The notes beneath the pieces are model-generated. The model saw only the letters and a program-made list of their open reading frames with translations, ran no database searches and had not been told where the DNA came from. Below, piece by piece: positions 1 through 41,930 of a stretch of DNA of 41,930 bases. The stretch comes from Sulfuricaulis sp. Lineage in GTDB: Bacteria > Pseudomonadota > Gammaproteobacteria > Acidiferrobacterales > Sulfurifustaceae. The DNA lies in the NCBI GenBank assembly GCA_024654125.1, contig JANLIC010000281.1:1-41930 (forward strand), written 5' to 3'. The position numbers were made by a program, and so were the translations under genes. The stretch's first letter is position 1, and the number at the start of each line of letters is the position of its first letter.

Positions 1-1277
<1,277 letters not shown>

Positions 1278-1289
1278 CTATATGATTCT

Positions 1290-1388
1290 TGAAACCGCCG
1301 ATGAACGCTGATGAACGCAGATTAAGAAACACTGCTCGCCAACATGTGTCGTTTCTTGTGCCTTATATCTGCGTTCATCTGCGGTTCC
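1290..1388. repeat. Intergenic imperfect inverted repeat, family A (CCGCAGATGAACGCAGAT type)
   Basis: gaaaccgccgatgaacgctgatgaacgcagatt ... atatctgcgttcatctgcggttcc; the arms are near reverse complements; related copies at 7731, 10595, 25164 and 33335. Confidence 0.85.
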
Positions 1389-1396
1389 AACAATAT

Positions 1397-2578
1397 TTAA
1401 ATTTCTTCTATCACCCAACGGCCGCCGCGCTTGGCCAGTTCGCGGTCGCAACCGAACTCGGAGGCAGGCGATTTGTCTCCGGGGAGTCGCGCCACCACGC
1501 GCTCACCCTCACCGCGCAGGCGTACGATTTCACTCTGCAAGGCAATATCGTCGCCGCTCGGGGCGAGTACGCCCGTCAGGACAGAAGCTGGCGCGGTCGA
1601 GACTCGCAGCCATTGGCGCATATCCGCGCCGAAACCGGTGGCGGCACGGTCGCGTCCGAAGGCGCGACCGATGCCGTCATAGCGGCCGCCGCGCGCGAAA
1701 GCCTGTCCATGTCCCGGCACGAACGCGGAAAATACCACACCGGTATAGTAGTGATATCCGGAAAGCTCGGCCAAATCGAAATTCAATTCCGGCGCGCCGG
1801 CACGCTTAGTCACCAGGCTGGCAACCGCCTCCAACTCGTCGAGCGCGCGCATGACCGGCTTCGGCGCCTCACGCCATTGCTGGCGCGCGTGGGCCAACAC
1901 CTCCTGCCCGCCGCTGAAATCCAGCAGGCTGGCCAACATGCGCTTCGAACCCGCTGGCGCATCGATTCCCGCCAGCAGGGCCTTTACATCGCTGCTCGCC
2001 TTGCGTTGCAGCGCGTCAAACAGATCCCCTTCCTGCTCGGCGCTCAACTTAGCCTGGGCCGTCAGCCCGCGGAACACGCCGACGTGACCGAGATCGAAAT
2101 GCGCATCGCGGATATCCGCCAGGCGCAGCGCCTCGATCATGAGACCCAGTATTTCAGCGTCGGCTTCCGGGCCGGCGTGACCGAAGAGCTCGGCTCCGAG
2201 CTGCAGCGGCTCGCGCGAACCGCCGAAACCGTCCGGTTGCGTGCGCAACACCGAGCCCATGTAGCATAGGCGCGTCGGTGCGCCGCGCTTGAGGTAATGT
2301 GCGTCGATGCGTGCCGCCTGCGGCGTCATGTCCGGGCGCACGCCCATGAGACGTCCGGTCAGGTGATCCGTGAACTTGAACGTCTGCAAATCCAGGTCGC
2401 GGCTGGCGCCGATCAACAACGATTCCAGATACTCAATCAGCGGCGGCATCACGAATTCATAACCCCAGGAGACAAACAGGTCGAGCAGCCGGCGACGCAG
2501 AGTTTCCACGCGCCGGGCTTCGGCGGGCAGGATTTCTTCGACGCCATCGGGCAGCAGCCAGCGTTCTTTGTTTGACAT
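1397..2578 (-). CDS. hisZ: ATP phosphoribosyltransferase regulatory subunit (HisZ)
   Basis: MSNKERWLLPDGVEEILPAEARRVETLRRRLLDLFVSWGYEFVMPPLIEYLESLL...; HisRS-like fold motifs; sits next to purA. Confidence 0.93.
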   Translation of the reverse strand: MSNKERWLLPDGVEEILPAEARRVETLRRRLLDLFVSWGYEFVMPPLIEYLESLLIGASRDLDLQTFKFTDHLTGRLMGVRPDMTPQAARIDAHYLKRGAPTRLCYMGSVLRTQPDGFGGSREPLQLGAELFGHAGPEADAEILGLMIEALRLADIRDAHFDLGHVGVFRGLTAQAKLSAEQEGDLFDALQRKASSDVKALLAGIDAPAGSKRMLASLLDFSGGQEVLAHARQQWREAPKPVMRALDELEAVASLVTKRAGAPELNFDLAELSGYHYYTGVVFSAFVPGHGQAFARGGRYDGIGRAFGRDRAATGFGADMRQWLRVSTAPASVLTGVLAPSGDDIALQSEIVRLRGEGERVVARLPGDKSPASEFGCDRELAKRGGRWVIEEI

Positions 2579-2599
2579 GAATATACCGTTACAGATTGT

Positions 2600-2743
2600 T
2601 GAGGCCCCTGAAAAACAAGCGGTTTGGCTTTAGACGTGGCGCGGTGTCGTCGAGCAGCGCCGCGTACACGCCAGTACGTGAGCCGCGCAGACAAGCCGCA
2701 ACGAAGTATAAAGGCAAAGCGCGCAGTTTTTCAGGGGTCTCAG
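2600..2743. mobile_element. MITE-like element with terminal inverted repeats
   Basis: Left end tgaggcccctgaaaaac, right end gtttttcaggggtctca (16/17 inverted match), with further imperfect arm pairing; about 144 bp; no transposase ORF. Confidence 0.65.
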
Positions 2744-2932
2744 TTAGCGGTTGACGATGTACAGCAAAACCACACCGATCAGCATGCTGGTCAGGCCCGC
2801 GAAGCGCAGCTGAGAATCGCTCAGCTGGTGAACCGCCGTCAGGGCCTTGCGCACGCCGTCCGGGCTGAGAAAGGGTAAAACACCCTCCAGTATCAGCAGC
2901 AGCGCCAGCGCAATCCACAGTTCATGCCACAT
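2744..2932 (-). CDS. DUF2065 (YjeT-like) small membrane protein
   Basis: 62 aa MWHELWIALALLLILEGVLPFLSPDGVRKALTAVHQLSDSQLRFAGLTSMLIGVVLLYIVNR; located next to hflC. Confidence 0.85.
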   Translation of the reverse strand: MWHELWIALALLLILEGVLPFLSPDGVRKALTAVHQLSDSQLRFAGLTSMLIGVVLLYIVNR

Positions 2933-2953
2933 AGCCGGACCGGGCCATGGGGA

Positions 2954-3823
2954 CTAGCGGGTGGATTTCTTCATGTAGCGGAAGAAATCCGAGCTCGGGT
3001 CCACGATCAAGATATCTTCTTTACTCTTGAAGCTTTCCTTGTAGGCATTGAGGCTGCGATACAGTGAATAGAACTCGGGCGCGCGACTGTAGGCCTTGCC
3101 GTATATCTCAGTCGCCCTGGCGTCGCCTTCGCCACGGGTGCGCTCGGCCTTGCCATAGGCCTCGGCCAGCAGGATATCGCGCTGGCGTTCGGAATTCGAG
3201 CGGATCTTCTCGGCGGCTTCCGCGCCCTGCGCACGCAATTCATTGGCGATGCGCGAGCGCTCGGCCTTCATGCGCTGATAAACCGATTGACTGACCTCAG
3301 CCGGCAGGTCCACGCGCTGAATGCGTACGTCAACGACGACAATCCCGAATTTACGCGCCTCGCGGTCGGTGTTTTCGGTCAGAATCTCCATAATCTTGTG
3401 CCGGTCAGCGGAAATGACCTTCTGCACCTCGCGCTTGCCGAATTCATCGCGCAACCCGCTGTTGACGACCTGTTCCAGGCGCCGCCGGGCGTCCAATTCC
3501 TGGCCGCCGACCGTCAGATAATACTTGAGCGCGTCTTCGATACGCCATTTGACGAAAGAATCCACCACCACATATTTCTTTTCCTTGGTCAGGAACGGCT
3601 GTGGGTCCGCATCCAGGGTCAGTATGCGCGAATCGAAAAAGCGCGCCTCGTCGAGAAACGGCGTCTTGAAGTGCAGGCCCGGCACATCATCGAAGCGCAG
3701 CACCTGGCCGAAGCGGACGATGATGACTTTTTCCCGCTCGTCCACCATATAAACGGCGGACTTCGCCGTAATAAATACCAGCAAAAGAATACCGAGCAGC
3801 GCGAGCAATTTGGTCTGGTTCAT
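2954..3823 (-). CDS. hflC: Protease modulator HflC (SPFH/band 7)
   Basis: MNQTKLLALLGILLLVFITAKSAVYMVDEREKVIIVRFGQV...; paired with hflK. Confidence 0.94.
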   Translation of the reverse strand: MNQTKLLALLGILLLVFITAKSAVYMVDEREKVIIVRFGQVLRFDDVPGLHFKTPFLDEARFFDSRILTLDADPQPFLTKEKKYVVVDSFVKWRIEDALKYYLTVGGQELDARRRLEQVVNSGLRDEFGKREVQKVISADRHKIMEILTENTDREARKFGIVVVDVRIQRVDLPAEVSQSVYQRMKAERSRIANELRAQGAEAAEKIRSNSERQRDILLAEAYGKAERTRGEGDARATEIYGKAYSRAPEFYSLYRSLNAYKESFKSKEDILIVDPSSDFFRYMKKSTR

Positions 3824-5031
3824 GGCGTCCCCCGCGTGCGCAGATCGGAACGGCCACGGTTGGCGCCAGCTTTCGCCGCTTCAGCCGCTGTCGCGTCGGC
3901 CTCCGTGAGCGGCGGAACAAACGGCACCGTGGCGGCCGCCGGGCCCATCGGCACGAGCCTGTCAAGCGGCAGATAAATCAAATTGTTGCCGGCTTTCTGG
4001 TCTATGAATATCGTGGTGGTGCTGGACAATACCTGCTCCATGGTTTCCAGGTACAGGCGCTCACGTGTCACGTTGGGCGCCTTCATGTATTCGTTGGCGA
4101 TCTGACTGAACCGGCGTGCATCGCCGTCGGCGCGCGCAATCACGCTCGCCTTGTAGCCTTCGGCTTCCTGTATCAGGCGCGCGGCGCCGCCGCGCGCGCG
4201 CGGGATGACATCGTTCGCGTAGGCCTCGGCCTCGTTCTTCAGACGCTGCTCGTCTTCACGCGCCTTCACGGCGTCGTCAAACGCCGGCTTGACCTCATCC
4301 GGGGGTTGCGCCTTCTGGGTTTCCACCGTCACGATGTGCACGCCGATCTTGTAACGGTCCAGTATCTGCTGCAACAAATCGCGCGCACTGCGCGACACCT
4401 GATCGCGCCCTTCGGTCAGGGCGAAATCCAGCGTGCTTTTGCCGACCACCTCGCGCACCGCCGATTCGGTGGCCTGGCCGATGGTGGTTTCGACGTCGCG
4501 AACATTGAAGAGATAATCGGCGGCGTCCTTGATCTTGTATTGCACGGCAAATTCGATGTCGATGATGTTTTCGTCTTCCGTCAGCATCAGGGCTTCCTTC
4601 GGCACCTTGGTCTTGCCGCCGCTGCGCGCATTGCTGCGGTAGCCGATCTCGATGTTGGACACCTTTTCCACGTTGACCTTCTCGACGCTCTCCAGGGGCA
4701 TCGGCAGGTGCCAGCGCAGGCCGGCCTCAGTGATCTCCGCTTGCTTGCCGAAACGCAGCACGACACCACGCTCGCCCTGATTGACGATGTAAAAACCGGT
4801 GAGCAGCCAGACACCCAGTGCGACCACGACGATCAGGCCGAAACTGAATCCGCTGGCGCGGCCTCCTCCCGTCCCACCGCCTCCCCCGCCGAACAGGCCG
4901 CCAAACAGGCCGGCGAACTTCTGCTGGATGTTCTTTACGATGCGGTCGATGTCCGGTCCGCCAGCGCCGGGTTTGCGGCGCTGACTCCACGGATCTTTAT
5001 CGCCGGACTTGCCGGGTTCATTCCATGCCAT
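3820..5031 (-). CDS. hflK: Protease modulator HflK
   Basis: MAWNEPGKSGDKDPWSQRRKPGAGGPDID... Gly-rich N-terminus and SPFH domain; start overlaps hflC. Confidence 0.94.
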   Translation of the reverse strand: MAWNEPGKSGDKDPWSQRRKPGAGGPDIDRIVKNIQQKFAGLFGGLFGGGGGGTGGGRASGFSFGLIVVVALGVWLLTGFYIVNQGERGVVLRFGKQAEITEAGLRWHLPMPLESVEKVNVEKVSNIEIGYRSNARSGGKTKVPKEALMLTEDENIIDIEFAVQYKIKDAADYLFNVRDVETTIGQATESAVREVVGKSTLDFALTEGRDQVSRSARDLLQQILDRYKIGVHIVTVETQKAQPPDEVKPAFDDAVKAREDEQRLKNEAEAYANDVIPRARGGAARLIQEAEGYKASVIARADGDARRFSQIANEYMKAPNVTRERLYLETMEQVLSSTTTIFIDQKAGNNLIYLPLDRLVPMGPAAATVPFVPPLTEADATAAEAAKAGANRGRSDLRTRGTP

Positions 5032-5087
5032 GATTTATCTCTAGGGCTGATATTGCGCGATATTCCACAAAGAGCGGCATTTTAGGG

Positions 5088-6401
5088 TCAGGACCCGGTA
5101 GGAGCAAGAACGGATTCGTTCTCCGAAATCATAAATGACTCGCGAAAATCGCGCTGCTGCCGCAACCAGGCGAATTGGGCGGGTTCCAGTGCCAGGTCGA
5201 GCACCCAGCCGCCGGACTCCAGTGCCGTTTCTCGCATGACATCGAAGCGGTCATACAGGGCGGCGCGCAGGCGTCCAGCCTCGGGCGGAAGAATCAGGCG
5301 GTGGTGCTGCCGTTGGAGGCGAAAATGATCCGCCAGTGCCAGCAACAACAGGTCCATGCCCGCGCCGGTGCGCGCCGAAACCCACACACGCAGGATCTTC
5401 CCGCCGGCATCGCGCTCGAAACGCGGCGCTTCGCCGGTCACATCGATCTTGTTGAACACCGTGATTTGCGGGATCGAAAGCGCGTTGATTTCGGCGAGCA
5501 CATTGTTCACCTGCCGAATCTGCTCGAGCCGATCGGGACTGGCAGCATCCACGACGTGCAGCAGTACATCCGCCTCGGCCACCTCCTCCAACGTCGATTT
5601 GAAAGCCGCCACCAGGTCGTGCGGCAGCCGTCGGATGAAACCGACGGTATCGCCGAGAATCACCGAGGCCTTGCCCGGGAGTTCGATGCGCCGCATGGTG
5701 GGGTCGAGCGTGGCGAACAACTGGTCGGCCGCATACACGGTGGCAGAAGTCAGCCGGTTGAACAGCGATGACTTGCCGGCGTTGGTGTAACCGACCAGGG
5801 AAACCGTGGGGATGGGTACCTTGTGCCGCGCCCGGCGCCGGCTGCGGCGCTGGACGGTCACCTGTTCCAGGCGTTCGTTAAGTTTCTTGATGCGGTCACG
5901 AATCAGGCGGCGGTCCACTTCCAGCTGCGTTTCGCCGGGACCGCGCAAGCCGATACCACCTTTTTGCCGTCCCAAGTGAGTCCAGCCTCGTACCAGGCGC
6001 GTGGACAAGTGCTCGAGCTGGGCCAGTTCGACCTGCAATTTGCCTTCGGCGGAGTGCGCACGCTGGGCAAAGATATCCAGGATCAAGCCGGTGCGGTCCA
6101 GCACGCGGCAACAGGTGATCTTTTCGAGATTGCGTTCTTGGGCGGGAGATAGATCGTGGTTGACGAGTACTAAATCAGCGTGCTCGCGCGCCACGGCATC
6201 CCGGATTTCTTCGGCTTTGCCCTTGCCCACGAAAGTTGCTGCATCTGGCACTTGCCGGCTACCCAAAATAGTTCCGCAGACCTCCGCGCCAGCGGATACT
6301 GCCAACAAGCGCAATTCCTCCAACGCCTCCGGTTCAAGCCGTCCCGACAGACGCAACTGCACCAGCAGGGCGCGTTCTCGCACCCCGGATGCCGTTGTCA
6401 T
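5088..6401 (-). CDS. hflX: Ribosome-associated GTPase HflX
   Basis: G1 motif GYTNAGKSSLFN, DTVGFIRRLPHDLVAAFKSTLEE, NKID; located between hfq and hflK. Confidence 0.94.
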   Translation of the reverse strand: MTTASGVRERALLVQLRLSGRLEPEALEELRLLAVSAGAEVCGTILGSRQVPDAATFVGKGKAEEIRDAVAREHADLVLVNHDLSPAQERNLEKITCCRVLDRTGLILDIFAQRAHSAEGKLQVELAQLEHLSTRLVRGWTHLGRQKGGIGLRGPGETQLEVDRRLIRDRIKKLNERLEQVTVQRRSRRRARHKVPIPTVSLVGYTNAGKSSLFNRLTSATVYAADQLFATLDPTMRRIELPGKASVILGDTVGFIRRLPHDLVAAFKSTLEEVAEADVLLHVVDAASPDRLEQIRQVNNVLAEINALSIPQITVFNKIDVTGEAPRFERDAGGKILRVWVSARTGAGMDLLLLALADHFRLQRQHHRLILPPEAGRLRAALYDRFDVMRETALESGGWVLDLALEPAQFAWLRQQRDFRESFMISENESVLAPTGS

Positions 6402-6408
6402 GGCAGGA

Positions 6409-6678
6409 TTATTCGTTTCCAGGGCCCTTCGAAGTGTCGATGGCTTCCATACCCTCGATATGAAATTTCACCGGACGACTGGGCACCACCGTGGAGATGG
6501 CGTGTTTGTAAATCATCTGGCTCACGGAATTCTTGAGCAGTACCACAAACTGATCGAAGGACTCGATCTGTCCCTGCAATTTGATGCCGTTGACCAGAAA
6601 GATGGATACGGGGACATGTTCCTTGCGTAAAACGTTAAGGAAAGGGTCTTGTAGTGCTTGCCCTTTTTGTTGGCTCAT
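6409..6678 (-). CDS. hfq: RNA chaperone Hfq
   Basis: [70 protein letters not shown], canonical Sm1/Sm2 motifs. Confidence 0.97.
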
Positions 6679-6766
6679 GACAGTTCTCCTGTTCTTATGT
6701 TCGTCGTGCCTTGCGGCATTTTTGGTTGTCCGGTCTCAATCCTGACCGGTTAGTAATAGTATAACC

Positions 6767-7717
6767 TCAGACCGAACCCTGTTGACGGATCATTACCCTT
6801 AAATAGTCCTGACTTTCACTCAACGGGATCGAATTACTGCTGTCAAAGGCCTTTAATTCAGGATAACTGCGCAGCCAGGTGATCTGTCGCTTGGCAAATT
6901 GGCGCGTCGCTGCCAGCGCCTGCTCGATCATTTCACTATAGTTGATCTTTGCGGTCAAGTATTCCCATATCTGCCGATATCCCACGGTACGAATCGACGG
7001 CATCGAAGCTTTGAGATCGCCGCGTGCATAAAGTTTCTCAACCTCCGGCAAAAACCCCTGTTCGAGCATGGCGTGGAAACGCTGCTCAATTCGAGCGTGC
7101 AATGGCGCCCTGTCCTGCGGCCATAACGCAATTTTTATAAGACGATATGGCAGTGAAACTCGATGTTTTGCGGAGGCCAGTTCGCTCAAAGACTGGCCGG
7201 TGAGTTCGTAAATTTCCAGTGCACGCTGGATGCGCTGGGCATCGTTCGGATGGATTCGTTTCGCGGATTGAGCATCAACTTCCTTGAGCCTCCGATGCAA
7301 TTCTTCCCAGCCCTTCCGCGCAGCCTCGGCACTCAAGCGTTCGCGGATTTCAGGATCGGCGGACGGCAGGTCGGAAAGCCCGAATTCCAGCGCATGAAAA
7401 TAGAACATGGTACCGCCAACCAATAGCGGTATTTTACCGGCGCGCGTGATGGCCTCCATCTCGCGCGCGGCATCAGTACAGAATTCCGCTGCGGAATAGG
7501 CTTGCGCCGGGTCGCGGATATCGATCAAACGATGTGGCGCACGTGCCTGTTCTGCGGTCGTCGGTTTGGCGGTGCCAATGTCCAAGCCGCGATACACCTG
7601 CGAGGAATCGACGCTGATGATTTTCACCGGAAACGCGTCGTGCAACTCAAGCGCAAGCGCGGTCTTCCCCCCCGCTGTCGGGCCCATCAGAAAAATAGCG
7701 GGGGGATGATCGGCCAT
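6767..7717 (-). CDS. miaA: tRNA dimethylallyltransferase MiaA
   Basis: [18 protein letters not shown]-loop, [19 protein letters not shown]; upstream of hfq in the usual order. Confidence 0.95.
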
Positions 7718-7730
7718 AAATAATTACTTT

Positions 7731-7811
7731 AACCGCAGATGAACGCAGATAAAAACAAATATAGATTCTTCTTTTAAATTTTAACTTCTATCTGCACTTA
7801 TCTGCGGTTCC
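7731..7811. repeat. Family A intergenic inverted repeat
   Basis: aaccgcagatgaacgcagataaaaac ... tatctgcacttatctgcggttc. Confidence 0.85.
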
Positions 7812-7817
7812 AGAATA

Positions 7818-9314
7818 TTAGCCTTTTGACTCTGGTCGCATGTGCGGGAACAGGAGCACATCGCGGATTGAAGGTGAATCGGTGAGCAACATCACCAACC
7901 GATCGATGCCGATACCCTCGCCCGCCGTCGGCGGCATGCCGTGTTCCAGCGCGCGGATGTAGTCTTCGTCGAAATGCATGGCCTCTTCGTCGCCGGCTTC
8001 CTTTTCCGCCACCTGCTTGCGGAAGCGCTCGGCCTGATCCTCGGCGTCGTTCAGCTCGGAGAACCCGTTGGCAATTTCGCGACCGCCGACGAAAAATTCG
8101 AAACGATCGGTGATGGCGGGGTCTTTGTCATTGCGGCGTGCCAGCGGCGAAACTTCCGTCGGATAGGAAGTGATGAAGGTCGGGTCTTTCAGTTTGGCCT
8201 CGACCGTTTTCTCGAAAATTTCCAGTTGCAGCTTGCCGGTTCCATAGCTTGGCTTCACCGCGATTTCCATGCTCCCGGCAATCTTGCGCAAGGCCTCCAC
8301 CGAATTCAGCTCAGAATCTTTCAGCTCTGTGTTGAATTGCAGAATAGATTCCTTCATCGTCATGCGGCGAAAACGCTTACTGAAATCGTACTGCTCGCCC
8401 TGGTAGGTAATGGTTTCACTGCCCAGCACTTCTTTGGCGAGTCCGCGCATCATCTTTTCCGTGAGGTTCATCAGGTCCTGGTAGTCGGCAAAGGCCTGAT
8501 AGAACTCGAGCATGGTGAATTCCGGATTGTGGCGCGTGGACAGGCCCTCGTTGCGGAAATTGCGGTTGATCTCGTAGACTTTCTCAATGCCGCCGACGAT
8601 CAGGCGCTTGAGATACAGCTCCGGCGCCACGCGCAGGTACAGCCCCATGTCGAGCGCGTGATGGTGGGTCACGAACGGGCGCGCCGCCGCGCCGCCCGGG
8701 ATCGCCTGCATCATTGGGGTTTCGACCTCGAGATAGCCACGCGTATCCAGGAAATTTCGGATATACCGGATAATGGCGGTGCGCGTACCGAAGGTCTTGC
8801 GCACCACTTCGTTCATGATGAGATCGAGATAGCGCTGGCGGTACCGGGTCTCAGTATCCGTCAGGCCGTGGAATTTCTCCGGCAGCGGCCGCAAAGCCTT
8901 GGCCAGCAGTCGCACACTGTCCACCTTGACCGACAGTTCGCCGGTTTTGGTTTTGAAAAGCCCCCCCTCGGCGCCGACGATGTCGCCAATGTCCCATTTC
9001 TTGAACTCCTCGTAGATCTGCTCGCCCACGGAATCAAGCTTTACATAAAGCTGAATACGTCCGGACATGTCCTGCAGGTCGCAGAAACTCGATTTGCCGT
9101 GCCCGCGACGCGTCATCATTCGCCCGGCCACCTTGACCCGGACTTTGCGGGTTTCGATTTCGGCCGGATCCTTTTCGCCGTATTCGGCGTGCAGCTCGCC
9201 GGCGATGACGTTGCGCCGGAAATCGTTGGGGAAGGCATTGCCCAGCTGGCGCCACTCGGCGAGTTTGGAACGCCGCTGAGCGATCTGTTCGTTCTCGTCT
9301 AGGTCGTCAGACAT
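7818..9314 (-). CDS. lysS: Lysyl-tRNA synthetase, class II
   Basis: Class II aaRS motifs ([55 protein letters not shown]). Confidence 0.96.
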
Positions 9315-9360
9315 TTAATTAATAAATCAAATAGTTATATATGTTTAACAAAGTTATGCA

Positions 9361-10468
9361 TTAACTAGATATCAGCCCGCTTTTTAGGCTGGCATCAATA
9401 AACTTGTCGAGATCTCCATTCAACACCGCCTCAGGATTGCCGCTCTCGATCCCCGTCCGCAAATCCTTCACGCGCGATTGGTCGAGCACGTACGATCGGA
9501 TCTGGTGGCCCCACTCAATGTCCGACTTGCTGTCCTCCAGCTTCTGCTTTTCCTTGTTGCGCGCCTGTAATTCGCGCTCAAATATCTTGGATTTCAACAT
9601 CGCCATGGCCGCTGCCCGATTGCGATGCTGGGAGCGGTCAGACTGGCATTGAACCACAATCCCGGTTGGAATGTGTGTGATGCGAATCGCGGAGTCGGTG
9701 CGGTTGACGTGCTGCCCGCCGGCGCCACTGGCGCGGTAGGTGTCGATACGCAGATCGGCCGGATTGATGGCCACCTCCACGTTTTCCTCGACTTCCGGAT
9801 AGGCAAAAACCGAGGCGAATGAGGTATGGCGGCGGTTGCCGGAGTCGAACGGGGATTTACGCACCAGGCGATGCACGCCGGTTTCCGTGCGCAGGTAGCC
9901 ATAAGCGTAGGGGCCGCTGAATTTGACCGTGGCGCTCTTGATGCCGGCCACCTCTGCCTCGGAGATTTCCAGAACTTCGGTTTTGAATCCGCGCCGGTCA
10001 CCCCACATCAGGTACATGCGCAGCAGCATGTTGGCCCAATCCTGCGCTTCGGTGCCACCCGACCCCGATTGGACATCCAGAAAGGCATTATTGGCATCCA
10101 TCTCGCCCGAGAACATGCGACGAAACTCAAGCCCGGCCAGCTCATTTTCCAGTTTCTCGAGGTCGCCGGCCACGGAAGCGGCGACGTCAGCATCGCCTTC
10201 GTCGCGCGCCAGTTCCAGCAATTCGCGTGAATGGGCGAGTTCGGTGTGCAGGCGCGTGAGCGTACCGACTTCGGATTCGAGTTTGGCGCGCTCGCGGCCG
10301 AGTTCCTGTGCGCGCTGAGGATTATTCCAAAGTTCGGGTTGTTCGAGTTCGCGTTGAACTTCGGTCAAACGCTGCTGCTTGGTGTCGAAGTCAAAGATAC
10401 CCCCGTAAGACCTGGGACCGGTCGTGCAGATCGCGCAGCTTGTTGAATAGCGGGTTGAGGTCTTCCAT
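9361..10468 (-). CDS. prfB: Peptide chain release factor 2, with programmed +1 frameshift
   Basis: Reverse strand: ATGGAAGACCTCAACCCGCTATTCAACAAG...TTACGGGGGTATCTTTGAC, i.e. [28 protein letters not shown], then +1 frame DFDTKQQRL...; contains [18 protein letters not shown]. In-frame UGA at 10391-10393. Confidence 0.95.
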
Positions 10469-10594
10469 GGGTTTTGTGCCCGAATAAATTTAGTAACTTT
10501 AGTTCTAGTAATCAGATTTTTACGGATTCTTGCTAAGATACTTTTTAAATACAAAATTGTCCAGAAGCCACCTCAAAAACAAAAAAGACAAAGC

Positions 10595-10700
10595 AACCGC
10601 AGATGAACACGGATGATGAATGAAGATAAACGCAGATTTGCCACAGGAATTATTGATTTTATCTGCGTTCATCCTAATAAAATCTGCGTTACTCTGCGGA
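10595..10700. repeat. Family A intergenic inverted repeat, longer and less regular copy
   Basis: aaccgcagatgaacacggatgatgaatgaagataaacgcagattt ... ttttatctgcgttcatcctaataaaatctgcgttactctgcgg. Confidence 0.75.
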
Positions 10701-10722
10701 TGAAGATATTTTGGGATAGGCT

Positions 10723-11283
10723 CTAGGCAACCTTCACGCCCAGGATCTCCCCCACTGCTTTCTTGAACAGCTTGATCGCCTCGAGCGCCTCAATGTCCAC
10801 TACCTGCTCCAGCACCCACTTGCTGTCGGTCTGCTCCATGGCGATGGATACCTTCAGACCCAGATAGCGCAACACCGAGTAGCTCGGGTCGCGGCCATTG
10901 AATTCCATCTCTGAATAATCGGCAAGGCGGGCGTTCAAGGTGGTCACGAATTCCTCCGCGTACCGGCCCTCACCGACAAACTCCGCCAGGTTGACCGAGG
11001 TGATGCGCGCCGTGTGCTTGCCGAGCGCGTTGATGAAGCGGCCGCGCTCCTCTTCGGTCAGCTGTCCGTAGACAATACGATCCGCGATCTGAATCAGAAA
11101 AGCGATGAATTCAGTGATCACCGCGGCCACCTGGCGATCGCCGCCCATGGCATAACCCTCTTTTTCCATGTGGCGCGCGGTCTCCTGCGCGATGCGCCAG
11201 ATGTTGGTGGCGACCACGCTGGCGCGGTCTTCCAGCGTCTTGGGGCCTTTCTTGCGGAATTTCGTTTTAAGACGAATTGCCAT
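10723..11283 (-). CDS. Conserved hypothetical protein
   Basis: ORF from internal Met (MAIRLKTKFRKKGPKTLEDRASVVATNIWRIAQETARHMEKEGYAMGGDRQ...); no family recognised. Confidence 0.75.
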   Translation of the reverse strand: MAIRLKTKFRKKGPKTLEDRASVVATNIWRIAQETARHMEKEGYAMGGDRQVAAVITEFIAFLIQIADRIVYGQLTEEERGRFINALGKHTARITSVNLAEFVGEGRYAEEFVTTLNARLADYSEMEFNGRDPSYSVLRYLGLKVSIAMEQTDSKWVLEQVVDIEALEAIKLFKKAVGEILGVKVA

Positions 11284-11411
11284 GGCGCGCATTATAAGGG
11301 AGATTCAGCGCGGCAAGGAATTACGCAGATACCGCACGGAATGTCCGTTATGCTTCGCGCGTGCCGCGCGTCTCTGGCAATATAGTGGATTAACTGTCAG
11401 GGAGCTTTGCT

Positions 11412-11840
11412 ATGTCGGAATTGGATATGAATCTCGCCAGCGGTATTTCCGCCTTTGAGGCCAAGGAGTTTTCCAAGGCATTCAAATTTCTCTCGCCACT
11501 GGCGGAAACCGGAAATGCCCTGGCGCAATATCGCCTCGCCGTCATGTATCAGAACGGTCTCGGACACGTGCGCAATGAGATGATGGCGCTCAAGTGGATG
11601 CGCGCCGCGGCCGAACAAGGCGACGCGCTGGCCCAGCACGGCCTGGGATTCATGTACATGCAGGGTGAATGCGCGCCGAAAAACGAAAAGCAGGCGGCCG
11701 AATGGTTCCGCCGCGCCGCCGAACAGGGGCTGGCTGGATCACAAATGACGCTGGGGATGCTCTACGAGCAGGGCGTCGGCGTGGAGAAGAACGAGTCCGA
11801 AGCCCGCAAGTGGTATGAAAAGGCGCAGAAAAATTCGTGA
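11412..11840 (+). CDS. Sel1-repeat (SLR/TPR-like) protein
   Basis: Tandem repeats ALAQYRLAVMYQNGLG / ALAQHGLGFMYMQGE / AGSQMTLGMLYEQGVGVEKNESEARKWYEKA. Confidence 0.88.
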   Translation: MSELDMNLASGISAFEAKEFSKAFKFLSPLAETGNALAQYRLAVMYQNGLGHVRNEMMALKWMRAAAEQGDALAQHGLGFMYMQGECAPKNEKQAAEWFRRAAEQGLAGSQMTLGMLYEQGVGVEKNESEARKWYEKAQKNS

Positions 11841-11842
11841 GG

Positions 11843-11993
11843 GTAGCGGCCCAGTGCCCGAGGCGAAAGGGCGACTCCCTTCCGAGGCGAAGCTCCTTCG
11901 ATGGGAGTTCGCCGGGCCGCTACAAGGAACTGAGTTGATTGAGTCGCCTGGCCGCCACCGCCGAAAGAGTTCACGCCTCGTGCGGTGGCGGCC
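11843..11993. repeat. Two adjacent GC-rich inverted repeats
   Basis: gtagcggccc...gggccgctac (to 11923) and ggccgccaccgc (11950-11961) / gcggtggcggcc (11982-11993), a perfect 12-bp stem. Confidence 0.65.
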
Positions 11994-12126
11994 CCTTCGG
12001 CAATGGGCGCAGGAGCCGCAATGAGCGATGTATCTTGGAGCTCTACCGCCGCCGTCTCGAAAAACCCTGTACCTGAGATTCGGCGGCTCACGGGCCGTGC
12101 GAGACACAGCCGGTGCCGCAGTCAGA

Positions 12127-12378
12127 TTACTTCTTGGCCCAGGTTGAATAACCGTCGGTCTTGCCCACGTGGCCGTCCTCGTAGCCAGCGCTGTAGGCGT
12201 CGTTCAGGCGCTGCTCCTCGCGCTTGGGGTTGTGCAGAAATCCGCACGCCCAACCGTTGATGTACTCTCTGTCCACGCCCTTCTTTTCCATCGCGCTGAT
12301 GGTGTCGTAATAAACCTTGTTCATGAAACGCTGCTCCTCAGAGAAATCAGACAATAGGACTGCGTTGAAGCGGCGCAT
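12127..12378 (-). CDS. Small conserved hypothetical protein; start may be the internal Met MNKVYYD
   Basis: 83 aa MRRFNAVLLSDFSEEQRFMNKVYYDTISAMEKKGVDREYINGWACGFLHNPKREEQRLNDAYSAGYEDGHVGKTDGYSTWAKK; protein-like composition. Confidence 0.6.
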   Translation of the reverse strand: MRRFNAVLLSDFSEEQRFMNKVYYDTISAMEKKGVDREYINGWACGFLHNPKREEQRLNDAYSAGYEDGHVGKTDGYSTWAKK

Positions 12379-12625
12379 ATATTACCCATTGAAGTCGGGT
12401 TTTCAAGGACCGAGATCAATTTCCAGACATGCCTTGCGAGACCGGCACGGATTATGGGGCCATAAATGGCAAGACTCTATGGAGCAATAAGCGCTTGAAC
12501 CGGCTTTAAGTGCGGAAGGCAAATCGTGAATTAGACGCGCTCCGCCAAGGGTTTTTCCAATTGCTGCTGGTCGCCGGGGGCGCTATCGACCTATACTTTC
12601 TCATTATCGCGCTGGACATCACGTC

Positions 12626-13705
12626 ATGCTGAATCTCGGTCAATTGGTCAGTACGGTTCAGAAAAACTGCCATATTTCTGACGCGCGGCACGCCGGCGAC
12701 TTCACGATGTGCATTTTTCTCCTGAAGATGCGCGAGTTTTTCCGCTGGGAAAATGACATTCCGTTCACACGCAACCTGCCCAAGGAGGAAGTCGGGGCCT
12801 GGCTACAGGAACGCGAGGGGTTGTGGTCCGGCCTCGAATCCGACGCTTTCGAATCGCTTTCGCTCGAAGGCCGACAACTCGATCCTTTCGACGCGGACAA
12901 CATCAACCGTGAATTGATCCCCCAGGGCTATGTGTACAGCGGCGGTTACGGGCGTTTCTCCAAGCCGCATTTCTTTCTGGGTTCGCTGCTCAAAAAGGAA
13001 AAGCGTGCCGGCTATACCATCTACATTTCTTCTTGCGAATACGCGCGCGATCTCGAAGCCCCGCCGGCGATGTTGCAGGGCAAGACGATTTACATCCGGC
13101 AGGAATCGGTACGCCGCTTCCTGTGGGAGAAAATCGAGGAATGGCGCTGGAGTCGAAAGAACCGGGCCATGGAGCGTGCGCTCGACTGCTACTCATTCGA
13201 TCTCGACGTGAACTCGGCGCTCGAACGCATGACTGACAACGAAACCGAGGCGATGATCCTGCACGAACTCGGCGAGGGTCTCGCGGGCGAAAAACTCGGT
13301 GGTGATTGGCACAAGATGATTACAGCCTTTTCGCGCTCGAAGGTGGAAATCATGATCCGCGCGGTGCGTGACATCCTGGCGGATTGCCTGTCCACCCTGC
13401 CCGCCCTGTTGGCGGCGAACAACACCGCCTCGCTGAATTTCTACTTCGCCAATTTCAGCGGCATGCGCAAGCATCTTTATCCCGAGGCAACGGCGGCCTA
13501 TCAACGCTGGGTCGCGGAGAATGACATCGACGTGCTGCGCCAACTCGTAAACGAGGGTCAACGTCGCTGGCTCGATACGGCGCGCGCCCTGCTCGCAATA
13601 TATAAGGATAAGGGCAAGGACGCCTGCACGGCGATCGAGAACCTGCTCGAACCGGAGACGAAGGCAACGGTCTGCTCCCCGTCGAAAACCGCGTCCGCTC
13701 CATGA
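12626..13705 (+). CDS. Conserved hypothetical protein, 359 aa
   Basis: Long ORF with coding-like composition (MLNLGQLVSTVQKNCHISDARHAGDFTMCIFLLKMREFFRWENDIPF...). Confidence 0.8.
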   Translation: MLNLGQLVSTVQKNCHISDARHAGDFTMCIFLLKMREFFRWENDIPFTRNLPKEEVGAWLQEREGLWSGLESDAFESLSLEGRQLDPFDADNINRELIPQGYVYSGGYGRFSKPHFFLGSLLKKEKRAGYTIYISSCEYARDLEAPPAMLQGKTIYIRQESVRRFLWEKIEEWRWSRKNRAMERALDCYSFDLDVNSALERMTDNETEAMILHELGEGLAGEKLGGDWHKMITAFSRSKVEIMIRAVRDILADCLSTLPALLAANNTASLNFYFANFSGMRKHLYPEATAAYQRWVAENDIDVLRQLVNEGQRRWLDTARALLAIYKDKGKDACTAIENLLEPETKATVCSPSKTASAP

Positions 13706-13723
13706 GACGCTTTAGCGAACCGA

Positions 13724-13855
13724 CTCCCCCTCTCCCCTCGCGGGAGGTGGGGTGGGGCAGTCGCGAATGTCCGGGGGACATTCGCGCCACCGAATAGACA
13801 TAGACGCCCCACGGTTCCGGTGCGCCCCGGCGGGATCTGCCAGGGTGAGGGGGCG
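13724..13855. repeat. Composite palindromic repeat, family C, degenerate copy
   Basis: ccctctcccctcgcgggaggtgggg...tcgcgaatgtccgggggacattcgcg...gcgccccggcgggatctgccagggtgaggg; same module order as 16994-17145 and, inverted, 38689-38886. Confidence 0.6.
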
Positions 13856-13919
13856 CATGATACGAGCTGAAGATGGTACAAGGTCGGCATACAGTTATGT
13901 ATGAAGCAAGGATCTGCTC

Positions 13920-14498
13920 TTGAAGCTCAACATCATCGTCGATGAACGCGCGCTGGCGGTGGACGTGCCGCCGCACATGCTGCACGAGGCGGAGGATTTC
14001 TACCGCAAGATGGACAGCGACATGGACCGAGGCTGGCAGATGGGTCCCGAGTTCATCGAAAGCCCGGACAAGGTGCAGCGCTGCCAGATTGCCGCGAACA
14101 AGCTACTCACCTCGCTCAGCACCGCCAATGAAACCATGATTGCGCTCATGGCCGGCTATATTCTCAAGCAGCTGCCGGGTGTCACCGGCGTGCGTATTGA
14201 CACCGCCGGGGAAATGCTCCACACCGAATTGCTCTATGAAAAACCCGTGAGTACCGCCACGCCCGCCACGCCGTCAGCCACGCCAGCGCGCGCACAGAAA
14301 TTCGGCAAGGTCGAGGCCATGGAACAAGCCGGCAAAGATGTCACCAAGGTGTACCCGGTCGGCAAAAGCTACCGCTTCGCGGTGCGCGATCTCAAGACCG
14401 GCGAGTGGCTCGAATCCGGACCGATGCCGACCGAGCAGGAGGCCTACGAGAAACGCATGCAGGCCTACAAGCACCGCCTCGACGAGTTAACCGGATAA
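13920..14498 (+). CDS. Conserved hypothetical protein, probable TTG start
   Basis: 192 aa MKLNIIVDERALAVDVPPHMLHEAEDFYRKMDSDMDRGWQMGPEFIESPDKVQRCQIAANKLL... Confidence 0.75.
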   Translation: MKLNIIVDERALAVDVPPHMLHEAEDFYRKMDSDMDRGWQMGPEFIESPDKVQRCQIAANKLLTSLSTANETMIALMAGYILKQLPGVTGVRIDTAGEMLHTELLYEKPVSTATPATPSATPARAQKFGKVEAMEQAGKDVTKVYPVGKSYRFAVRDLKTGEWLESGPMPTEQEAYEKRMQAYKHRLDELTG

Positions 14499-14589
14499 GC
14501 CCCCCTGGCGCGCATGGTGCGCATGGTGCGCGCCCCAAATACTCAAGAACACCAACATTCTAGAAAACTTCTCTCCCTAACTTTCCTGC

Positions 14590-15162
14590 ATGCAAGAAGT
14601 TAAGCCACTCTCCTTTATATACGAAATCAGGAACGCCCTGCCAGGTGAGCTGTGCCGCGACATGATCCGCCGCTTCGAGGCCAACACCGACCAGCAATAC
14701 GCCGGTCGTATCGGTCAGGGACAGTCCGAGGAAAGCAGCATCAAGAAGACCACTGACCTGCGCATCAGCGGACGCGCCGACTGGAAGGATGTGGACCAGG
14801 CGCTGATGCAGTCGCTGGCAAAGTATTTCAACGAAATCGGCCAGGCCTTCCCGTTCTTCGCCGCCAACTCATTCAAGGATATCGGTTACAACATGCAGCG
14901 CTACCAGCCGGGAGAGTATTACCACTGGCATGTGGACGGCGGTCCGGGCGAATTCAGCCAGCGCCAGTTGGTCGCCATCTGGTATCTCAACGACGTCGAA
15001 GGCCCGGGCGGCGAGACCGAATTCGCCTTGCAGGAAGTCTCGGTCAAACCCGAGGAAGGCAAGCTGGTGTTATTCCCGCCGTTCTGGACACACATTCACC
15101 GCGCCGTGACGATGGAGATAGGCGTGAAATATATGGCAACTACCTGGGTTAACTTCGCTTAG
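14590..15162 (+). CDS. 2OG-Fe(II) oxygenase, PKHD/P4H-like
   Basis: GEYYHWHVDGGPGEFSQRQLVAIWYLND ... HIHRAVTMEIGVKYMATTWV: HxD...H iron site and downstream basic residue. Confidence 0.85.
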   Translation: MQEVKPLSFIYEIRNALPGELCRDMIRRFEANTDQQYAGRIGQGQSEESSIKKTTDLRISGRADWKDVDQALMQSLAKYFNEIGQAFPFFAANSFKDIGYNMQRYQPGEYYHWHVDGGPGEFSQRQLVAIWYLNDVEGPGGETEFALQEVSVKPEEGKLVLFPPFWTHIHRAVTMEIGVKYMATTWVNFA

Positions 15163-15174
15163 TAAACTTGCCGA

Positions 15175-16161
15175 CTATAACCGTTCGAAGTATTCGAGCA
15201 TGCGCCGACGCGTGGCGGCGTCGGGAAGACGGCCAAAGCCGGCGCCCATGTTGTCCAGCATGTGATCGACTTTGGACGTCGCCGGGATGGCGCAGGTCAC
15301 GGCCGGATGCGAGACAATGAATTTCAGGAAATACTGCGCCCAGTTCCGACAGTCGAATTCCACGACCCATGGCGGCAGCGATTTCTCGCGCACCCGGCTG
15401 AATAGACTCCCACCATCAAATGGTCGATTGATTAATACCGCCATACCCCGCTCTTGGGCTAAGGGCAACAGCCTCTGCTCCACCTCGCGGTCTGCCAAAT
15501 TGTAAGTGAACTGAACGAAATCGAAGGGTGTCTTTTCCATGGCTTTTGCCAGCGCCTCGTGCCGGCTGCCGTGCGAAGTGGTGATGCCGATGTAGCGAAT
15601 CCGGCCTTCAGCCTTCCATTCCTTCAGCGTCTCCCAGTGTGTTTCCCAATCGAGCATGTTGTGGATCTGCATCAGGTCGAAACGTCTCACGCCCCATAAT
15701 TGCTGCGAGGCTTCCATCTGCCTGATGCCGGATTTCTTTCCAAGTATCCAGACCTTGGTTGCGGCAAACAGCTTGTCTTTGTTCTTGATTATTTTCAGGC
15801 CCTCTCCGATCACTTCCTCCGAGGACCCGTACATGGGCGACGAATCAACCAGTGCGCCGCTATTGTCGAAAAATGCCTGCAACACCCTGGCCCGCGCCGT
15901 GCGCTCGTGGGAATTGTTGCCGACATCGAAAGTGATCCACGACCCCATGCCGATGACTGGCAGGCGCTCGCCCGTAGAGGGAATGGCTTTGGATATAGTC
16001 GCGCGCTCTGCCGCAATCGTCGCGCCGGGCTTAAGTAAAAACGCTGCACTCAGACCGCTCAGTTGTTTGAGAAACCTCCGGCGAGTGAACGCCTGGCTGT
16101 TGTAATTCATCACGAGTCTCCTGCCCCGCACCCTGCTTGACTCAAGAAACGAAAAACACAA
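15175..16161 (-). CDS. Aldo/keto reductase with Tat-type signal
   Basis: RRRFLKQLSGLSAAFLLKPGATIAAE twin-Arg leader; LVDSSPMYGSSEEVIG, RFDLMQIHNMLDW, IGITTSHGSRHEAL (AKR motifs). Confidence 0.85.
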   Translation of the reverse strand: MCFSFLESSRVRGRRLVMNYNSQAFTRRRFLKQLSGLSAAFLLKPGATIAAERATISKAIPSTGERLPVIGMGSWITFDVGNNSHERTARARVLQAFFDNSGALVDSSPMYGSSEEVIGEGLKIIKNKDKLFAATKVWILGKKSGIRQMEASQQLWGVRRFDLMQIHNMLDWETHWETLKEWKAEGRIRYIGITTSHGSRHEALAKAMEKTPFDFVQFTYNLADREVEQRLLPLAQERGMAVLINRPFDGGSLFSRVREKSLPPWVVEFDCRNWAQYFLKFIVSHPAVTCAIPATSKVDHMLDNMGAGFGRLPDAATRRRMLEYFERL

Positions 16162-16273
16162 ACATGCTTTGATCTAAAAGTAGATTATACGGCGTTTATG
16201 TTCCCTGATTGATAGTCACGCACCTTACAGATATGGAAAATCACTTATCATCGCAGACGACACTATAATAACA

Positions 16274-16987
16274 ATGTTCGCCATAATAATACTTACTCTC
16301 GTCTGCGCCCTTACTTATACCTTTGAAATTGTTTTCGGGCTCGCCGGGACGATTTTGATGCTGCCGCTGCTGAGTTTTCTCTTCCCCATCAAAACGCTGG
16401 TCGTCTACTCCGTGCTGCCGCAGATACTGGTCGCGGTCATCGGGCTGGCGCGTTCGCCGAAGAAGATTGATCGGCGATTCATGGCTGGCATGCTGGTATT
16501 CGCATTTTCGGGTGCCGTTGTCGGCTTCGCCCTCTTTTATTACCTCTCGGTGAGCGCGTTCCAGATGCTGCTGGCCACGGCGATCACAGCGGTGGGGCTG
16601 TTCCTCGTAATCGCCCCGCACCGGGCGAAGTTCAACCCGGCCGGCATGCGCGTAATGGACATACTCGCCGGCACATCGCAGGCGCTGTTCGGCATCAGCG
16701 GGCCGATCACCATGACGCGATTGCTCGCGACCTTCCCCGACAAGAACACCGTGCGCCATTACGCCTTCGCGTTTTTCCTTTCCATGAACGGACTGCGTGC
16801 GGCCGAGTACGCCGTCCACGGCACCTATACCGATGAAATCCTGTGGATGATGCTGGTGAGTGCTCCGTTTCTCGCCGTAACGCTGTGGTTCAGCAACCAG
16901 TTACACCTGCATATCAACGAGCAAGTCTTCCGAAAAGTCGTGGCGTGGATGATCCTCCTAGGTGGACTCTCGCTCTTTTACCGGTAA
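16274..16987 (+). CDS. TauE/SafE family membrane transporter
   Basis: Polytopic protein; FEIVFGLAGTILMLPLLSFLFPIKTLVVYSVLPQ and GTSQALFGISGPI repeats typical of the family. Confidence 0.75.
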   Translation: MFAIIILTLVCALTYTFEIVFGLAGTILMLPLLSFLFPIKTLVVYSVLPQILVAVIGLARSPKKIDRRFMAGMLVFAFSGAVVGFALFYYLSVSAFQMLLATAITAVGLFLVIAPHRAKFNPAGMRVMDILAGTSQALFGISGPITMTRLLATFPDKNTVRHYAFAFFLSMNGLRAAEYAVHGTYTDEILWMMLVSAPFLAVTLWFSNQLHLHINEQVFRKVVAWMILLGGLSLFYR

Positions 16988-16993
16988 TAAGAG

Positions 16994-17264
16994 ATGCGCG
17001 CCGCAGGCGCGCCACGGCTCGCCTCCCTCTCCCGCGAAGTGGGAGGCGAGAGGGAGATGTCGCGGATGTCCGGTGGACATCCGCGCCCTCGAGCGGGCGC
17101 ACGAGCTGTTCGTGCACCCCGGCAGGAAAATAATGAGGGTGAGGGAACGTGCGCGCCGCAGGCGCGCCACGGCTCTCCCCCTTCTCCCCCAGGGAGAAAG
17201 GATGGGAATGAGGGTGTATAACCTACCCCTCACCCCTTCCCCTCTCACGCAGGGAGAGGGGAAA
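16994..17264. repeat. Composite palindromic repeat, family C, with internal 26-bp direct repeat
   Basis: tgcgcgccgcaggcgcgccacggctc at 16995-17020 and 17150-17175; between them ctctcccgcgaagtgggag and tcgcggatgtccggtggacatccgcgccctcgagcggg. Confidence 0.8.
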
Positions 17265-17383
17265 CAGGCAGAAATTCCCATTGGCGCTTGAGCAGGATGA
17301 GGTGCAGCAGTTTCAACAGTTGAGTCCCTGGTTTATGCTTCAGCGAGAATCGACACCTAGAACCATCACCCACAATAACGCCC

Positions 17384-18058
17384 ATGATGCTGCGTCTCCC
17401 TGCCGTCCTCGACCCAAATCAGCTCGACACCGTGCGCCAGCTGCTGGCCGATGCGAAATTCGTGGACGGGAAACTTTCCGCCGGGCAGGCGGCCCAACGC
17501 GTCAAGCACAATCAGGAACTGGACAAGGGCACCAAGCAGATGGACCTGCTGAACAATCTCGTCATGGGCGCGCTGGTGCAGCACCCCGTATACCGCGCCG
17601 GAGCCCTGCCCCTGCGCGTGGCCTCCCCCTATTACGCACGCTACAAACCGAGCATGGCTTACGGGGCTCATCTGGACGATCCGATCATGGGAAACAATGG
17701 CGAGCTGTACCGCTCGGACATCGCCATCACGGTTTTCCTGAATGAACCGGATCAGTACGACGGCGGCGAACTGGTGATCCGCACCGCCTTCGGCGACAAC
17801 ACAGTCAAATTCGCCGCCGGTGATGGCGTGATGTATCCCGCTTCCAGTCTGCATCACGTGAACAATGTCACGCGCGGTGAACGCCTCGTAGCCGTGACCT
17901 GGGTGCAGAGCTTGGTGCGCGATCCGGCGCGGCGCGAGCTGTTGTACGATTTGCATCTGGCGCGGGAAAAACTGCTCAAGGTTTCACCCGACGCGGAGGA
18001 AACCGCGCAGGTCAACGCCGCCTACATGAACCTGATCCGCATGTGGGGCGATATGTAG
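17384..18058 (+). CDS. PKHD-type Fe2+-dependent hydroxylase (PiuC/YbiX-like)
   Basis: MLRLPAVLDPNQLDTVRQLLADAKFVDGKLSAG...; YGAHLDDPIM (HxD), YPASSLHHVNNVTRGERLVAVTWVQSLVRD. Confidence 0.92.
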   Translation: MMLRLPAVLDPNQLDTVRQLLADAKFVDGKLSAGQAAQRVKHNQELDKGTKQMDLLNNLVMGALVQHPVYRAGALPLRVASPYYARYKPSMAYGAHLDDPIMGNNGELYRSDIAITVFLNEPDQYDGGELVIRTAFGDNTVKFAAGDGVMYPASSLHHVNNVTRGERLVAVTWVQSLVRDPARRELLYDLHLAREKLLKVSPDAEETAQVNAAYMNLIRMWGDM

Positions 18059-18082
18059 GTGAAAAATTGAAAAACAAGCTTT

Positions 18083-18151
18083 CGTCATTCCGGCGAAAGC
18101 CGGAATCCAGACAAGTTACTCTTCCTGGATGCCGGCTTTCGCCGGAATGAC
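18083..18151. repeat. REP/MITE-like palindrome (CGTCATTCCGGCGAAAGCCGGAATCCAG family B)
   Basis: cgtcattccggcgaaagccggaatccag ... ctggatgccggctttcgccggaatgac. Confidence 0.88.
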
Positions 18152-18169
18152 AGATAAGGAGATGCTGCC

Positions 18170-18565
18170 ATGAAATACAAGGTCTACAAGAACGACGAGG
18201 AATGGAAAAAAATCCTCACGGAGGAGCAATACAAGGTCGCGCGTCAGAAAGGCACCGAGCGCGCCTTTAGCGGCGTCTATCACGACTGCAAGGACAAGGG
18301 CACCTACCAATGCAGCTGCTGTGGCGCCGAGCTGTTCAGTTCGGACACCAAGTTCGATTCCGGCACCGGCTGGCCCAGCTTCCACTCCCCGATGAAATCC
18401 GAGAACGTGGCCGAGGAGCAAGATGTCAGCTTTTTCATGAAACGCACCGAGGTGCATTGCAACCAGTGCGGCGCACACCTCGGGCATGTCTTCCCCGACG
18501 GCCCGGACCCGACCGGCCTGCGCTACTGCATCAACTCGGCTTCGCTGAAGCTGGACAAGAAATAA
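18170..18565 (+). CDS. msrB: Peptide-methionine (R)-S-oxide reductase MsrB
   Basis: [57 protein letters not shown]. Confidence 0.96.
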
Positions 18566-18665
18566 TCCGCGCTCCAAAGATTGGAGTGCGGGGCTTGATT
18601 GTTCTGGCAATCCCGACATAATGCCGCCCAGCTATGCACTTCCGCATAAATCAATATTTACTCAC

Positions 18666-19223
18666 ATGAAAAGAGTCGAGCACGCTATAGAGGTCGTGAT
18701 ATTCAACAGCCGCTGGCTGCTGGCACCGTTTTATCTGGCCCTGGTGGCCTCCATCGCCCTGCTGCTGGTCAAATTCGGTCAGGATTTCTTTCACATGCTG
18801 CCGAATATCTTCACCATGAGCGAAAGCGCAGTCATCCTGGCCATCCTGACACTGGTGGACATGTCGCTGGTCGCCAACCTGCTGCTCATTATTATCTTCA
18901 GTGGTTATGAGAACTTCGTCTCCAAGATCGATACCGCCGGCCACGAGGACCGTCCCAGCTGGATGGGCAAGGTGGATTTCTCGGGGCTCAAGGTAAAACT
19001 CATCGCCTCGATCGTGGCGATCTCCGCCATCGAACTCTTGAAGGCATTTGTGAATGTCTCCAACATCGGTGTTGGCAGCGACGCGGCGGGCTGGACGGTG
19101 GCAGACAAGCAGCTGGCATGGAAGGTCGGCATCCATTTCGTACTGATCGTGTCCGGCGTGCTGTTCGCGATCATGGACCGCGTCGCCGAAGGCACCAAGA
19201 GCCATACCGACAAGAAACATTAA
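18666..19223 (+). CDS. YqhA/UPF0114 family membrane protein
   Basis: MKRVEHAIEVVIFNSRWLLAPFYLALVASIALLLVKFGQDFF...LTLVDMSLVANLLLIIIFSGYENFVSKID. Confidence 0.88.
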   Translation: MKRVEHAIEVVIFNSRWLLAPFYLALVASIALLLVKFGQDFFHMLPNIFTMSESAVILAILTLVDMSLVANLLLIIIFSGYENFVSKIDTAGHEDRPSWMGKVDFSGLKVKLIASIVAISAIELLKAFVNVSNIGVGSDAAGWTVADKQLAWKVGIHFVLIVSGVLFAIMDRVAEGTKSHTDKKH

Positions 19224-19283
19224 CAGTATCGCGACAGCGACTAAGGCGCCACATCAGGGGAAAACTGACTCGAGGGCGCGCTC

Positions 19284-20111
19284 ATGGCGCATAACGGATT
19301 CCCACCCCTCGCGCTTGCCGACTGGCGCGCGACCCGCGACACCCTGCACGGCTACGCCAGGGTGCTCGGCGCCATACGCGCCGCGATCACCCCGAAACAG
19401 AAACGCTGGTGGCATATCAGCCTGCGTGTGGCGCCCGATGGACTCACGACCACGGATATCCCGGCCGGTGAATCACACTTTGCACTGTGCCTAGATCTGA
19501 CAGCCCATCGCCTGGTCATTCAGGCCAATCACGCTCAGCCCCCACACATCCCGCTCGGCGGACAATCGTCCGCCGTTCTCGGCGCGCAGATCGTGACCGC
19601 GCTAGAGTATCTTGGAATTAAACCTGACATCGACAAAGCCAAACTGGGCGACGCCAAACCCGCGCATTACGACCGCGCGGCCGTCGAGCACTTCTGGCGC
19701 GCGCTGCAACGCATCGATGCCACCATTAAAAGATTTCATGAAAACCTCGGAGCGAATACCAGCCCGGTACAGCTCTGGCCGCATCATTTCGATCTCGCCA
19801 TGAACTGGTTCAGCGGGCGGAAAGTGCCGGGCGCGGATCCCGCGGACGAGGAGGCCTCCGAAGAGCAGATGAACTTCGGTTTCTCCACCGGCGATGACGG
19901 TATTAATCATGCCTACTTCTACATTACTGCCTATCCATTGCCCGGGGACTTGGTGAAAATGAAATTGCCACCGGATGCGATCTGGCACACGCAAGGCTGG
20001 ACCGGCGCGATCATGCCATATGCTGCTCTCACGAAGGTGGAACAGCCAGAGGAAAAATTGCTCGGCTTCATGCAAATCGTTCACAATGCGGGCAGCCGTT
20101 TGATGAAATAG
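19284..20111 (+). CDS. DUF5996-like protein
   Basis: FPPLALADWRATRDTLHGYARVLGAIRAAITPKQKRWWHISLRVAPDGLTTTDIP...VQLWPHHFDLAMNWFSG; family recalled from memory. Confidence 0.72.
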   Translation: MAHNGFPPLALADWRATRDTLHGYARVLGAIRAAITPKQKRWWHISLRVAPDGLTTTDIPAGESHFALCLDLTAHRLVIQANHAQPPHIPLGGQSSAVLGAQIVTALEYLGIKPDIDKAKLGDAKPAHYDRAAVEHFWRALQRIDATIKRFHENLGANTSPVQLWPHHFDLAMNWFSGRKVPGADPADEEASEEQMNFGFSTGDDGINHAYFYITAYPLPGDLVKMKLPPDAIWHTQGWTGAIMPYAALTKVEQPEEKLLGFMQIVHNAGSRLMK

Positions 20112-20142
20112 CGCTGACGTACTAAAAACCAGGAGGTTCCAA

Positions 20143-20760
20143 ATGTCGAATATCTATAACGACAGTCACCGTGAGCTTCAGGACCGGTTCGATACCCGGC
20201 GTCTCGCCGACCGGCTTGACGAGGCCATCGTGCAGGACAACATTGCGCCGAGCGACAAGGACTTCATCGAGCGCCTGGACATGTTTTTTATCGCCACCGT
20301 AGACGATCGCGGCCACGCGAATTGCTCCTACAAGGCGGGCGAACCCGGCTTCGTGCGCGTGGTGGATGAACATACCCTGGCCTTCCCCAACTACGACGGT
20401 AACGGCATGTACCTCACCATGGGAAATATTCTCAAAACACGTCAGGTAGGAATGTTGTTCATCGACTTCGAAAACCAGAAACGCATGCGCCTGAACGGCG
20501 AGGCGTCGACACATCAGAACGATCCCTTGATGCAGGAATACCCCGAGGCACAGTTCATCGTTCGCGTGCGGGCGCGCGAGGTGTTCGCCAACTGCCCGCG
20601 CTACATTCACAAGATGAAACTGGTGCAGCGCTCGCGCTTCGTGCCGAAAAAACAGTGCCCCACTCCCGTGCCCGGCTGGAAGAAGGGTGAATGGGTTGCT
20701 GATACGCTGCCCACCAACGATCCCGCGCATGACAAAACCCGCGAGGTCATTGACCGCTGA
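20143..20760 (+). CDS. Pyridoxamine 5'-phosphate oxidase-like FMN-binding protein
   Basis: FIERLDMFFIATVDDRGHANCSYKAGEPGFVRVVDEHTLAFPNYDGNGMYLTMGNILKTRQVGMLFIDFE. Confidence 0.85.
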   Translation: MSNIYNDSHRELQDRFDTRRLADRLDEAIVQDNIAPSDKDFIERLDMFFIATVDDRGHANCSYKAGEPGFVRVVDEHTLAFPNYDGNGMYLTMGNILKTRQVGMLFIDFENQKRMRLNGEASTHQNDPLMQEYPEAQFIVRVRAREVFANCPRYIHKMKLVQRSRFVPKKQCPTPVPGWKKGEWVADTLPTNDPAHDKTREVIDR

Positions 20761-20779
20761 GGGAAACCGTCAAACCATA

Positions 20780-22027
20780 TCAGGCGGAGGGCAAAACAAT
20801 CTGGTGATCGGTGCTGTAGAGGTAATCCTTGAACACGTCCTCTGCGTTCAGGAGCTGGTAATTTCCATCCGGCAATTTCCTTGAAGTGTCCTTGAGCCGG
20901 TAGGTATAGTGTCCGCAGGTCCAGCAATCGAAGTTGCGCATGTGGGTACAAAGACAGGTCTTGTCCTTGACCGAGATATCTTCCTCGTCTGGATGTTTCT
21001 CCAGCTCGCGGTTGTAAGCCTCGATGTAGGCGCAGTTTCCTGTCGCATCGAGCAGATAACCATACGCCTCACAATTGGGGCGGATGCCGGCGCCAATCGA
21101 CGGGCTCTTCTTCAGCATGCGCATCGGATAGCCGGTGGGCGAGATCAGGTTGACCTCGATGTCTTCCTCTTCGGCTTTGTAATATTCCTGCTTGATTTTG
21201 TCCGGCAGTCCGCATTCCTTCGTCACCGTGAAGCGCGTCGCCACCTGCACCGCCGCCGCGCCGGCTTCAAGGAATTCCACCGCGTCGCTACCGGTGAAAA
21301 TACCGCCCGCGGGAATAACGGGGATATCCAGATTTTCCTGCTTGAGATACTGATGAATCTCGTCAACGATGGTCTTGAGGTCATATTGCACCCAATCCAT
21401 GCCGAAACCGAGATGCCCGCCGGCGAGCGGGCCTTCCACGATGATGTAGTCCGGCAGGCGGTTGAGGCGCGCGCTCTTGCGCAGGAACAGCAGCAGCGCG
21501 CGCAGCGATGAAACGATAATACCAAACTTCACATCGCGGAACCGTGGATGGTCCTGCACCAGCGCAAGCGATCCCAGGTGCAACCCGGCGCTCAGCGTGA
21601 TGCCGTCAATCCCCGCATCCATGGCCGCGGTAATGCGCACGCGCAATGTGTCGCGCGGGCTGTTCATGGTGAGCTTTTCCATGCAGTTGATGAAAATGAG
21701 GCCGTCTCCCTGTTTGGCCTCCATGGTGCGACCCACGTGCAGCTTGGTGGCCTCGGCCAGCCGTTCGAGATCGAAATGGATGTCTGATTTGTTCAGGTTG
21801 GCGACGTTGTATTTGTACTTTTTCTGCTTCTCCTTGACGAATCCCGTTTTGAAACGTCTGTCGGAAACCGTAGGCACCATCGCATCGGAAATGTGCCCGA
21901 TGCCGCCGAGACGCGCTGAAACCAGCGCGAGTTCCGCGGTCGAAATATCGACGCCCATGCCGCCGGTCATGATTGGTACCAGCTCTTGCTTGCCGAGGTT
22001 CAGACGAAAATCATCAACGCGTTTCAT
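20780..22027 (-). CDS. Nitronate monooxygenase/2-nitropropane dioxygenase-like flavoprotein with Cys-rich C-terminal extension
   Basis: VPIMTGGMGVDISTAELALVSARLGGIGHISDAMVP...EGPLAGGHLGFG...IPVIPAGGIFTGSDAVEFLEAGAAAVQVATRF; tail DKTCLCTHMRNFDCWTCGHYTY. Confidence 0.85.
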   Translation of the reverse strand: MKRVDDFRLNLGKQELVPIMTGGMGVDISTAELALVSARLGGIGHISDAMVPTVSDRRFKTGFVKEKQKKYKYNVANLNKSDIHFDLERLAEATKLHVGRTMEAKQGDGLIFINCMEKLTMNSPRDTLRVRITAAMDAGIDGITLSAGLHLGSLALVQDHPRFRDVKFGIIVSSLRALLLFLRKSARLNRLPDYIIVEGPLAGGHLGFGMDWVQYDLKTIVDEIHQYLKQENLDIPVIPAGGIFTGSDAVEFLEAGAAAVQVATRFTVTKECGLPDKIKQEYYKAEEEDIEVNLISPTGYPMRMLKKSPSIGAGIRPNCEAYGYLLDATGNCAYIEAYNRELEKHPDEEDISVKDKTCLCTHMRNFDCWTCGHYTYRLKDTSRKLPDGNYQLLNAEDVFKDYLYSTDHQIVLPSA

Positions 22028-22070
22028 TGGACGATTAGGATATCTTCATCAGATTGCCAAAAAAACTTTA

Positions 22071-22157
22071 CGTCACCCCGGCGCAAGCCGGGGTCCAGAA
22101 TGGAAAACACCAGAGAAAGCAGGAATAAGCTGGATTCCGGCTTGCGCCGGAATGACG
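22071..22157. repeat. REP/MITE-like palindrome, family B variant
   Basis: cgtcaccccggcgcaagccggggtccag ... ctggattccggcttgcgccggaatgacg. Confidence 0.87.
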
Positions 22158-22204
22158 GATTCAGGTGTTTTCCTGACTTTTTTTTGCATCCTGTTACACA
22201 TTAA

Positions 22205-23065
22205 TTAAAACTCGCCATTGGCCACCGGGCGTGTCGGGTCGGTGATCCACTCGCTCCAGCTGCCGGCATACAATTTTGCGCCTGAAAGCCCGGCGTGTTC
22301 CATCGCGAGGATGCTATGGCAGGCGGTCACACCCGACCCGCACATGTGCACGACTTTATCCGGCGGCACCTTGTCCAGCAGCGATAAATAATGCTCGCGC
22401 AAGGCTTCATCAGACATGAATTCGCTGGTGATGTCGAGATTGTCTTCATAAGGCATATTGTTTGCGCCGGGAATATGACCCGCCACCTTGTCGAGCGGCT
22501 CAACCTCGCCGCGAAAACGCTCCTCCGCGCGCGCGTCGATCAGAAGCCCTTCCTTGGCGCGCGTCATTTCCAATACATGATCGGCGTCAACCCACAGCGC
22601 GTTATTTATCGTCGGATGGAATTGCGTTGCCTTGATCTCGGACAATTCGGTCGTGACCGGCCGCTTTTCCCGTATCCACTTCTGGTAACCGGCATCGAGC
22701 ACCGCCACGGCTTCATGTCCGAGCCAACGCAGCAGCCACCACAGACGTGCCGCCATGGCGCCAAAGGAATCGTCGTACACGACCACCTGGCTGTTTTTAT
22801 CGATGCCCCAGCGGCCGAGTTTTTCCGCCAGCGTATTGGGGAAGGGAAGCGGATGCCGGCCACTGCCGGGCGTGATGGGAGAGGACAGATCCTCGCTGAG
22901 ATGTGCATAGCGCGCGCCGGGGATGTGTCCCGCTTCATAGGCACGCCGCCCGGCTTCCGGGTCGGTCAGGACGAAGCGGCAATCCACCACCACCCAGCGC
23001 GGGTCGCCCAAATGCCGGGACAGTGTTTCCGTATCGACGAGGGTGGTGAGCATGGCTGTCAGCAC
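22205..23065 (-). CDS. Sulfurtransferase (two-domain rhodanese/mercaptopyruvate sulfurtransferase-like)
   Basis: VDCRFVLTDPEAGRRAYEAGHIPGARYAHL...VVYDDSFGAMAARLWWLLRWLGH...HMCGSGVTACHSILAMEHAGL (active-site Cys loop CGSGVTA). Confidence 0.92.
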   Translation of the reverse strand: MLTAMLTTLVDTETLSRHLGDPRWVVVDCRFVLTDPEAGRRAYEAGHIPGARYAHLSEDLSSPITPGSGRHPLPFPNTLAEKLGRWGIDKNSQVVVYDDSFGAMAARLWWLLRWLGHEAVAVLDAGYQKWIREKRPVTTELSEIKATQFHPTINNALWVDADHVLEMTRAKEGLLIDARAEERFRGEVEPLDKVAGHIPGANNMPYEDNLDITSEFMSDEALREHYLSLLDKVPPDKVVHMCGSGVTACHSILAMEHAGLSGAKLYAGSWSEWITDPTRPVANGEF

Positions 23066-23133
23066 TCAGACTTCAGTGAGCCCGCCCGGAGGCGGGTTGA
23101 ATGCTGAAAGCAGACAGCCGGAGTGTGCGTATT

Positions 23134-23472
23134 CTAATAGCCGCCCTTGCGTCGCGATTCGGGCAGGCCGGCGATGCGTCCGCCCTGCTTGCTCGGGTCC
23201 TTCGGGAACAGATCGTAAATATCCTTCTGGCTGGCATTGGTGCCCCACTTGTCCGACATCGCCTTCACAATATGGCGGGTGTTGGGCTGCTCGCCACCGT
23301 GATTGAAGTACATATCCCGCAAGTAGTCGATGAGATCCCAATGCTTTGGCGTCAATGAAATTCCCTCCAGCTGGGCAATATGTTCAGCCAGTTCCTTGCT
23401 CCAGTCTTCGGTGCTGGTGAGGAATCCGTTGGCATCGGTATCGATGGTCTTGCCATTAAACTCATAACTCAT
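23134..23472 (-). CDS. DsrC/TusE superfamily protein lacking C-terminal cysteines
   Basis: MSYEFNGKTIDTDANGFLTSTEDWSKELAEHIAQLEGISLTPKHWDLIDYLRDMYFNHGGEQPNTRHIVKAMSDKWGTNASQKDIYDLFPKDPSKQGGRIAGLPESRRKGGY; aligns along its length with DsrC (30686) but has no Cys. Confidence 0.93.
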   Translation of the reverse strand: MSYEFNGKTIDTDANGFLTSTEDWSKELAEHIAQLEGISLTPKHWDLIDYLRDMYFNHGGEQPNTRHIVKAMSDKWGTNASQKDIYDLFPKDPSKQGGRIAGLPESRRKGGY

Positions 23473-23549
23473 AATTAAGTTCCCCTCGAATTCAGGCGGA
23501 TGTTTTTAGTGACGTCGAAAAAAAGCGAATGATACAAAGCGTCGGCATT

Positions 23550-23637
23550 TATTGACCCGGCACGATTGTACTTGATTCGGGGCAATTCTTTACAGATACC
23601 TAGTCCCGGAAACAACGTAAGGAGTGCCGAGTCAATA
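23550..23637. repeat. Long inverted repeat, 14-nt arms, about 60-nt loop
   Basis: tattgacccggcac (23550-23563) versus gtgccgagtcaata (23624-23637): 13/14 complementary. Confidence 0.65.
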
Positions 23638-23663
23638 AAAAAAAATATTATGACTTTCGATTA

Positions 23664-23746
23664 ATGAGGCGGCAAGAAGATTTCATACCAAAGCCACGGC
23701 GGTTGCATCCGAACAGACACAACCAGGTTCCTGCATGCCGCCTCAT
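23664..23746. repeat. Long inverted repeat, 11-bp perfect arms, with nested stem
   Basis: atgaggcggca (23664-23674) / tgccgcctcat (23736-23746); nested ggttg (23701-23705) / caacc (23720-23724). Ends at the stop codon of the Cas6-like gene. Confidence 0.65.
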
Positions 23747-24429
23747 CAATCCAAAACGGGCCGGACTTCATGGATATCCTTGTGCGGCAGAAACAGCCCG
23801 CATCCCAGCGTCCGCCCCGGGCCCAAACCCCGCTGTTGGACCCTGACCGACTCCTCCACGTCCAGGTCCGCCAGCATCAGGCTGCGTGTATGGATTTTCC
23901 TGTCGGGCGTGGTGATGACACGCTCTATGCCGCAGAGCATCTTTTTCGGATGGACTCCGATATCAGCCAGCAGCGCCTGTGCCTCGCGCATGAAAACCGT
24001 TTCGTCCAGTCCTTCACTGGCGACGATGTAGCGCGAGAAAAGTGTCGTAAGCGTGCTGAGCGGCTTGACCACGGCCTTGTCCACCAGCATCGAGTTACCG
24101 TCGATACTCAGCGTTTGCCCGGTCAGTATGCCGGCATCCTCGATACGTTGCTTGGGCAGGCGCAACATGAGCTTGGTACGGCGCGACAGGTGCAGCAGGG
24201 CGTCGGGTTTATCCGGACGCATCCAGCCATTGCCGGATTCCGCACCGTGTATGGTATGAAGACCGGCAAGCGCTTCGTCCGCAAACCAGGGCAGTGCTTC
24301 GGAGACGGCCTGCGATAACGCGTAGGAATGATCCACCGGCAGGGTACGGCACTGGATGCTGAAAACCACATCCACGATATCGTCCGGGACGTTATAATTT
24401 TCATTCTCTTTGGCTTCTTGCCAGTACAT
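23746..24429 (-). CDS. Cas6/Cmx6-like protein (type I-MYXAN CRISPR-associated family), orphan
   Basis: MYWQEAKENENYNVPDDIVDVVFSIQCRTLPVDHSYALSQAVSEALPWFADEALAGLHTIHGAESGNGWMRP...LHLSRRTKLMLRLPKQRIEDAGILTGQTL...IHTRSLMLADLDVEESVRVQQRGLGPGRTLGCGLFLPHKDI; C-terminal Gly-rich loop as in Cas6. Start trimmed to MYWQ (24429) instead of the longer ORF. Confidence 0.78.
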   Translation of the reverse strand: MYWQEAKENENYNVPDDIVDVVFSIQCRTLPVDHSYALSQAVSEALPWFADEALAGLHTIHGAESGNGWMRPDKPDALLHLSRRTKLMLRLPKQRIEDAGILTGQTLSIDGNSMLVDKAVVKPLSTLTTLFSRYIVASEGLDETVFMREAQALLADIGVHPKKMLCGIERVITTPDRKIHTRSLMLADLDVEESVRVQQRGLGPGRTLGCGLFLPHKDIHEVRPVLD

Positions 24430-24439
24430 GTCCGTGTTG

Positions 24440-25147
24440 TCAGTTAACCGGGAGTTTCTCGCGTATGGCGTCGCGGTCGATCCACCACTCCTCCTGCACC
24501 AGCACGTCCACCACATTGCGCAGGCGTGGCAGGAATTTCGCAGGATCGTCGAGTTCGAGTTTCTTGAACCAGCGGCTGAACGCCTCCTGGTCGTGTGCGT
24601 CGCTGTGGCGTCGCGCCACCGTCGCCAAGAGCTGGTTGCTGTAGAACATCAGGTCTTCGCGCTGGCGCCCCTCGGCGCGCAGGTCCACGAGATAATGCGC
24701 CACGGTCGCCGCCACCGCGGCACCATCGGACTCCGGCGGAGTTTCGTCCACCACATGCTGCAACATGGCCACCGAAAGTTCGGGGTCCATGGGAAAGGTG
24801 ACTGTCAGCCAGATACCTTGCCCAAGCGCCGCGAGCGATTCCGGCTGATCCGACAGGAACATGATGTCGCAGGCCTGCACCGCACCCTCCCAGGCCTCGC
24901 GCGCCAAGTAAATATCGAAGGCCTCACGGCCGGCGTCCCAGGCGTCCTCGTTTTTCTCCAGACGGATGAGCGTGCGGCCAATCTGCAGCAGAAGATCGGC
25001 GCGTGCCGGCGGATCATAATTGGGCGGCAGCTCCAGCATCTGGCGTCTGAATTCCGCCAGCTGGGCTTCGAGCAGGACGGAAGATTCCTGGGTGTCTTCC
25101 GCACTGTCCATGTCGGTCTTGAAGCTTTCGTCTTTGAGATATTTCAT
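24440..25147 (-). CDS. Conserved hypothetical protein, 235 aa, upstream of the Cas6-like gene
   Basis: MKYLKDESFKTDMDSAEDTQESSVLLEAQLAEFRRQMLELPPNYDPPARADLLLQIGRTLIRLEKNEDAWDAGREAFDIYLAREAWEGAVQACDIMFLSDQPESLAALGQGIWL...; 10-bp gap to next gene. Confidence 0.8.
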   Translation of the reverse strand: MKYLKDESFKTDMDSAEDTQESSVLLEAQLAEFRRQMLELPPNYDPPARADLLLQIGRTLIRLEKNEDAWDAGREAFDIYLAREAWEGAVQACDIMFLSDQPESLAALGQGIWLTVTFPMDPELSVAMLQHVVDETPPESDGAAVAATVAHYLVDLRAEGRQREDLMFYSNQLLATVARRHSDAHDQEAFSRWFKKLELDDPAKFLPRLRNVVDVLVQEEWWIDRDAIREKLPVN

Positions 25148-25163
25148 AAATTTTTAAGAATTT

Positions 25164-25265
25164 GGAACCACAGATAAACATGGATGGACACGGATGAAAA
25201 TCAAAAAAATATACCCGGTTTCTTTAATTAGCATATCTGTGTTTATCTGTGTTCATCCGTGGTTA
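25164..25265. repeat. Family A intergenic inverted repeat
   Basis: ggaaccacagataaacatggatggacacggatg ... atatctgtgtttatctgtgttcatccgtggtt. Confidence 0.83.
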
Positions 25266-25268
25266 CAA

Positions 25269-25466
25269 TTATTTAGTCACCGAATGGATTCCGACAAAGG
25301 CGCCTTCCAGTTGATCCTCCCAGTTAGCGGGCGTGTCCGGATATGTCGGTTTGATGTCGATGCGGAAAAACATTTCCGTCTGCGCCCGCTGGCGCACCAC
25401 TTCCAGCAGTTGTTCGAACGTCATGATGTCATGATGCTGAAGCAGGATTTCGCTCAGATGCAACAT
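25269..25466 (-). CDS. Small hypothetical protein, 65 aa
   Basis: MLHLSEILLQHHDIMTFEQLLEVVRQRAQTEMFFRIDIKPTYPDTPANWEDQLEGAFVGIHSVTK; protein-like composition, same strand as neighbours. Confidence 0.55.
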   Translation of the reverse strand: MLHLSEILLQHHDIMTFEQLLEVVRQRAQTEMFFRIDIKPTYPDTPANWEDQLEGAFVGIHSVTK

Positions 25467-25551
25467 GGCCAGACCTTATCAGGATTCATTTCCAACTCCC
25501 CCAGAGTGAAAGAATGCGCGCATGGCGCGCATCGGCTCCAATCATACAAAA

Positions 25552-25634
25552 CTCCCCTCTCCCGCTTTCGGGAGAGGGGTCGGGGTGAGGGTGCCCTCTC
25601 CCTCCGGGAGAGGGAATGAGGGTGAGGGTGCGCC
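25552..25634. repeat. Palindromic GC-rich repeat (CCCTCTCCC..GGGAGAGGG type, family D)
   Basis: cccctctcccgctttcgggagaggggtcggggtgagggtgccctctccctccgggagagggaatgagggtgagggtg: two hairpins. Confidence 0.85.
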
Positions 25635-25642
25635 AAGAAATA

Positions 25643-26587
25643 CTATCCATACATCTCGCTTAGATTTGTTCCTGCAATGCGGTCATGATAGCGTGCCCGA
25701 TATATCAGTCTTGCGATTCCCTTGTCCACATCATCCGTAAACGCGGTGCGGTTATGCAGCACATTGTTGCAGAGCAGACCCTGGTTGGCACTCAGCGTAT
25801 GGCGAAAAATATATGGGGATTCGCCGGCCAGCAGTTTTTCGAAAAACTTCACGGCCTCCAGCGTGTCAGCATCCTGTTTCCACGCGATGGAACGCGTGCG
25901 CGCGGTATAGCGCATATGCAGGTTTCCGCCGACCGGATCGACGGAAAAAACCGGCCCGGTCACGGCCGCACGGGTTTCCAGTCCGGCTTCCGCGTTGGGC
26001 GGGATCGTCATGGCATCCGGCGCCATCAACGCCCGCACATGGTCCGGATTGGCGTCGCGCATCAGGATATAGGCGATCTCATGGTCCAGCAGACTGTTTT
26101 GCCCGCCTTCCGCAGCCGGCGACACACAGTGCAACACGAAGGCGCGCAGACGCGCCTCGCTGCCATGGTAATAACCGTCCGTGTGCCACAGCAGGCGATT
26201 GTTGGAGTAAGGAATGTATCCGCGCTGAGACTTTCCCGGCACCACCTGCAAGGACGTGATGCCGTCATCATCGGCCAGCAAGTTGCTGTCGAGGCGGCTG
26301 AGACCGAAGCGCGCACCCACGGCACGCGGGATTTCCTTGTCTTCCCGACCTGTCTGGCCCGTGTAGATGACCATGTTGGTCTTACGACAGACTTTCAGCA
26401 TGTTGCTCGCCTCGACGTCGGTCAGTGCCAGAGGGTTGGCAACTTCCACCATCAGTGCCTCTGCGGAAACGGGATAGGCATTCAGTTTCGCCTCGCGCCA
26501 GCGGCGATAGGCTGCTTGGTTTTGCAGACTGAAAGGACTGCCCTCGGGCGCATCACTGGCACGATTAAGGTTGACGGGATTCTTCAA
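25643..26587 (-). CDS. TauD/TfdA-family dioxygenase
   Basis: RLLWHTDGYYHGSEARLRAFVLHCVSPAAEGGQNSLLDHEIAYI (HxD), later LCNNVLHNRTAF (distal His), RLIYRARYHDR. Confidence 0.82.
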   Translation of the reverse strand: MKNPVNLNRASDAPEGSPFSLQNQAAYRRWREAKLNAYPVSAEALMVEVANPLALTDVEASNMLKVCRKTNMVIYTGQTGREDKEIPRAVGARFGLSRLDSNLLADDDGITSLQVVPGKSQRGYIPYSNNRLLWHTDGYYHGSEARLRAFVLHCVSPAAEGGQNSLLDHEIAYILMRDANPDHVRALMAPDAMTIPPNAEAGLETRAAVTGPVFSVDPVGGNLHMRYTARTRSIAWKQDADTLEAVKFFEKLLAGESPYIFRHTLSANQGLLCNNVLHNRTAFTDDVDKGIARLIYRARYHDRIAGTNLSEMYG

Positions 26588-26721
26588 TGCTTAAAATCCT
26601 GATTGTCTGAAAGAGTGATATGGGGGCACGCGAGAATTATTAAATAAAAAACGCTGGCGATCTCGACCTTGGGCAAAACAGAACTGCTGGGAAGACAATA
26701 GTATTTTAAATCAAATAGTTG

Positions 26722-26727
26722 TATAAT
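26722..26727 (+). promoter_or_regulatory. Possible -10 element (TATAAT) of the dsr promoter
   Basis: aaatagttgtataatcaatgg in the divergent region before dsrA; no clear -35 at the expected spacing. Confidence 0.3.
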
Positions 26728-26764
26728 CAATGGCGCTACGCGGGTGCTTTTCGGCACTTTCTTA

Positions 26765-26784
26765 TATCCCTTTCGGGAGGGATA
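26765..26784 (+). promoter_or_regulatory. Hairpin in the dsrA 5' leader
   Basis: tatccct-ttcggg-agggata, perfect 7-bp stem; preceded by small stem gtgc(26744-26747)/gcac(26754-26757). Confidence 0.5.
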
Positions 26785-26944
26785 AACCAGTGAAGGCTCT
26801 CTCTAACGTATGATTTTCTTATTGAAAGTCCTGATTAGACTGAACCTTGGCAAAAACTTGTTAGGCAGAAATGCTGAACCTTTCGGCGCGACTTTCGCCC
26901 GGAAGGCCGATTTTATATCCTTCTACGCGCAGGAGGTAGATTAA

Positions 26945-28258
26945 ATGGCCCAGAAGCAACCGAAGAATCCGGATAAACATTCGACCTTTATTCCGAAGGA
27001 TAAAAAATCCACCAAGCCGTTCCATAAAACGCCCATGCTGGACCAGCTGGAAAGCGGTCCGTGGCCGAGTTTCGTGACCGGGCTCAAGCGCCTGGCGCAC
27101 GACAACAACATGATGGTCGACTTGATGGGTCAGCTCGAATACTCCTACACTACCCGCAAAGGCTACTGGAAAGGCGGAACGGTTTCGGTATTCGGCTACG
27201 GTGGCGGCATCATTCCACGCTTCACCGAACTGATGGGGAGCGACGGCAAAGCCATGTTCCCCGCCTCGAAAGAGTTCCACACACTCCGCGTACAGCCGCC
27301 CGCGGGCAACCACTACACCACCCAAATGCTGCGTCAGTTGTCCGACTCCTGGAAGAAATGGGGTTCGGGCCTGATCGCGTTCCACGGCCAAACCGGCAAT
27401 ATCATGTTCATCGGTTCTTCCAGCGAAAACACGCAGCACTTCTTCGACGAAATCAACGGGTATGGTTTCGACCTCGGCGGCGCCGGTCCGTGCGTGCGCA
27501 CCGCCATGTCGTGCGTGGGCGCGGCGCGTTGCGAACAGTCGAACGCCAACGAGCAGAAAATTCACCGCACGCTGGTGAACAACTTCATCGACGACATGCA
27601 CCGCCCGGCACTGCCGTATAAATTCAAGTTCAAGGTCTCGGGCTGCCCGAACGACTGCATGAACTCAATCCAGCGCGCCGACTTCGCGGTCATCGGCACC
27701 TGGCGCGACGACATGAAGGTCAATCAGAAGGAAATCAAAGCCTTCATTAAGAGCAAGAGCCGCAAATATGTCATCGACAACGTCGTCAACCGCTGCCCGA
27801 CCAAGGCGCTGTCGCTGAACGACGATGACACGCTGGACGTGGACAACCGCAATTGCGTGCGCTGCATGCACTGCATCAACGTCATGACCAAGGCACTCAA
27901 GCCCGGCGATGACAAGGGCATCACCCTGCTCATCGGCGGCAAGCGCACCCTGAAGATCGGCGACACCTTCGGCACCGTCATCATTCCGTTCATGAAGCTC
28001 GATACCGACGCGGATTACGAGCGGATTCGCGAGATTGCCGCCAACACCATCGACTTCTGGGCGGAAAACGGTCTGGAACACGAACGCTGCGGCGAGATGA
28101 TCGAACGTATCGGCCTCGTGAACTTCCTCGAAGGCATCGGCCTCGAGGTGGATCCGAACATGATCAACCACCCGCGCACCAGCTCCTACGTCCGCTTGGA
28201 CGAGTGGGATCAGGAAGCCGAGAAGTGGAAGAACCGCAAGCAGCAGGCGGCGGGCTGA
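26945..28258 (+). CDS. dsrA: Dissimilatory sulfite reductase alpha subunit (oxidative type)
   Basis: MAQKQPKNPDKHSTFIPKDKKSTKPFHKTPMLDQLESGPWPSFVTGLKRLA...; CSGCPNDC-like KVSGCPNDCMNS and ferredoxin CVRCMHC motifs; RBS aggagg at 26930. Confidence 0.97.
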   Translation: MAQKQPKNPDKHSTFIPKDKKSTKPFHKTPMLDQLESGPWPSFVTGLKRLAHDNNMMVDLMGQLEYSYTTRKGYWKGGTVSVFGYGGGIIPRFTELMGSDGKAMFPASKEFHTLRVQPPAGNHYTTQMLRQLSDSWKKWGSGLIAFHGQTGNIMFIGSSSENTQHFFDEINGYGFDLGGAGPCVRTAMSCVGAARCEQSNANEQKIHRTLVNNFIDDMHRPALPYKFKFKVSGCPNDCMNSIQRADFAVIGTWRDDMKVNQKEIKAFIKSKSRKYVIDNVVNRCPTKALSLNDDDTLDVDNRNCVRCMHCINVMTKALKPGDDKGITLLIGGKRTLKIGDTFGTVIIPFMKLDTDADYERIREIAANTIDFWAENGLEHERCGEMIERIGLVNFLEGIGLEVDPNMINHPRTSSYVRLDEWDQEAEKWKNRKQQAAG

Positions 28259-28280
28259 TCACGCCTTAGCGACATAAAAC

Positions 28281-28309
28281 GGGTCCGCAGCCGTCAGCCG
28301 GGCGGGCCC
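28281..28309 (+). promoter_or_regulatory. Intercistronic hairpin between dsrA and dsrB
   Basis: gggtccgc-agccgtcagccgg-gcgggccc, 8-bp stem with one GU. Confidence 0.5.
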
Positions 28310-28351
28310 CACCTCTAAACACGACATGTAACAGGCTTTGGAGAGATAAAG

Positions 28352-29446
28352 ATGGCGCAAGCAACTACCGAGAAAGCAGCGACCCCGCGCTCACCGATCG
28401 AGTCCGGGTGCCCTGACGGCTTTCAGTACATGCATCCGCTAATGATCAAGAACTACGGGAACTGGGCGTATCATGACCGTCCGCGCCCGGGCGTGCTGCA
28501 CCACGTCGCCAAGAGCGGTGACGAGATCTGGACCGTGCGCGTTGGCACCCAGCGCCAGCTCGGCCCGTACGAAATCAACCTGTTGTGCGACATCATCGAC
28601 AAGTACGGCGAAGGTTTCGTGCGCTTCACCATCCGCTCGAACATGGAGATCATGGTCTCGAGCTGGGGCAAAGTCGAACCGCTGATCCAGGCCATGAACG
28701 ACGCCGGCTACCCGGTCGGCGGCACCGGCAACTCGGTGACCATGATTTCCCACACTCAGGGCTGGCTGCATTGCGACATCCCCGGCACCGACGCCTCGGG
28801 CGTGGTCAAGGCGCTGATGGACGACCTGCATGACGAGTTCATCAAGGAAGACATGCCGAACCGCGTGCACATCACCACCTCCTGCTGCCAGATCAACTGC
28901 GGCGGCCAGGGCGACATCGCCATCAACGTGCAGCACACCAAGCCGCCCAAGATCAACCACGATCTCGTGGCCAATGTGTGCGAGCGCCCGTCGGTGGTGG
29001 CACGCTGCCCGGTGGCGGCGATCCGCCCGGCCATGGTGAACGGCAAGCCGTCGCTCGAAGTCGACGAGAAAAAGTGCATCTGCTGCGGTGCCTGCTTCCC
29101 GCCCTGCCCACCGATGCAGATCAACGATCCCGAACATTCAAAACTCGCCATCTGGGTCGGTGGTAAGAACTCGAATGCCCGTTCCAAGCCGATGTTCCAC
29201 AAACTCGTGGCCGCCGGGGTTCCAAACAATCCGCCGCGCTGGCCGGAAGCAGGCGAGATCGTCAAGAAAATTCTGCGCGTCTACAAGCAAGACGCCAAAG
29301 ACTGGGAGCGCGTGGGAGACTGGGTCGAGCGCATCGGTTGGCCGCGATTCTTTGAACTGACGGAACTGCCGTTCACCAAGTTCCACATCGACAACTGGCG
29401 CGGCTCACGGCACATGCTGAACCAGTCGGCACACATCCGTTTCTAG
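28352..29446 (+). CDS. dsrB: Dissimilatory sulfite reductase beta subunit
   Basis: PIESGCPDGFQYMHPLMIKNYGNWAYHDRPRPGVLHHVAKSGDEIWTVRVGTQRQ...; TTSCCQINCGG, CICCGACFPPCPPM. Confidence 0.97.
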   Translation: MAQATTEKAATPRSPIESGCPDGFQYMHPLMIKNYGNWAYHDRPRPGVLHHVAKSGDEIWTVRVGTQRQLGPYEINLLCDIIDKYGEGFVRFTIRSNMEIMVSSWGKVEPLIQAMNDAGYPVGGTGNSVTMISHTQGWLHCDIPGTDASGVVKALMDDLHDEFIKEDMPNRVHITTSCCQINCGGQGDIAINVQHTKPPKINHDLVANVCERPSVVARCPVAAIRPAMVNGKPSLEVDEKKCICCGACFPPCPPMQINDPEHSKLAIWVGGKNSNARSKPMFHKLVAAGVPNNPPRWPEAGEIVKKILRVYKQDAKDWERVGDWVERIGWPRFFELTELPFTKFHIDNWRGSRHMLNQSAHIRF

Positions 29447-29474
29447 TTCCAGAGCAAGCGCAGTTATCACGCTC

Positions 29475-29496
29475 GACGCCGGGTTTTCCCGGCGTC
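29475..29496 (+). terminator. Strong intercistronic hairpin (attenuator/partial terminator or mRNA stabiliser) between dsrB and dsrE
   Basis: gacgccggg-tttt-cccggcgtc followed by tgtttgt; perfect 9-bp stem 28 bp after the dsrB stop. Confidence 0.65.
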
Positions 29497-29547
29497 TGTT
29501 TGTAAATCGTCGGGGTTAGCAATTGATAAATATCAAGGGGTACGCTG

Positions 29548-29907
29548 ATGAAGCTGGGTATCATGATCAATGAGGGTCCGTATACGCATCAAGCGTCGGA
29601 TACGGCTTATCTGTTTGCCAAAGCCGCGATCGAGAAAGGACACAAGATTCACCGTGTGTTCTTCTATCACGACGGCGTCTACAACGCGAACCGGCATGCC
29701 GAGCCGCCGCAGGACGACCGTAATATCGTCAATCGCTGGCAGAAGCTGGCCAAGGATCACCACGTCGATCTGGTGGTCTGCGTGGCGGCGGCGCTCCGCC
29801 GGGGCATCAAGGACGAAAATTTGCAGGAAGGTTTCCGCATTTCCGGCCTGGGCCAGTTGATCGAGACGGGAATCCAGTCGGACAGGATGGTGACCTTTGG
29901 CGATTAA
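29548..29907 (+). CDS. dsrE: Sulfurtransferase DsrE (DsrE2EFH complex/TusD-like)
   Basis: MKLGIMINEGPYTHQASDTAYLFAKAAIEKGHKIHRVFFYHDGVYNAN...; conserved Cys in DLVVCVAAALRRGI. Confidence 0.94.
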   Translation: MKLGIMINEGPYTHQASDTAYLFAKAAIEKGHKIHRVFFYHDGVYNANRHAEPPQDDRNIVNRWQKLAKDHHVDLVVCVAAALRRGIKDENLQEGFRISGLGQLIETGIQSDRMVTFGD

Positions 29908-29931
29908 TCCGGAACCATTGAGGGGAGTAAA

Positions 29932-30339
29932 ATGACCGAAGCAACGGGCGGCATTGAGATGGAAGAAGGTGTGGGCGGCAAGGTTAAAAAATTTCTGTAC
30001 GTGAACCGCAAGGCGCCGTACGGAACTATTTATGCCCTGGAATCTCTGGAGGTGGTGCTGATCGCGGCGGCATTCGATCAGGACGTGAGTCTGGCGTTCC
30101 TGGACGATGGCGTATATCAAATTGTCAAGGGCCAGCACACGAAACCGATCGACGTCAAGAATTTTTCGCCGGCGTATCGCGCACTGGAAGGCTATGACAT
30201 CGAGAAACTTTTCGTGGAAAAGGAATCCATGGAAGCCCGCGGCCTGAAAGAAGAGGACTTCATCGTTCCCGTGAAGGTTATCGGCACGCAGGAAATGACG
30301 GACCTCATGCAATCGCAAGACGTAATTTTGAGCTTTTAG
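29932..30339 (+). CDS. dsrF: DsrF (TusC-like)
   Basis: KKFLYVNRKAPYGTIYALESLEVVLIAAAFDQDVSLAFLDDGVYQIVKGQ. Confidence 0.94.
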   Translation: MTEATGGIEMEEGVGGKVKKFLYVNRKAPYGTIYALESLEVVLIAAAFDQDVSLAFLDDGVYQIVKGQHTKPIDVKNFSPAYRALEGYDIEKLFVEKESMEARGLKEEDFIVPVKVIGTQEMTDLMQSQDVILSF

Positions 30340-30350
30340 AGGAAAGATCG

Positions 30351-30650
30351 ATGCTGCATACCGTTAACAAATCGCCCACGGAACGCAACGCCCTGGAGAG
30401 TTGTCTCAAGCATCTCAAGAAGGGATGCGCCGTTCTGCTGATCGAAGACGGTGTTTACGGCGCCCTCAAGGGCACCTCAAGCACCAAGATGGTCGAACAG
30501 GCGCTCAAGAATCATCCGATCTATGCGCTTTATCCCGATATCGAAGCACGCGGAATGCAGGATCGGGTCATCGACGGCATCAAGCTGGTCGACTACAGCG
30601 GGTTTGTGGACCTGGCGGTGGAACACCCCAGCGTGCAAGCCTGGCTTTAG
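30351..30650 (+). CDS. dsrH: DsrH (TusB-like)
   Basis: MLHTVNKSPTERNALESCLKHLKKGCAVLLIEDGVYGALKGT. Confidence 0.93.
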   Translation: MLHTVNKSPTERNALESCLKHLKKGCAVLLIEDGVYGALKGTSSTKMVEQALKNHPIYALYPDIEARGMQDRVIDGIKLVDYSGFVDLAVEHPSVQAWL

Positions 30651-30685
30651 ATATTTTTATTCTTTAACTGACGAGGAGTGCTCAC

Positions 30686-31018
30686 ATGCCTATCACCGTA
30701 GCGGGTAAAACCGTTGAAACCGACGAAGAAGGATATCTCGCCAACCGTACCGATTGGAGCGAGGAAATCGCCAAGGAAATGGCCAAGGTCGACAACTGCG
30801 ACCTGTCGCAGAATCACTGGGAAGTCATCAATTTCCTGCGTCAATATTATGATGAATACCAGATCGCGCCCGCGGTGCGCGTGTTGACCAAGGCTATCGG
30901 CAAGAAGCTCGGCCCGGACAAGGGCAACAGCAAGTACCTGTACGAGCTGTTCCCGTACGGCCCAGCCAAGCAGGCGTGCAAATACGCCGGCCTGCCCAAG
31001 CCGACCGGCTGCGTCTAA
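30686..31018 (+). CDS. dsrC: DsrC with both C-terminal cysteines
   Basis: MPITVAGKTVETDEEGYLANRTDWSEEIAKEMAKVDNCDLSQNHWEVINFLRQYY...GPAKQACKYAGLPKPTGCV. Confidence 0.97.
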   Translation: MPITVAGKTVETDEEGYLANRTDWSEEIAKEMAKVDNCDLSQNHWEVINFLRQYYDEYQIAPAVRVLTKAIGKKLGPDKGNSKYLYELFPYGPAKQACKYAGLPKPTGCV

Positions 31019-31075
31019 CGCTTTCGACAACCCTCGGCAGGGGTTCTCCCCTTCCGAAAACGAGCGGGGTCAACG

Positions 31076-31822
31076 ATGTCGGCTGTGACAGTGATATTTA
31101 CGCTGCTTTTCTATGTGGCGACGGCTGTCCTCGTCATCGGCTTGGCGCGCAAGATTTTCATTTACGCGCGCACGCCGCAGCCATTGAAAATCCCCACCAC
31201 ACCGGCACCGACCACCCGCCTCGGGGTGGCCGCGCGCATGCTGCGCGAAGTCACCGTGTTCGAAAGCCTGTTCAAATCCAACAAGTGGACCTGGCTGTTT
31301 GGCTGGATTTTCCATTTCTGCCTGTTGGTCGAACTCATCTGGCACCTGCGCTATTTCACCGAACCGGTGCTGGTATTCCTCCCCTGGCTCCAGTGGTTCA
31401 TCAATTTCACCGGCTACGGCATGGTGCTCGGCCTGCTCGGCCTGTGGGGGCGGCGCTTCCTGGTGGATCGCGTGCGCTACATCAGCAGCCCGTCCGATCA
31501 CCTGATGCTGGCCCTGTTGATCGCGATCGGCGCCAGCGGCCTGGTCATGAAGTATCTCGTCCACACGGATGTCGTCGCCCTCAAGGCGTTCTTCCTCGGG
31601 TTGATGACGTTCCAGTGGCAGCCGTTGCCGGCCGATCCGGTGTTGCTGATTCACCTGACACTGGTCGCGACGCTCATGATCATATTCCCTGTCAGCAAAC
31701 TGCTCCACGCCCCGGGCGTGTTCTTCAGCCCCACCCTCAACCAGGTGGACAACCCGCGCGAAAAACGCTGGGTCGCCGGCTGGAGCGCCAAAATCGACAA
31801 CACCAAGACAGCCGGAAGTTAA
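31076..31822 (+). CDS. dsrM: DsrM, cytochrome b-type membrane subunit
   Basis: MSAVTVIFTLLFYVATAVLVIGLARKIFIYARTPQPLKIPTTPAPTT...; NarI-like TM segments; located between dsrC and dsrK. Confidence 0.95.
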   Translation: MSAVTVIFTLLFYVATAVLVIGLARKIFIYARTPQPLKIPTTPAPTTRLGVAARMLREVTVFESLFKSNKWTWLFGWIFHFCLLVELIWHLRYFTEPVLVFLPWLQWFINFTGYGMVLGLLGLWGRRFLVDRVRYISSPSDHLMLALLIAIGASGLVMKYLVHTDVVALKAFFLGLMTFQWQPLPADPVLLIHLTLVATLMIIFPVSKLLHAPGVFFSPTLNQVDNPREKRWVAGWSAKIDNTKTAGS

Positions 31823-31825
31823 GCG

Positions 31826-33316
31826 ATGGCCAATTTTGAAACCCCCGTCCTAGGCGAATATCAGACTATCCCGGAAGTCCATCCGGACACGATGGTCAAC
31901 AGCAAGCCGTTCGTGGCCAAACCCGATATTCAGGCCGGCGTCGGTTTTCCGGGCGAGCTGGCGCCGGGTTGGGAAAACGTCGCCGTCAAAAAACTGGGCG
32001 ACCTGGTTTCGCAATCGCGCGCACTTCAGGTGTTCCTGGATTCCTGCGTAAAGTGCGGCGCCTGCACCGACAAGTGCCACTATTATCTCGGCACCTCCGA
32101 CCCCAAAAACATGCCGGTGGCGCGCCAAGACCTGTTGCGCAGCGTGTATCGCCGTTATTACACCTTCGCCGGTAAATTCTTCCCCAAGCTTGTCGGCGCG
32201 CGCGACATGACCAAGGACGTGCTCGACGAGTGGTATACCTATTTTCACCAATGCTCGCAGTGCCGCCGTTGTTCGGTATTTTGCCCCTACGGCATCGACA
32301 CCGCCGAGATCTCCATGGCGGCGCGTGACGTGATGGACACCGTGGGCCTGGGCCAAAAGTACTCGAACGAAATCATCGGCAAAGTCCACAAGATCGGCAA
32401 CAATCTGGGATTACCGGAGTTGGCGCTGGCGGACACGCTCGCGGGTCTCGAGGAAGACGTGAAAGATGAAACCGGCGTGGACGTGAAATACCCGGTGGAC
32501 GTGAACGGCGCCGAGGTGCTGGTCGTCACCCCTTCCGCCGATTTCTTCGCCGAGCCGCACATCGACGGGCTGATCGGCTACGGCAAGGTGTTTCACCAGG
32601 CCGGCATATCCTGGACGCTGTCATCGCATGCCTCCGAGGCCGCCAATTTCTCCATGTTCATCGGCTCGCACGATAATCTGCATCGCGCGGCCATGCGCAT
32701 CCGCGAAGCGGCGCTCGACCTGGGGGTCAAGCGCATCGTCGTCGGCGAATGCGGGCATGCCTGGCGCGTGGCCTACAGCTTTTGGAACACGCTCATCGGT
32801 CCGTTCGATTTCCTGGACCAGCGCTACCCCATCCCGCAGCACATCTGCGAATTCACCTACGACCTGATCCAGCGCGGCGCGCTCACGCTCGACAAGTCCG
32901 CCAACGACGACAGGATCGTGACCTTCCACGATTCGTGCAACGTGTCACGTGCCTCGCGCATGGGCAATACGCCGGGCGGACAGTTCATGATTCCTCGCGC
33001 GATCATCAAGGCCTCCGTTAACAAATTTTACGACATGGCGCCGGAAACGATACACGAGAACACCTTCTGCTGTGGCGGCGGCGGCGGATTGCTGACCGAC
33101 GATTTGATGGAACTGCGCGTCAAGGGCGCGCAACCACGCATGCAGGCGCTCAAGCAGGTGGTGGATGAGTACGGCGTCAATCACGTCGCCGCCATCTGCG
33201 CCATTTGCAAGAGCCAGTTCACCAAGGTTCTGCCGTATTACAAATACCCGATGGACATGGTCGGCAGCGTGCACGGTCTGGTGAGCCGGGCGATTCAGCT
33301 CGGCGCCAAAAACTGA
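31826..33316 (+). CDS. dsrK: DsrK, HdrD-like Fe-S subunit
   Basis: DSCVKCGACTDKCHYYLGTSDPKNMP, CSQCRRCSVFCPYGID, ENTFCCGGGGG. Confidence 0.96.
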   Translation: MANFETPVLGEYQTIPEVHPDTMVNSKPFVAKPDIQAGVGFPGELAPGWENVAVKKLGDLVSQSRALQVFLDSCVKCGACTDKCHYYLGTSDPKNMPVARQDLLRSVYRRYYTFAGKFFPKLVGARDMTKDVLDEWYTYFHQCSQCRRCSVFCPYGIDTAEISMAARDVMDTVGLGQKYSNEIIGKVHKIGNNLGLPELALADTLAGLEEDVKDETGVDVKYPVDVNGAEVLVVTPSADFFAEPHIDGLIGYGKVFHQAGISWTLSSHASEAANFSMFIGSHDNLHRAAMRIREAALDLGVKRIVVGECGHAWRVAYSFWNTLIGPFDFLDQRYPIPQHICEFTYDLIQRGALTLDKSANDDRIVTFHDSCNVSRASRMGNTPGGQFMIPRAIIKASVNKFYDMAPETIHENTFCCGGGGGLLTDDLMELRVKGAQPRMQALKQVVDEYGVNHVAAICAICKSQFTKVLPYYKYPMDMVGSVHGLVSRAIQLGAKN

Positions 33317-33334
33317 TACCCATTAATATTTTTT

Positions 33335-33421
33335 GAAACCGCAGATAAACACAGATGAACGCAGATAAAGAAAAGAGATGGGTTGTTATATCCGTGTTGA
33401 TCCGTGTTCATCTGTGGTTCC
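33335..33421. repeat. Family A intergenic inverted repeat between dsrK and dsrL
   Basis: gaaaccgcagataaacacagatgaacgcagataaag ... atatccgtgttgatccgtgttcatctgtggttcc. Confidence 0.85.
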
Positions 33422-33458
33422 ATATTCATACATAAAGTTTTTTGACAGGAGATTCGTA

Positions 33459-35465
33459 ATGGCAACTCCCGCAGACAAGGCTAAAGAGGGTAAGGCCGGT
33501 TTCACGTTCCGCATGTTCAAGGACGATGACCAGGAATGGCCTTCTTTCCAATCGCGCATTTTCACGGCCGACGAGACTGACAAGTGCCCGACCTATGTGC
33601 ACAAGACACCGCCGTGTCAGGCGAGTTGTCCCTCGGGCGAGGACATCCGCGGCTGGCTCAATATCGCGCGCGGTATCGAGAAGCCGCCCAAGGACGTGAA
33701 GTGGCAGGAATACGCCTTCCAGCGCGCCGCCGACGCCAATCCCTTCCCTTCGATGATGGGCCGCGTTTGCCCGGCACCGTGCCAGACCGGTTGCAATCGT
33801 AACGTGGTGGAAGACTACGTCGGCATCAATGCCGTAGAGCAGTTTATCGGAGACTGGGCACTGCAAAACAACATCGCCTTCAAACCGGCCGAGCAGGAAA
33901 GCGGCAAGAAAGTCGCCGTCATCGGCGGCGGGCCGGCCGGCCTGGCGGCAGCCTATCAGCTGCGCCGCAAGGGACACGCGGTCACCTTGTTCGACGACCA
34001 CGATGAGCTCGGTGGCATGGCCAAGTACGGCGTGCCCGGCTATCGTCTGCCGCGCGATTCCCTGGACGGCGAGATCAACCGCATCATCGACATGGGCGTG
34101 AAGGTCAAGCTCAAGACCCGCATCGGCGTGGACATCTCGCTCGCCGACCTGGAGAAGGAAAACGACGCGATCCTGTTCGCGATCGGCTGCAAATCCGGCC
34201 GTGGCCTCCCGGTACCCGGCGCGGAGGCCCCCAACTGCATAACCGGTGTCGCCTTCCTCGAGGCCTTCAACCAGGGCCGCTTGAAAGCCGTGTCCGGCCG
34301 CGTGGTCGTGATCGGTGGCGGCGATACCTCCATCGACGTGGTCTCGGTGGCGCGTCGTCTAGGTTACATCAAGGAAATGGCCGAAACCGAACGTCCGGAA
34401 TATATCGTCATGGGACACACGGCCCACGACGTCGCGATCACGGCCAAGAAAGAAGGCGCCGAGGTCATGCTGATTTCACGCCAGCCGGTGGAAAAAATGA
34501 ACGCCGCCAAGCACGAGATCGAGGACGCCCAGCGTGAGGGCGTGACCATCCGCGGCTCACTGCAGCCGGTGAAAGTCATCCTTGATGAGAAGGGGCGTGC
34601 CAAGGCGCTGCGAGTCGTCGAACTTGATTTTTCGGGGGGCGCCAAGCCGGTGGAGAAACCCGGCACCGAGATAGACCTGGAGGCCGACCTGATCGTCTCC
34701 GCCATCGGCCAGATGGGCGACTTCCGCGGCATGGAGGATTTCAACAACGGCAAGGGGCTGATCAACGCCGACAAGTTCTACCAGGTCCCGGGCAAGCCCG
34801 GTTTCTTCGTGTGCGGCGACATCATCCGTCCGCACCTGCTCACCACCGTGATTGGCCAGGGTTCGATCGCCGCTGACAGCATCGATCACTACCTCAAGAA
34901 GCAGGAGATGGCCAAGCGCCCGAAGGTGGACGTGCGCCACTTCAACCTGCTGGAGAAATTGCAGGAAGTCGGCCTTACGCCGCAGGCATTCAAGCCGGAC
35001 GGCCCGGAAGACGAACGCCCTATCGATCGTGGCTTGCGCGGCACTGACGAGCAAGGCAAGGCCGTCGGTGGATTCGCGATCCACAACTACGAAGACCGCG
35101 CGGATGCCGAGGTATGCCAGTCCAACGAGTTGTTCCTCGGACATTTCCAATATACACCGCGCCTGAAGCGCACCGAGATGGTGCCAGACGCCAATGAGGT
35201 GCTGGGCCACTTCAAGGAACGCATGCTCGGCCTGGACGAGAAGCAAACCGTGGAGGAAGCCAAACGCTGCATGAGCTGCGGCATGTGCTTCGAGTGCGAC
35301 AACTGCGTGATCTATTGCCCGCAAATCGCGGTCAAGCGCACGCCCAAGACGGAATCGACCATGGGGCGTTATGTGTATACCGATTATGACCTGTGCATCG
35401 GTTGCCACATTTGCGCCGACGTCTGTCCGACCGGCTACATCAAGATGGGCATGGGCGATCACTAA
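33459..35465 (+). CDS. dsrL: DsrL, iron-sulfur flavoprotein (GltD-like NAD(P)H:acceptor oxidoreductase)
   Basis: GKKVAVIGGGPAGLAAAYQLRRKGHAVTLFD, VVVIGGGDTSIDVV; C-terminal ferredoxin CIGCHICADVCPTGYI. Start trimmed to MATPADKAKEG; the longer ORF runs into the upstream repeat. Confidence 0.95.
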   Translation: MATPADKAKEGKAGFTFRMFKDDDQEWPSFQSRIFTADETDKCPTYVHKTPPCQASCPSGEDIRGWLNIARGIEKPPKDVKWQEYAFQRAADANPFPSMMGRVCPAPCQTGCNRNVVEDYVGINAVEQFIGDWALQNNIAFKPAEQESGKKVAVIGGGPAGLAAAYQLRRKGHAVTLFDDHDELGGMAKYGVPGYRLPRDSLDGEINRIIDMGVKVKLKTRIGVDISLADLEKENDAILFAIGCKSGRGLPVPGAEAPNCITGVAFLEAFNQGRLKAVSGRVVVIGGGDTSIDVVSVARRLGYIKEMAETERPEYIVMGHTAHDVAITAKKEGAEVMLISRQPVEKMNAAKHEIEDAQREGVTIRGSLQPVKVILDEKGRAKALRVVELDFSGGAKPVEKPGTEIDLEADLIVSAIGQMGDFRGMEDFNNGKGLINADKFYQVPGKPGFFVCGDIIRPHLLTTVIGQGSIAADSIDHYLKKQEMAKRPKVDVRHFNLLEKLQEVGLTPQAFKPDGPEDERPIDRGLRGTDEQGKAVGGFAIHNYEDRADAEVCQSNELFLGHFQYTPRLKRTEMVPDANEVLGHFKERMLGLDEKQTVEEAKRCMSCGMCFECDNCVIYCPQIAVKRTPKTESTMGRYVYTDYDLCIGCHICADVCPTGYIKMGMGDH

Positions 35466-35483
35466 GTCCGTCATACACGAGGG

Positions 35484-35936
35484 ATGAGCGTGAGACGCAT
35501 TACAAAGCATCTGTTATGGATGTTTCCCGCGGCACTGGCAGCGGGCCTGCTCTCCGCCATGGTGAGTATTGCCGCCGACACGTCCGGCGCCAAATCCGCG
35601 CCAATCGGTCCGACCGTAAAGATCCACCGCGGCGAGCAGTGCGTGGAGCCGACCGAAGACATGCGGCGCAATCACATGCAGCACATCCTGCACCAGCGTG
35701 ACAAAACCGTGCACCAGGGCATCCGCACCAAGCCGCACAGCCTGACAAACTGCGTCGACTGCCACGCCGATCCCAAAACCAACAGCGTGCTCGGACAGGA
35801 AGGTTTCTGTTCTTCCTGCCATGAGTTTGCCTCGGTCAAGATCGATTGCTTCAGCTGCCATACCGACAAGCGCGACAAGAACGCCGTGGCGGTCGCACCC
35901 TTCAAAGGCACCGCGACTTCCGGGAGGAAACCATGA
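35484..35936 (+). CDS. dsrJ: DsrJ, triheme cytochrome c
   Basis: Three CxxCH motifs (CVDCH, CSSCH, CFSCH), N-terminal membrane anchor, HRGEQCVEPTEDMRRNHM. Confidence 0.95.
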   Translation: MSVRRITKHLLWMFPAALAAGLLSAMVSIAADTSGAKSAPIGPTVKIHRGEQCVEPTEDMRRNHMQHILHQRDKTVHQGIRTKPHSLTNCVDCHADPKTNSVLGQEGFCSSCHEFASVKIDCFSCHTDKRDKNAVAVAPFKGTATSGRKP

Positions 35937-36658
35937 GTCTCAGCCGGCGCGAATTCATCGGCATCGGAAGCGCCGCAGCGGCCGGTATGGCACTTGCTCC
36001 CGGGCTGCGCCTGATCGACCTGGCGCAGGCGCGCTCACCAGACGAGGCCGTCACCAGCCTGCAGCGCTGGGGGTTGCTGATCGACATCAACAAATGCCAC
36101 GACTGCGACGCCTGCGTGACCGCGTGTCACGAGGAAAACGGTGTTCACGGACACGGACGCCCCACCACCGACGCGCAGTGGATCCGCAAAGTCACGCTCA
36201 AGGACCAGCAGACCGGTCACGTCCAGACCCTGCCGCTCATGTGCCAGCATTGCGAAGAACCGCCGTGCGTAGACGTCTGCCCCACCGGCGCCTCGTTCAA
36301 ACGCGCCGACGGCATCGTGCTGGTCGACAAGCACATTTGCATCGGCTGCCGTTACTGCATGATGGCCTGCCCGTACAAGGCGCGCTCGTTCGTGCACGAA
36401 GATACCACCGACCAGAAACCGCATGCCCCGCGTGGCAAGGGCACGGTTGAATCCTGCACGCTATGCGTGCACCGGGTAGACGCCGGAAAGATTCCGGCTT
36501 GTGTCGAGGCCTGTAACAAGGATGGCAACAAGGCCATGGTGTTCGGCGATCTCAAAGACCGAAGCAGCGACATCAGCCAGCAACTGGCCGCGGGACCTTC
36601 GACCCAGCTACGCCCGGACCTTAACCTCAACACCGGCGTTCGCTACCGGGGGATCTGA
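35933..36658 (+). CDS. dsrO: DsrO, Tat-exported periplasmic ferredoxin-like subunit
   Basis: MSLSRREFIGIGSAAAAGMALAPG Tat leader; multiple 4Fe-4S motifs (CHDCDACVTACHEENG, CQHCEEPPCVDVCPTGA, CIGCRYCMMACPY). Confidence 0.95.
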   Translation: MSLSRREFIGIGSAAAAGMALAPGLRLIDLAQARSPDEAVTSLQRWGLLIDINKCHDCDACVTACHEENGVHGHGRPTTDAQWIRKVTLKDQQTGHVQTLPLMCQHCEEPPCVDVCPTGASFKRADGIVLVDKHICIGCRYCMMACPYKARSFVHEDTTDQKPHAPRGKGTVESCTLCVHRVDAGKIPACVEACNKDGNKAMVFGDLKDRSSDISQQLAAGPSTQLRPDLNLNTGVRYRGI

Positions 36659-36661
36659 CGC

Positions 36662-37873
36662 ATGGCACAGGCACATTTCGACACCATGGAAGGCCGCGGA
36701 TGGGGCTTTTATTTCCTGCTCGCGATTCTTGGCGGTTTCATCGTCGCCGCCGGACTGGCGGCCTTATACATGGAACATAACGGTCACTGGGTAACCGGCA
36801 TGTCCAATCAAATCGTTTGGGGCACGCCGCACGTGTTCGCGGTGTTCCTGATTGTCGCCGCCTCGGGCGCGCTCAACGTCGCCTCCATCGCCTCGGTCTT
36901 CGGCCGGCAACTCTATAAACCCCTGGCGCGGCTCTCGGGCCTGCTGGCCATCGCCCTGCTCGCCGGTGGCCTGATCGTGCTGGTGCTGGACCTCGGGCGG
37001 CCGGACCGGCTGATCGAGGCCATGCTCTATTACAACTTCAAGTCCATTTTTGCGTGGAATATTTTCCTTTACATCGGTTTCTTTGCTGTGGTGGTCGTGT
37101 ATCTGTGGATGATGATGGAGCGCCGCATGAACGATTTCACCAAGCCGGCCGGCGTGTTCGCCTTCCTCTGGCGTCTCACGCTCACCACCGGTACCGGCTC
37201 GATCTTCGGCTTCCTGGTCGCGCGCGACGCCTACGACACGGCGGTGATCGCCCCCATGTTCATCATCATGTCGTTTTCCTACGGCCTGGCGATTTTCATG
37301 ATCGTACTGCTGGCCGCCATGCGCTGGACCGAGCGGGAGCTGGGCGACGTGGTGTTCGGACGATTGCGCAACCTGCTCGGGGTGTTCGTGGCCGCCGTGC
37401 TGTATTTCGTCGTCGTCTACCACCTGACCAACCTGTACATCACCCAGCGCCACGGCATCGAGGGCTTCATCCTGCTGCACGGTGGTGTGTACACGCAAAT
37501 GTTCTGGATCGGCCAAATCATCCTGGGCAGCGTGATTCCCCTGGTCATTCTTTTCTCGCGCCTCGGCAAGTCGCGCACGCTGGTAGGGCTGGCCGCGCTG
37601 CTGGTGATTCTCGGGGGGCTGGCGCAGATGTACGTCACCATCATCGGCGGGCAGGCCTACCCCATGCCGCTGGTGCCGGGCAAGGATGCCAGCAGCAGTT
37701 TCTTCGACGGAGTCGTGGCCAGTTATGTGCCCAGCCTGCCCGAGGCAATGCTGGGCATCGGCGGCATCGCTTTGGCGCTGGCCCTGGTGGTCGTGGCCCT
37801 GAAGATACTACCGTTCCTGCCGCACAGCCTGTCGGACGCCGACGCCGATCCGCACTTTAAATCCGCCGCTTAA
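36662..37873 (+). CDS. dsrP: DsrP, NrfD-family membrane subunit
   Basis: Polytopic NrfD-like protein; LDLGRPDRLIEAMLYYNFKSIFAWNIFLY. Confidence 0.95.
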   Translation: MAQAHFDTMEGRGWGFYFLLAILGGFIVAAGLAALYMEHNGHWVTGMSNQIVWGTPHVFAVFLIVAASGALNVASIASVFGRQLYKPLARLSGLLAIALLAGGLIVLVLDLGRPDRLIEAMLYYNFKSIFAWNIFLYIGFFAVVVVYLWMMMERRMNDFTKPAGVFAFLWRLTLTTGTGSIFGFLVARDAYDTAVIAPMFIIMSFSYGLAIFMIVLLAAMRWTERELGDVVFGRLRNLLGVFVAAVLYFVVVYHLTNLYITQRHGIEGFILLHGGVYTQMFWIGQIILGSVIPLVILFSRLGKSRTLVGLAALLVILGGLAQMYVTIIGGQAYPMPLVPGKDASSSFFDGVVASYVPSLPEAMLGIGGIALALALVVVALKILPFLPHSLSDADADPHFKSAA

Positions 37874-37878
37874 CAGCC

Positions 37879-37956
37879 CAACGCAGAGACGCAAAGACGC
37901 GGAGAACGCAGAGGGTTTTTGTCCTAAAATTTCTGCGCCTTTGCGTCTCTGCGTTG
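37879..37956. repeat. Intergenic inverted repeat (ACGCAGAGACGCAAAGACGC type) between dsrP and dsrN
   Basis: caacgcagagacgcaaagacgcggag ... ctgcgcctttgcgtctctgcgttg. Confidence 0.85.
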
Positions 37957-37985
37957 AGTCGTTATGATTTACGGGAGGTGAATGC

Positions 37986-39572
37986 ATGAACCGGCTGCTT
38001 ATCTCCGCCGCCCACAAATCCTCCGGCAAAACCACGCTCAGCATCGGCCTGTGCGCCGCCCTGCGCCAACGCGGCCTCGCCGTGCAAACCTTCAAGAAGG
38101 GCCCCGATTTCATCGATCCCATGTGGCTGTCGCTGGCCACCGGCCGCGATTGCCACAATCTCGATTTCTTTCTCATGGGCCGAGAGGAAATCCTGCGTAC
38201 CTTTTCGGTGCGTTCCCAAGGCGCCGACATTTCACTGATCGAAGCCAACAAGGGGCTGTATGACGGCTTGAGTCTCGATGGCAGCAACAGCAATGCGGCG
38301 CTGGCCACCCTGCTCAAATCGCCCGTGGTATTGGTCATCGATGCCCGCGGCATGACGCGCGGTATCGCCCCGCTGATCCTGGGCTATCAGGCCTTCGACA
38401 AGGACATTCGCATCGCCGGCGTCATACTTAACCAACTCGGCGGCTCGCGGCACGAAGCCAAGCTGCGCGCCGTCATCGAGCATTACACCGACATACCGGT
38501 GCTCGGCGCCGTGCATCACGACGACCGCCTCAGCATCGTCGAACGCCATCTGGGCCTGATGCCCAGTAACGAAGCGGTGGAAGCGCGGGTCAAAATTGAC
38601 GCGATTGCGTCGCAGGTCGCCGGTTCCGTGGATCTCGACCGTCTGCTGTCCATTTCAGCGAAGGTGCCGGCGCTTGCGACGATCGCTCCACCCTCATCCT
38701 CACCCCTGTCCCTGTCCCCGTCTCCCTCACTGGTTCCCGCCGGGATGCGCGAAAATCACGCGCACCCGATCGAGGGCGCGGATGTCCACCGGACATCCGC
38801 GACTCCTCCTTCTCGCCTCCCGCAAGCGGGAGAGGGAAGCTCGAAGGAACCCTCACCCAGGCCTCTCCCGCTTCGCGGGAGAGGGGATTCGGAAGAAAAA
38901 CTCATTAAGATTGGGATTGCGCGGGACGCCGCCTTTGCTTTCTATTATCCCGGCGATCTCGAGGCGCTGCGCACCGCGGGTGCGGAACTCGTACCGATCA
39001 ATACACTGAGCGATGAGGAACTACCGGCAATGGATGCCCTGCTTATCGGCGGCGGATTTCCCGAGGTTTTCATGGAACAGCTCGAAGCCAATCGATCCCT
39101 ACGGCAGCAGGTGCGACAGGCCATTGAAGCGGGGATGCCGGCGTACGCCGAATGCGGCGGCCTGATGTACCTGGCGCGCAGTCTTTCCTGGCGCGGTAAG
39201 CGCTGTGAAATGGCGGGGGTCATACAGGGCGACGTGGTGATGCACGACCGTCCCATGGGGCGTGGCTATGTCGTGTTGCGCGATACCGGCCGGGGGTTAT
39301 GGCCAGCGATACCATCGGGTATTTCTCCGGCCGAGATCCGCGCCCACGAATTCCATTATTCCAGCCTGGAAAATCTCGCGGCGAATACGGTATACGCCTA
39401 CGAGGTGCTGCGCGGGACCGGTATTGACGGCAAGCACGACGGGATCGTCTACAAAAACCTATTTGCCTGTTATGCGCACCTGCACGACCTGGAAAATAAT
39501 CACTGGGCGGCCCGCTTCGTCGAATTCGTGCGCCACCAGTGCGCCGGAACGAAACAGAGACTCGCTCATTGA
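37986..39572 (+). CDS. dsrN: DsrN, cobyrinate a,c-diamide synthase-like amidase for siroheme, with repeat-derived interdomain insert
   Basis: MNRLLISAAHKSSGKTTLSIGLCAALRQRGLAVQTFKKGPDFIDPMWLSLATGR (N domain), IGIARDAAFAFYYPGDLEALRTAGAELVPI... (C domain); follows dsrP. Confidence 0.93.
   Translation: MNRLLISAAHKSSGKTTLSIGLCAALRQRGLAVQTFKKGPDFIDPMWLSLATGRDCHNLDFFLMGREEILRTFSVRSQGADISLIEANKGLYDGLSLDGSNSNAALATLLKSPVVLVIDARGMTRGIAPLILGYQAFDKDIRIAGVILNQLGGSRHEAKLRAVIEHYTDIPVLGAVHHDDRLSIVERHLGLMPSNEAVEARVKIDAIASQVAGSVDLDRLLSISAKVPALATIAPPSSSPLSLSPSPSLVPAGMRENHAHPIEGADVHRTSATPPSRLPQAGEGSSKEPSPRPLPLRGRGDSEEKLIKIGIARDAAFAFYYPGDLEALRTAGAELVPINTLSDEELPAMDALLIGGGFPEVFMEQLEANRSLRQQVRQAIEAGMPAYAECGGLMYLARSLSWRGKRCEMAGVIQGDVVMHDRPMGRGYVVLRDTGRGLWPAIPSGISPAEIRAHEFHYSSLENLAANTVYAYEVLRGTGIDGKHDGIVYKNLFACYAHLHDLENNHWAARFVEFVRHQCAGTKQRLAH
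38689..38886. repeat. Family C composite palindromic repeat inside dsrN, inverted relative to 16994-17145
   Basis: cccgatcgagggcgcggatgtccaccggacatccgcgac is a 38/39 reverse-complement match to the repeat near 17055-17093; flanked by ctctcccgc hairpins and ccctcacc modules. Confidence 0.85.
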
Positions 39573-39617
39573 ACGCCATACAGACGTCTGACGTCTGAAA
39601 TTCATCTGGGGATTAAC

Positions 39618-39944
39618 ATGATCAAGATTACTCCGGAAGCCGCTGAACAGGTCCATCGATCGGCGGAACAGAACAAGACAGAAAAGTTGTACCTGCGTGT
39701 CGCCGTGCGGCGCGAGGACGATGGCAGCTTTGTCTACGGCATGGGTTTTGATGTGCCGGGTGAGGACGACACCCAATTCGTCTCGGAGGGGATCGACGTG
39801 CTCATCTCCAACGCCAACAAGGAACTCCTCCAGGGAGCTACGCTCGATTTTGTCGAGATCAATCCGGGAGAGCGTCAATTCATTTTCATTAACCCCAACG
39901 ACCCGGGGCATAATTCATCGCCGCCTTCCGGTGACCGGTCGTGA
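39618..39944 (+). CDS. dsrR: DsrR, IscA-like protein without the Fe-S ligand cysteines
   Basis: MIKITPEAAEQVHRSAEQNKTEKLYLRVAVRREDDGSFVYGMGFDVPGEDDTQFVSEGIDVLI...; A-type fold, no Cys, as known for DsrR; follows dsrN. Confidence 0.9.
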   Translation: MIKITPEAAEQVHRSAEQNKTEKLYLRVAVRREDDGSFVYGMGFDVPGEDDTQFVSEGIDVLISNANKELLQGATLDFVEINPGERQFIFINPNDPGHNSSPPSGDRS

Positions 39945-40126
39945 TGGTCGGCGGTGCCGTCGATAAGCAAGCAGCGTGCTGTACCGGCGGATCGCTCGAC
40001 GTCCGCACACGCTTCCCACGGATTGTGCGGGATTAGCATCTTCCGGCTGGACGCCATCCGGCACGACGGCTAATCTACCTACCTAATGTTCATAGGATTT
40101 CCGCCGCTCCCGGATGCGGCAAGCAC

Positions 40127-41755
40127 ATGAGCTCTCCCTCGGAACCGGCAGGCCCCGGCGATGCCCGGCCGCCCACATTGATGGTCCCGGCCGCCGCTGA
40201 CTGGCGGCGCAAGACCCACAGAATTTTTCTTAAGCTCCTGGCGCTGCCGCTGCTGGCCTTGGCGCTGATTTTTACCGGCGTTGGCGGGGGGGCGCTCGCG
40301 ATAGTAACTTTCCCCCAACATGCCGTCGTACTCTATCCGGTGCTGGGCCTGTTGGTACTGAGTGGTTTCGGGCTGATCTGGCTGATCGTCGCGCGCGTAC
40401 GCCGAGACCTGATGGAACCCCTGTCAGACCTGAGGAACTGGTCCCTGCGCATGCATGGCGGCAATCTTTCGGCCCGGATTCCGGTCCCGGGACGGGGTGA
40501 ATTCCGTGAACTGGCCCAGGACATCAACCGCTTGAGCGACGAACTGAAGTCGCTAACCATGGAAATGGACTCGAACGTCCGCGCCCAAACCGTACGCCTG
40601 GCGCGTAAGACCCAGTCACTGGACATTCTTTACGATGTCGCCTCGAGCCTCAGCCAGCCGGGCGATCTCGACAAGCTGCTGGAAAGCTTCCTCGACACCT
40701 TCATCGAGCTCGTCGATGCCCGCGCCGCCACGGTGCGCATGCTAACCGACGACGGCCATACCCGCCTGGTCGCCAGTCGCGGCCTGGCAGCCGACGTGGT
40801 GGAAAAAGACCGCTTGATGGACACCAGCTTGTGTCAGTGCGGTTGGACCTCCAAAGAAGGCGGGATTCGCACCCAGCGCGGGACCCAACCCTGTGCCAAA
40901 CTGCTGGGCGTGCCGATGCTCAAACGCGATTGTCTGGAATTTGTCGTCGTTCCCGTCACGTACCAGGACCGGATCGTCGGTGTTTACAACCTGTTTCTGG
41001 ACCGGCCCATGTCGGCGCTGGGCGAAGATATCCAAGATCTGCTGAACAGCGTCGGCAAGCACCTCGGCCTCGCGCTCGAAAAATCCCGCCTCGACAACCA
41101 GGCGCGCCAGATCGCCATCATGGAAGAGCGCAACATCATCGGGAATGAATTGCACGACTCGCTGGCCCAGGGCCTGGTCAGCATGCGCCTGCAGGTGAAA
41201 ATGCTCGGCGAGTCCCTGCACAAAAAGGATCTGCGCACGGCGCAGAGCGAGGTACGTCATCTCCGGATCGCGATTGACGATGCACACGTTAGTCTGCGCG
41301 AATTGCTGGCCACTTACCGGTTGAAAATCGACGAGCGCGGGCTGGTGCCGGCGGTGGCCGGCATGGTGGAACGGTTCAGCCAGGAAACCGGGGTCAACGT
41401 CTATTTCCAGAATGAATGCCGGAAGTTCACCCTGACGCCGCTGCAGGAAAGCCAGGTTTTCCATATCGTCAAGGAAGCCTTGTCGAACATCCGCAAGCAC
41501 AGCCACGCGTGCAACGCGCGCATCCTGCTCTCGAATAACAGCCACGGGACTTATACCCTGCTGATCGAGGACGATGGCGAAGGCATTGCGCCTGTATCCG
41601 AGTCGCTGCCCGGTGAACATATTGGCCTCTCCGTCATGCGCGAGCGCGCGGAACGGCTGCCGGGTGAGTTGACGATTGAAAGCGAACCCGGCGAGGGCAC
41701 CCGCATAGTACTATCGTTTCCGGTCGCCCCGCGTCAGATCGCGATGGCTAAATAA
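40127..41755 (+). CDS. NarX-like sensor histidine kinase (HAMP, GAF-like, HisKA_3/HATPase)
   Basis: MEPLSDLRNWSLRMHGGNLSARIPVPGRGEFRELAQDINRLSDELKSL (HAMP); MEERNIIGNELHDSLAQGLVSMRLQVKML (H-box of HisKA_3); HIGLSVMRERAERLPGELTIESEPGEGTRI. Confidence 0.92.
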   Translation: MSSPSEPAGPGDARPPTLMVPAAADWRRKTHRIFLKLLALPLLALALIFTGVGGGALAIVTFPQHAVVLYPVLGLLVLSGFGLIWLIVARVRRDLMEPLSDLRNWSLRMHGGNLSARIPVPGRGEFRELAQDINRLSDELKSLTMEMDSNVRAQTVRLARKTQSLDILYDVASSLSQPGDLDKLLESFLDTFIELVDARAATVRMLTDDGHTRLVASRGLAADVVEKDRLMDTSLCQCGWTSKEGGIRTQRGTQPCAKLLGVPMLKRDCLEFVVVPVTYQDRIVGVYNLFLDRPMSALGEDIQDLLNSVGKHLGLALEKSRLDNQARQIAIMEERNIIGNELHDSLAQGLVSMRLQVKMLGESLHKKDLRTAQSEVRHLRIAIDDAHVSLRELLATYRLKIDERGLVPAVAGMVERFSQETGVNVYFQNECRKFTLTPLQESQVFHIVKEALSNIRKHSHACNARILLSNNSHGTYTLLIEDDGEGIAPVSESLPGEHIGLSVMRERAERLPGELTIESEPGEGTRIVLSFPVAPRQIAMAK

Positions 41756-41775
41756 CGGAACGAAAGGAGTCCGGA

Positions 41776-41930
41776 TTGCGCCTCATGCTGATTGATGACC
41801 ACGCCCTGGTCCGCAAGGGACTCGAAGAACTCCTGCGCAGCCGGGGTGTCGAGGTGGTGGCTTCCGTGGGCAGCGGCGAAGAAGGCATCAAACAGACCCT
41901 GGCCCTGAAGCCGGACGTGGTGCTGCTGGA
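41776..41930 (+). CDS. NarL/LuxR-type response regulator, N-terminal part, cut by window edge
   Basis: MRLMLIDDHALVRKGLEELLRSRGVEVVASVGSGEEGIKQTLALKPDVVLL; TTG start (or ATG at 41785) after aaaggagt. Confidence 0.9.
   Translation, partial: MRLMLIDDHALVRKGLEELLRSRGVEVVASVGSGEEGIKQTLALKPDVVLL

Follow-up and report, generated by a model that had tools for sequence, protein, structure and literature searches.

The 41,930-nt window, which is the whole stretch of DNA analysed here, encodes a 227-aa Cas6-like protein within an accessory module of the oxidative Dsr pathway, a module that co-occurs with dsrA and adjoins it. The Cas6 family normally comprises enzymes that cut CRISPR RNA, while the dsr operon is a main route of biological sulfur oxidation. 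That this protein is linked to dsr and not to CRISPR can be held with near certainty. The complete reading, in which a vertically kept, domesticated Cas6-fold protein serves as a Dsr accessory in Gammaproteobacteria (taken here to include betaproteobacterial lineages) and acts on RNA for Dsr-dependent oxidation, is given a probability of about 0.5.

Identity of the Cas6-like protein and its neighbours

The Cas6-like gene is located in a same-strand run formed by genes for a TauD-like dioxygenase, a small ORF of 65 aa, ORF235, the Cas6-like protein, a DsrC/TusE paralog and a rhodanese. The features of the region are the following:

25643-26587, minus strand: TauD/TfdA-like Fe(II)/2-oxoglutarate dioxygenase (PF02668), with the HxD...H residues H135, D137 and H278 invariant
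25269-25466, minus strand: conserved 65-aa small ORF (MLHLSEILLQHHDIMTFEQLLEVV...), with a same-strand homolog upstream of the cas6-like gene in 72 of 80 loci
24440-25147, minus strand: ORF235, all-helical and TPR-like, present only with the Cas6-like gene (35/35 genomes)
23746-24429, minus strand: Cas6-like protein, 227 aa (PF09559/TIGR02807), with His34, Arg90, the loop GLGPxRxLGCG and the motif GxHxIHxAxSGNGWMRP (residues 56-72)
23134-23472, minus strand: DsrC/TusE paralog of the RspA type (PF04358), tail RKGGY, without the penultimate Cys
22205-23065, minus strand: two-domain rhodanese/3-mercaptopyruvate sulfurtransferase-like protein, attached in 23 of 80 loci
17384-18058, plus strand: PKHD-type 2OG-Fe(II) oxygenase, with a homolog in 53 of 80 loci

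The ORF of the Cas6-like gene begins MYWQEAKENENYN and contains GLGPGRTLGCGLFLPHK. Profile searches matched its product to the Cas6 family in Pfam (PF09559, E 8e-62) and to TIGR02807 in NCBIfam (E 1.2e-35; 123.3 bits, against a curated cut-off of 98.85 bits), and these matches are far beyond chance. An AlphaFold2 model built from 66 homologs (pLDDT 88.5) showed a predicted Cas6 fold with the Gly-rich loop; its best structural match was the Cas6 of a type I-B CAST complex (8fcj_B, TM 0.78, E 8e-17), and the next ones were other Cas6 and Cas6e structures. Profile and predicted fold thus both agree with the original prediction, which had assigned the protein to the Cas6/Cmx6 family, proposed the structural comparison and offered to abandon the assignment if neither matched. 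The gene is also where it had been placed, starting 10 bp after a 235-aa ORF and upstream of the DsrC/TusE paralog; its strand, which had not been given, is minus. The NCBI equivalog TIGR02807 labels the dsr-linked proteins "type I-MYXAN CRISPR-associated protein Cas6/Cmx6", and the members in L144 and L154 also score above its cut-off, so that this name alone is no evidence of a CRISPR system. The Cas6-like ORF at 1474-2361 of L145 carries an additional N-terminal stretch of about 80 residues.

Neighbourhoods were counted in 80 loci from genomes of other species, where the dioxygenase was found within 4 kb of the Cas6-like gene in 68, the DsrC paralog in 69, ORF235 in 51 and the rhodanese in 23. 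The dioxygenase belongs to the TauD/TfdA family both by its PF02668 match and by its iron triad, which is intact in 26 of 26 aligned members. Nearly all copies of the DsrC paralog have the tail RKGGY, and the penultimate sulfur-accepting Cys that marks DsrC/TusE sulfur carriers is absent from the copy in the window and from every aligned one; the paralog has the same DsrC fold without C-terminal Cys as those of the RspA type, RspA being the name of such Cys-less forms in the DsrC-family literature. ORF235 matched no named family in the profile search. Its identification as Cas11 was rejected, the profile matches being weak (10/49 members, best E 4e-4; Pfam Cse2 E 0.016) and the nearest fold being TPR. 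A conserved RNA in the gap between tauD and orf235 was likewise ruled out, the conserved stretch being the coding small ORF. The sulfur-gene surroundings described originally stand, with three elements that had been overlooked: the divergent dsrA, the small ORF at 25269-25466 and the loss of Cys in the DsrC paralog. Between 12530 and 18058 of the window, other genes also recur near the dsr/Cas6-like region, namely a further 2OG-Fe oxygenase (30/80 loci), a DUF6866 protein (29/80) and an unnamed 197-aa protein (25/80), a homolog of which lies behind the DsrC paralog in L143 and L145.

The composition of this run would also suit a module that modifies tRNA or rRNA. Here the Cas6-like protein would be the RNA-holding part and the TauD-like oxygenase the hydroxylating enzyme, and the link to sulfur supply would come from the DsrC/TusE-type protein and the rhodanese. 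TusE acts in 2-thiouridine synthesis, and an Fe/2OG oxygenase with an intact HxD...H triad, a TusE-fold protein and an RNA-binding fold are indeed united in one operon-like run, with a sulfurtransferase in some loci. However, the DsrC-type protein lacks the sulfur-carrying Cys in every aligned copy, and the module tracks dsrA, whereas general tRNA thiolation would extend to relatives without dsr, which makes this modification role unlikely.

Conserved residues and phylogeny

Alignment revealed that His34 and Arg90 are kept in all 109 dsr-linked proteins and the Gly-Cys-Gly loop in 108 of them; His34 is also found in all 6 CRISPR-linked members, and Arg90 and the GxG...GCGxF loop are likewise common to both groups. 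In the model, His34 lies behind the first strand, where helix 1 begins, the site of the catalytic His in other Cas6 enzymes. The nearest solved Cas6, that of the type I-B CAST transposon (PDB 8fcj, 8fcu), belongs to a CRISPR-guided transposon complex and carries Asn at this position, and thus His34 of the dsr-linked protein is catalytic by position only. Together, the fold and the conserved His suggest that the Cas6-like protein binds or processes RNA.

Compared with the Cas6 of type I-MYXAN and I-B systems (Cmx6), the dsr-linked protein has the fold, His34, Arg90 and the Gly-rich loop GLGxxRxLGCGxF in common, with an identity of 23-27% to the CRISPR-linked cyanobacterial members, but it lies beside dsr, without cas neighbours or an array. 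It is further set apart by an additional invariant motif around SGNGWMRP and by R84 and R182: W69, R71, S82 and R84 are present in 109/109 dsr-linked proteins and R182 in 108/109, R84 also occurring in one CRISPR-linked member. A quick tree placed the dsr-linked proteins on one side of a branch, opposite the CRISPR-linked Cas6, with a support of 95; three betaproteobacterial proteins had long branches and their placement is unsure. Distances among the Cas6-like proteins correlate with those of DsrA (r 0.70) and of ORF235 (r 0.80), and inheritance of the gene is mostly vertical.

An alternative is that the Cas6 fold has lost its RNA role and now works as a scaffold or assembly factor that binds proteins, for instance aiding the oxygenase in hydroxylating DsrAB or DsrC, or keeping hold of the DsrC paralog without Cys. 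This would account for the frequent pairing with a DsrC-fold protein and for the new invariant positions that lie outside the set common to Cas6 (W69, R71, S82, R84 and nearly always R182). Two features that serve RNA in Cas6, the His position and the Gly-rich loop, are kept as strictly here as in the CRISPR-linked proteins, which argues against such a scaffold; we consider it rather improbable.

Association with dsrA and CRISPR context

The dsr genes start at 26945 and run in the direction opposite to the module, in the order dsrA, dsrB, dsrE, dsrF, dsrC, dsrM and dsrK. The features used here are:

26945-28258, plus strand: dsrA, reverse-acting dissimilatory sulfite reductase alpha
28352-29446, plus strand: dsrB
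29548-30339, plus strand: dsrE and dsrF
30686-31018, plus strand: canonical dsrC with C-terminal Cys (tail KPTGCV), in contrast to the Cys-less paralog

Among the 57 loci with at least 4 kb of upstream sequence, 49 have dsrA divergent upstream of the module. In a sample of 370 genomes spread over the families of the class, PF09559 and dsrA were both present in 124, PF09559 only in 5, dsrA only in 3 and neither in 238; dsrA thus occurs in 124 of 129 carriers and in 3 of 241 non-carriers (Fisher p 6.5e-88, a value that overstates the strength because genomes were treated as independent). In the same genomes, Cas1 is almost without association to the Cas6-like family (both 61, PF09559 only 68, Cas1 only 88, neither 153; p 0.046). 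The tabulation of the gene against dsr and cas that had been proposed as a check therefore showed it to be bound to dsrA and nearly independent of Cas1, and the suspected tie to sulfur metabolism turned out far stronger than proposed. As regards the carriers without dsrA, the gene is at or near a contig end in three (G165, G332 and G135), G317 has it on a 7.4-kb contig with a different gene arrangement, and G407 contains a true type I-MYXAN CRISPR locus with cas3, cmx8, cas7 and cas5.

An independent sample drawn from the phylum comprised 299 genomes, 4 of them carriers of PF09559, the genome of the window included; all 4 are of this class and have dsrA, and PF09559 was absent from all 32 genomes with dsrA that belong to other classes. 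In the other three carriers of the phylum sample (L143-L145), betaproteobacterium-like by our reading, the Cas6-like gene is the immediate neighbour of dsrA, and a DsrC paralog without Cys is again present (tail GKGGY). Relatives of the Cas6-like protein were encoded in 455 stretches when 85,462 species genomes were scanned. One family (f4, genus g14), including the closed genome G036, has dsrA and lacks the module, and in two other genomes of the family (G022 and G044) only the DsrC paralog is left, elsewhere in the genome. Since dsrA is present without the module in complete genomes of this family, Dsr can work without it, and the module is accessory and not strictly needed; that reduced genomes (1.0-1.6 Mb) have retained it argues that it is useful.

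Physical closeness keeps genes together for some time, and with mostly vertical inheritance an unrelated housekeeping gene could have hitchhiked beside dsr by chance. The link, however, spans families of the class and persists in strongly reduced genomes, and the sub-module cas6-rspA stays adjacent to dsrA in three otherwise different loci (L143-L145). Moreover, of 128 genomes of the class, 35 had ORF235, and each of these 35 carries PF09559; in many of them ORF235 is unlinked from the Cas6-like gene, lying 0.04-1 Mb away or on another contig. That the two genes occur together even where they are not linked is evidence that they share a function. Hitchhiking is accordingly very unlikely.

No direct-repeat array was detected across the 41,930-nt window, as had been stated for the 42 kb, and no Cas1 was detected in the genome itself (87.7% complete assembly), so that the complete type I-MYXAN locus that might have explained the gene away was not encountered there. 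Within the 80-locus neighbourhoods, the set that marks type I-MYXAN (cas3, cmx8, cas7, cas5, cas1, cas2) was not found beside the cas6-like gene. The true type I-MYXAN systems used for contrast were L111, L112, L114-L116 and L155, and only one true CRISPR locus was seen among the loci inspected in the class sample. Family and fold would allow the protein to be a functional CRISPR Cas6 that serves, in trans, arrays at other sites of the genome, and type I-MYXAN systems with the same Cas6 family exist, one of them in the class (L155). This reading is largely refuted by the counts, as 32 of 35 close carriers and the genome itself lack Cas1 and the family is bound to dsrA and nearly Cas1-independent in 370 genomes.

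The L155 locus (1500-9300: WYL-like regulator, cas6, cas3, cmx8, cas7, cas5) is of the same class and served as a control for the dsr-linked form. On a plasmid of Gloeobacter morelensis (L113, 7974-8762), a Cas6/Cmx6 homolog lies outside CRISPR, near a gene of the phosphoadenosine phosphosulfate reductase family and with a DNA methyltransferase further along; it may have been domesticated separately, in a defence-like locus.

Proposed role and candidate RNA targets

In the preferred reading, that of a domesticated Dsr accessory acting on RNA, the Cas6-like protein would recognise and bind a structured cellular RNA and would probably cut it by metal-independent Cas6 chemistry. This RNA step would determine how much of a transcript required for Dsr-dependent sulfur oxidation is present, or how that transcript is processed, and the TauD-like oxygenase and the DsrC paralog without Cys may act as partner or sensor. 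A wider proposal, in which a CRISPR RNA-processing enzyme was turned to RNA-level control of sulfur oxidation across Gammaproteobacteria, with a Cys-less DsrC sensor and an Fe/2OG oxygenase beside dsrAB, is put forward only tentatively. In Allochromatium vinosum, the DsrC-family paralog Alvin_1508, which may or may not be the paralog of the module, decreases about 7-fold on pyrite, alongside dsrE and dsrF (PMC11267869).

RNA targets were sought in the intergenic regions, among them:

26588-26944, no strand assigned: divergent promoter region between the module and dsrA, with an inverted-repeat variant TATCCC..GGGATA of longer spacer at 26765-26784 and TAGACT at 26836

An inverted repeat TATCYC-N4-GRGATA is perfect in 15 of 52 regions upstream of dsrA (L031-L109), against 0.0 expected, and lies about 110-270 bp before dsrA, often some 75 nt before the TAGACT box. 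Some of its mismatches are unfit for an RNA stem and near-matches occur in genomes without the module, and thus the repeat was rejected as a Cas6 substrate and read as DNA, probably the operator of an unnamed dsr regulator. The gap between dsrA and dsrB (28259-28351) forms a GC-rich hairpin in many loci, 43% of loci having z < -2; its stem sequences vary widely with pairing preserved, in this class and in others, and it is possibly an mRNA stability or attenuation element. Of 7 dsr loci from other classes, which lack Cas6, 5 also had strong hairpins. Neither element is therefore a specific target, each having failed the control with genomes without the module or Cas6, and these searches yielded no RNA target of the Cas6-like protein: the cas6-rspA gap and the dsrA and tauD leaders had little or no excess structure, and the Rfam search gave no match.

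The module resembles dsrR and dsrS of A. vinosum, which are also accessory genes of a dsr cluster with function unresolved (PMC3368242), but those are not the genes described here and are listed at the opposite end of the operon. In the open literature, as distinct from subscription journals, no description of a Cas6-dsr connection was found, nor, in the open literature, of a Cys-less DsrC paralog paired with a Cas6-fold protein. Cas6, Cys-less DsrC and dsr are each known, and it seems to be their fixed union, a Cas6-fold protein with an oxidative dsr locus, that is undescribed. Cas6 proteins are usually taken as a sign of CRISPR, a reading that the dsr-linked members break: their regular companionship with dsr genes in hundreds of species, with CRISPR or without, points to the recruitment of an RNA enzyme of immunity into energy metabolism. 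If the RNA role is true, this would be a clear case of such recruitment of a CRISPR enzyme, and it would offer a handle on a possible RNA-level control of the dsr operon.
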